A model generated the notes under the pieces. It was not told the origin of the DNA and did not search any database. It saw only the letters and a program-made list of their open reading frames with translations. 45,841 bases of DNA from Desulfobacterales bacterium (GTDB taxonomy: Bacteria > Desulfobacterota > Desulfobacteria > Desulfobacterales > JAFDHS01): contig JAUUWG010000003.1 of the NCBI GenBank assembly GCA_030589165.1, positions 1 through 45,841 of the forward strand, written 5' to 3'. This document shows, one piece after another, positions 1 through 45,841 of the stretch. Every line of letters starts with the position of its first letter. Positions within the stretch are counted from its first letter, which is position 1. The translations under genes and the position numbers were made by a program.

Positions 1-993
1 CAATTACGAACGGATATGGTTAAACTTCATTCAGAACGACGGCAATACAGGCGATTTCGGAGATATCGTAAAACCCGTTATCGTAAACCCAGGTTTTTAA
101 ATCGAGGCAACAAGCAAAAAGGCTGGTTAGCCCCTTCCATTCAACATAAGCTCGATTCTCATATCAAAGTCGTTGAACGAGTTAAAAAAATTCTGCCGAT
201 TTCAAACATTGTCGTTGAAGTGGCGGGTTTTGATATCCAGAAAATCAAAAATCCTGATATCCAAAGCAAGCAATATCAACAAGGCGAACAATTGGGATTT
301 TGGAATGTCCGGCAATACATACTTCACCGAGACAATCATATTTGTCAGTAATGCAAGGGTAAATCCAAAGATCCGATTTTGAATATTCACCACATTATTT
401 CAAGACAAATCGGCAGAAATCGGCCGGATAATTTGATTACCTTTTGCGAAACTTGTCACAAGAAATACCATAAGGGTGAAATTAAACTGAAAGTTAAAGC
501 CACAAACGGCTTTAAGGCTGAAACCTTTATGTCAACGGTTCGTTGGAAACTGGTTAATCAACTTAAAGAGTCCGGCAATACGGTATCGCATACTTACGGA
601 TACATTACAAAGCATCACCGGATTAAGCAGAAATTGCAAAAATCTCACGTTCTTGATGCATATGTAATTGCAGGTGGAAACGGTCAAAGACGACTTTCCA
701 ATATGTTTTTCAGCAAACAGGTTCGTAAATGTAACCGAAAGCTGTTTAAAGGTATCCGAAGTCATATCAGGAATACCGCTCCACGTTTCATTCATGCTTT
801 TCAACGATTCGACAAAGTTCTATGGAATGGGATCGAGTGTTTTATTTTTGGCCGTCGAAAGACGGGGTATTTCGCCTTACGGAAGCTGGATGGAACGAAC
901 ATTCATACATCAGCAAAGGCAAAAGACTGCACATTGTTGGAATCAGCAAATACTTTATTAACAGAAAGGAGGGCGGTATCCCTCCCCGCCTGA
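1..993 (+). pseudogene. iscB: IscB-family RNA-guided nuclease (RRXRR bridge helix, RuvC, HNH), 5' truncated by window edge and interrupted by one in-frame TAA (349-351)
   Basis: ORFs 16-351 and 379-993 are in the same frame. Reading through the TAA gives ERRQYRRFRRYRKTRYRKPRF (RRXRR), IVVEVAGFDIQKI (RuvC-II), HICQ*CKGKSKDPILNIHHIISRQ...NLITFCETCHKKYHKG (HNH), KSHVLDAYVIAGG (RuvC-III) and RRKTGYFALRKLDG C-terminus. Confidence 0.85.
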
Positions 994-1012
994 ATCAAAG
1001 ATTCAGACGGGG
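984..1012 (+). repeat. Hairpin at the 3' end of the iscB element (possible element right end or terminator)
   Basis: CCCCG-C-CTGAATC AAA GATTCAG-A-CGGGG, 12 paired positions with one mismatch; ends 15 bp before the glnD ATG. Confidence 0.7.
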
Positions 1013-1027
1013 TCTCTTGCCGCGTTT

Positions 1028-3643
1028 ATGATGAAAAACATATACAAGCAAGAATCAAAGTTTCTGAAACAAAAAAGGGAGCAGCTGATTTCAAGTCTTT
1101 TAAAAGGGAAAGAGCCGGATTTTCTATATAAAAACGCCGGGCTTTTAGATGATTATTTTTGCAAGAGCTTTGAAAAAAGCATCATCGGTCCCAAGATGAA
1201 TTTCAGCAAGAATCCCTATGCCTTGATCGCTCTGGGTGGCTATGGACGAAAAGAACAGTGTATTTATTCCGATGTCGATCTTCTTTTACTTTTCAGCAAA
1301 AAACTCCCTGATGAGGCCGAGGAACTCGTTCGAGAGATTATTTATCCACTGTGGGATATCGGACTTGATGTGGGTTACGCCACCCGTTCCCTCAATGAAT
1401 CCATAAACCTGTCAAGAAAAGACTTTGAGGTTCTTACCTCTCTTTTGGATGCCCGTTTTATATGCGGAATGTCCCAGTTGTATACGGAAATCACGACCCT
1501 GCTCAGGAAAAAAATCGTTTCCGGCCGATCCGGAGAAATAATAAGATGGCTTGTGCAAAGAAACGAGGACCGACATCTGCGTTTCGGAGACTCTACATAC
1601 CTTCTTGAACCCAACCTGAAAGAGGGCCAGGGCGGTTTGAGAGACTACCACACCATGCTGTGGATCGCCCGGATAAAATCCGACCTCAAACGCCCCAGAG
1701 ATCTCGAATATAACGGCTACCTGTCATATGCAGACTTTAAAACCTTAACCAAAGCACTCTCATTTATATGGAACGTAAGAAACCGATTACATCATCTGAC
1801 CGGCAGAAAATGCGATCAGCTTAACTTTGAATACCAGATAAAGCTTGCCGATGCTTTGGGCTTCAAAAAAGAAAACGGCCAGGAACCCGTAGAAATTTTT
1901 TTAGGAGAGCTTCACGGCCGGATGGAATTCATCAAAGAGCATAACCTTATATTCCTTGCCGAACTGGGTTCTCCTAAAAAGTTAACCCTCAAAAACAAGC
2001 TGACCAAAATAAACGGGCTGGAAATCATAAAGGATATGTTGAACATTACTTCTTCCGAACAAGTACTCCATTCACCCGAACTTCTGATCAAAATTTTTGA
2101 AGAGAGTTCACGCTTAAAAATCCCCTTGAGTGCCGAGGCCAAGCGGGTTATAAAAGAATTCGGCTATCTTGTTGACGACAATTTCAGGTCTTGTGCTTCC
2201 TGCATCAAAACTTTTGAACGTATTTTAGCCGCTCCGCCCTCACCGTTTAATGTATTGAATGAAATGTTAAACACGGGCTTTTTGACAAAGTTCATACCCG
2301 AAATAGAACAAATCGTTAATCGTATTCAGTACGACGAATATCATCTCTATCCCGTAGACAAGCATTCTTTGCGGACGGTTCAAGCAGTAAAAAAATTCGG
2401 CGAGCCTGAAAAGACCGGTGAGGACCAATTATGCCATGACCTGTATAAGGAGCTTTCCAATCGAAAACCGCTCCTTTGGGCAGCTCTTCTTCATGACATC
2501 GGCAAGGGGGATTCAGGCGGAGGGCATTCAAAAAAAGGTGCTGTAATTGTTCGATCCATACTTTCAAGAGCGGGCTTACGGCCTGCCGATATTGAAACCG
2601 TATCCTTTTTGGTTTTAGAACATCTGCTTTTGATCAAAACCGCAACGAGAAGAGATGTCAATGAAGAGGAGACAGCTGTTTTTTGTGCAAGAAGAATAAA
2701 GGACCCCGAGCGATTAAAAATGCTTTACCTGCTAACCGTTGCCGATTCCATCTCCACAGGACCAAAAGCTTGGAATGACTGGACTTCAACTCTCTTAAGG
2801 GAACTTTTTTTCAAGGTCCTGAGTATTCTGGAAAAAGGGGAATTGGCCACTACAGAGGCGGTTGAAGCTGTTGAAGAGAAAAAAAATAAAATCTTAAGTT
2901 CAACCCTTACGCCCCAAGACAGAGATGATATAAAAGCGTGTTTGAACCTTATGTCCCCAAGATACCTTCTGTACACTTCCGCAGATGATATCCTTGAACA
3001 CATTAGATTGTACAAGCTTCTGTCAAATGCCGAATTTGTCTGGGAAGTGGCAAAGGACAGTGAATCAAACACAAGAACAGTAACGATTTGTGCTAAAGAC
3101 TCTCCCGGATTATCCTCTAAAATTGCAGGCGTATTCACCTTGAACAACATTGATATTATCGGCGCACAGGTTTACACATGGCGGAATAATATTGCCCTTG
3201 ACATTTTCAATGTCAAGCCTCCCCTGGATCAGATTTTTGAAGATGAAAAATGGGCGCGTGCCAAAGAGAATCTCCAATCCGCCTTATCAGGCGATCTGGA
3301 CCTGAAAGAAGCATTGCGCAAAAAAATTCCGGTTTATCGATCCGACCGGCCATATACATTAGAGAGACCCCATCGCGTAGAAGTTGACAATAAGACTTCC
3401 AGTTTTTTTACCATTATTGAAGTCTTCACTTACGATTTCCCCGGACTGCTTTTCAATATCACGGATGCCCTGTTCAGATGCGGACTCGATGTTTGGATCG
3501 CTAAAATTTCTACCAAAGTCGACCAGGTGGTGGATGTCTTTTATGTCAGAGATTTCGACGGACAAAAAGTTGATTCACCGGGCAATGTCAAGGCAATCAA
3601 GACAGCGATTGAAGAAGTGCTGCCAAAACCTGTTGACACATAA
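1028..3643 (+). CDS. glnD: [Protein-PII] uridylyltransferase / uridylyl-removing enzyme (nucleotidyltransferase, HD, 2x ACT)
   Basis: 871 aa; GGYGRKEQCIYSDVDLLLLF nucleotidyltransferase motif, LLHDIGKG HD motif, two C-terminal ACT-like regions; followed by glnB. Confidence 0.95.
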   Translation: MMKNIYKQESKFLKQKREQLISSLLKGKEPDFLYKNAGLLDDYFCKSFEKSIIGPKMNFSKNPYALIALGGYGRKEQCIYSDVDLLLLFSKKLPDEAEELVREIIYPLWDIGLDVGYATRSLNESINLSRKDFEVLTSLLDARFICGMSQLYTEITTLLRKKIVSGRSGEIIRWLVQRNEDRHLRFGDSTYLLEPNLKEGQGGLRDYHTMLWIARIKSDLKRPRDLEYNGYLSYADFKTLTKALSFIWNVRNRLHHLTGRKCDQLNFEYQIKLADALGFKKENGQEPVEIFLGELHGRMEFIKEHNLIFLAELGSPKKLTLKNKLTKINGLEIIKDMLNITSSEQVLHSPELLIKIFEESSRLKIPLSAEAKRVIKEFGYLVDDNFRSCASCIKTFERILAAPPSPFNVLNEMLNTGFLTKFIPEIEQIVNRIQYDEYHLYPVDKHSLRTVQAVKKFGEPEKTGEDQLCHDLYKELSNRKPLLWAALLHDIGKGDSGGGHSKKGAVIVRSILSRAGLRPADIETVSFLVLEHLLLIKTATRRDVNEEETAVFCARRIKDPERLKMLYLLTVADSISTGPKAWNDWTSTLLRELFFKVLSILEKGELATTEAVEAVEEKKNKILSSTLTPQDRDDIKACLNLMSPRYLLYTSADDILEHIRLYKLLSNAEFVWEVAKDSESNTRTVTICAKDSPGLSSKIAGVFTLNNIDIIGAQVYTWRNNIALDIFNVKPPLDQIFEDEKWARAKENLQSALSGDLDLKEALRKKIPVYRSDRPYTLERPHRVEVDNKTSSFFTIIEVFTYDFPGLLFNITDALFRCGLDVWIAKISTKVDQVVDVFYVRDFDGQKVDSPGNVKAIKTAIEEVLPKPVDT

Positions 3644-3662
3644 CAAGTTGTTTGTATTTTAG

Positions 3663-4031
<369 letters not shown>

Positions 4032-4091
4032 GCCAATAAAACTTTAAAACATTTTGAAAAATTGTTCGACCATGGCATAACGTTTTAGTCC

Positions 4092-4155
4092 CAAGCTCAA
4101 AGCTGAAAGGTTGGTGAATGCATAAGCCCTTATTTTTCTTTGAGCTTTCAGCTTG
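4092..4155. repeat. Imperfect 18-bp inverted repeat downstream of glnB
   Basis: CAAGCTCAAAGCTGAAAG (4092-4109) vs CTTTGAGCTTTCAGCTTG (4138-4155), 16/18 complementary. Confidence 0.7.
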
Positions 4156-4235
4156 AATGTAATTTTCATGGTAAAGTGTCTTTAATCCGCAACCATTTTA
4201 TTATGATGAACAACTTTTGATTAGGTACTTAGATT

Positions 4236-4739
4236 ATGATTATTGCGGTGATGAGCGATACCCACGACAACATATGGAATCTGCGCAAGGCATTGAAAAT
4301 TATCAAGCAAGAGAATGCGGGAATGATAATTCATTGCGGTGATTTTGTTGCCCCGTTTATGCTTACAGAACTTGAAGAAGGGGGAATTCCGGTTCACGGG
4401 GTCTTCGGGAATAATGACGGAGACCAGTACCAGTTGACAAAGGCCTCTCTCACTGTTTTAAAAAAGATTACACTTCACGGCATGATCGGTGAAATTGATA
4501 TGGAGGGTGTTAAAATCGGATTTACCCATTATAAAGATGTGGCAGAAGGTCTGGCAGCCGGTGGTAAGTATCAAATCGTCTGCTTCGGCCATTCCCACAA
4601 ATACCTGAAGAAACAAATCGGTCAAACCCTTCTTTTAAATCCGGGCGAAATAATGGGTAAAGACGGCTTGCCCGGATTCTGTTTTTTTGATACCCATACC
4701 TTTGAAATCAAACAAATTAAAATAAAGGATACGCCTTGA
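4236..4739 (+). CDS. Metallophosphoesterase, YfcE/MJ0936-type phosphodiesterase
   Basis: MIIAVMSDTHDN, IIHCGDFV, GVFGNNDGD, CFGHSHKY, LLNPGE motifs. Confidence 0.92.
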   Translation: MIIAVMSDTHDNIWNLRKALKIIKQENAGMIIHCGDFVAPFMLTELEEGGIPVHGVFGNNDGDQYQLTKASLTVLKKITLHGMIGEIDMEGVKIGFTHYKDVAEGLAAGGKYQIVCFGHSHKYLKKQIGQTLLLNPGEIMGKDGLPGFCFFDTHTFEIKQIKIKDTP

Positions 4740-4782
4740 CATTAAATAACGATGTTCTTAATTTTTTAAAGGAGTTTTCTTT

Positions 4783-5514
4783 ATGAAGTTTAAATTTTTT
4801 GTTGCTTTGTTTTTTGTATGCACTTTTTTTTACGCAACAGATTCCATAAGCGCAGAAAAAGAATCAATCAAATCACCTTCCACTTTTTTGTCCCGGGATA
4901 AATACGAATTTGCGCCGGTGCCGGAAGGTTTTGAGATAAAACATGATTTTATCATACAAAACAAAGGGGACGCCGTACTGGATATTAAAAAAGTCAGGAC
5001 CGGCTGAGGGTGTACGGCGGTCTCATATACGAGACAAATCCCTCCCGGCGGTGAGGGAAAGATCACTCTTAAGCTCAATACAAAGTACTATGGTGGGAAA
5101 AGACTCAAGAAAAACATCAGAGTAGAAACAAATGATAAGAATCGCCCGATAATTCATTTGACGATTTCGGGCATGGTCGAAAAATTTGCCTCCATTACCC
5201 CGAACAGAATAAGACTTGCCGGTTGTGTCGGCAAGGAGTTGAAAACTTCGGTAAGCATTATCCCTGAAAAAAAGTATCCGTTCAAAATTGTTAACGTCAC
5301 TGCAAAACAAGGGAAAAATATCCGTTACAAGATAGAGGAATTCAAAAAATCAAAAATATCGGAGTACGTATTGACCGTTGAAAACATAAAAAAAGAAATA
5401 GGCCGCTATTTCGATATTATTCATTTAAAAACAGACAGTAAAATCCAGCCGGAGATCAGCATCAGGGTAATGGGGAATATTTATGGCAGGCCCATCAATA
5501 AGACGGATAAATAG
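4783..5514 (+). CDS. Secreted DUF1573-type protein with in-frame TGA (5005-5007) at the first Cys of the CxC motif; candidate selenoprotein (alternatively a nonsense-mutated gene)
   Basis: ORFs 4783-5007 and 5158-5514 are in the same frame and the intervening codons are open: ...VLDIKKVRTG(U)GCTAVSYTRQIPPGGEGKITLKLNTKYYGGKRLKKNIRVETNDKNRPIIHLTISG...; N-terminal signal peptide MKFKFFVALFFVCTFFYATDSISA. Confidence 0.75.
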
Positions 5515-5520
5515 GCTTTT

Positions 5521-6135
5521 ATGATGGATATTAAAGTGGTTGCTTTCGACTGCGACGGCGTCCTTTTTGATACGACACAGGCGAACACGATTTACTACAA
5601 CAGGCTCCTGGAACATTTCGGCAAACCGGAGATGACTCCTGAACAGTTCAAGTATGTCCACATGCACACCGTTGATAATGCCATTGCCCACCTCTTTGAT
5701 GATGAGAAGACACGCAAGGCGGCTAATGAATACCTTCGTAAAAATGTAAGTTATCTGCCGTTTATCAAATATATGAAGATAGAGCCGTATTTAAAGCCCT
5801 TGCTAAAAAAGCTCAAGCCCTCTTACCATACGGCCATTGCTACAAATCGCAAGGGCACGATGAACCGGATTCTTTCAGAACACGGCATTGAAAAATATTT
5901 TGACCTGGTTGTAACGGCCTTTGATGTGAAACGACCTAAACCCTGCCCGGATTCACTTGTCAATATATTGAAGCATTTTAAAGTAGAACCCCGGCAGGTA
6001 ATTTATATAGGAGATTCGGAGCTGGATGAAAAAGCGGCAAAAGCTGCCGGAATACCATTTGTAGCATACGGCGACCCCTCCCTTTCAGCGGATTTTCATA
6101 TAAAAAACCTCAAGGAGGTTGAAGAGATTCTTTAG
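5521..6135 (+). CDS. HAD-family hydrolase (phosphoglycolate phosphatase-like)
   Basis: AFDCDGVLFDT, AIATNRKGT, KRPKPCPD, YIGDSELDEKAAKAAGI motifs. Confidence 0.92.
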   Translation: MMDIKVVAFDCDGVLFDTTQANTIYYNRLLEHFGKPEMTPEQFKYVHMHTVDNAIAHLFDDEKTRKAANEYLRKNVSYLPFIKYMKIEPYLKPLLKKLKPSYHTAIATNRKGTMNRILSEHGIEKYFDLVVTAFDVKRPKPCPDSLVNILKHFKVEPRQVIYIGDSELDEKAAKAAGIPFVAYGDPSLSADFHIKNLKEVEEIL

Positions 6136-6144
6136 TCTCTTAAT

Positions 6145-6275
6145 TAAAGTTTGAAGTGAGCTAAAGTGATCTAAAGTTGAGGAATTCTATCAATTTTAAA
6201 TATAAAAAAGACGGAGCGAAGCGATTCATTAACTTTAGCTCACTTCACACTTTAGCTCATTTTAGCTCACTTTTC
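6145..6275 (+). repeat. Dispersed palindromic element, copy 1 (family 'AAGTGAGCTAAAGTT')
   Basis: AAGTGAGCTAAAGTGATCTAAAGTTGAGGAATTCTATCAATTTTAAATATAAAAAAGACGGAGCGAAGCGATTCATTAACTTTAGCTCACTT; inverted ends; matches the reverse complement of 20984-21113. Confidence 0.9.
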
Positions 6276-6276
6276 T

Positions 6277-6501
6277 TTATTGATTGCCGAATCCGTTTTG
6301 ATCTCCACAGTCCGGACACTGCCAGGTTATTCCGTTACAGGACATTCCCCACAAATTTTCATGCATGCAGTCCTGACAAATACTGAACCCGCATCTGCAT
6401 CTCCAGCAGAACGGAACTTTTTTACCACAGCAGTCACAATTTTTCTCTTTGGCCTTCCGGCGTTTTTCTCTGTATTTATTTTTATTGGCAGAGTATTTCA
6501 T
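6277..6501 (-). CDS. Small Cys-rich zinc-ribbon protein
   Basis: 74 aa with CDCCGK, CWRCRCGFSICQDC, CPDCG; start overlaps the end of the upstream CoA-binding gene by 20 nt. Confidence 0.75.
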   Translation of the reverse strand: MKYSANKNKYREKRRKAKEKNCDCCGKKVPFCWRCRCGFSICQDCMHENLWGMSCNGITWQCPDCGDQNGFGNQ

Positions 6502-6904
6502 ATTCTATCTTTATACACTTATTCATCACAACGTCTATACCGGCCGCTGTCAGGAAATTTGCAGCCTCCTGATTTTCGATACCCAACTGCATCCAGAAGA
6601 CCTTGGGCCTGAGACGAACCGCTTCCCGTGCATGGGGCATGATCCGGGATGGGCTTCTGAACAGGTTTATAATATCTATGGGTTCATTAATATCGTCAAG
6701 GGACGGATATGCGCGTTCTCCCAATATCTTCCCTTGTCCCGGGTAAACCGGAATAATCCTGTAGCCATGTCTTTTAAGATATACGGCAACCCAGTTGGAG
6801 TCTCTTTCCGGATTAGGGCTTAAACCTACAACAGCAATGGTTATGGATTTTTCCAAAAGATGCTTTAGCTTTTCATTGTCGGTAATTATCTCTCCCGGCT
6901 TCAT
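6482..6904 (-). CDS. CoA-binding domain protein (YccU-like)
   Basis: IAVVGLSPNPERDSNWVAVYLKRHGYRIIPVYPG...PKVFWMQLGIENQEAANFLTAAGIDVVMNKCIKIE. Confidence 0.93.
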   Translation of the reverse strand: MKPGEIITDNEKLKHLLEKSITIAVVGLSPNPERDSNWVAVYLKRHGYRIIPVYPGQGKILGERAYPSLDDINEPIDIINLFRSPSRIMPHAREAVRLRPKVFWMQLGIENQEAANFLTAAGIDVVMNKCIKIEYEILCQ

Positions 6905-7110
6905 TGGACGACTCCTTTGGCAGTATTGTTGTTTTGCCTCATTCGTGTTATAAAAATTGATTAAATCATGTGTCGTTACTCAGCCACGAAAGCACCAAGG
7001 CACAAGAGAAAATGAATATAAATGTCCCATTATCTAAAAAAGAAAAATTCATTGCAAGAAAAATACTTGATAAAAAACAGGGATTAATACGGATCAACCA
7101 CTAAACAATC

Positions 7111-9807
7111 ATGGAAAAAGAAAAAACATTATATCTGATCGACGGAAGCGCATATATTCACCGTGCCTACCACGCCATCCGCGGACTTTCCAATTCCAAG
7201 GGGCTCCCCACAAATGCCGTTTTCGGCTTTACCCGGATGCTTCTAAAGCTCCTTGAAGAAAAGACCCCGGAATATGCAGCCGTAGTATTTGATTCAAAAG
7301 GGCCGACTTTCAGACATGAAATATATGCCGAATATAAGTCGAATAGGCCTCCCATGCCCGATGATATGGCAGTTCAGATCCCATACATAAAACAAATAAC
7401 CAAGGGGTTGAACATATCCATGATTGAAATGCAGGGATTTGAAGCCGACGACCTTATCGGGACCCTTGCACGTAAGGCGGAAAAGGCGGGCTTTTCCGTT
7501 GTTATGGTTACCGGAGACAAGGATTTTATGCAACTGGTAACGGAAAAAAGCATCTTATGGGACCCCATGAAAGAGAAGACGACGGACATTCATGCAATAC
7601 GAGAATCTTTCGGGATTGAACCCCGCCAGATTATTGATCTCATGGGCCTTACCGGCGACAGTTCCGACAATATCCCCGGCGTGCCCGGCATCGGACCGAA
7701 GACCGGCCTGTGTCTGATCAAAACCTTTGGGAGCATGGAAAATTTATATGAAAAAGTTGATACGATAACAAAGAAAAAACAACACGATAATCTTGTCCAA
7801 TACAAGGATCAAGCCTTTTTGAGCCGAAAACTGGTTAAAATCGATACCAATGTTCCCTTATCCTTTGATCCTGAATCCTATAAATACAAACAACAAACCA
7901 CGGGTGAGAGCAAGCTTTACAACCTGTTTAAGGAGCTTGAATTCAGACAGCTGCAAAAGGAGTTTACCCGGCAGGCGGACCTTTCTGAAAAAAAATACCG
8001 GCCGATTTTCCATATGAAGGAACTTTCCGATCTTGTGGAACGCCTTGAAAACGCAGGGTTATTCGCCCTCGATACCGAGACCACTTCTGAAAACCCGATG
8101 TTGGCAAAGCTTGTGGGACTATCCTTTTGTGTTACTTCCGATGAAGCATTTTATATTCCCTGCGGCCATGATGATCCCGACGCACCCAAACAACTTGAAC
8201 TTTCAGAGGTTTTAAAGCTGCTGAAACCCGTACTTGAAAACAGAAACATCAAAAAGATCGGTCAGAACATTAAATATGACTGGATGGTCCTTGCACGCCA
8301 TGGCGTCCATCTTAAGGGTGTTGTCTTTGATACCATGATCGCCTCTTATCTCATCAACCCTTCAAAGCGGGCACACAATTTAGAGCAGATCGCTTTAGAT
8401 TTTCTCGATCACCAGATGATTACCTATAAAGAGGTCATAAAATCGGCTACCGGCAAAAATAAAAAAGCCGCGGGTTTTGCCGGGGTTCCCATAGAAAAGG
8501 CGTTTCCCTATGCATGTGAAGATGCGGATATCACCTTTAGTGCCTATCATGTTCTTTTATCCCACTTAAAAGAGATAGGACTTACGGAACTTTTTGAAAC
8601 CGTTGAAATGCCCCTTGTTCCTGTTTTGATGAAGATGGAAATGACGGGGATATGTGTAGACAAGAAAAGACTTCGCACCCTTTCAAAGTCCATCGAACAT
8701 GAACTGGAGCAAATTGAAAAAAATATATATTCACTTGCAGGGGAAGAATTCAACATAAGGTCGTCACAACAGATGGGGCGGATACTTTTTGAGAAACTCA
8801 AACTGCCCGTTCAGAAAAAAACAAAAAAAAAGACGGGATATTCAACGGATGTCGATGTTTTAACGACACTTTCAGCCAAACATGAACTCCCTGCCCTGAT
8901 TTTAAGGCACCGGACCCTGGCAAAACTCAAATCAACATATGCCGACGCCCTGCTTGAACTTATTCATCCGGAAACCAATCGTATTCATACCTCATACAAT
9001 CAAACGGTTACCGCAACGGGCCGTCTGAGCAGCTCGGACCCAAATCTTCAAAATATTCCCATCCGGACCGAAGAAGGAAGAGAAATTCGAAAAGCATTTA
9101 TTCCCCGAAAAGGATGGTCCCTGGTTTCAGCCGACTATTCTCAGATTGAACTTCGTATCCTGGCGCATTATTCGGATGACCGGATACTGATAGAGTCTTT
9201 CAAAAATGATGAAGATATTCACACCCGAACGGCAACAGAGGTATTTCAGGTATTTCCGTCTTTTATTACTCCCGAACTCAGGAGGCAGGCAAAGGTTATA
9301 AATTTCGGTATCATATACGGCATGAGCGCTTACCGACTGGCAAAAGAACTCGGTATCAGCAATAAGATGGCAAAAACCTATATAGAAAATTATTTTCAAA
9401 GATACAAAGGCGTTAAAGCTTTTATAGACCGGACAATCAAAGAGGCCGGAAAAACAAAAAAAACAAGCACCCTTCTTGACAGGATCCGTCTTCTGCCCGA
9501 TATTAACAGCTCCAGAACAAACCTGCGCCAGTTTGCCGAACGCATCGCAATCAATACACCTATTCAGGGGACGGCTGCAGACCTTATAAAGGTGGCCATG
9601 ATAAAAGTGGATGACGCATTAAACAAAGAAAAACTTCAAGCGGCAATGCTTCTTTCCGTACATGATGAAATCGTATTGGAAGCCCCTCCTGATGAACTGG
9701 AAACCGTAAAGTGTCTTGTCACGGATATCATGGAAGGGGTATGGGAACTCAAAGTGCCGCTTAAAGTAAACGTGGCATGGGGTAAAAATTGGGCTGATGC
9801 GCATTAG
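7111..9807 (+). CDS. polA: DNA polymerase I
   Basis: 898 aa; 5'-nuclease (LIDGSAYIHRAYHA), 3'-5' exonuclease (ALDTETTSENP), polymerase (SADYSQIELRILAHYS, RRQAKVINFGIIYGMSAYRLA, LLSVHDEIVLE). Confidence 0.98.
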   Translation: MEKEKTLYLIDGSAYIHRAYHAIRGLSNSKGLPTNAVFGFTRMLLKLLEEKTPEYAAVVFDSKGPTFRHEIYAEYKSNRPPMPDDMAVQIPYIKQITKGLNISMIEMQGFEADDLIGTLARKAEKAGFSVVMVTGDKDFMQLVTEKSILWDPMKEKTTDIHAIRESFGIEPRQIIDLMGLTGDSSDNIPGVPGIGPKTGLCLIKTFGSMENLYEKVDTITKKKQHDNLVQYKDQAFLSRKLVKIDTNVPLSFDPESYKYKQQTTGESKLYNLFKELEFRQLQKEFTRQADLSEKKYRPIFHMKELSDLVERLENAGLFALDTETTSENPMLAKLVGLSFCVTSDEAFYIPCGHDDPDAPKQLELSEVLKLLKPVLENRNIKKIGQNIKYDWMVLARHGVHLKGVVFDTMIASYLINPSKRAHNLEQIALDFLDHQMITYKEVIKSATGKNKKAAGFAGVPIEKAFPYACEDADITFSAYHVLLSHLKEIGLTELFETVEMPLVPVLMKMEMTGICVDKKRLRTLSKSIEHELEQIEKNIYSLAGEEFNIRSSQQMGRILFEKLKLPVQKKTKKKTGYSTDVDVLTTLSAKHELPALILRHRTLAKLKSTYADALLELIHPETNRIHTSYNQTVTATGRLSSSDPNLQNIPIRTEEGREIRKAFIPRKGWSLVSADYSQIELRILAHYSDDRILIESFKNDEDIHTRTATEVFQVFPSFITPELRRQAKVINFGIIYGMSAYRLAKELGISNKMAKTYIENYFQRYKGVKAFIDRTIKEAGKTKKTSTLLDRIRLLPDINSSRTNLRQFAERIAINTPIQGTAADLIKVAMIKVDDALNKEKLQAAMLLSVHDEIVLEAPPDELETVKCLVTDIMEGVWELKVPLKVNVAWGKNWADAH

Positions 9808-9819
9808 TCTCACTTCAGC

Positions 9820-10026
9820 TCACTTTTTCGGTTTATCCGGCTTAGGTTTTGTTTCCGTGCTTTCAGCCTCAAGCTTTTCTTTTTCGCCCTTAACGGATTT
9901 TTCGATTGTATTGTAAATCGTTTTGAATGATTCCTCAAAGCTAGTGGGAGAAACCCTTCCGACCTCAATGAATTTCACAACGATCTCTTTGGTCGCCCTG
10001 AGAATTTGTTCGTCGACAGAACCCAT
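9820..10026 (-). CDS. Small conserved-type hypothetical protein; N-terminal pattern vaguely like MucR/Ros N-termini
   Basis: 68 aa MGSVDEQILRATKEIVVKFIEVGRVSPTSFEESFKTIYNTIEKSVKG; own upstream region; charged tail. Confidence 0.6.
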   Translation of the reverse strand: MGSVDEQILRATKEIVVKFIEVGRVSPTSFEESFKTIYNTIEKSVKGEKEKLEAESTETKPKPDKPKK

Positions 10027-10067
10027 TTACACCCCCTTTTTTAAAAAAAATTTATAATGATTCTGAC

Positions 10068-13000
10068 TTGTTATCAAAAAGTCACAAAAGTGTCAAGATG
10101 ACCGTTTTACAGGATACAAAATTGCCGGAAAATATAAATACCTTAAAAAAAATAAAGACCCTTTTACCCAAGGCCCTTCATACGGACAGAATTACCGCAC
10201 ACCGTGAAATCAGCCGGTTAAAGCGTAAACCAGGGTCCCTGTCCGATGAAAAACTAAACGTAAAACTCTCTGACCTTGAAAAACAGCTTAAAACTTCCGC
10301 CCAAAAAAAACTATGGCGGGAAAAGAACCGACCCGAGCCGACCTATAGCTCAAGCCTGCCGATTACGGACCGAAAAGACGAAATCATCGATGCGATTTCA
10401 AACAATCAGGTACTTATCATATCCGGTGAAACAGGGTCCGGAAAGACCACGCAGATACCCAAATTCTGTATTGCCGCAGGAAGGGGGATAGAAGGTAAAA
10501 TCGGCTGCACTCAGCCAAGAAGAATTGCCGCCATTACCGTTGCACAGCGCATCGCAGAGGAACTCGGCGAACAGGTCGGTAAATCCGTCGGCTATAAAAT
10601 CAGGTTTAAAGACAAGACCCGTCATGATTCCTTCATAAAGATCATGACCGACGGTATCCTGCTTGCCGAAACCCAGAACGACAAATATCTGAATAAATAC
10701 GACACCATAATCGTGGATGAAGCCCACGAAAGAAGCCTGAATATCGATTTTATCCTGGGGATCTTAAAGACCCTTCTAAAGAAAAGAAAAGATATCAAGC
10801 TTATCATAACGTCTGCAACCATTGATACGGAAAAATTTTCAAAGGCTTTTGACAACGCCCCTGTCATACAAGTCTCCGGTCGGACATACCCGATTGAGGT
10901 GCGTTATCTTCCCGTGCAGGAAGAAAAAACTCAAACCGAAGAAAATAACGAACAGACCCACGTAAAAATGGCTGTGAGTGCAGTTGAAAAATTGCATCGA
11001 GAGAGTCCCTTTGGCGATATTCTGATCTTCATGCCGACGGAACAGGATATCCGTGAAACCTTGGATCTTCTTGAAGGAAGATCTTTGCAGGGCACGTCCA
11101 TTCTTCCCTTGTATGCACGACTTGGGGCTTCCGAACAGTCAAAGATCTTTTCACGGACGTCGGGAAGAAAAATCATTGTTGCAACCAATGTTGCGGAGAC
11201 TTCAATAACCATACCGGGCATTAAATACGTAATAGACACCGGGCTTGCCCGCATATCCCGGTATACGCCGAGTTCAAGAACCACCTCCCTGCCTGTCGTC
11301 GCCATATCGAAAAGCAGCGCCGACCAGAGAAAAGGGAGATGCGGAAGAGTGGAAAACGGCATCTGTATCCGCCTTTATTCCGAAAAGGATTATGAAGACC
11401 GCCCGCTTTTTACGCCGCCTGAAATTTTAAGGGCCAACCTCGCGGACGTCATTTTGAAAATGACCGCATTGAAACTGGGTGACATATCCGATTTCCCCTT
11501 TATAGACAGACCTGCCTTGAAAAGCATCAAGGACGGATTTACCCTTCTTTCCGAACTCGGAGCCATCATCCCTGGATCCGACCACAAAAAATCAAAAGGC
11601 AGCAGGCATACGACAGGCAAAGCACAGCCCGGTTTTTCTCTGACTGAAAAAGGCAGGGTTATGGCCAAAATCCCCCTTGATCCCAGATTATCCCGGATGC
11701 TCATCGAAGCACAAGAACAAGGATGTATAAAAGAGACGACCGTCATCGCCTCTGCCCTGAGCATTCAGGACCCCCGGGAACGTCCCGCGGAAAAGGCACT
11801 GGAAGCCGACCGGATACACAGCATTTTCAAAGACCCTTTATCTGATTTTATCACGCTGCTCAACCTGTGGAATACCTTTCATGATAACGGTTCCGACAAT
11901 AAAAAAAGAACAACAGGCGATATGAAACGGTTTTGCAAAAAGCATTATCTTTCTTTTAAAAGGATGAAAGAATGGCGCGATATCCATACCCAGATTTGTG
12001 ATGTTTTAAAAGAGTCCGGCATATCGAACAAAAAGCAGCAGGCAAACGGTCCCATACCCGATTTAAAACCCGGTGAATTTAGTCCGCTTTATGCTTCAAT
12101 ACACAAATCGATTTTAAGCGGTTTTCTTTCCAATATCGCGGTAAAAAAGGAAAAAAATATTTTCAAGGCCGCAAAAGGCAAAGAGGTGATGATCTTTCCG
12201 GGATCAGCCCTGTTCAACCGTGCCGGAACATGGATCGTTGCCGCTGAAATGGTCGAAACATCACGACTCTTTGCCAGAACTGCAGCAACTATAGATAATC
12301 GGTGGCTGGAAGACTCAGGAAAACTTCAGTGCAAATATACCTATATGGATCCTCACTGGGAGAAAAACAGGGGCGAGGTCGTCGCTTTCGAGCAGGTAAG
12401 CCTTTACGGCCTTATCATCATCCCCAAGAGATCCGTCTCCTACGGCAGAATCGATCCTGACCATGCGTCTGAATTTTTTATCCGAAGCGCTCTTGTTGAA
12501 GGTGATGTAAAGCATCCGTTTTCATTTATGAAACATAATCAAAAACTCATCGATGATATAATAAAAATGGAAGACAAGATCAGAAGAAGGGATATTCTTG
12601 TCAGCGATGAGGATATGTTTGAGTTTTACAGGCAGAAGCTGGACTCGATTTACTACGATATCAGAACCCTTAGAAAGCTCTTGAAGGACAAAGGAAATGA
12701 CCGGTTCTTACGGATGGAACCAAAGGACCTGATACGATATTTCCCGGATAAAGAAGATCTCTCCTTGTTCCCCGATGAAATTAATCACGGAAATACAAGA
12801 TTTGAATATACCTACAATTTTGAACCCGGCAAAAAAAATGACGGCATAACCATTAAAGTCCCGGTGGGTGAGGCATCCATGGTTCCGTCGGCATCTTTAG
12901 ACTGGCTTGTACCCGGACTTTACGAGGAAAAAATAACCGCCCTTATAAAGGGGCTCCCCAAAAAATACAGAAAAGAGCTTGTTCCCGTGGCAAAAAGTGT

Positions 13001-14159
13001 CGCTATCATTACAAAAGAGATGCCCAAGACAAATACCGGTCTTCTTTCAGCGCTCGGAAAATTCATTTATAACCGATTTGGTTTGGACATACCCGCCTCA
13101 GCGTGGTCTGATCATCTTTTGCCGGACCACCTGAAAATGCGTATATCGATTACAGACCCCAAAGGCAAAGAACTGGTTTCCGGCAGAGACAAAACGATTT
13201 TAAAACAGAATATTTCAAACAAGGTCAACCTCAACGAATTGGAAGCCGCTAAAAAGAAATGGGAAAGAACCGGTTTAACCCGCTGGGACTTCCCGGATCT
13301 TCCGGAGGCGATCAACATCAGTGGAAGCAGCAGTGAAAAATGGACGGTTTATCCCGGCCTGGAAAAAGATGCCAGTGGTAACCCAAGCGTAAATCTGCGC
13401 CTTTTTGAAAACAGGGAGAAAGCAATAACTTCCCACAAAGACGGCATTTGTGAACTCTTTACCATCCATTTTTCAAAGGATTTAAAATTTTTAAAAAAGA
13501 ACCTGGTTCTACCCAAAACGATGGCGCATCACGCCGATTATTTCGGCAGTGCAAAGCGGTTTGAACAGAAGCTTTTCCAAAGTGTAATCAGCCGCCTTTT
13601 TTACAGCAACATAAGGTCGAAAAATGGTTTTTATACCCATGCCGAGTCCATGAAAACCGAAATTTTTAAAACCGGAGAGGAAAGATTAAGCAAGGCATGC
13701 GATCTTCTTAAGGCTTATCATAAAACAAGGTCTGCTTTTTACAAACTGGAAACCACAAACAGACACAACGGTACTCTCATACAATTTGTCAATACATTAA
13801 GACAAGAACTCTCAAGTCTTGTACCTGAAACTTTTATAACGCTTTACGATACAAACAAACTTATCCACCTGGTAAGATATATAAAAACAATCGGTCTGCG
13901 TGCACAAAGAGGTGTTGTAAACTTTGAAAAAGATCAGACAAAGGCAAGACAGATCAATGTCTTTAATGACAAATTGAATGAAATGCTCAAAGGACTTTCA
14001 GCTTCAGCATCAGAAGAAAAGCGTAAAGCGGTCGAAGAATTCTTCTGGCTGATTGAAGAATACAAGGTATCTCTTTTTGCCCAGGAGCTTAAAACCCCTT
14101 TTCGTGTTTCGTACAAAAGGCTTTATGAAAGATTAAGTGATATCGAAAGAATGGTATAA
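10068..14159 (+). CDS. hrpA: ATP-dependent RNA helicase HrpA (start could be 10068 TTG or 10098 ATG)
   Basis: 1363 aa; ISGETGSGKTTQIPKF, DEAH box (IIVDEAHERSLN), SATIDTEKF, QRKGRCGR; long HrpA-type C-terminus. Confidence 0.96.
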   Translation: MLSKSHKSVKMTVLQDTKLPENINTLKKIKTLLPKALHTDRITAHREISRLKRKPGSLSDEKLNVKLSDLEKQLKTSAQKKLWREKNRPEPTYSSSLPITDRKDEIIDAISNNQVLIISGETGSGKTTQIPKFCIAAGRGIEGKIGCTQPRRIAAITVAQRIAEELGEQVGKSVGYKIRFKDKTRHDSFIKIMTDGILLAETQNDKYLNKYDTIIVDEAHERSLNIDFILGILKTLLKKRKDIKLIITSATIDTEKFSKAFDNAPVIQVSGRTYPIEVRYLPVQEEKTQTEENNEQTHVKMAVSAVEKLHRESPFGDILIFMPTEQDIRETLDLLEGRSLQGTSILPLYARLGASEQSKIFSRTSGRKIIVATNVAETSITIPGIKYVIDTGLARISRYTPSSRTTSLPVVAISKSSADQRKGRCGRVENGICIRLYSEKDYEDRPLFTPPEILRANLADVILKMTALKLGDISDFPFIDRPALKSIKDGFTLLSELGAIIPGSDHKKSKGSRHTTGKAQPGFSLTEKGRVMAKIPLDPRLSRMLIEAQEQGCIKETTVIASALSIQDPRERPAEKALEADRIHSIFKDPLSDFITLLNLWNTFHDNGSDNKKRTTGDMKRFCKKHYLSFKRMKEWRDIHTQICDVLKESGISNKKQQANGPIPDLKPGEFSPLYASIHKSILSGFLSNIAVKKEKNIFKAAKGKEVMIFPGSALFNRAGTWIVAAEMVETSRLFARTAATIDNRWLEDSGKLQCKYTYMDPHWEKNRGEVVAFEQVSLYGLIIIPKRSVSYGRIDPDHASEFFIRSALVEGDVKHPFSFMKHNQKLIDDIIKMEDKIRRRDILVSDEDMFEFYRQKLDSIYYDIRTLRKLLKDKGNDRFLRMEPKDLIRYFPDKEDLSLFPDEINHGNTRFEYTYNFEPGKKNDGITIKVPVGEASMVPSASLDWLVPGLYEEKITALIKGLPKKYRKELVPVAKSVAIITKEMPKTNTGLLSALGKFIYNRFGLDIPASAWSDHLLPDHLKMRISITDPKGKELVSGRDKTILKQNISNKVNLNELEAAKKKWERTGLTRWDFPDLPEAINISGSSSEKWTVYPGLEKDASGNPSVNLRLFENREKAITSHKDGICELFTIHFSKDLKFLKKNLVLPKTMAHHADYFGSAKRFEQKLFQSVISRLFYSNIRSKNGFYTHAESMKTEIFKTGEERLSKACDLLKAYHKTRSAFYKLETTNRHNGTLIQFVNTLRQELSSLVPETFITLYDTNKLIHLVRYIKTIGLRAQRGVVNFEKDQTKARQINVFNDKLNEMLKGLSASASEEKRKAVEEFFWLIEEYKVSLFAQELKTPFRVSYKRLYERLSDIERMV

Positions 14160-14300
14160 AATATCCAAGTTGCAACAAGATAAAAAATTTGTTAGATTTT
14201 AAATAAATTCAAAAACAGTTTGCTTTCAGTTTCATTGTAAAAAATCCTGAAGACGATATTGACAATCTCGTCAAAAATCATCAATATTCGGAGGTTTATC

Positions 14301-16655
14301 ATGAACAAAGAGCAACCGTCCAAGGATTTAATCCCTGAAAAAATTTCAAAAATAGTTCCCATTCTTCCCTTGTTTGACATCATCCTTTTCCCGAAGATGG
14401 TTTTACCCCTTGTCGTCATGCAAGGCGAATCCATAAAGATGATCGACGAAGTCATGTCCAAAGATCGTGTTTTGGGATTCCTTGCAGCCAAGAATTTGGA
14501 ATCAAAAAAAAACTACAAACCTGAAGATTTATATACCGTCGGCACAACCGGAACGATCCTCAAAATGGCAAAGAACAAAGATGATGTAACACAGCTGATA
14601 GTACAAGGTTTAAAGCGATTCAAGATTAAGGATTTTATAGAGGAGAAGCCTTATCTCCGGGCACGAGTGGAAATTATCAAGGACAAAGGGGGGAAAGACA
14701 AAGAAACAGAAGCGCTGATGACCAACATTCTCGTCTTGTATAACAAGATCGTCAAATTTTCTCCTGATCTTCCCCAGACCATCGGCTCTGTGGCAAAATC
14801 GATTGAAGACCCCGGCATGCTGGCCGATATGATTGCCAGCACCATTAACTCCACGGTTGAAGAGAAACAAAAAATCCTGGAAATTCACGATGTAAAAGAA
14901 CGATTAAAAGAGGCCACCAGACTGGTAAACTATCAGATGGAAATCCTTGAAATCGGACATAAGATACAGGCCCAGGTCAAGGGAAAGATAGATAAAAAAC
15001 AGAGAGAATACTACCTCCGCCAGCAGTTGGAGGCGATCAAAAAAGAACTGGGGGAACAGGAAGAACCCGATCTTGAAGTAGAAGAATACAGAAAAGAAAT
15101 AGAAGCAAAAAAACTTCCTCAAGAAGCCCAAAAAGAGGCCGAGCGGGAACTGAATCGCCTTTCCCGCATGCATCCGGATACTTCGGAATACATGGTGGCA
15201 TCAACATATCTGGACTGGATAATATCCCTTCCCTGGAATAAAAGCACAAAAGATACACTTAATCTAAAAAAGGCGAGAAAAATTTTAAATGAAGACCATT
15301 TCGGGCTGGAAAAAGTAAAACAGCGTATCATCGAATACCTTGCGGTACGCAAGCTCAAACCGGATTCGAAGGGCCCTATCCTATGCTTTGCAGGCCCCCC
15401 GGGCACAGGGAAAACCTCCTTGGGACGCTCCATCGCCAAAGCTTTAGGACGCAAGTTTTTCCGTATTTCTTTGGGCGGTGTAAAGGATGAAGCTGAAATA
15501 AGAGGGCATCGCCGCACCTATGTCGGAGCGCTTCCCGGGCGAATTATTCAAGCCATCAGACGAGTCGAATCAAACAATCCGGTCTTTATGTTAGATGAAA
15601 TAGACAAGATTGGAAGCGATTTTCGCGGTGATCCATCAGCGGCACTGCTGGAAGTTCTTGATCCGGAGCAAAACCATTCGTTTTCAGATCATTATCTGGA
15701 TGTTCCCTTTGACCTCTCCAAAGTCATGTTTATCATGACGGCGAATATTCTCGATACCATACCTCCGGCGTTGCAGGACAGAATGGAAGTATTGAAACTT
15801 TTAGGGTATACGGAAGACGAAAAGATTAAAATTGCAACCCGCTATCTGATCCCTCGCCAACGAAAAGCCCACGGCCTGAAAAAAGATCAAATCTCTTTTA
15901 CAAAAGGCACCGTAAAGCGTATAATTTCCGGCTATACCAGAGAAGCCGGTCTTAGAAACCTGGAGCGGGAGATTGAAGCCATATGCCGGGGGGTTGCAAG
16001 CAAAATAGTGGAAGGGGAAATCGATTCCACAACAATCAAGGTAATAAACGTCTCCAAATATCTTGGACCCATACGCTTTGATACCCAGGTAAAAACAAGA
16101 GCTTTGACCCCGGGACTGGCCATAGGGCTTGCATGGACACAGACGGGAGGTGATATCCTGTTTGTTGAAGCAACAGCTATGAAAGGGAGAAAAGGCCTTA
16201 TCTTAACAGGTCAACTCGGTGATGTTATGAAAGAGTCCGCAACCGCAGCTTTAAGTTATATTCGGGCAAATGCCCCTTCCCTGGGAATCCCCGAAGATTT
16301 TTTCGAGTCGCACGATATACACATCCATGTTCCTGCAGGTGCCATACCCAAGGACGGACCTTCCGCCGGCGTAACCATGCTTACCTCCCTTGTCTCTCTT
16401 CTGACAAAGCAAACGCCCCAAAACGATCTTGCCATGACCGGTGAAATAACTTTAAGGGGAGACGTTCTTCCCGTTGGGGGCATAAAAGAAAAAGTTTTAG
16501 CTGCCCATCGCGCGGGAATAAAAACGATTATTCTACCCCAGTGGAACAAAAAGGATTTAGAGGGTATCCCCAAAAAAGTTCAAAAAACAATCAAATTCCA
16601 TTTCGTCAACAAAATGATGGATGTTTTAAAAATCGCACTTTTAAAAGCACCGTGA
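14301..16655 (+). CDS. lon: ATP-dependent protease La (Lon)
   Basis: GPPGTGKTSLGRSIAKALGRKF Walker A, PKDGPSAGVTML catalytic Ser; ATG at 14301 preceded by CGGAGG, preferred over the 14259 ORF start. Confidence 0.97.
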   Translation: MNKEQPSKDLIPEKISKIVPILPLFDIILFPKMVLPLVVMQGESIKMIDEVMSKDRVLGFLAAKNLESKKNYKPEDLYTVGTTGTILKMAKNKDDVTQLIVQGLKRFKIKDFIEEKPYLRARVEIIKDKGGKDKETEALMTNILVLYNKIVKFSPDLPQTIGSVAKSIEDPGMLADMIASTINSTVEEKQKILEIHDVKERLKEATRLVNYQMEILEIGHKIQAQVKGKIDKKQREYYLRQQLEAIKKELGEQEEPDLEVEEYRKEIEAKKLPQEAQKEAERELNRLSRMHPDTSEYMVASTYLDWIISLPWNKSTKDTLNLKKARKILNEDHFGLEKVKQRIIEYLAVRKLKPDSKGPILCFAGPPGTGKTSLGRSIAKALGRKFFRISLGGVKDEAEIRGHRRTYVGALPGRIIQAIRRVESNNPVFMLDEIDKIGSDFRGDPSAALLEVLDPEQNHSFSDHYLDVPFDLSKVMFIMTANILDTIPPALQDRMEVLKLLGYTEDEKIKIATRYLIPRQRKAHGLKKDQISFTKGTVKRIISGYTREAGLRNLEREIEAICRGVASKIVEGEIDSTTIKVINVSKYLGPIRFDTQVKTRALTPGLAIGLAWTQTGGDILFVEATAMKGRKGLILTGQLGDVMKESATAALSYIRANAPSLGIPEDFFESHDIHIHVPAGAIPKDGPSAGVTMLTSLVSLLTKQTPQNDLAMTGEITLRGDVLPVGGIKEKVLAAHRAGIKTIILPQWNKKDLEGIPKKVQKTIKFHFVNKMMDVLKIALLKAP

Positions 16656-16665
16656 TCAATTATTT

Positions 16666-17433
16666 ATGAATCTCTGCCTGACTAAAAAAACCGCTCTTTT
16701 ATTTTTTAAAATTCATTTTATTTGCATCCTGTTGGCGGTTTTTAATTCCGGATGCTCAACATCCGAACCGCCTTACACCCCTCCTGGGCATCCCAAACCT
16801 TATAAAGTTATGGGGAAATATTACCAACCCCTAGCGCATGCAGGAGGCTTTCGTCAGCAAGGGAAAGCCTCCTGGTACGGTAAAAAATTCCACGGCAGAA
16901 AAACTGCAAACGGTGAAATTTATAACATGTATGCAATGACTGCCGCCCATAAAACATTGCCTCTCGGTACCCGTGTCAAAGTTCATAATATGAATAACAA
17001 TAAGGAGATCGTGGTCAGAATCAACGACCGGGGTCCTTTTGTTCGCGGAAGGATTATTGATCTTTCCTATACAGCGGCAAAAAAAATCGGAATCGTCGGT
17101 CCCGGCACCGCTCCGGTAAAAATTGTTGCCATAGATGACCCTTCAAAGTCTGAAACCCAAAATCGGAGCGGCCATAAATATGCATCTATAGACTATTATA
17201 CCGGCAATTTTACCTTTCAGGTCGGTGCCTTTGAAAATAGAAAAAATGCAGAAGAGCTTAAAACCAAGCTTGCCCTGAAATACAAAAATGTACACATAAA
17301 ACCCTATAAAAACGGATACAATATTTTGTACCGGGTACGCATAGGCAAATGTTCAACGCTGAAGGATGCCATCCGGTATGAAAAAATGCTGGCTCAGGAC
17401 GGAATTCACAATGCCTTTATCGTTGCGGAATAG
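16666..17433 (+). CDS. rlpA: RlpA-like septal ring lipoprotein with SPOR domain
   Basis: Lipobox-like FNSGCS; GKASWYGKKFHGRKTANGEIYNMYAMTAAHKTLPLGTRVKV...NDRGPFVRGRIIDLSYTAAKKIG; C-terminal SPOR FTFQVGAFENRKNAEELK. Confidence 0.93.
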   Translation: MNLCLTKKTALLFFKIHFICILLAVFNSGCSTSEPPYTPPGHPKPYKVMGKYYQPLAHAGGFRQQGKASWYGKKFHGRKTANGEIYNMYAMTAAHKTLPLGTRVKVHNMNNNKEIVVRINDRGPFVRGRIIDLSYTAAKKIGIVGPGTAPVKIVAIDDPSKSETQNRSGHKYASIDYYTGNFTFQVGAFENRKNAEELKTKLALKYKNVHIKPYKNGYNILYRVRIGKCSTLKDAIRYEKMLAQDGIHNAFIVAE

Positions 17434-17447
17434 AAAGTAAACCAAAC

Positions 17448-18005
17448 ATGCCGAAAAAAGTTGTTTTCCTGGACAGAGATGGCGTTATAAACAAAGATTC
17501 TCCAAATTATATTAAGACTTGGGCCGAATTTGAGTTTATTTCCGGAAGTATCGATGCGATTCAAAATCTTACGTCAAACGGATTTGACACCATCGTAATT
17601 ACCAATCAATCGGTTATCAACCGAAAAATGACAGCTTTGTTCGAGCTTGAATATATTTTTTCCATGTTGAAAAAATCAATCCAATCCAAAGGAGGGCGGA
17701 TAAAGGATATTTTTTACTGCCCCCATACCCCTGAAGATAATTGCGACTGCCGTAAACCAAAACCAGGACTGATTTATCAGGCGCAAAAAAGATATAATAT
17801 TGACCTTTCAGCCTCTTGCATGGTAGGCGACAGTGCAAAAGACATTGAATGCGCCCAAAATGCCGGATGCGGATATGCCGTACTGGTCAAAACCGGAAAC
17901 AGAATAGAGGCCGAAAAAATACTGGCTGCAAAAAACCTCTTTCCCGACCATGTGGCTGAAAATCTTTATGAAGCAGTCAACTGGATTATTAAACAGAAAA
18001 AGTGA
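17448..18005 (+). CDS. gmhB: D-glycero-beta-D-manno-heptose-1,7-bisphosphate 7-phosphatase
   Basis: VVFLDRDGVINKDS, VITNQSVINR, YCPHTPEDNCDCRKPKPGLI, MVGDSAKDIECA. Confidence 0.92.
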   Translation: MPKKVVFLDRDGVINKDSPNYIKTWAEFEFISGSIDAIQNLTSNGFDTIVITNQSVINRKMTALFELEYIFSMLKKSIQSKGGRIKDIFYCPHTPEDNCDCRKPKPGLIYQAQKRYNIDLSASCMVGDSAKDIECAQNAGCGYAVLVKTGNRIEAEKILAAKNLFPDHVAENLYEAVNWIIKQKK

Positions 18006-18026
18006 GCTAAAGTCTTGTCATTGAGT

Positions 18027-20195
18027 ATGATAACCCTTAAAGGACACCTGGAAAGCATCACCTATTACAACGAAGAAAACCATTATACCATCGCAAAATT
18101 AAGGATGCGAAATACGAAGACGCCTGTGACCGTTGTTGGTTACATGGCCGAAGCCATGCCGGGCGAAACCCTTAAAATCCAAGGTTCATGGGAAACTCAC
18201 TCCAAATACGGCCGGCAATTTAAAATCGATTCCTTTGAAATCACCCTGCCTTCAACGGTTGACGGTATAAAAAAATACTTGAAATCCGGAATTATCAAGG
18301 GCATCGGCCCTAAAACGGCCGATAGAATGGTCACCCGCTTTAAAGAAAAGACCCTTGAAATTATAGAAGACGATCCCAAAAGACTCCTTGAAATAGAAGG
18401 CATCGGTAAGGCAACGGCGACCCGAATATCCAAAGCATGGAAAGGACATCATGCAGTAAAAAATCTCATGCAGTTCTTGCAGGAATACGGGCTCAATGCC
18501 TCATACAGCGCAAAAATATTCCAGGAATATGGCCGGAACGCCGTCAACATCATCAGCAGCGATCCTTTCCGCCTGGCCAACGACATTCCCGGAGCAGGTT
18601 TTTATATTGCCGATACCATCGCACTAAAGTCGGGAACCCCTAAAAACGAACCTCAAAGGGTCAAGGCCTGCCTTATACATCTGACACAGCAATCTTCCAA
18701 TGACGGTCACATCTTTATTTATGAACAAGAACTTTTAAAGCGTTGCACAAATCTTTTCCAGGTTGATCCGAATACAGCCAAAGATGCATTGAATGCGCTT
18801 GCCGGTTCAGGGCAGATCGTCATTGAAACACTCACATCGGATCAGGGTGCCCGTGTTGTTTACCCCAAAATTCTTCATGAAGCAGAAACCGGTGTTGCAA
18901 ACAGGCTTAAAGCGCTTTTATCGGTTCCGGTTACCTCTCCTGGTATCGATCCTGAACATATTACCGCGGAAGTTCTGAAAAAACTTGCCATCAAGCTTTC
19001 TTCCGAACAACTCAAAGTACTCGACAAAATTCTTTCCCACCGGGTTGCCATCATCACCGGAGGCCCCGGAACAGGAAAAACAACCCTTATAAGATCCGTA
19101 AATGCCGTTTTTGAAGCCTTTGGAAAAGATATTCTTTTGGCCGCCCCAACCGGCCGGGCCGCCAGACGTCTTTCAGAGGTTACCCTTAGAAAGGCGGCGA
19201 CCATTCACAAACTTTTGGGATACAATCTGACAACCGAAGCCTTTGAGAAGAATCAGGACAACCCCCTTGATGCGGATGCGGTGATCATCGATGAGGCATC
19301 CATGGTGGATACCTCTTTAATGTTTCATCTGCTTAAAGCCGTTCCCATGACTTCGGTGCTGATCATCGTCGGTGATGCCTTCCAGCTTCCTTCCGTGGGT
19401 CCCGGCAACGTTCTTTCCGACATGATCGAATCGGGTGTAATTCCCGTCTTTTATCTTAAAAAAATATACCGGCAGGCCCAGGAAAGCCCCATTGTCGTCA
19501 ATGCACATATGGTCCGCAGGGGTGAATTCCCCATGTTGGAGAGGCCTGATAAGCACAAAGGCCTGTCTGAATTTTACTTTATCGAACAAAGCAATCCCCA
19601 TCAGGTTGTTGAAACCATCGTCGAATTATGCACCAATAGAATCCCGAAAAGATTCAACCTTGATCCGGTAAAGGAAATTCAGGTCTTAACGCCCATGCAC
19701 AAGGGAGAGGTCGGCGTCATCAACCTGAACCAGGTCCTTCAAAAGGTTTTGAATACCAGCCCGGTTTTAATGGAAAGTATGGGCAACACCTTCAAACAAG
19801 GCGACAAGGTCATGCACTTGAAAAACAACTATCAAAAAGAGGTTTTCAACGGCGATATCGGAACCATCCGTTCCATAGACAAAGCAGAAAGTCAGCTTTC
19901 GGTAGACTATTACGGACGGACGGTAAAGTATAATTTTGATGAATTAAATGAAATCTCACCGGCATACGCCATATCGGTCCACAAATCACAGGGATCGGAA
20001 TATCCGGCCGTAATTGTTCCCATAATGACCCAGCATTTCGTGCTCCTCCAACGAAACCTGCTATACACGGCAATGACGCGGGGCAAAGAGCTGGTGATCC
20101 TCATCGGTACCCGAAAAGCGCTCAACATCGCTCTGAAAAATGATAAGCCCCGGCAACGTCTCTCCAGCCTGGCAGACAGGCTTAAGGCAAGGTAA
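18027..20195 (+). CDS. recD2: RecD2-like ATP-dependent DNA helicase
   Basis: Helix-hairpin-helix region KGIGPKTADRMVTRF, ITGGPGTGKTTLIRSV, DEASMVD, GDAFQLPSVGPGNVL, AISVHKSQGSEYPAV; ATG at 18027. Confidence 0.95.
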   Translation: MITLKGHLESITYYNEENHYTIAKLRMRNTKTPVTVVGYMAEAMPGETLKIQGSWETHSKYGRQFKIDSFEITLPSTVDGIKKYLKSGIIKGIGPKTADRMVTRFKEKTLEIIEDDPKRLLEIEGIGKATATRISKAWKGHHAVKNLMQFLQEYGLNASYSAKIFQEYGRNAVNIISSDPFRLANDIPGAGFYIADTIALKSGTPKNEPQRVKACLIHLTQQSSNDGHIFIYEQELLKRCTNLFQVDPNTAKDALNALAGSGQIVIETLTSDQGARVVYPKILHEAETGVANRLKALLSVPVTSPGIDPEHITAEVLKKLAIKLSSEQLKVLDKILSHRVAIITGGPGTGKTTLIRSVNAVFEAFGKDILLAAPTGRAARRLSEVTLRKAATIHKLLGYNLTTEAFEKNQDNPLDADAVIIDEASMVDTSLMFHLLKAVPMTSVLIIVGDAFQLPSVGPGNVLSDMIESGVIPVFYLKKIYRQAQESPIVVNAHMVRRGEFPMLERPDKHKGLSEFYFIEQSNPHQVVETIVELCTNRIPKRFNLDPVKEIQVLTPMHKGEVGVINLNQVLQKVLNTSPVLMESMGNTFKQGDKVMHLKNNYQKEVFNGDIGTIRSIDKAESQLSVDYYGRTVKYNFDELNEISPAYAISVHKSQGSEYPAVIVPIMTQHFVLLQRNLLYTAMTRGKELVILIGTRKALNIALKNDKPRQRLSSLADRLKAR

Positions 20196-20254
20196 CAGAA
20201 ATTGGTTTTTAATAACGGCCTGACATAGAAACATTTCCTATCCGACATTCCACC

Positions 20255-20923
20255 CTACGATCTGCATCTGATTTTTTGGATTATCTCGTATATTATTTCT
20301 GCGGTGATACCCCAAACAGGCGTCTCCCGGGTCCTGTAAACCAATATCCGGTGATGCCTGAAACCCCAGGATTCAGCATACCTTTCAGGTAAATTCAGCG
20401 CTTCGGTCGGCAGCAAAACCACTTTTTCGCCGTTTTGATCCGTATATGAAGATTGGATTTCCGATCTCACCTGATATCGTTCCGGTTCATTGCGTTCAAA
20501 ATAAGATACCGGTAAAACAAAAAGCTTTTCAACCTCATTTTTTTGGGGGATTAATTCATCCGGACTTTCGATTTCAAGCGTCGCGATAAATGCGTCTACC
20601 GTTGTTCCGATCAAAGCGATGAGCGTATCGAGATGACCGTGAATTTTTATTTTTTCTCTTTTAATCCCGATTTCTTCAACAGTTTCCCGAATAGCGGTCT
20701 CTTTATAGGTCAAATCACATTTGGGGTCATGCCGGCCTCCCGGAAAACAGATTTCTCCTCCCTGTCGGATATGGGCGGCTCTTTTCTGAAATAAAAAATG
20801 GTATTCACCATCTATCAGAACCAGAGGCACCAATACTACGGAATTAAAGTATTTTTCCTTTCCCTGAATGCCGGGAAATTCAGGTAATTTTTTCTTTAAT
20901 ATATTAAAATCGCCTTGTTTCAT
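20255..20923 (-). CDS. NUDIX hydrolase (CoA pyrophosphatase-like)
   Basis: GGEICFPGGRHDPKCDLTYKETAIRETVEEIGI Nudix box. Confidence 0.92.
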   Translation of the reverse strand: MKQGDFNILKKKLPEFPGIQGKEKYFNSVVLVPLVLIDGEYHFLFQKRAAHIRQGGEICFPGGRHDPKCDLTYKETAIRETVEEIGIKREKIKIHGHLDTLIALIGTTVDAFIATLEIESPDELIPQKNEVEKLFVLPVSYFERNEPERYQVRSEIQSSYTDQNGEKVVLLPTEALNLPERYAESWGFRHHRILVYRTRETPVWGITAEIIYEIIQKIRCRS

Positions 20924-20983
20924 GATTTGATGTTTAATTTATAACTCAATAGACCGGATTGAGTGATCTTTTATAGTTTATTC

Positions 20984-21113
20984 CTAAGCCGGATAAACCG
21001 GAAAAGTGAGCTAAAGTTAATGAGTCGCTTCGCTCCGTCTTTTTTATATAAAATTGATAGAATACCTCACCTTTAGGCACTTTAGCTCACTTTAGATCAC
21101 TTCACACTTTTTT
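20984..21113 (-). repeat. Dispersed palindromic element, copy 2 (inverted relative to copy 1)
   Basis: Reverse complement AAGTGATCTAAAGTGAGCTAAAGTGCCTAAAGGTGAGGTATTCTATCAATTTTATATAAAAAAGACGGAGCGAAGCGACTCATTAACTTTAGCTCACTTTTCCGGTTTATCCGGCTTAGG aligns along copy 1. Confidence 0.9.
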
Positions 21114-21131
21114 AAATTCAGATTTTTTTGA

Positions 21132-21168
21132 CATAAAAAACACAAAATTCAGAATTAAGAGACTAAGG
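21132..21168 (+). repeat. 37-bp dispersed repeat, copy 1 (second copy at 39709-39745)
   Basis: cataaaaaacacaaaattcagaattaagagactaagg vs catagaaagcacaaatttcagaattaagatactaagg, 33/37 identical. Confidence 0.8.
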
Positions 21169-21349
21169 GACTCGGCACAAATAAATTATCCCATTTAGCA
21201 TCTCCTATTCAGGCCATCTTTATTCGATACTCAATCAAATCGTCCTCGAAATAGTACGACTATTCCTGTGGCGATTAGATTTCGGATCGAATAAATCTGA
21301 CCTGAACATGAGCACTATCTGGGACACTTTATTCGTGCCGAGTCCCTTA
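21164..21349. mobile_element. MITE-like element with ~30-bp terminal inverted repeats
   Basis: Left TAAGGGACTCGGCACAAATAAATTATCCCA, right (rev. comp.) TAAGGGACTCGGCACGAATAAAGTGTCCCA; internal nested hairpins; same-orientation relative at 45689-45841. Confidence 0.85.
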
Positions 21350-23829
21350 CAGGAATGACACCCGGATTTTTTTGATTCTTTCTTTTTTCCCTCTTCTTCT
21401 TCTTTTTCGCCAAACTTCTTCAGTCCTTCAGCCAATTCCCTTAATCTTTCATCGACCAGATAATTAATTGTCCCTTCGAGGTAGGTCCCGTCAGGCTGCT
21501 TTTCTCCGGCCTTTTTATCGGTCAGGATTTCGACACCCTCATCAATGGTTTTTACCGCATAAATATGGAACTTCCCATTTTCCACCGCTTTGACCACATC
21601 CTTACGAAGCATAAGATCTTTGACATTACTTTCCGGTATCATCACCCCTTGGCGACCGGTGAATTTGATTTTAGAGCAGCAGTCGTAGAATCCTTCTATT
21701 TTTTGATTGACACCGCCGATGGCCTGTATTTCTCCTTTCTGATTGACGGAACCGGTAACCGCTATATCCTGTCTTAAGGCAAGACCGGAAAGGCTGGAAA
21801 GCAGGGCATAGACTTCGGTTGAAGAGGCGCTGTCCCCCTCCACACCGCTGTAAGACTGCTCAAAGGCAATGCTGGCGCTCATACTCAACGGTTTATCCTG
21901 AGCATACTTCTCTCTCAGGTAGCCGCTTACAATCAGGAGCCCCTTATTATAGGTATTACCCGACAAGTCGGCTTCTCTTTCAATATTGATAATGCCAGAG
22001 CGGCCCATGGAGGTGGAAGCGGTAATACGGGAAGGCTTTCCGAATGAATAATCCCCTACCTGATAAACGGCAAGGCCGTTAACCTGGCCGACCACCTTTC
22101 CGTCAACATCGATCATCAAAGTTCCACGATCGATCATTTCCTGAATATGCTCTTCAATCATGTTGGATCGGTATACCCTGGCTTCAATGGTCTTATCCAC
22201 ATGGCTTTCCCGGACCATCGCCTCATTTTCTTGGCCGGCCCAGTAATCCGCCTCCCGGATGAGATCTGTTATGGCAGGAAAACGCGTAGCGATTTTTTCC
22301 TGACGCCCTGCCATGCGAACCGCATGTTCGACCAGTGCAGCTATGGCTGTTCTGTCAAAGGGCTTCAAATCCTCGTCATCTTTTTTCCTTTTGATAAACT
22401 CTGCAAACTGGCGGATGTTCTCTTCGTTTTTGTTCATGGAGGTATCAAAATCCGCTCTTACTTTAAAAATCTTTTTAATATCCGGGTCATAGGCCATAAG
22501 CAGAGGATACCACCGCTCATCCGAGATAATAACCACCTTAATATCCATATCAATGGGTTCCGGTTTTAAAGCCGTGGTGGTGAACAAATAAAAGGGATCG
22601 TACGTCTGAATCTCCATTTTTTTTGTTTTCAGTGATCGTTTGAGTGACGGCCATACCCCAGGTTCTGCAATGACATCAAGCAAATTCAGAACCAGATACC
22701 CCCCGTTAGCCTTAACAAAAGACCCGGCCGTAATTTTGCTGAAATCCGTCTTCCATACGCCGCTTCGATCAACAACCCTTTCTATACTGCCGAAAAGATT
22801 CCGGTATGTGGGATAGGATTCGACAATCACGGGGGCTGACTTCTGATCAGCGTTATCCACCAGAAGATTGACCTGATAAGGTTGAAAAAGATCGGCGGCA
22901 GGAGGCAAAAAGGGTATTCCAGGTACAAGTTGCTGAGCCTGGGGCATGAAAATCTGTAAATTCTCAGTCATATCCTCAAGCATGTCATTAAAATACGTAT
23001 CAATCTCTTTAATTTTATATTTATCCCTTATGGGCACAACCAGTTGCGTTGCCGCTTTCATAAACATGAAGCGATCCATTTCCTCAATATTTTCCTGAAT
23101 CTCCTTTTGCAGATCTCTGAGTTCAAGGAAAATTTTGTCTATCTGATCTCTGAGTTTTTCCTGCTTTTTTTTCAACTCCTCAAACTCTTCCTTTGGGAAC
23201 CTTCCCCTTTCCTCCATATCTTCAACCTGATCGATATGCATGGGTTTTTCATCAACCAAAGGCATGAGTTCAGGCCGCTTAACCTGTCCTACCTGTATAT
23301 CCACAAGAGCAAACCCCTGCTCTCGGACTTCCTTGTCAAGCTCCTTGAAAAAATTTTTAGCCTTTTTCTCATATTCTTCTGCAATCTCTTTTTTTCGGCT
23401 CAGATAATCCTGACCGGTAAAAAGTTGCGGGATTTGCTTTTTAAGGGCTTCTATAAAATTATGAATTTCCTTTTTGAATTTCTGCCCTGTTCCTGCCTTG
23501 AGCCGGAGGAGGATGGGTGCCTCAGGATTCTTGAAGTTATTCACATAACAAAGGTCGTCCGGTACCATACCCTTTTTCCGGGATATCTCATCGAGTAATT
23601 TTCGAACTGTGGACATTTTCCCCGTACCCAAGGCCCCTGTTACGAAAACATTGTATCCCTCTTTATTAATATCCATGCCAAAGCGGAAGGCCTCTACGCC
23701 TCTTTTCTGGCCGATAATCTTTTCCAGCGGTTTAACGTCTTCAGTACTTTCAAACGGCAGGGTGACCGGATCAAGGCGCCATCTGAGTTTATCAACGCTC
23801 ACTGTTTTATCTGATTTATTCTCGGGCAT
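21235..23829 (-). CDS. Lon-family (AAA_32/LonB-like) ATP-dependent protease; last 37 codons lie inside the MITE-like element
   Basis: Walker A FVTGALGTGKMST; SYSGVEGDSASSTEVYALLSSLSGLALRQDIAVTGSVNQKGEIQAIGGVNQKIEGFYD; C-terminal KGLGTNKVSQIVLMFRSDLFDPKSNRHRNSRTISRTI encoded within 21235-21348. Confidence 0.93.
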   Translation of the reverse strand: MPENKSDKTVSVDKLRWRLDPVTLPFESTEDVKPLEKIIGQKRGVEAFRFGMDINKEGYNVFVTGALGTGKMSTVRKLLDEISRKKGMVPDDLCYVNNFKNPEAPILLRLKAGTGQKFKKEIHNFIEALKKQIPQLFTGQDYLSRKKEIAEEYEKKAKNFFKELDKEVREQGFALVDIQVGQVKRPELMPLVDEKPMHIDQVEDMEERGRFPKEEFEELKKKQEKLRDQIDKIFLELRDLQKEIQENIEEMDRFMFMKAATQLVVPIRDKYKIKEIDTYFNDMLEDMTENLQIFMPQAQQLVPGIPFLPPAADLFQPYQVNLLVDNADQKSAPVIVESYPTYRNLFGSIERVVDRSGVWKTDFSKITAGSFVKANGGYLVLNLLDVIAEPGVWPSLKRSLKTKKMEIQTYDPFYLFTTTALKPEPIDMDIKVVIISDERWYPLLMAYDPDIKKIFKVRADFDTSMNKNEENIRQFAEFIKRKKDDEDLKPFDRTAIAALVEHAVRMAGRQEKIATRFPAITDLIREADYWAGQENEAMVRESHVDKTIEARVYRSNMIEEHIQEMIDRGTLMIDVDGKVVGQVNGLAVYQVGDYSFGKPSRITASTSMGRSGIINIEREADLSGNTYNKGLLIVSGYLREKYAQDKPLSMSASIAFEQSYSGVEGDSASSTEVYALLSSLSGLALRQDIAVTGSVNQKGEIQAIGGVNQKIEGFYDCCSKIKFTGRQGVMIPESNVKDLMLRKDVVKAVENGKFHIYAVKTIDEGVEILTDKKAGEKQPDGTYLEGTINYLVDERLRELAEGLKKFGEKEEEEGKKKESKKSGCHSCKGLGTNKVSQIVLMFRSDLFDPKSNRHRNSRTISRTI

Positions 23830-23991
23830 TTATGGACTCCTCATTTTTAGTTATTTTAGATAGCTTTAAAGTCTTTCAGGATAGCTTGGAAATTCAGATG
23901 AAATAAATTTTGATCTAAAGACAGGATAATAAGTCTTCCAAGGGCCAAAAAGGGCTTCTGAAATAATGTATCTGAGGCAATTGATAATAAA

Positions 23992-24429
23992 TTACTCTAC
24001 TCTGATTTTAACTTCCCGGACTCTTTCCGGTTTGTATTTAGGAATAAATATTTTTAATATGCCGTTTGTATAGGTTGCCTCAACATTGTCGAGCATTACC
24101 CGACAAGGGAGTGGAATGGTCCGGAAAAAAGACTCTTGTCTTACCTCAATTTTTCCACCTTTCTTAACGACTTCTTGTTTCATCTCCCCTTTAATGGTCA
24201 GGACACCATCGTTGATCGAGATGTCCAAATTCTCCGGATTAAAACCAGGTATCTCAGCATTGACAACCAAATGGTCCTTTGTTTGTAATAAATTTATAAA
24301 GGGAACCTTACTGACGACCCTTGGCAAAAGAGGCATATCAAAATCATTGCAAAACCTGTACATGAGGCGGTCCATATCTCTTTTCAATTTCCTCATTTCC
24401 TGATCTATCCATATGGTCAGCTCGGGCAT
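23992..24429 (-). CDS. Hsp20/alpha-crystallin family small heat-shock protein
   Basis: NLLQTKDHLVVNAEIPGFNPENLDISINDGVLTIKGEMKQE...FFRTIPLPCRVMLDNVEATYTNGILKIFIPK. Confidence 0.95.
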   Translation of the reverse strand: MPELTIWIDQEMRKLKRDMDRLMYRFCNDFDMPLLPRVVSKVPFINLLQTKDHLVVNAEIPGFNPENLDISINDGVLTIKGEMKQEVVKKGGKIEVRQESFFRTIPLPCRVMLDNVEATYTNGILKIFIPKYKPERVREVKIRVE

Positions 24430-24789
24430 GGTTAAACCTCCTTTCTATTTTCCGGATGGTTTATTTATGATTATAAAAATTTTAAGATACTATTTCGGCT
24501 CGTTCTGTGAAACATTAATTATGGCAGAACATATTACGAATAAAATACGCAAAAAAAATTATATCACAGTCAGTACGGTAAAAACACAAAAAATAATTTT
24601 CCGGAATGGACATTTTAAAAACTCATCAAAGGTTATGGAATAAAGTACACAGTTTTATGTAATTATGATGTAATTTTCATAACCATAAATCCGGATTTCT
24701 ATGACTCGCCATAAAACCCGCCTGCCAATATTTTTATAACAATTTGATATTTAAACATAAAATTACTCGACTAAATATCTGCAGGTTAC

Positions 24790-24805
24790 TGGCACCTAAA
24801 TTGCA
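24790..24805 (+). promoter_or_regulatory. Putative sigma-54 (-24/-12) promoter upstream of cooS
   Basis: cTGGCACC-TAAA-TTGCA vs consensus TGGCACG-N4-TTGC(A/T); one mismatch, correct GG/GC spacing. Confidence 0.65.
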
Positions 24806-24891
24806 ATGATTTACTATACTCCAAATTTTACGTTTTTATTTGGCAAACCGGTTTAAGATTTAATAATGCCTTTTGACTCAAATTTAACATC

Positions 24892-24921
24892 GGGTTTAAC
24901 CTCCATGGGTTTAACCTCCAT
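24892..24921 (+). repeat. Two perfect tandem copies of a 15-mer in the cooS leader
   Basis: GGGTTTAACCTCCAT x2 (24892-24906, 24907-24921). Confidence 0.9.
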
Positions 24922-24997
24922 GGGGAAAAATTCCAAATTCGGTTTTTAAATTCCATGAAGGAAAAAACTAAATTCCAAGAAGGAAGGAGGATTAGAC

Positions 24998-26962
24998 ATG
25001 GCGGAAAAGATAACAGGGCCGGAAATCAAACCACTCGATATGGAAAAGACGACCACTTGTGAAGCCACAGCCCAGATGCTCACAAAAGCGGAAAAAGACG
25101 GCGTGGAAACTGCTTTTCATCGGGCAGCCGCAATGAAGGCCTGTCCCATCGGTGCGGATTCGGCATGCTGCAAACACTGTTCCATGGGACCCTGCCGCTT
25201 GGTTTCCAAGGATCCCTATTCCAAGGTGGGCGTGTGCGGAGCCACGATCGACACCATTATGGCCCGAAACTTTGCCCGTATGGTAGCAAGCGGTGCTGCA
25301 GCCCATACCGACCATGGTATGAGCATGCTGGATGTATTCAGAGAAGTGGTCAAGGGCGACCTTAAAGATTATCAAATCAAGGATACCAAAAAGCTAAAAG
25401 AGGTTGCCGCATCTATCGGCATCGAAGTGGAAGACCGGAAAGTCGATGAAATCGCCACAGACCTTTACGAGGAGCTGGAACGGACCTACACCCAGGTCGA
25501 AGGCGAAATCCCCTTTGCCCAAAGGGTGCCTGAAAAGACCTTGGAAACCTGGAGAAAGAACGGTATCGTTCCGCGCGGTGCCATGCGGGAAATCATGGAA
25601 CTTATGCATCGAACCCACATGGGTGTGGACCAACACTATGAAAATATCACCAAGCAGTGCAGCCGTACAGCGTTGGCTGATGGATGGGGTGGATCCATGG
25701 TGGCCACGGAAATCTCGGATATTCTCTTTGGCACACCTACCCCTGTGGCTGCCGAAGTCAATATGGGATGTCTGAAAGAAAACGAAGGCAACATCATTAT
25801 CCACGGCCATGAACCCAACCTCTTTGAGTCCATGTTGGCTTCGGTCAATAATCCTGACAAGATCCAGGCGGCCAAAGATGCCGGTGCGGAAGGAATCAAT
25901 CTGGTCGGCATGTGTTGTTCCGGGGCTGAGATGCTTTCCCGGCACGGAATCCCCCATGCGGGTAACTTCATGTCCACGGAAGCGATTCTGGTCACCGGCG
26001 CTGTAGACGCCATGGGTGTGGATGTTCAGTGCATCAAGCAGGGTCTGGCCAAGGTGGCTGAGTGCTACGGAACCCATCTTTTTACCACCAACCCCAGGTG
26101 TAAGATTGAAGGGGCTGAACATATTGAACTGGACGAGCATCATCCCAGTCAATGTACGGATGCAATCGTTGATAAGGCCATTACGCGATTCAAAAACCGG
26201 ACACGGCCCGTGGAGATTCCCAATATCAGCAACATGGGTATTCACGGTTTCTCTGCCGAATCCATCAAGTACATGCTGGGTGGGACCTTCAGGGGCTCTT
26301 ATGTCCCCCTGAATGACAATATCATTAACGGCAGAATCCGGGGGGTGGCCGGCGTCGTGGGGTGCACAAACCCGAGGGTCAAACATGACTATGTTCATGT
26401 AGAGATGGTCAAGGAATTGATTAAGCACGACGTCCTCGTGGTCCAGACCGGATGTTCCCAGATAGCCCTTGCCAAAGCAGGGCTTTATAGACCTGAAGCC
26501 GCCTATCTGGCAGGTCACGGCTTGAGAGAGGTCTGCGAGACGGTCGGTATGCCGCCGGTTCTGGGTTTGGGATCATGTGTAGATAACAGCCGCATCCTCA
26601 TTGCATGCTCTGAAATGGTTAAAACGGGCGGACTTGGCGACAGCATCGCTGATTTGCCGGTTGCAGGAGCGGCTCCTGAGTGGATGAGCGAAAAGGCGAT
26701 CTCCATTGGTCATTATTTCGTCGCATCCGGCGTTTATACCGTATTCGGAGTTACGTTCCCCATTATCGAAAATACCAAATTCAAAAAACTTCTTTTTGAC
26801 GGTCTGGAAGATGATGGACTCGGGAAATGGGGCTTTGCCAGAGATCCCTATGAAATGGCACATCTGATGATCGACCATATCGACAAGAAACGTAAGGCCT
26901 TGGGCATCGACAAGGCCAGGGAAAGAGTTCTTATGGATATGGAAGCTCGCATGGCCCTCTAA
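24998..26962 (+). CDS. cooS: Anaerobic Ni-Fe carbon monoxide dehydrogenase catalytic subunit
   Basis: 654 aa; MKACPIGADSACCKHCSMGPCRL cluster motif, HGHEPNLFESM, GMCCSGAEML, VQTGCSQIALAKAG, LGLGSCVDNSRI; strong RBS AGGAAGGAGG. Confidence 0.96.
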   Translation: MAEKITGPEIKPLDMEKTTTCEATAQMLTKAEKDGVETAFHRAAAMKACPIGADSACCKHCSMGPCRLVSKDPYSKVGVCGATIDTIMARNFARMVASGAAAHTDHGMSMLDVFREVVKGDLKDYQIKDTKKLKEVAASIGIEVEDRKVDEIATDLYEELERTYTQVEGEIPFAQRVPEKTLETWRKNGIVPRGAMREIMELMHRTHMGVDQHYENITKQCSRTALADGWGGSMVATEISDILFGTPTPVAAEVNMGCLKENEGNIIIHGHEPNLFESMLASVNNPDKIQAAKDAGAEGINLVGMCCSGAEMLSRHGIPHAGNFMSTEAILVTGAVDAMGVDVQCIKQGLAKVAECYGTHLFTTNPRCKIEGAEHIELDEHHPSQCTDAIVDKAITRFKNRTRPVEIPNISNMGIHGFSAESIKYMLGGTFRGSYVPLNDNIINGRIRGVAGVVGCTNPRVKHDYVHVEMVKELIKHDVLVVQTGCSQIALAKAGLYRPEAAYLAGHGLREVCETVGMPPVLGLGSCVDNSRILIACSEMVKTGGLGDSIADLPVAGAAPEWMSEKAISIGHYFVASGVYTVFGVTFPIIENTKFKKLLFDGLEDDGLGKWGFARDPYEMAHLMIDHIDKKRKALGIDKARERVLMDMEARMAL

Positions 26963-27017
26963 GGCTGAAACTCGATCATCGAGGGGCTTGGTCATAATTT
27001 CGGCCATATAATAATTA

Positions 27018-27116
27018 GTAGGTTGGGTTGAGCTTTCGCTGTTAATGTTGGGTTTCGCACCTCAACCCAACCTACATTTGATAATCGGCTCGAATATCCG
27101 GGTGCGAAACCCAACA
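27018..27116. repeat. Interleaved inverted repeats A-B-A'-B' in the convergent cooS/AOR intergenic region
   Basis: A GTAGGTTGGGTTGAG (27018-27032) / A' CTCAACCCAACCTAC (27061-27075); B TGTTGGGTTTCGCACC (27046-27061) / B' GGTGCGAAACCCAACA (27101-27116); both perfect. Confidence 0.9.
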
Positions 27117-27178
27117 ATAGCCGAAAATATGATTATCCCCTCATCGAGTAAAAGATTCGGAAGGGGACTTCCAGGGGC

Positions 27179-29122
27179 CTAAGACTCACACTCAGCCGAA
27201 TTATTTATTTTTTTAAGATACCTTGTTCTGTATTTTTCCAATTCATCAGCCACCTGCGGCAAGTCATATTCCTTTAATATTTCAGCCTTGGGAAACCCTG
27301 TTTCATTATCCCATCCACGTACCTGGTAATAGAGCGGAATAAGCTCATCTTCAGGGAAGAGGACACCTTTGTTGGGTCCATCGGGCATCGGTTCTTCTGT
27401 AAAACGACGGGGACTTTTGTCCTCTAATCGCCCCACCAATAAACGGTTCCAGTAAGCTCTTTCCAGATGAACGATGCGTCCACCTATTTTCAACAATTCA
27501 TCTGCCGAAAAGTCTATTCCGGTAGCCGATGAAACCATCTTAGCCATATCCTCGGGAAGGACGGCAAAGGACCATGAATGGGTAAATGAACACTGAGTAA
27601 GGCAATCGCCCACTGCTTTAACGTCCTCTGAGTACTTTTCCATTTCCGGTTTCTTTACTTTTGAGAGACGATCTTCAGCCTCACTGGTTCCTAAAATCTT
27701 TTTCACCAGACCGGGGTAAAAGCCACCGGTCAACTCCAGACAGGGCAACCCCTGGAGGTGATCACCGCCGCGCCTCCCCGTAGCAAAGCCTATACCAAAG
27801 GCAAATCCCAGCCCCCGGGGATCGTCCTGGGACATATCATGCCCCTTGATTGTCATTGTATAATACTGCCCACGATTAAAATGCTTTGCTGCATAATGAG
27901 CCCCTTCAGCCAAAACATCTCCAAAACCCCGGCGTGAAGCAATCATTTTTATTAATTTATCAATCAACTCCTGATCACCCCATTTCAGAACCAGGCCGTC
28001 TGTATCTTCTTGGGTCAACAGACCCTTTTCGTAACACTCCATGGCCCAGGCAATGGCGGCACCGCAGGAACATGAATCCATCCCCAATTCATTTACCAGT
28101 TTATTGTTGTGAATAATCGATGCCGGATCCAACAGACCGATCCGGGGACCGATACCGGCCAGAGTTTCGTATTCCGGTCCTCCTGTAATTTCTCCGGCAT
28201 ATTTCCCCTTGGAAATTTTGCTGAACCTTCCGCAGGATATCGAACAAGCAAAACACCCCTCCCGGTGTGCCAAAAAATTATCCCGGTGGTTCTCACCGCT
28301 AAGCAATCTTCCATCCGGGTGATGTCCCTTTTGAAAATTTCTCCAGCACAACCATCCCTGCTCATAGTTTGCCGGCATGGTCAGAAGCAAGGTACCTTGG
28401 TCATACAACATCTGAGCCATCAGGTCCTGCTTGAGTTTTTCCCTTGCCTGAGCACAGATTTTAAAAAATTCCTTCGGTCGTGCTATTTCTACGGGAGTTG
28501 TACCCCGAAGTGCTACCGCTTTAAGATTTTTGGAGCCCATAACAGCCCCCATGCCGCACCGGCCTGCAGCGCGGTAAACATCGCTCATCATACAGGCATA
28601 GCGAACCCTGTTTTCACCAGCAGGACCGATAATGGCTATATGTATGTCATAATTATTCAATTCTTCTTTAATCATGGCATCAGTCTGAGGTATATTTTTA
28701 CCCCAGAGATGCTCGGCATCCCGGATCTCTACCTGATCATTATGAATGTAAAGATATACCGGGCTTTCAGCTTTACCTTGTATAATTAGTTGGTCATGTC
28801 CTGTATATTTCAGTTCCGCACCCCAGTGGCCACCCATATTTGAATCCCCAAAACCCGGAGGATCCTGAATAGGAGATTTTGTCGTAACCGTACACCTCCC
28901 ACTGGAAGGAGCAAAAGTTCCCGTGAGTGGACCGACACCGAAAACAAGGCGATTTTCAGGTGAAAATGGTTCTACCTCCGGTCCCACTTCCCGATATAAA
29001 AGCTCCGAGTTCAGTCCCCGTCCGCCTAACCATTTTTTTAAATGCCCGACGGGAATTTCTTCAACTGTTACCTTTTTGCTGCTTAAATCTACACGCAGCC
29101 TTTTTCCTCTATAACCGTACAT
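27179..29122 (-). CDS. Tungsten-dependent aldehyde:ferredoxin oxidoreductase family protein
   Basis: 647 aa; GGRGLNSELLYREV, GRCGMGAVMGSKNLKAVALRG, CFACSISCGRF...DSCSCG Fe-S ligands. Confidence 0.95.
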   Translation of the reverse strand: MYGYRGKRLRVDLSSKKVTVEEIPVGHLKKWLGGRGLNSELLYREVGPEVEPFSPENRLVFGVGPLTGTFAPSSGRCTVTTKSPIQDPPGFGDSNMGGHWGAELKYTGHDQLIIQGKAESPVYLYIHNDQVEIRDAEHLWGKNIPQTDAMIKEELNNYDIHIAIIGPAGENRVRYACMMSDVYRAAGRCGMGAVMGSKNLKAVALRGTTPVEIARPKEFFKICAQAREKLKQDLMAQMLYDQGTLLLTMPANYEQGWLCWRNFQKGHHPDGRLLSGENHRDNFLAHREGCFACSISCGRFSKISKGKYAGEITGGPEYETLAGIGPRIGLLDPASIIHNNKLVNELGMDSCSCGAAIAWAMECYEKGLLTQEDTDGLVLKWGDQELIDKLIKMIASRRGFGDVLAEGAHYAAKHFNRGQYYTMTIKGHDMSQDDPRGLGFAFGIGFATGRRGGDHLQGLPCLELTGGFYPGLVKKILGTSEAEDRLSKVKKPEMEKYSEDVKAVGDCLTQCSFTHSWSFAVLPEDMAKMVSSATGIDFSADELLKIGGRIVHLERAYWNRLLVGRLEDKSPRRFTEEPMPDGPNKGVLFPEDELIPLYYQVRGWDNETGFPKAEILKEYDLPQVADELEKYRTRYLKKINNSAECES

Positions 29123-29127
29123 AATAA

Positions 29128-29616
29128 TTATCCCTCCATCACGGTGAATTTCATGTTCAGCTCCCGACGTTTGGACATCATATATTCATCAGCAAAAACA
29201 TATGTCAGTGCCCCGGAAGGACAGTATTTTACGCAGACAGGATCCCCGCCGCATAAATGGCACTTAAAGGCCGCCTCTTTTTCAGGGTGAAAATTAATCT
29301 GCCCAAAAGGACAGGATTGGAGGCATTTGTGACATCCAATGCAATCCGTTTCATTGATAATCACAGCTCCTGTAACTTTGTCATGGACAATAGCACCGGC
29401 TGGACAGGCCGACATACATTGAGGCTTGCTGCAATGGGAACACACCGTGGGAAAATTCATGCCCTTTGCTTCAAACTTAATTATCCTTATTCCTGAGAGT
29501 ACCGGACTGCATTTCTGCTCATTGTATAACGAGCAGGCCATTTCACAGGTCCTGCATCCTGTGCACTTTGACGGGTCAACCATCAAAACCTTTTGAGCCA
29601 CGTTTTTTACCTCCAT
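29128..29616 (-). CDS. 4Fe-4S ferredoxin-type electron-transfer subunit (HycB-like) paired with AOR
   Basis: CTGCRTCEMACS, CSHCSKPQCMSACPAGAI, CIGCHKCLQSCPFG, CHLCGGDPVCVKYCPSGAL; 5 nt upstream of AOR, same strand. Confidence 0.93.
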   Translation of the reverse strand: MEVKNVAQKVLMVDPSKCTGCRTCEMACSLYNEQKCSPVLSGIRIIKFEAKGMNFPTVCSHCSKPQCMSACPAGAIVHDKVTGAVIINETDCIGCHKCLQSCPFGQINFHPEKEAAFKCHLCGGDPVCVKYCPSGALTYVFADEYMMSKRRELNMKFTVMEG

Positions 29617-30059
29617 CTATAAGTACCCGATCATATATTTTTTAACACTTTTAAAGAGTCTATGCTCTTTTTATTTTGAGGCTTACATCGAAGAAAAGTT
29701 AAAACCTTTTGTACGGGTACTTACGAAAATATTTAATTTTCATTTTTGTAACCGCTTGTTAATATATCGATTATTTTTCCCCCAAAAACAATTACGATTT
29801 TAATGTCAAGATCAGCAAAAAAAGAAAGAAAGATACATGTATCCCGAATTGAGCCATTACCTTTATAAAAATGAATCGCCTGCTTCAAGTTAAATTTGAG
29901 TACAATGATAAAAAATCAGTACACTGCGCGATCTTCTTGAATACAGCTATTGACAATAACACTTATGTATGACATCGACCGTAAAACTAAAACCCAATAA
30001 ACAAAAATCATTATAGGAAAACCTTTTTGGTTATAGCTTGTCCAGATTAGGAGATTAAG

Positions 30060-31322
30060 ATGAATCAAGAAAGAAAATGGGTTATGATCGCGGCGGTTTT
30101 ATTGGCATTCTCTAGTTTGTGTGCCGCCTCAACTGCATATGGTTCGGGATTCGGTATTTTTACGCAAGGGGCATCAGCCCTTGGCCAGGCAGATGCCGTT
30201 GTCGCTCACACCGATGAACCCTCGGCCATTTTTTTTAATCCCGCACTGATCAATGACCTTCCGGGCACACAGATGGAAATCGGGACGACATTGATATTTC
30301 CCTCCCGGGAATTCAAAAGCGATTTGACCGGAAGTACCTCCGAAGGGGAAGATACGATGTATTACCCTAGTACCTTTTTTCTTAGTCATTCATTTAATGA
30401 CAAGGTCAGCGCAGGACTTGGCGTCTTTAATCCTTTCGGCCTGGGAACCGAATGGGATGACGACTGGGAAGGACGGTATATAGCAACCAAATCGGAAATT
30501 ACAACCTACACTGTCAACCCCATTCTTTCATACCGGATAACCCCTCGTGTCTCATTTGCCGCCGGAGTTGATTTTCTTTGGTTTGATACAACACTGAAAA
30601 AACGAATAAGTTTGGCCGATTATGGTCTTCCTGATGCAGGACAAAAATTTTCAGGCGATGGTAACGGCATCGGATATAATCTCGGCATTCTTATAAACAT
30701 CAGCGATAACATTTCCCTGGGGGCTTCATACCGCAGTGAAATTGATGTCGATGTCGACGGGGATGCCTCTTTTAAACTCCCCTCCCCCCTGCTCAGCGGT
30801 GTATTCCCCAATACCGGAGGCGAAACGGATATCACGCTTCCACAGCAGGTTTTTGCCGGCATATCATACATAGCTTCCGATCAACTGACATTGGAAGCGG
30901 GCTTAAGATGGGAAGACTGGTCGTCGTTCAAAGAGCTTACAATAGATCTTGATCAGCCGATTGCAGGCCAAACATCTATTACGGAACCCAAAAACTGGGA
31001 TTCTACGTATGCTGTGAATATAGGGGCCAAATACAAATTAAATAAAGTTGTTTCACTTCTGGCCGGCTATCTGTATAGTGAAAACCCGGTACCTGATACG
31101 ACATTCGAACCCTCCGTCCCGGATTCCGATACTCATCTTTTCTGTGTTGGAACGGATATGAAATTCAAAAAATTCAAAATTGCCATGAGCTACGCGTACC
31201 AGCGACAGGAAGATAGGAATAAAAACAATTTCGTTGGAGGTAAAGACCCTTCACGTTCTGCTAACGGCAGATATGAAACGGAACTCCATCTGCTCGGTAT
31301 CAGTCTGGCTTACAGATTCTAA
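30060..31322 (+). CDS. Outer-membrane transport protein, FadL/OmpP1/TodX family
   Basis: Signal peptide then YGSGFGIFTQGASALGQADAVVAHTDEPSAIFFNPA; terminal Phe in ISLAYRF. Confidence 0.94.
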   Translation: MNQERKWVMIAAVLLAFSSLCAASTAYGSGFGIFTQGASALGQADAVVAHTDEPSAIFFNPALINDLPGTQMEIGTTLIFPSREFKSDLTGSTSEGEDTMYYPSTFFLSHSFNDKVSAGLGVFNPFGLGTEWDDDWEGRYIATKSEITTYTVNPILSYRITPRVSFAAGVDFLWFDTTLKKRISLADYGLPDAGQKFSGDGNGIGYNLGILINISDNISLGASYRSEIDVDVDGDASFKLPSPLLSGVFPNTGGETDITLPQQVFAGISYIASDQLTLEAGLRWEDWSSFKELTIDLDQPIAGQTSITEPKNWDSTYAVNIGAKYKLNKVVSLLAGYLYSENPVPDTTFEPSVPDSDTHLFCVGTDMKFKKFKIAMSYAYQRQEDRNKNNFVGGKDPSRSANGRYETELHLLGISLAYRF

Positions 31323-31342
31323 GAGTCTGTTTGAAAAACAGG

Positions 31343-31403
31343 GGATCGAAGCGACTCATTAACTTTCACTCATTTCTAACTTTTCCGGTTTATCCGGGTT
31401 AAG
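31343..31403 (+). repeat. Partial copy of the dispersed palindromic element (half element)
   Basis: gatcgaagcgactcattaactttcactcatttctaacttttccggtttatccgggttaagag. Confidence 0.75.
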
Positions 31404-31414
31404 AGATTTAGAAT

Positions 31415-32224
31415 ATGCACCATCAGGAATACTTAATGGAAAGTGACGAAGAAGCGCTTCGTCTTGACCTCAAAACAGACGGTAAAGTTGTCGAAAAACA
31501 GGCACTGTGGGCGGGCATAAAACCGGGGATGCGCGTAGCTGATATAGGCTGTGGTTCAGGGATAACCACTTTTTACCTGAACAAACTGGTCCAACCGAAC
31601 GGAAAGGCCGTCGGAGTGGATATCTCCAAAGAGAGAATCAGGCACGCAAAAAAAAATTACAGTGACACAGGAATAGAATTTACTTGTAAGAATTTTTATG
31701 ACCCTCTGGATAATATTGGAATGTTTGATTTTATATGGGTTCGTTTTGTTCTTGAGTACCATCATTCAAAAAGTTTTGATATCGTCAAAAACCTATCCAA
31801 TATTCTGAAACCCGGTGGAATTCTCTGTCTTATAGATTTGGACTATAACTGCCTGACCCATTACAACCTCTCTCAGAGACTTGAAAAAACTATTTATAAA
31901 ATAATAAACACTTTGGAAAAGAAGTTTGACTTTGATCCTTATACAGGAAGAAAACTCTACTCGTACCTTTATGATCTTGGCTACCGGAATATTGACGTAG
32001 ACCTTTCCCCGCATCATCTGATTTTTGGAGAATTAAAAGAAACCGACGCCTTCAACTGGACGAAGAAAGTGGAAATTGCGGCAAAAAATTCAGGATATCG
32101 GTTTGACGAATACGAAGGTAGCTATGAAGATTTTTTTGAAGAGTTTAAGCGCTTTTTTGCAGATCCAAGGCGATTTACCTATACGCCTGTCATCTCCTGC
32201 CGGGGGTGCAAGCCTGTAACGTAA
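31415..32224 (+). CDS. Class I SAM-dependent methyltransferase
   Basis: MRVADIGCGSGITTFYLNKLVQPNGKAVGVDIS; LKPGGILCLIDLD. Confidence 0.9.
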   Translation: MHHQEYLMESDEEALRLDLKTDGKVVEKQALWAGIKPGMRVADIGCGSGITTFYLNKLVQPNGKAVGVDISKERIRHAKKNYSDTGIEFTCKNFYDPLDNIGMFDFIWVRFVLEYHHSKSFDIVKNLSNILKPGGILCLIDLDYNCLTHYNLSQRLEKTIYKIINTLEKKFDFDPYTGRKLYSYLYDLGYRNIDVDLSPHHLIFGELKETDAFNWTKKVEIAAKNSGYRFDEYEGSYEDFFEEFKRFFADPRRFTYTPVISCRGCKPVT

Positions 32225-34210
32225 TTACATTGACGAAACCATTTCCAGAGGCAGTTTATCTGCATGTGCCTTGGTATAGTAGTTGTAAAAAGCTTCAACA
32301 ATCTTTTCATCAAAGTGGATGCCGCTTTGCTTCCATATCAGCTCAAATGCTGCTTCAAGGGGCATCGGATCCCGATAGTGACGCTTGGCGGTGATGGCTT
32401 CAAAAACATCTGCCACGGCAATTATCCTGGCACCCAATGGTATCTCTTTACCCTTGAGGCCTTTCGGGTAACCGCTTCCGTCAATTTTTTCGTGGTGCGC
32501 ACCGGCAATTTCAGGAACCTGGCTGAAAATCCCTTCAAAATTGATCTGTTCCAGAATTTTCCTGGTTTTTTCGGCATGGGTTTTTACGATTTCGTACTCT
32601 TCTTCCGTCAGTTTTCCCGGTTTTTTCAAAATTGCATCCGGAACCCCTATTTTACCATAATCGTGGAGCAATGCCGCCACCCGGATCATTTCACTCTCAT
32701 CCTCGGGAAGCCCCAATTCATTACATATTCCTAAGGTGTATTCAGTGACCTTTTGAGAATGGCCTGCTGTCAGAGGATCCCTGGCATCGATACTGGCGGC
32801 CAGAACTTCTAAAATTGATCTGAATTGCCGCTCCCTGGCTTCCAGGAGTTCTCCATTGCGGATACTGATCCCTATAGTAGGCGCTATCCCCATCAATAAA
32901 CTCAAGTCGCTCTGGAGTAGTGGTCTTTTTGATTTCAGATTGTCTACCACAAGAACCCCAATCGACTCTCCATCACAGATAATTGGACAACAGACAAACG
33001 ATTGAGTTCCCAGTTTCTTTGCAAACACCAGACTCCGCAGTGAAAGATCATTTTCTATCTCTTCAATGTTATTTATCAAAAACGGCTTCTGTTCCCGAAA
33101 TGAAACAACAAAAACCCCTTTTGATTCCGGCCTGTCCAAATGGAAAGCCATCTTTTTGAGAAACCTGAGCTGATCGTCCGTATAGCCGTACCCCACCCGG
33201 AACATCAGCTTGGTTTTTTCCGAATTTGCCAAAAGAATCATGCCCCGGTCATAATCGAGCCGATTCCGTGAAATCTGAATAACATTTGCTAAAATATCTT
33301 CGATACTTGTTTGCCTGCTGATAGCCTGTCCTATCTCATTGGTCATAAGAGCATTATTATAGTTAATTTTGATGTGTTCAAGCAGCTCGTCAGATGCCCC
33401 CATGAGGTTGTCCAGACTGGCTTTCAACTCCTTGTTTTCCATGCTTACGCCAATTAAGATCAATCCAAGAACAATAATGATTGAAACCGGCAAAAAGATC
33501 TTCAGTATAACAAATGGAGAGATAAAGATGGAAATCAGGCAAGTCAAAAAAAGAAACAACGCAGTGTAATTTGTTATTTTCTTCCATAAAAAAGAAAACG
33601 GGTTTTCCCAGGAAATTATGTAACGGCAGATATTTCCGCCTTTGAACATGCATTCCGGATGTTCAATTCGTGGCGGAGTGTTGGTAAAAATCATTGAAGC
33701 AGCATCAAAAAATCCCATTCTGTTTTCACATTGAAAAAGTCTTTCAATAACTCCCTCATTCGGTGTAACGGTAATCTCAACCTTATTGGAAGTTATTTTC
33801 CTTGATTTACAAATTGATGATTTAGTGAAATTAGAAGTTGCTTTTCCTATTGTTTCATATACATTCGCCGGGCTCATCATACCCAGAATGTACTGCCTCA
33901 TTACCCCTATAGCTTCGGGGGAAGCCGCGTATCGGCCTGCCTCCCGGGCAATGTTCTTATTACCGGTTACCTGTACAAGCCTTTCGTAAAACAGATTTAT
34001 CTGTTCCTGGGTAAACCAGTGCCCCTGATCGGCAACCTCGTATGGCTTCATTTTGGCGGAACTTAATAATTCGGTTATGTTTACATGGCTGTATTTTCTT
34101 TTAATAAGCTTAATATACGTATCTATTATTCTGCTGCTATACAGGGGGATGTTTTCTTTATCAGACAGTATCTTCACGGCAGTACCTGAAAAAATTACAA
34201 AAAAATTCAA
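32225..34210 (-). CDS. Membrane-anchored sensor with N-terminal ligand-binding-like region, 2 TM, GAF and HD-GYP domain (putative c-di-GMP phosphodiesterase)
   Basis: ALLHDYGKIGVPDAILKKPGKLTEEEYEIVKTH...AHHEKIDGSGYPKGLKGKEIPLGARIIAVADVFEAITAKRHYR; hydrophobic ALFLFLTCLISIFISPFVILKIFLPVSIIIVLGLILIGV; GAF ...GVLVVDNLKSKRPLLQSDLSLLMGIA. Confidence 0.93.
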   Translation of the reverse strand: MNFFVIFSGTAVKILSDKENIPLYSSRIIDTYIKLIKRKYSHVNITELLSSAKMKPYEVADQGHWFTQEQINLFYERLVQVTGNKNIAREAGRYAASPEAIGVMRQYILGMMSPANVYETIGKATSNFTKSSICKSRKITSNKVEITVTPNEGVIERLFQCENRMGFFDAASMIFTNTPPRIEHPECMFKGGNICRYIISWENPFSFLWKKITNYTALFLFLTCLISIFISPFVILKIFLPVSIIIVLGLILIGVSMENKELKASLDNLMGASDELLEHIKINYNNALMTNEIGQAISRQTSIEDILANVIQISRNRLDYDRGMILLANSEKTKLMFRVGYGYTDDQLRFLKKMAFHLDRPESKGVFVVSFREQKPFLINNIEEIENDLSLRSLVFAKKLGTQSFVCCPIICDGESIGVLVVDNLKSKRPLLQSDLSLLMGIAPTIGISIRNGELLEARERQFRSILEVLAASIDARDPLTAGHSQKVTEYTLGICNELGLPEDESEMIRVAALLHDYGKIGVPDAILKKPGKLTEEEYEIVKTHAEKTRKILEQINFEGIFSQVPEIAGAHHEKIDGSGYPKGLKGKEIPLGARIIAVADVFEAITAKRHYRDPMPLEAAFELIWKQSGIHFDEKIVEAFYNYYTKAHADKLPLEMVSSM

Positions 34211-34235
34211 GGTTGAATTGAATTAAAAAAAATCT

Positions 34236-36302
34236 TTAAAAGTCAAGTTCCATTTTCCGAAAACCCGAGAATTTAATCATATGTTTAAGGCATCTGAAAT
34301 AATGATCCGTATACTGCATATCCAAAACCCACAGGTTATATATTTTTTCATGAGATAGTGACAGATTCTCTGCATAAGTTGCAGGATATAAAAGCACGGG
34401 CATTTCATCCTCCTCGATTTTTTCAGAAACGGCTGAGAGTATCAACTGAAGGGTATCACCGGAAAGCTCCTCCGGATTCAGGACAAAAACATTGATGCAA
34501 TTGGTCAGATCAGACATGTTCAAGCCGATATCCGAGATATTTACCATGATGATGGCCTTAAGACTGCCGTTCTCTTTCAATGAGAAAAGATGTCTTTCCC
34601 GTTTAAAACCCAACCGTTGATATTCCTTTGAGATTTCATCCAGGTCAAGCATGTCCGGCTCCAGATTGAGGGCCCGAATCATAAGCCCTCCCGAATGATG
34701 CTCGTAAAAACTTTCCAGTTCCTGGAGGTCTTCGGACCGGGTTTCAGTCAATCTCCACAGCCCTGGCATATCCGCTTTACTACGAAGTATTCTTCGAAAA
34801 TTAAAATAGACAAAGGTATCAATAGAAGATCCCTTTGCATTTTTTATATTTTGGGTAACCGTTCCAAAAACACGGCTGGGGAATTTATTATCAGGCCTGA
34901 AAAAACAGAAAACAAAATCCATATGCATGGAAAAAAGACGATGGGAATCATTTATAAACCCTCCCATCTGGTTCAACACAACCAGTCCGGCCTTGTGGCA
35001 GACGGAGCTTCTGGCGGCATGGTGATGAAGAAGCCATGAATTTTGATAAAAACGTACCATTGCCATATGTCCCAAAATACAACCTTTATCCTGATATATG
35101 AAATGTCTGGCGATGTTCGGATTCTGGGTGTAAAGTTTTTCATAGGTTTTTTTGATTTCCTCTTTGTTTTTCTGAATATACGAATATTTTTCCGGATAAA
35201 TAAAACCTGTTTCAAAAAAGAAATTCCACAGATCGTCCAGATCCACCTTGTTGCAGATGTAAGAATTCCTGTTTTTTACCTGATCCAGAAGACTTAGAAG
35301 CCTGACATGATCCTGAATGTCCATATCAAGAATAAACAGACCGCATTTTACCAAATTGTTTTCTTCCCCTTCACCGCAACTCCGACAAACAACCTGAGCC
35401 TTGCATTTGATCTCGAAGCTGTTCGCAAAGCTCAGCGCCAACTCGGGTATGATCATGCCCGCTAAAAGAACGGCGTTGTTCTCGTCTTCTTCTACCGAAA
35501 AACCAGAACCAGACAGCTCGAGAACCTTCAGGTTAACCATCTTTATAGTAAAAGGGTGTACAAAAATAATATTTGGCGAAGGGATCAGTTTATGTCGTGT
35601 ACTGCGGAATTGCTTGGGTTTAAACCTTTGTATCTCATGACATAAAGGTTCCAGTACATAGTCTCGCGTTTTCTGTGAAGAAGTTTGCCTGACTATCCTG
35701 CATTCTCCGGAATAAAGCGTCTCAGAGCCATCAGAAAAAACGAGGTTTACCGGGAATTCAGGATTAATCCACTGAAATGTCTGGGGGGGAGCTGTCGATA
35801 GTTCGATACGGAAGGAAACGGCGCTAAAATCTATGAGAACGCCATAAAACGACACGCTGTTTTGAAACAAAGATACATTTATGCCTTTGCATAAATGCCT
35901 TTTCACTTTTCGGGAACTGATTTCGTAGCATTTTTCCGGGAGATTGAGGCTGATGCCCTTCGCGCTTATGCTTTTCATTTCAGCCTTCACCAAAAGAAGA
36001 TTTTGGCCGTCGTTGACGAGAAGATTTTGGAATTCATACGATTTCAGTTTCTGATCAAGCCCGTCGGTTTCTATCCAGACACATTCCAAGCAGTCGTCGT
36101 GACAGGGCTGCAATTCGGCATGGAGAGAAATTGTGTTGTTATATTTTTTGTGTTTGAGGTTTATGAGGACAGTGCCGTCCTGGAAATTAATGTAGTTTAG
36201 TTTATTGATTAAATTTTTTTTACTGACCGACTTCCTTGTTTCCTGTTCACTCTCTTTGTTGATTGTGCTGATAACTTGAGGAATTCCCTGCCTGTCCCAC
36301 AT
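34236..36302 (-). CDS. Protein with tandem PilZ-like regions and a C-terminal acyltransferase-like (GNAT-type) region
   Basis: 688 aa; second PilZ-like RSTRHKLIPSP...LKVLELSGSGFSVEE (RxxxR...xSxxG); C-terminal region resembles N-acyltransferase folds. Confidence 0.6.
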   Translation of the reverse strand: MWDRQGIPQVISTINKESEQETRKSVSKKNLINKLNYINFQDGTVLINLKHKKYNNTISLHAELQPCHDDCLECVWIETDGLDQKLKSYEFQNLLVNDGQNLLLVKAEMKSISAKGISLNLPEKCYEISSRKVKRHLCKGINVSLFQNSVSFYGVLIDFSAVSFRIELSTAPPQTFQWINPEFPVNLVFSDGSETLYSGECRIVRQTSSQKTRDYVLEPLCHEIQRFKPKQFRSTRHKLIPSPNIIFVHPFTIKMVNLKVLELSGSGFSVEEDENNAVLLAGMIIPELALSFANSFEIKCKAQVVCRSCGEGEENNLVKCGLFILDMDIQDHVRLLSLLDQVKNRNSYICNKVDLDDLWNFFFETGFIYPEKYSYIQKNKEEIKKTYEKLYTQNPNIARHFIYQDKGCILGHMAMVRFYQNSWLLHHHAARSSVCHKAGLVVLNQMGGFINDSHRLFSMHMDFVFCFFRPDNKFPSRVFGTVTQNIKNAKGSSIDTFVYFNFRRILRSKADMPGLWRLTETRSEDLQELESFYEHHSGGLMIRALNLEPDMLDLDEISKEYQRLGFKRERHLFSLKENGSLKAIIMVNISDIGLNMSDLTNCINVFVLNPEELSGDTLQLILSAVSEKIEEDEMPVLLYPATYAENLSLSHEKIYNLWVLDMQYTDHYFRCLKHMIKFSGFRKMELDF

Positions 36303-36586
36303 CTTTTTACCTCTTTAGTTAAAGAATATCGACTTGCTTTTGGCTTGTGCGTTTTGATTTTGGACATTTGCTGAGGAGTTGTTGAAAAATGCCTAACATT
36401 CTGGTTGCAATGGATTTGAATTGATCCCAGCGCAATAGTAAATATTTTATCTCTGGAAAAAGCCGCAACTGTTTTTAGTCCCTTATATGAAAGCCCATAA
36501 AGTGCATAGGTAAGGTATTAAGTCATTTTAACCAGACTATGAGCGACTTCTCAATAAGTCCGGGCGGCTCAAATTAAAGGAGTAGA

Positions 36587-36748
36587 ATGAAAAACAATTA
36601 CTCGAATACAGTTGAGATAGTTAAAAATTTAATAAAATGCAACTCCAAATCGAAGACAAAGAAAAAAAGTCGGCATTCATCACATGTTAGAATTAAATTG
36701 CCCGAGATTATTAAAAACTTGTCTGCGCGCCTTACTTATTTCGTTTGA
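36587..36748 (+). CDS. Possible 53-aa basic small ORF (not in supplied ORF track)
   Basis: AAAGGAG-tag-aATG start context; MKNNYSNTVEIVKNLIKCNSKSKTKKKSRHSSHVRIKLPEIIKNLSARLTYFV*; sits in a 580-bp gap. Confidence 0.3.
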   Translation: MKNNYSNTVEIVKNLIKCNSKSKTKKKSRHSSHVRIKLPEIIKNLSARLTYFV

Positions 36749-36881
36749 CACCCAACATGCTATTACTTATATTTATTCAAACAATCGGCTTTTCGGCGCC
36801 TTAACATAATAAAATTTTGCGTTCGGTAAAAACATCAAAGCAAACAGAAAGGAGAACACCTTTCATCATTAAGGAAATATA

Positions 36882-38630
36882 ATGAAAAAAAAGATCGTTA
36901 TTTGTCTTGCCGTCTTACTGAGTTCAGCTCTTTTAGTTAGTGATTATATTTTGACAACTGAAGATGCCTGGGCCGGCCGTTCCCGGTCAAGTTTCAGTAG
37001 ATCCGGCTCATCCTTCAGCCGATTGAGTCCCAGCAGAAGCGTCTGGGGCAGCAGGAGTGGAGGAGGAATATTCAAAAAAACATCCAGCTCGTCAGGATAC
37101 GCAAAGCCCTCATCTTCAAAAAAATCCTATAAATACGCCAAGCCCAAGTCTGCCGTTCCAGGTTCCACCTCGTCCAAGAAATACAAAAAACCCGATAAAG
37201 CCGCATCTTCTGGTTCAGGCGGTTACGCAAAACCGAAAAAATCTTACACGGCATCGTCGTTTTCTGGAACAAAATACGACCGAAAAAAAATAAAAAAAAT
37301 CCGGAAGACCAAATCCGCTCAATCTTTAAAGGCCTATAAGGCGGAAAAGGCTAAATATAAAAAATCCGCATCCAAACCGGATCCGAAACAGTTCAGATCG
37401 AGTCCCATATACAATAAAACCCAAAGATACGGGTCCTTTGATTACAACGATCACTATACCCGACGAAACGGTTATTACCATGGTATGGGCTGGTCCATGC
37501 CTTCCTACGGCTATCTTTCCAGACCCGGTTTCGGTATGTGGGACGTTATGTTCTGGTGGATGATTCTGGATCATGTCGGAAACCGCAATTATGCCGCGAC
37601 CGCATATCACCATTCAAATGATCCGGGCTATAAGGAATGGCGGGCCGAAGCCGAAAGACTTGCCGAAGATAATGCTCAGATCAGGGAGAAACTGAAAAAA
37701 CTCGATCAGGAAACCGCATCCATGCGAACTCCCCGTGATCCGGGTTATCTACCTTCAGGCGTTCCAGCCGAAGTCGCCCTTGCGGCCGATGTCATGGCCT
37801 CAAAAAAATCCGAACGTCCCCTACTCCGTATGGCAACCGCTTCAAAAACCGGAAATTATAATTATTTCGGAACGAAACTGGCCGGGTATGCCGAAGGCGT
37901 AAACGTTGAACTCCGCAACAGCAACGGCTCCATGGAAAATCTGCGGCTTCTGATGAATGATGAAGTAGACGCAGCCCTGATCCAATCCGACGCCTTTGCC
38001 GTATATCAAAAAAAGTTTCCGAATTCACACCTTATATCCGAACAAACCGTTTTGTACAAGGAAGCCGTACAGATGATTGCAAACAAAAAATCAGGTATCA
38101 AGTACGTCGATGATATCGATCCGGACAGACATTTCCTTATTGTGGGTCCCAAAGGCTCAGGGACGGCATTGACATGGGAAGCATTTTGCATGGAGGACTC
38201 CGGTTATCGAAAAATAAGAACCATGAACATGGCCTACCCAAAAGCCTTAAAAGAGGTCGAAAAAAATCCTGACGCGGTTATGATGTTTGTTTCCGGGCTA
38301 AACAGTCCGCTCCTCAAAGAGGCCGAAAAAATGGCCGGTGAAACGAGTAACCTTCGTCTGGTTGCAGTGGACGACTGGGATTTCAACGATACATTGGATC
38401 AAAATGGAAACAGGGTCTATACATTCACCACTATCCCCACATCGATTTATCCGAATTTGCAAAAAGGATTTATTTTCGACAGAGATATTGAAACTCTTGC
38501 CGTCGATTCGGTACTTGTGGTCCGTACCGACTGGGTCGAAAAATACGGTGTCGAAGCAATGGACGCCTTGTCTTTTGCCGTTATGGAAACCCAGCCTCAT
38601 GTGGCTCGCCGGGTCCAGGGGCTGGAATAA
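36882..38630 (+). CDS. Secreted low-complexity (Ser/Lys/Tyr-rich) protein with C-terminal TAXI-family TRAP solute-binding domain
   Basis: Signal peptide; SGYAKPSSSKKSYKYAKPKS... repeats; LLRMATASKTGNYNYFGTKLAGYAEGVNVELRNSNGSMENLRLLMNDEVDAALIQSDAF. Confidence 0.85.
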   Translation: MKKKIVICLAVLLSSALLVSDYILTTEDAWAGRSRSSFSRSGSSFSRLSPSRSVWGSRSGGGIFKKTSSSSGYAKPSSSKKSYKYAKPKSAVPGSTSSKKYKKPDKAASSGSGGYAKPKKSYTASSFSGTKYDRKKIKKIRKTKSAQSLKAYKAEKAKYKKSASKPDPKQFRSSPIYNKTQRYGSFDYNDHYTRRNGYYHGMGWSMPSYGYLSRPGFGMWDVMFWWMILDHVGNRNYAATAYHHSNDPGYKEWRAEAERLAEDNAQIREKLKKLDQETASMRTPRDPGYLPSGVPAEVALAADVMASKKSERPLLRMATASKTGNYNYFGTKLAGYAEGVNVELRNSNGSMENLRLLMNDEVDAALIQSDAFAVYQKKFPNSHLISEQTVLYKEAVQMIANKKSGIKYVDDIDPDRHFLIVGPKGSGTALTWEAFCMEDSGYRKIRTMNMAYPKALKEVEKNPDAVMMFVSGLNSPLLKEAEKMAGETSNLRLVAVDDWDFNDTLDQNGNRVYTFTTIPTSIYPNLQKGFIFDRDIETLAVDSVLVVRTDWVEKYGVEAMDALSFAVMETQPHVARRVQGLE

Positions 38631-38730
38631 TTAATTAATGCCCGCCCGGAAAGGGAATGGGCATCATTGATGACAAAAGATACAAGGGCACTCAATGTAA
38701 CAACATAATTATAATAATCGGAGTAGATGA

Positions 38731-39450
38731 ATGAATAGCTCGTGGCGGATATTCAAGGCAGTAGCCGCTAAAAAAGCCGAAGGTGTCAAGGATCTTTTTA
38801 AGCGGGAAAAAACAGCAAAACCTGTTGATCGGGATCTTCCCTTAGGCCTTCACATCAACGGGAAAATACTTTTGGATCAAACACCTTTTCTCCTCTGGGA
38901 AGATAAGATGACCGTGGTGTTTCCGGGCAAAGCGCAGCAGGTTGCGGCTTACGGAAAGGCAACGATCGGGGATTCGTATCTGCACAGATTTTACCTTGTC
39001 TCAGATGATGGTCGAAACGAAGAGTCCATGCTCCAGATTACCTGTGATATGAAAAACGATATCCGGGAATGCCGGCTCTTTCGATCCATGGATGAAGTTG
39101 TGCCGGAAAGCCAAGAGGATTGGGATTTCTGGTTGAGCGAAGAAGACGGATCTATAGGCTGGCAGGCCTTCGAGAGCAAAGAAGGGGTTTTATACGATCG
39201 AGCCTGGGATGACAGCGCGGATGACCATGTTCTTCCGATTGGGTTTGAAGAAACAGTCTATGCGGACAGCGCGGGCGAAGATAATCTCAAAATCTCCCAC
39301 GACGCCATGCTTTACGGCAGGTGGATCAACAAAGACGATGAAACTGCAGAATATATCCTCCTTTCGGCAGAAGACCATGGTGATACTGCCTTTGTTCATA
39401 TAATGGCCGGAATCGATATTAATCCCGCATCGATAAAGACGGTCTACTAA
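38731..39450 (+). CDS. DUF2491 (YjfK-like) family protein
   Basis: LPLGLHINGKILLDQTPFLLWEDKMTVVFPGKAQQVAAYGKATIGDSYLHRFYL; neighbour of a PspA/IM30 gene as in the E. coli yjfIJKLMC locus. Confidence 0.75.
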   Translation: MNSSWRIFKAVAAKKAEGVKDLFKREKTAKPVDRDLPLGLHINGKILLDQTPFLLWEDKMTVVFPGKAQQVAAYGKATIGDSYLHRFYLVSDDGRNEESMLQITCDMKNDIRECRLFRSMDEVVPESQEDWDFWLSEEDGSIGWQAFESKEGVLYDRAWDDSADDHVLPIGFEETVYADSAGEDNLKISHDAMLYGRWINKDDETAEYILLSAEDHGDTAFVHIMAGIDINPASIKTVY

Positions 39451-39619
39451 ATTCCTTGATTTATAACGTATTCGATCAGTAAAAAACATCTCTTGGATGT
39501 TTGTATTGTCTTTAATGTTGCGTTTAGATATTCAAATTTTATAAATCAGCCTGTTCGGTTCCGACTTGTCCGGTCGGGATATGACTTGAAATGATCAAAT
39601 AACAATATTAAAGTTGTTT

Positions 39620-39689
39620 GCCACAAAGTCACTAAAGCACAAAGTAATTCTTTTCTTTTTTTCTCTTCGTGTCTTAGGGTCTTAGTGGC
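39620..39689. repeat. Imperfect palindromic REP-like repeat (GCCAC..AAG type)
   Basis: GCCACAAAGTCACTAAAGCACAAAG (39620-39644) vs CTTCGTGTCTTAGGGTCTTAGTGGC (39665-39689); related arm at 6983-7008 (GCCACGAAAGCACCAAGGCACAAGAG). Confidence 0.75.
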
Positions 39690-39708
39690 GGAAAGAATTA
39701 TTTTTTAC

Positions 39709-39745
39709 CATAGAAAGCACAAATTTCAGAATTAAGATACTAAGG
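39709..39745 (+). repeat. 37-bp dispersed repeat, copy 2; supplies the pspA-like gene RBS region
   Basis: catagaaagcacaaatttcagaattaagatactaagg followed by agttataacaATG. Confidence 0.8.
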
Positions 39746-39755
39746 AGTTATAACA

Positions 39756-40523
39756 ATGGCATTTTTTGGTTTTATCAAGAATTTCGGCAAACAGAAAGTA
39801 CAGCAGACAGGACAGAGCATCGTTCAGATATTGGCAACCTGGGACCCGGATACCTCATCGGCGGCAGAGATCCAACAGATGGAAGAAAGACTCGACAAAC
39901 TGACCCAACAGGTTGCTCAGGCCAAACAAACCTATCAGAAAGAACAGAAAGAAGCCGACGCCATAGAAGCTTTATACGAGCAGCGTTTAAAGGCGGCTGA
40001 AATCCTTCAGGCCAGGCTTTCGGAAGGGGGAGAAAACAGTGCGCAGGTGGAAAAAGCCCTGACAGATCTTGTCAAGGGACTGGAATCCATGCAGCCCGAT
40101 ATCGAGCGGGAGATGGAAGAGGCCGGGGAAGCCAAAGCATTTATGGAGGAGTTGGAAGAGGTGGCCGGGGTTGCCGCTGAAAAACTCAGAAACGGCCGTA
40201 AAACCCTTGAAGCGGCAAAACGGGATATGGCTCGGGCAAAGATACGTGAAGAAAGAGCAGAAGATAAGACGGAACACACAGCAATGCTTGCCGGACTGCG
40301 CAATGAAACCGATCAACTCGGAAGTGCCCTTGCTGCAATGCGCAAGGAGACTGAAAAATCCAATGTCAAGGCCGAGGCCATGAACCTGAAAACCAGGTTA
40401 CTTGCTCCCACAAAAGAAGAAAAGGGTGATACTCTGATTGCCGAAGCCATGGCCCAGGCTTCAGGCGGATCGGCAAAACCTGCAAATATCGCCGATCGTC
40501 TGGCCGCTTTAAAGAAAAAATAA
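39756..40523 (+). CDS. PspA/IM30 family protein (YjfJ-like)
   Basis: 255 aa long coiled-coil; TWDPDTSSAAEIQQMEERLDKLTQQVAQAKQTYQKEQKEADA. Confidence 0.85.
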   Translation: MAFFGFIKNFGKQKVQQTGQSIVQILATWDPDTSSAAEIQQMEERLDKLTQQVAQAKQTYQKEQKEADAIEALYEQRLKAAEILQARLSEGGENSAQVEKALTDLVKGLESMQPDIEREMEEAGEAKAFMEELEEVAGVAAEKLRNGRKTLEAAKRDMARAKIREERAEDKTEHTAMLAGLRNETDQLGSALAAMRKETEKSNVKAEAMNLKTRLLAPTKEEKGDTLIAEAMAQASGGSAKPANIADRLAALKKK

Positions 40524-40564
40524 TATCGCCTTACGTTCGTTTTCCTTTTCATTGGAAACTTCCG

Positions 40565-40599
40565 GGACAGCATCTTGATTATCAGGATGCTGTCCTTTC
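40565..40599 (+). terminator. Rho-independent terminator-like hairpin after the pspA-like gene
   Basis: GGACAGCATC (40565-40574) / GATGCTGTCC (40586-40595) perfect 10-bp stem, followed by TTTC. Confidence 0.8.
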
Positions 40600-40800
40600 A
40601 TTGATTTCCAACCCATTGAACTCCTTTTTCTTTTTCAAACACGTCCAATGTCTTTTTCAATGTAATTTTGATGGCTTAGTAAAAACTCAAAAAGCCAGTC
40701 CCAAATCGGATCGACAGAATGTGTGGCACGATCACCTTGATTCAGAAACCTATATATTGCGGTAACGATTCAAGAGCAGAACCAATAGGAAACCCTGGAA

Positions 40801-41216
40801 TGAAACCATGGCTGCTTTATTCAATTGTTTCGATGTGTATCTGGGGGGTCTGGGGATTTATTGGAAAGCTGGCGTCCCGCTCCGTAACCTCTTTTAACCT
40901 GCTTCTACTGGCTTTTCTGGGCAGCCTTATGGTGTTGCCCATCTCCTTTGCAATCTTTTCCAAACATTTCAAGTTTTTGTGGCAAAACACCGATTATTAC
41001 CTTGCGCTGATCACCGGAATTTTGGGGACAACCGGAGTATTGTTTTTTTATCTTGCCTTATCAAAAGGAGAGGCTTCACGGGTCGTGGTGATAACTGCAA
41101 CATATCCGGTCATTACCGTAATCCTGAGCCGCCTTTTTCTTCACGAGTGCCTCACAATCCCAAAATTTTTTGGTGTTTTGTTTGTCCTGTTAGGTATCTA
41201 TTTATTGTCACGTTAA
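40801..41216 (+). CDS. Half-size EamA/DMT-family transporter
   Basis: ~138 aa with about 5 TM segments; IVSMCIWGVWGFIGKLASRSV...ITATYPVITVILSRLFLHECLTIPKFFGVLFVLLGIYLLSR; ATG at 40801 preferred over 40719. Confidence 0.85.
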
Positions 41217-41325
41217 GAGCCTGTTTAAAAGCACCTTGAATCAGAACGAAAATGCTTATTGATCATGAGAATTTTTTTCAGTAGTCTTTGTCCGATAATA
41301 AAAATCCTAAACCCTGAAAGAGGAG

Positions 41326-41682
41326 ATGGAGATGGATATGGATATAAAAGTCGTTCTTCATGTAGACTCGGATATGGAAGAGAGGCTTGCCATGGCGTTG
41401 AACAATATAACCAACTTATTAAAAGAGGTAAGCCACGAACAAGCATCCGTTTATTTGCTGATTAACGGGCCTGCCGTAAAATTGCTCCGTAACAACCGGA
41501 TTTATGCCGACAAGTTCAACAAACTATCAGATATCGGCGTACGCTTCCTGGTTTGTAACAACTCTTTGACCAAAACCGGGATTGATAAAGACGAGCTGCC
41601 TGATTCCTGTGAGGTTGTACCTGCCGGAATTTTAGAACTCATTCGGCTGCAGAACAAAGGATGCGCCTATGTTAAACCTTGA
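41326..41682 (+). CDS. DsrE-family protein
   Basis: 118 aa; VVLHVDSDMEERLAMALNNITNLLKE...ASVYLLINGPAVKLL...GVRFLVCNNSLTKTGIDKDELPDSCEVVPAGILELIRLQNKGCAYVKP. Confidence 0.85.
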   Translation: MEMDMDIKVVLHVDSDMEERLAMALNNITNLLKEVSHEQASVYLLINGPAVKLLRNNRIYADKFNKLSDIGVRFLVCNNSLTKTGIDKDELPDSCEVVPAGILELIRLQNKGCAYVKP

Positions 41683-41720
41683 TGACCTCTCAAAATCAAA
41701 AAAAGCGCTGAAGGTGATTT

Positions 41721-42470
41721 ATGAAATGCCCCAAGTGCGGTTTTGAGCAAGCAGATCAACATACCGAATGTATAAGATGTGGTATTGTTTTTGAAAAATA
41801 CCGAAGATTTCAAAATTCCACATCAAATTCAAATATATTGCCGTTAAAGGATAATAAAAAAGCAGTAACCGTTGAAAATCCCCTGAAGAAGTTTCTTCTT
41901 TATGTAGAACCGGCAGTCGACCCGATTTATTTTGGCGTCAGGATATTGATTTTTCTTTTGTTTCTTATATGGGGATGGAAATTTATTCTCACCCCTATGG
42001 AGAGTAATTATACCGGCAACAGTTTTTGGTACCTTGTCAACCTTCCTTTCCATGAAGCAGGTCATATCGTTTTTCGACCTTTTGGGGAATTTATCACCTC
42101 CCTGGGAGGAAGTCTCGGCCAATTGTTGATGCCTTTGATATGTTTTTTCGTTTTTATTCTAAAGTCCAAAGATACATTTGCCGCTTCAATTGCCTTGTGG
42201 TGGTTTGGAGAAAATTTTATGGACCTTGCGCCCTACATTAACGACGCCAGGGAACTGGAATTGATGCTTTTAGGCGGCAATACAGGACGTACTTCACCCT
42301 ATGGCTTCCATGACTGGGAATATATTCTGACTGAATCAGGATGGCTGCATTACGACCATGCTCTGGCCCATTTTGCCTACAACCTTGGAACAGTCCTGAT
42401 GTTAATCTCTTTTATTTGGGGAGGCTGTTTACTTTTGAAACAATACCGGAATCTCGATCTGAAAAATTAA
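41721..42470 (+). CDS. Integral membrane protein with N-terminal zinc ribbon and intramembrane HEAGH (HExxH) motif
   Basis: MKCPKCGFEQADQHTECIRCGIVFEKYRR; NLPFHEAGHIVFRPFGEFITSLGGSLGQLLMPLICFFVFIL. Confidence 0.8.
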   Translation: MKCPKCGFEQADQHTECIRCGIVFEKYRRFQNSTSNSNILPLKDNKKAVTVENPLKKFLLYVEPAVDPIYFGVRILIFLLFLIWGWKFILTPMESNYTGNSFWYLVNLPFHEAGHIVFRPFGEFITSLGGSLGQLLMPLICFFVFILKSKDTFAASIALWWFGENFMDLAPYINDARELELMLLGGNTGRTSPYGFHDWEYILTESGWLHYDHALAHFAYNLGTVLMLISFIWGGCLLLKQYRNLDLKN

Positions 42471-42578
42471 AAATGGATACCTCAAAAAAAATAAAGTATG
42501 TTAAGATAATTTTTTAATTAGAAAAATATATTAAATTCAGACACGATTAAGAAAAAGACAAGAAGGGATTCTTTGAAT

Positions 42579-44282
42579 ATGACCACAAGCGATTCTACCC
42601 CCAAAACCGACTTTATTCGCAATATCATCGCCGAAGACGTGAAGGCAAACAAGAACCAAGGCCGGGTGGTGACCCGGTTCCCGCCGGAACCGAACGGCTA
42701 TCTGCATATCGGACATGCCAAGTCCATCTGCCTGAACTTCGGTATCGCCGCTGAGAACAAAGGCGGTATTTGCCACCTGCGGTTTGATGATACCAATCCG
42801 AGCAAGGAGGAAGTCGAATATGTGGAATCGATCAAAGCAGACGTTAAATGGCTTGGATTCGACTGGGGGGACCATCTTTACTATTCATCCGACTACTTTG
42901 AACAATTATATCAATACGCCGTACAGTTAATCAAAGACGGCAAGGCATATGTTTGCAGCCTGAGTCCGGATGAAATCAGGGCGTACCGGGGCACCCTGAC
43001 CGAACCCGGCAAGGACAGCCCGTATCGCACACGTTCAGTCGAAGAAAATCTGGACTTGTTTGAGCGCATGCGGGCAGGAGAGTTTGACGACGGCTCTCAT
43101 GTGCTTCGAGCAAAAATCGACATGGCATCTCCAAATCTGATTCTGCGAGACCCAACGCTCTACCGTATTCGACGGGTGGCACATCACAGAACCGGCAACA
43201 AGTGGTGCATTTATCCGATGTATGATTTTGCCCATTGTCTGTCGGATTCCATAGAAGGAATCACACATTCCGTTTGTACACTGGAATTTGCAAATAATCG
43301 TGCCTTGTACGACTGGGTGCTTGACGAATTAAAGGTTGATTGTCATCCACAACAAATTGAGTTTGCCCGCCTTAATCTGAACTACACGGTATTGAGCAAG
43401 CGAAAGCTTGTAAAACTGGTGGAACAAAAGGATGTCACCGGATGGGACGATCCACGGATGCCGACAATATCCGGTTTGCGAAGACGCGGCTACACACCGG
43501 AATCCATCAGAAACTTCTGTGACCGCATCGGTGTAGCCAAAAGGGACAGTATCGTCGATATTGCACTGCTCGAACACGGCATCCGCGAAGATTTGAATGA
43601 ACGCGCTCCGCGTGTTATGGCCGTGCTGCGTCCGCTTCGGGTGGTCATTGACAACTATCCGGAAGATCAAACAGAAGAGCTGGACTTCCCCTACCATCCA
43701 ACAGATCCGGCTATGGGATCAAGAAAGGTTCCCTTTTCACGTGTACTATACATCGAACAAGAGGATTTTATGGAGGAACCGCCCAAAAAATTCTTCCGTT
43801 TAGCCCCCGGCCGTGAAGTAAGGCTTCGATATGCTTATTATATCAAATGCGTGGATGTGGTCAAAGATGAAGCAACCGGCGAAGTGGTCGAACTCCACTG
43901 TACCTATGATCCGGAGACGCGGGGCGGTTCAGCTCCGGACGGACGTAAGGTCAAGGCAACGCTGCACTGGGTTTCGGCTCCCCACTCGATCGGGGCTGAA
44001 GTTCGTTTGTATAATAATCTTTTTGTAAAAGAGAATCCAAGCGATGAAAAGGAAGGGAATGATTTCAGAACGTGTTTAAATCCGAACTCGTTGGAAACGT
44101 TGACAACGTGCCGTGTTGAACCGAGTCTGGCGGATGCGGCACCGGAAAGTCGATACCAATTCGAAAGACTGGGCTACTTTTGCGTCGATTCGGTTGATTC
44201 TTCCCATGAATCATTGGTGTTCAATCGAACGGTAACCTTACGCGATACATGGGCCAAAATCAAGAAGGCGCAAAAGAAGTAA
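42579..44282 (+). CDS. glnS: Glutaminyl-tRNA synthetase
   Basis: [25 protein letters not shown] (HIGH), [12 protein letters not shown] (KMSKS-like), [26 protein letters not shown]. Confidence 0.97.
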
Positions 44283-44315
44283 AAAAAGTATAAATAAAAC
44301 ATAAGGGGAACCAAA

Positions 44316-45122
44316 ATGTTTAATATTGGAAAAGCGATCAGAATGGAAAGACTGATGAACAGAACTACCGGTAAAACGGTTATTGTTCCCATGGACCATG
44401 GCGTGACCGTAGGGCCGATTTACGGATTGATCGACCTGTCACAAGCGGTAGATACCGTTGCGGAAGGCGGAGCAAATGCCGTGATCGGCCATGTAGGTCT
44501 TCCAAGATACGGGCACAGACACGGCGGCAAAGATATCGGACTTATCCTTCATCTTTCCGCATCAACCACCCTTTCACCCAGGCCGAACAGGAAAGTACTC
44601 GTTAATACGGTTGAAAATGCATTGCGAATGGGCGCTGACGGTGTTTCCATACATATAAATATCGGTGATGCTGATGAAGCACAAATGCTGAAAGATTTTG
44701 GGAAAATTGCCGTCGAATGCAATTACTGGGGAATGCCTCTGATAGCCATGATGTATCCAAGAGGTCAAAATATCGAGGATGAAAAAGATATGGAAGTTGT
44801 AAGACTTGCAGCAAGAGTCGGCGCCGAACTGGGAGCCGATTTTGTAAAAACAAACTATACCGGAGACCCGGATTCTTTTGCAAAAGTTGTTGAAGGCTGC
44901 CCCGCACCGATTTTAATTGCCGGCGGAAGCAAGTTAAACGAAGAAGAGATGTTTAACACCATAGAAGGCGCCATGCAGGCAGGGGCCAAAGGATTATCCA
45001 TAGGAAGAAATGTATTTCAAAGTAAAAATCCCTCCTTGTTTTTAAAAGCGGCATGTTCCATTGTACATGATAATTTGACTGCCAAAGAAGCCATGGAAAT
45101 GTTTAATCAGGGCAAACAATAA
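44316..45122 (+). CDS. 2-amino-3,7-dideoxy-D-threo-hept-6-ulosonate (ADH) synthase / archaeal-type class I fructose-bisphosphate aldolase homolog
   Basis: GKTVIVPMDHGVTVGPIYGLIDLSQAVDTVAEGGANAVIGHVG...GADFVKTNYTGDPDSF...PILIAGGSKLNEEEMF. Confidence 0.9.
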   Translation: MFNIGKAIRMERLMNRTTGKTVIVPMDHGVTVGPIYGLIDLSQAVDTVAEGGANAVIGHVGLPRYGHRHGGKDIGLILHLSASTTLSPRPNRKVLVNTVENALRMGADGVSIHINIGDADEAQMLKDFGKIAVECNYWGMPLIAMMYPRGQNIEDEKDMEVVRLAARVGAELGADFVKTNYTGDPDSFAKVVEGCPAPILIAGGSKLNEEEMFNTIEGAMQAGAKGLSIGRNVFQSKNPSLFLKAACSIVHDNLTAKEAMEMFNQGKQ

Positions 45123-45125
45123 CAA

Positions 45126-45272
45126 AAAGTGTAAAGTGACTAAAGTGATCTAAAGTGATCTAAAGTTGAGGAATTTTATTGATTTTATATGGACGTTGTC
45201 AGTTGTTCGTTGTTTTTTTTGCAACAGACAACGGACATTTAAAACTTTAGCTCACTTTGAACTTTTTCAGTT
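45126..45272 (+). repeat. Dispersed palindromic element, copy 3, with a different central insert
   Basis: AGTGACTAAAGTGATCTAAAGTGATCTAAAGTTGAGGAATTTTATTGATTTTATATGG ... AACTTTAGCTCACTTTGAACTTTTTCAG; central GTTGTCAGTTG...CAACAGACAAC inverted repeat. Confidence 0.85.
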
Positions 45273-45319
45273 TATTTTGTTTATAAAACCCTTATGTTCA
45301 GAAGGAGAATTCAGAAAAA

Positions 45320-45643
45320 ATGAATAAACCCGAAGAATATTGCGTTGTTCTCACCACCTGTGGGGATAAGCAAGAAGCTAAGAATCTGGCTTGTTCACTG
45401 GTTGAAAGCCATCTTGCGGCCTGTGTCCAGATGACGGAGGTAACGAGCTTTTATGAATGGGAAAACAAAGTCAACAAAGATGATGAAGTGCTCTTGTTGA
45501 TAAAAGCAAAAGCCGAACTGTTTGAAGAGATTAAAACCTTTATTTCCGAGAACCACAGTTATGAAGTTCCGGAGATAATAGAGCTGCCCATACGCGGCGG
45601 TCTTGAAAATTACTTCAAATGGATTGATGAAGTTAGCCGGTAG
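45320..45643 (+). CDS. cutA: Divalent-cation tolerance protein CutA
   Basis: 107 aa; VVLTTCGDKQEAKNLACSLVESHLAACVQMTEVTSFYEWENKVNKDDEVLLLIKAK...HSYEVPEIIELPI. Confidence 0.96.
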   Translation: MNKPEEYCVVLTTCGDKQEAKNLACSLVESHLAACVQMTEVTSFYEWENKVNKDDEVLLLIKAKAELFEEIKTFISENHSYEVPEIIELPIRGGLENYFKWIDEVSR

Positions 45644-45656
45644 ACGGAAAAATTTC

Positions 45657-45684
45657 AAGGCAGCACCGATCGCAGTGCTGCCTT
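45657..45684 (+). terminator. Terminator-like hairpin after cutA
   Basis: AAGGCAGCAC CGATCGCA GTGCTGCCTT, perfect 10-bp stem; weak T-tract. Confidence 0.75.
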
Positions 45685-45688
45685 GTAT

Positions 45689-45841
45689 TAGGAACTCAGT
45701 AAAAATAAACTATCCCATTTAGCCTCTCCTCTTCAGGCCATCTTTATCCGATCCTCAATCAAATCGTCCTCGAAATAGAACGACTATTCCTGTGGCGATT
45801 AGATTTCAGATCGAATAAATCTGACCTGAACATGAGCGCTA
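45689..45841. mobile_element. Second MITE-like copy, truncated by window edge
   Basis: aggaactcagtaaaaataaactatcccatttagcctctcctcttcaggccatctttatccgatcctcaatcaaatcgtcctcgaaatagaacgactattcctgtggcgattagatttcagatcgaataaatctgacctgaacatgag closely matches 21166-21312. Confidence 0.85.

Follow-up and report, generated by a model that had tools for sequence, protein, structure and literature searches.

What does it mean when a gene runs into a stop codon and then simply carries on? In the window, by which we mean the whole stretch of 45,841 nucleotides of Desulfobacterales DNA analyzed here, a forward-strand frame opens with an ATG at 4783 and closes with a TAG at 5512–5514, and the only in-frame stop before that TAG is a TGA at 5005–5007, codon 75 of 243. 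An earlier note, made from the letters alone, had proposed that this is a candidate selenoprotein gene, a DUF1573-like protein with TGA at the first Cys of its CxC motif, and that a hairpin follows the TGA; the coordinates it gave for frame, TGA, motif, and hairpin are all correct. Its main claim is right, but the family has already been described, as OS_HP2. Here we ask how securely the UGA can be called selenocysteine (Sec), what in the message might direct that decoding, and what such a protein could be doing outside the cytoplasm.

The gene, its family, and its neighbors

The gene is preceded by a Shine-Dalgarno-like AAGGAG (4769–4774), 8 nt 5' of the ATG, and its read-through product of 243 residues has two domains, the second all-beta. 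A putative export signal, read from the hydrophobic N-terminus, takes up approximately residues 1–24 (MKFKFFVALFFVCTFFYATDSISA, 4783–4854), where the AlphaFold model has a helix (residues 4–18) of low confidence. That model, built from four sequences with a mean pLDDT of 80.6, consists of two Ig-like domains. The first is the DUF1573 domain (residues 37–132, 4891–5178), recognized by PF07610 at an E-value of 5.3e-18 as well as by its model strands; the second (residues ~134–234, 5182–5484) is defined by model strands at 136–234 and by fold matches in the PDB. Those matches are generic Ig-like or central-pair (HYDIN-type) folds with low TM-scores, and a PDB sequence search with the protein found no relative.

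Alignment places the TGA where the CGC motif of the DUF1573 domain begins, within the residues KKVRTG-U-GCTAVSYTRQIPPGGEGKI, and it begins a U-G-C motif (Sec75-Gly76-Cys77, 5005–5013) whose columns are conserved in our first set of homologs and form the sole conserved Sec/Cys pair of the mature protein there. The product scores 148.5 bits against the NCBIfam model NF041425, “OS_HP2 family (seleno)protein,” for which the curated cut-off is 100, and it has Sec where that family has it, opening the UGC/CGC motif of the DUF1573 domain. The gene is, in other words, a member of a known selenoprotein family, and the protein family is not new. NF041425 is credited to Zhang and Gladyshev, 2007. Two reviews list a “DUF1573 domain-containing protein, UGC,” trace it to the same 2007 paper, and place its first appearance in the delta symbiont of Olavius algarvensis (PMC9312934, PMC13188914), and a 2008 GOS paper names OS_HP2 with pfam07610 and a UxC motif (PMC2398784). 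With the family in these sources our protein shares the domain, the Sec position, the UGC motif, and a deltaproteobacterial host, and we see no essential difference at the protein level. The Cys-type DUF1573 and HYDIN-like Ig proteins (PF07610, PF22544) share the fold and the position of the CGC motif but, unlike the window gene, have a Cys codon there and lack the Sec-type hairpins described below. HesB-type selenoprotein identity was also considered and dropped, there being no profile match above cut-off.

Upstream lies a gene for a calcineurin-like phosphoesterase (PF12850, 4236–4739, forward strand), which adjoins the OS_HP2 gene in 7 loci, and only 6 nt downstream on the same strand lies a HAD hydrolase gene (5521–6135), a conserved neighbor in 26 of the compared loci; priA or polA, both named by eye, is often close to the HAD-flanked copies. 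The HAD-flanked setting, which is that of most copies, says little about function. Because the phosphoesterase gene ends in an ordinary TGA, the codon is not recoded across the genome, and genome-wide reassignment is ruled out. A second flagged in-frame TGA (18003–18005) proved to be an ordinary stop separating two genes in the same frame.

Elsewhere in the window, an IscB-type gene (1–993; RRXRR domain PF14239, HNH PF01844) is cut by the window edge and has an in-frame TAA (349–351) within its HNH region; since TAA can be neither Sec nor pyrrolysine, this gene looks decayed or mis-sequenced. On the reverse strand, the start of an open reading frame at 27182–29122 resembles, by eye, tungsten aldehyde ferredoxin oxidoreductase.

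Reading of the UGA codon

Is the TGA a codon or an accident? Comparison with homologs, which the earlier note had proposed, finds either Cys or Sec at the TGA column. We searched 40 genomes, made up of the one that contains the window, a congener, and 38 more from the same order, and a read-through homolog turned up in 38 of them, nearly always with exactly one in-frame TGA. A first set of copies comprised 41 Sec copies (TGA at the column) and 7 Cys copies (TGC or TGT); a second set, drawn later from a census of the phylum, added 20 Sec copies, or 19 after one duplicate was dropped, and 20 Cys copies, for a total of 60 distinct Sec and 27 Cys copies, numbers that are not frequencies, since the sets were picked by the presence of TGA in a census row, and in which the test is the position of the TGA. 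In every aligned Sec copy that position is identical, the first C of CGC, and the column is the same in the second set, where some Cys copies have CAC or CSC in place of CGC. Two remote matches with Cys at the column fall outside the family and were not counted. On a domain tree of 87 rows, many of whose forks are weak, the Sec/Cys label changes at least eight times (7–8 in the bootstrap). Two genomes each contain three paralogs, Sec and Cys mixed, and would suit a study of Sec/Cys exchange.

The congener keeps the TGA, where the earlier note had asked whether a close relative might have an intact TGC or TGT. Between the window and the congener, dN is 0.035 and dS 0.143 before the TGA, and 0.022 and 0.128 after it, so substitution is purifying on both sides; both marks of a bacterial selenoprotein gene, a TGA over a conserved Cys and coding conservation on either side of it, are present. 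The host also has the needed machinery: tRNA-Sec (76.5 bits, UCA anticodon), SelA (612 bits), SelB (378 bits), and SelD (376 bits), the last with an in-frame TGA of its own. Five FlpD/MvhD-type genes with in-frame TGA in the same genome are further selenoprotein candidates.

A nonsense mutation, a pseudogene, or a sequencing error might have been suspected, because a single substitution separates the Cys codons from TGA. The data already refute and exclude such an accident: the TGA stands at this column in independent genomes across dozens of families, purifying selection continues 3' of it, and RNA structure (below) follows it in the Sec copies only. What began as a candidate is now supported by a column-exact TGA, by the sel genes, and by Sec-only hairpins, and on these computational grounds we regard it as almost certain that this is a functional OS_HP2/DUF1573 selenoprotein gene, its UGA decoded as Sec by the genome's own SelA, SelB, SelD, and tRNA-Sec.

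Two hairpins downstream of the UGA

What, then, would tell the ribosome to insert Sec? In the accepted model of the bacterial SECIS element (bSECIS), a hairpin with a loop of 3–9 nt and a stem of 4–16 bp carries a G as one of its first two loop nucleotides, and its loop lies 16–37 nt after the UGA (PMC13188914). We find not one hairpin but two. Hairpin 1 (GTCTC-ATATAC-GAGAC, 5020–5035) pairs GTCTC (5020–5024) with GAGAC (5031–5035), and its loop, which has no early G, begins 17 nt after the UGA. Hairpin 2 (UCCCUCCC-GGC-GG(U)GAGGGA, 5039–5058) has one bulged U (5052) and a GGC loop (5047–5049) that begins 39 nt after the UGA. As in the consensus (PMC13188914), a small-loop hairpin stands soon after the UGA, inside the coding region, and both hairpins have loops and stems of the sizes given above. 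The difference is that neither hairpin of the window combines the early G with a loop at 16–37 nt: the one in range is without the G, and the one with the G lies at or just past the far limit, its loop starting at 37–39 nt in this and most other Sec copies.

On a 48-column alignment RNAalifold recovered just three pairs, with no net energy, so we relied instead on counts for named structures and on a null in which the protein is kept and synonymous codons are redrawn. Against this null the mean z of the 41 Sec copies of the first set is -2.70 for hairpin 1 and -1.96 for hairpin 2, and that of the 7 Cys copies is -0.89 and 0.00. In the held-out second set the values are -2.63 and -1.90 (19 Sec copies) and -0.30 and -0.13 (20 Cys copies). 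Both hairpins therefore exceed the synonymous-codon null in Sec but not in Cys copies, and they do so again in held-out sequences, with the proviso that the sequences are related, so that z-scores and counts do not represent independent events. Control windows further 3' gave no significant signal, the largest being -0.58 (p 0.28), in one window of the second-set Sec copies. A sliding profile has two peaks in OS_HP2 Sec copies, none in OS_HP2 Cys copies, and one in SelD Sec genes (30 loci of the same order); the SelD profile is diluted, because a short motif served to select these loci and some few of them are apparently in the wrong frame.

Covariation in hairpin 1 is also plain: for each of the seven pairs counted, both arms of the stem vary; at the column pair 17/30, for example, there are 17 CG, 17 UA, 5 UG, and no unpaired combinations. 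The earlier note's hairpin is thus well borne out, as is its observation that the loop lacks an early G, which is found in the first two loop positions of hairpin 1 in only 4 of 60 Sec copies and of hairpin 2 in 56 of 60. Across these 60 copies the loop of hairpin 1 starts 14–20 nt after the UGA; that of hairpin 2 is mostly GGC or GGU, with its start at 37 nt for 8 copies and 38–39 (or 42) nt for the others. Taken jointly, a functional selenoprotein gene with UGA as Sec and the existence of both hairpins seem to us very probable.

Could there instead be one long hairpin? The earlier note had GAGGG (5006–5010), overlapping the UGA, pair with CCCTC (5040–5044) in an outer helix enclosing hairpin 1, and these pairs do exceed the synonymous null in the first set. 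This is probably not the folded form. The CCCTC is shared with hairpin 2, so that the two compete, and in computed ensembles the outer helix is hardly populated (~0.3 expected pairs, against 6.5 for hairpin 2); its 5' arm, moreover, contains the UGA and would be inside the ribosome during decoding. Since CCCTC probably pairs with GAGGG at 5053–5057, we set the outer helix aside and think a single long hairpin improbable. That competing pairing had been noticed before and counted against the selenoprotein case; it is the pairing of hairpin 2, whose loop has the G that hairpin 1 lacks.

Which hairpin would SelB bind?

We propose a SECIS of two hairpins. The SelB site would be the GG(C/U) loop of the second, and the first would fold out a spacer of ~20 nt, thereby bringing the loop of hairpin 2 near the decoding site despite its distance of 37–39 nt in the sequence. 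This assignment of roles strikes us as somewhat better than an even bet. The serious rival, unlikely in our judgment but by no means negligible, is that hairpin 1 alone is the SECIS, that SelB tolerates a loop without an early G, and that hairpin 2 adds only stability or pausing. Hairpin 1 does stand as far from the UGA as a SECIS normally does, in a place that overlaps the one peak of the SelD profile, and it has the strongest selection signal (z -2.7) in addition to covariation. Against this, SelD and each FlpD candidate of the genome in which a hairpin could be identified carry an early loop G, at 19–27 nt, and Sec-specific selection acts on hairpin 2 too. We prefer hairpin 2 as the SelB site for three further reasons: the loop letters of hairpin 1 are much alike in Sec and Cys copies, with no sign of Sec-specific selection on the loop; hairpin 1 is sometimes weak (weaker than -6 kcal/mol in 5 Sec copies), whereas hairpin 2 never is, reaching -5.8 kcal/mol or lower in all; and the one-codon insertion of two copies is absorbed within hairpin 1.

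The GG of the hairpin 2 loop proves nothing by its presence, because a nearly invariant Gly imposes it. Selection must for that reason be argued from the stem and the third base, which alone are Sec-specific; the loop Gly codon is GGY in 50 of 58 copies, compared with 53% gene-wide. In the window ensemble hairpin 2 has 7.7 expected pairs, and hairpin 1, with 2.2 in the unconstrained fold, is disfavored there unless one takes the first bases to be held in the ribosome.

If hairpin 2 is the SelB site, we might be looking at a bacterial SECIS class in which two hairpins stand in tandem, the first a structural spacer in the normal SECIS position and the second, with the GG loop that SelB binds, slightly beyond the distance usually allowed. 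Such a SECIS would have been retained throughout a phylum in a single selenoprotein family whose Cys copies lack it. We put the chances of this reading as evenly balanced. As far as could be checked, it is possibly a new SECIS variant; searching full texts for a bacterial SECIS with two hairpins, with incomplete coverage of the pertinent papers, returned nothing relevant.

What might the protein do?

We know of no experiments on the OS_HP2/DUF1573 selenoprotein family. Our best guess, held a little short of even confidence, is that the exported protein, two Ig-like domains bearing a Sec-Gly-Cys pair, acts as an extracytoplasmic thiol-disulfide oxidoreductase, its pair cycling between the selenol/thiol and the selenenylsulfide. 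We lean this way because the mature part conserves no Sec/Cys pair other than U75-G-C77 and because, in some relatives, a MauE gene is upstream or fused, in one of them within a cluster that includes redox genes. The gene for MauE, a family of membrane proteins, lies directly upstream of OS_HP2 in four genomes (G022, G024, G220, and G243), and in another (G031) the two form one open frame. The cluster in G024 also includes a rhodanese, a DsbD-like membrane protein, two thioredoxin-like proteins, an ArsP-type permease, an SBF/ACR3-like transporter, and a methyltransferase. Such redox genes are not among the neighbors of the OS_HP2 gene in the window, and MauE had no match in the window's own genome, an assembly that is ~65% complete. 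In one other genome, Cys-type OS_HP2 copies flank FlpD- and HdrA-like genes (by eye).

The main alternative to a redox couple is that the UGC pair serves to bind a metal(loid), namely copper, mercury, or arsenic. Sec is a good ligand for soft metals, and in some relatives the gene is clustered with transporters of arsenic type and a methyltransferase; such clusters account for a minority of the copies, most of which adjoin HAD/priA genes, and we consider metal(loid) binding rather unlikely.

Implications

What is gained, then, from one more TGA read through? The family acquires a further well-supported member, and the genes found around some of its relatives (MauE, rhodanese, DsbD-like, arsenic genes) provide a setting that makes its function open to testing. 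If the two-hairpin signal is true, it would help explain SECIS elements that do not fit the single-hairpin model, and it would give selenoprotein finders a new rule. The comparison of 60 Sec with 27 Cys copies turns the matter into one that reporters can test directly.
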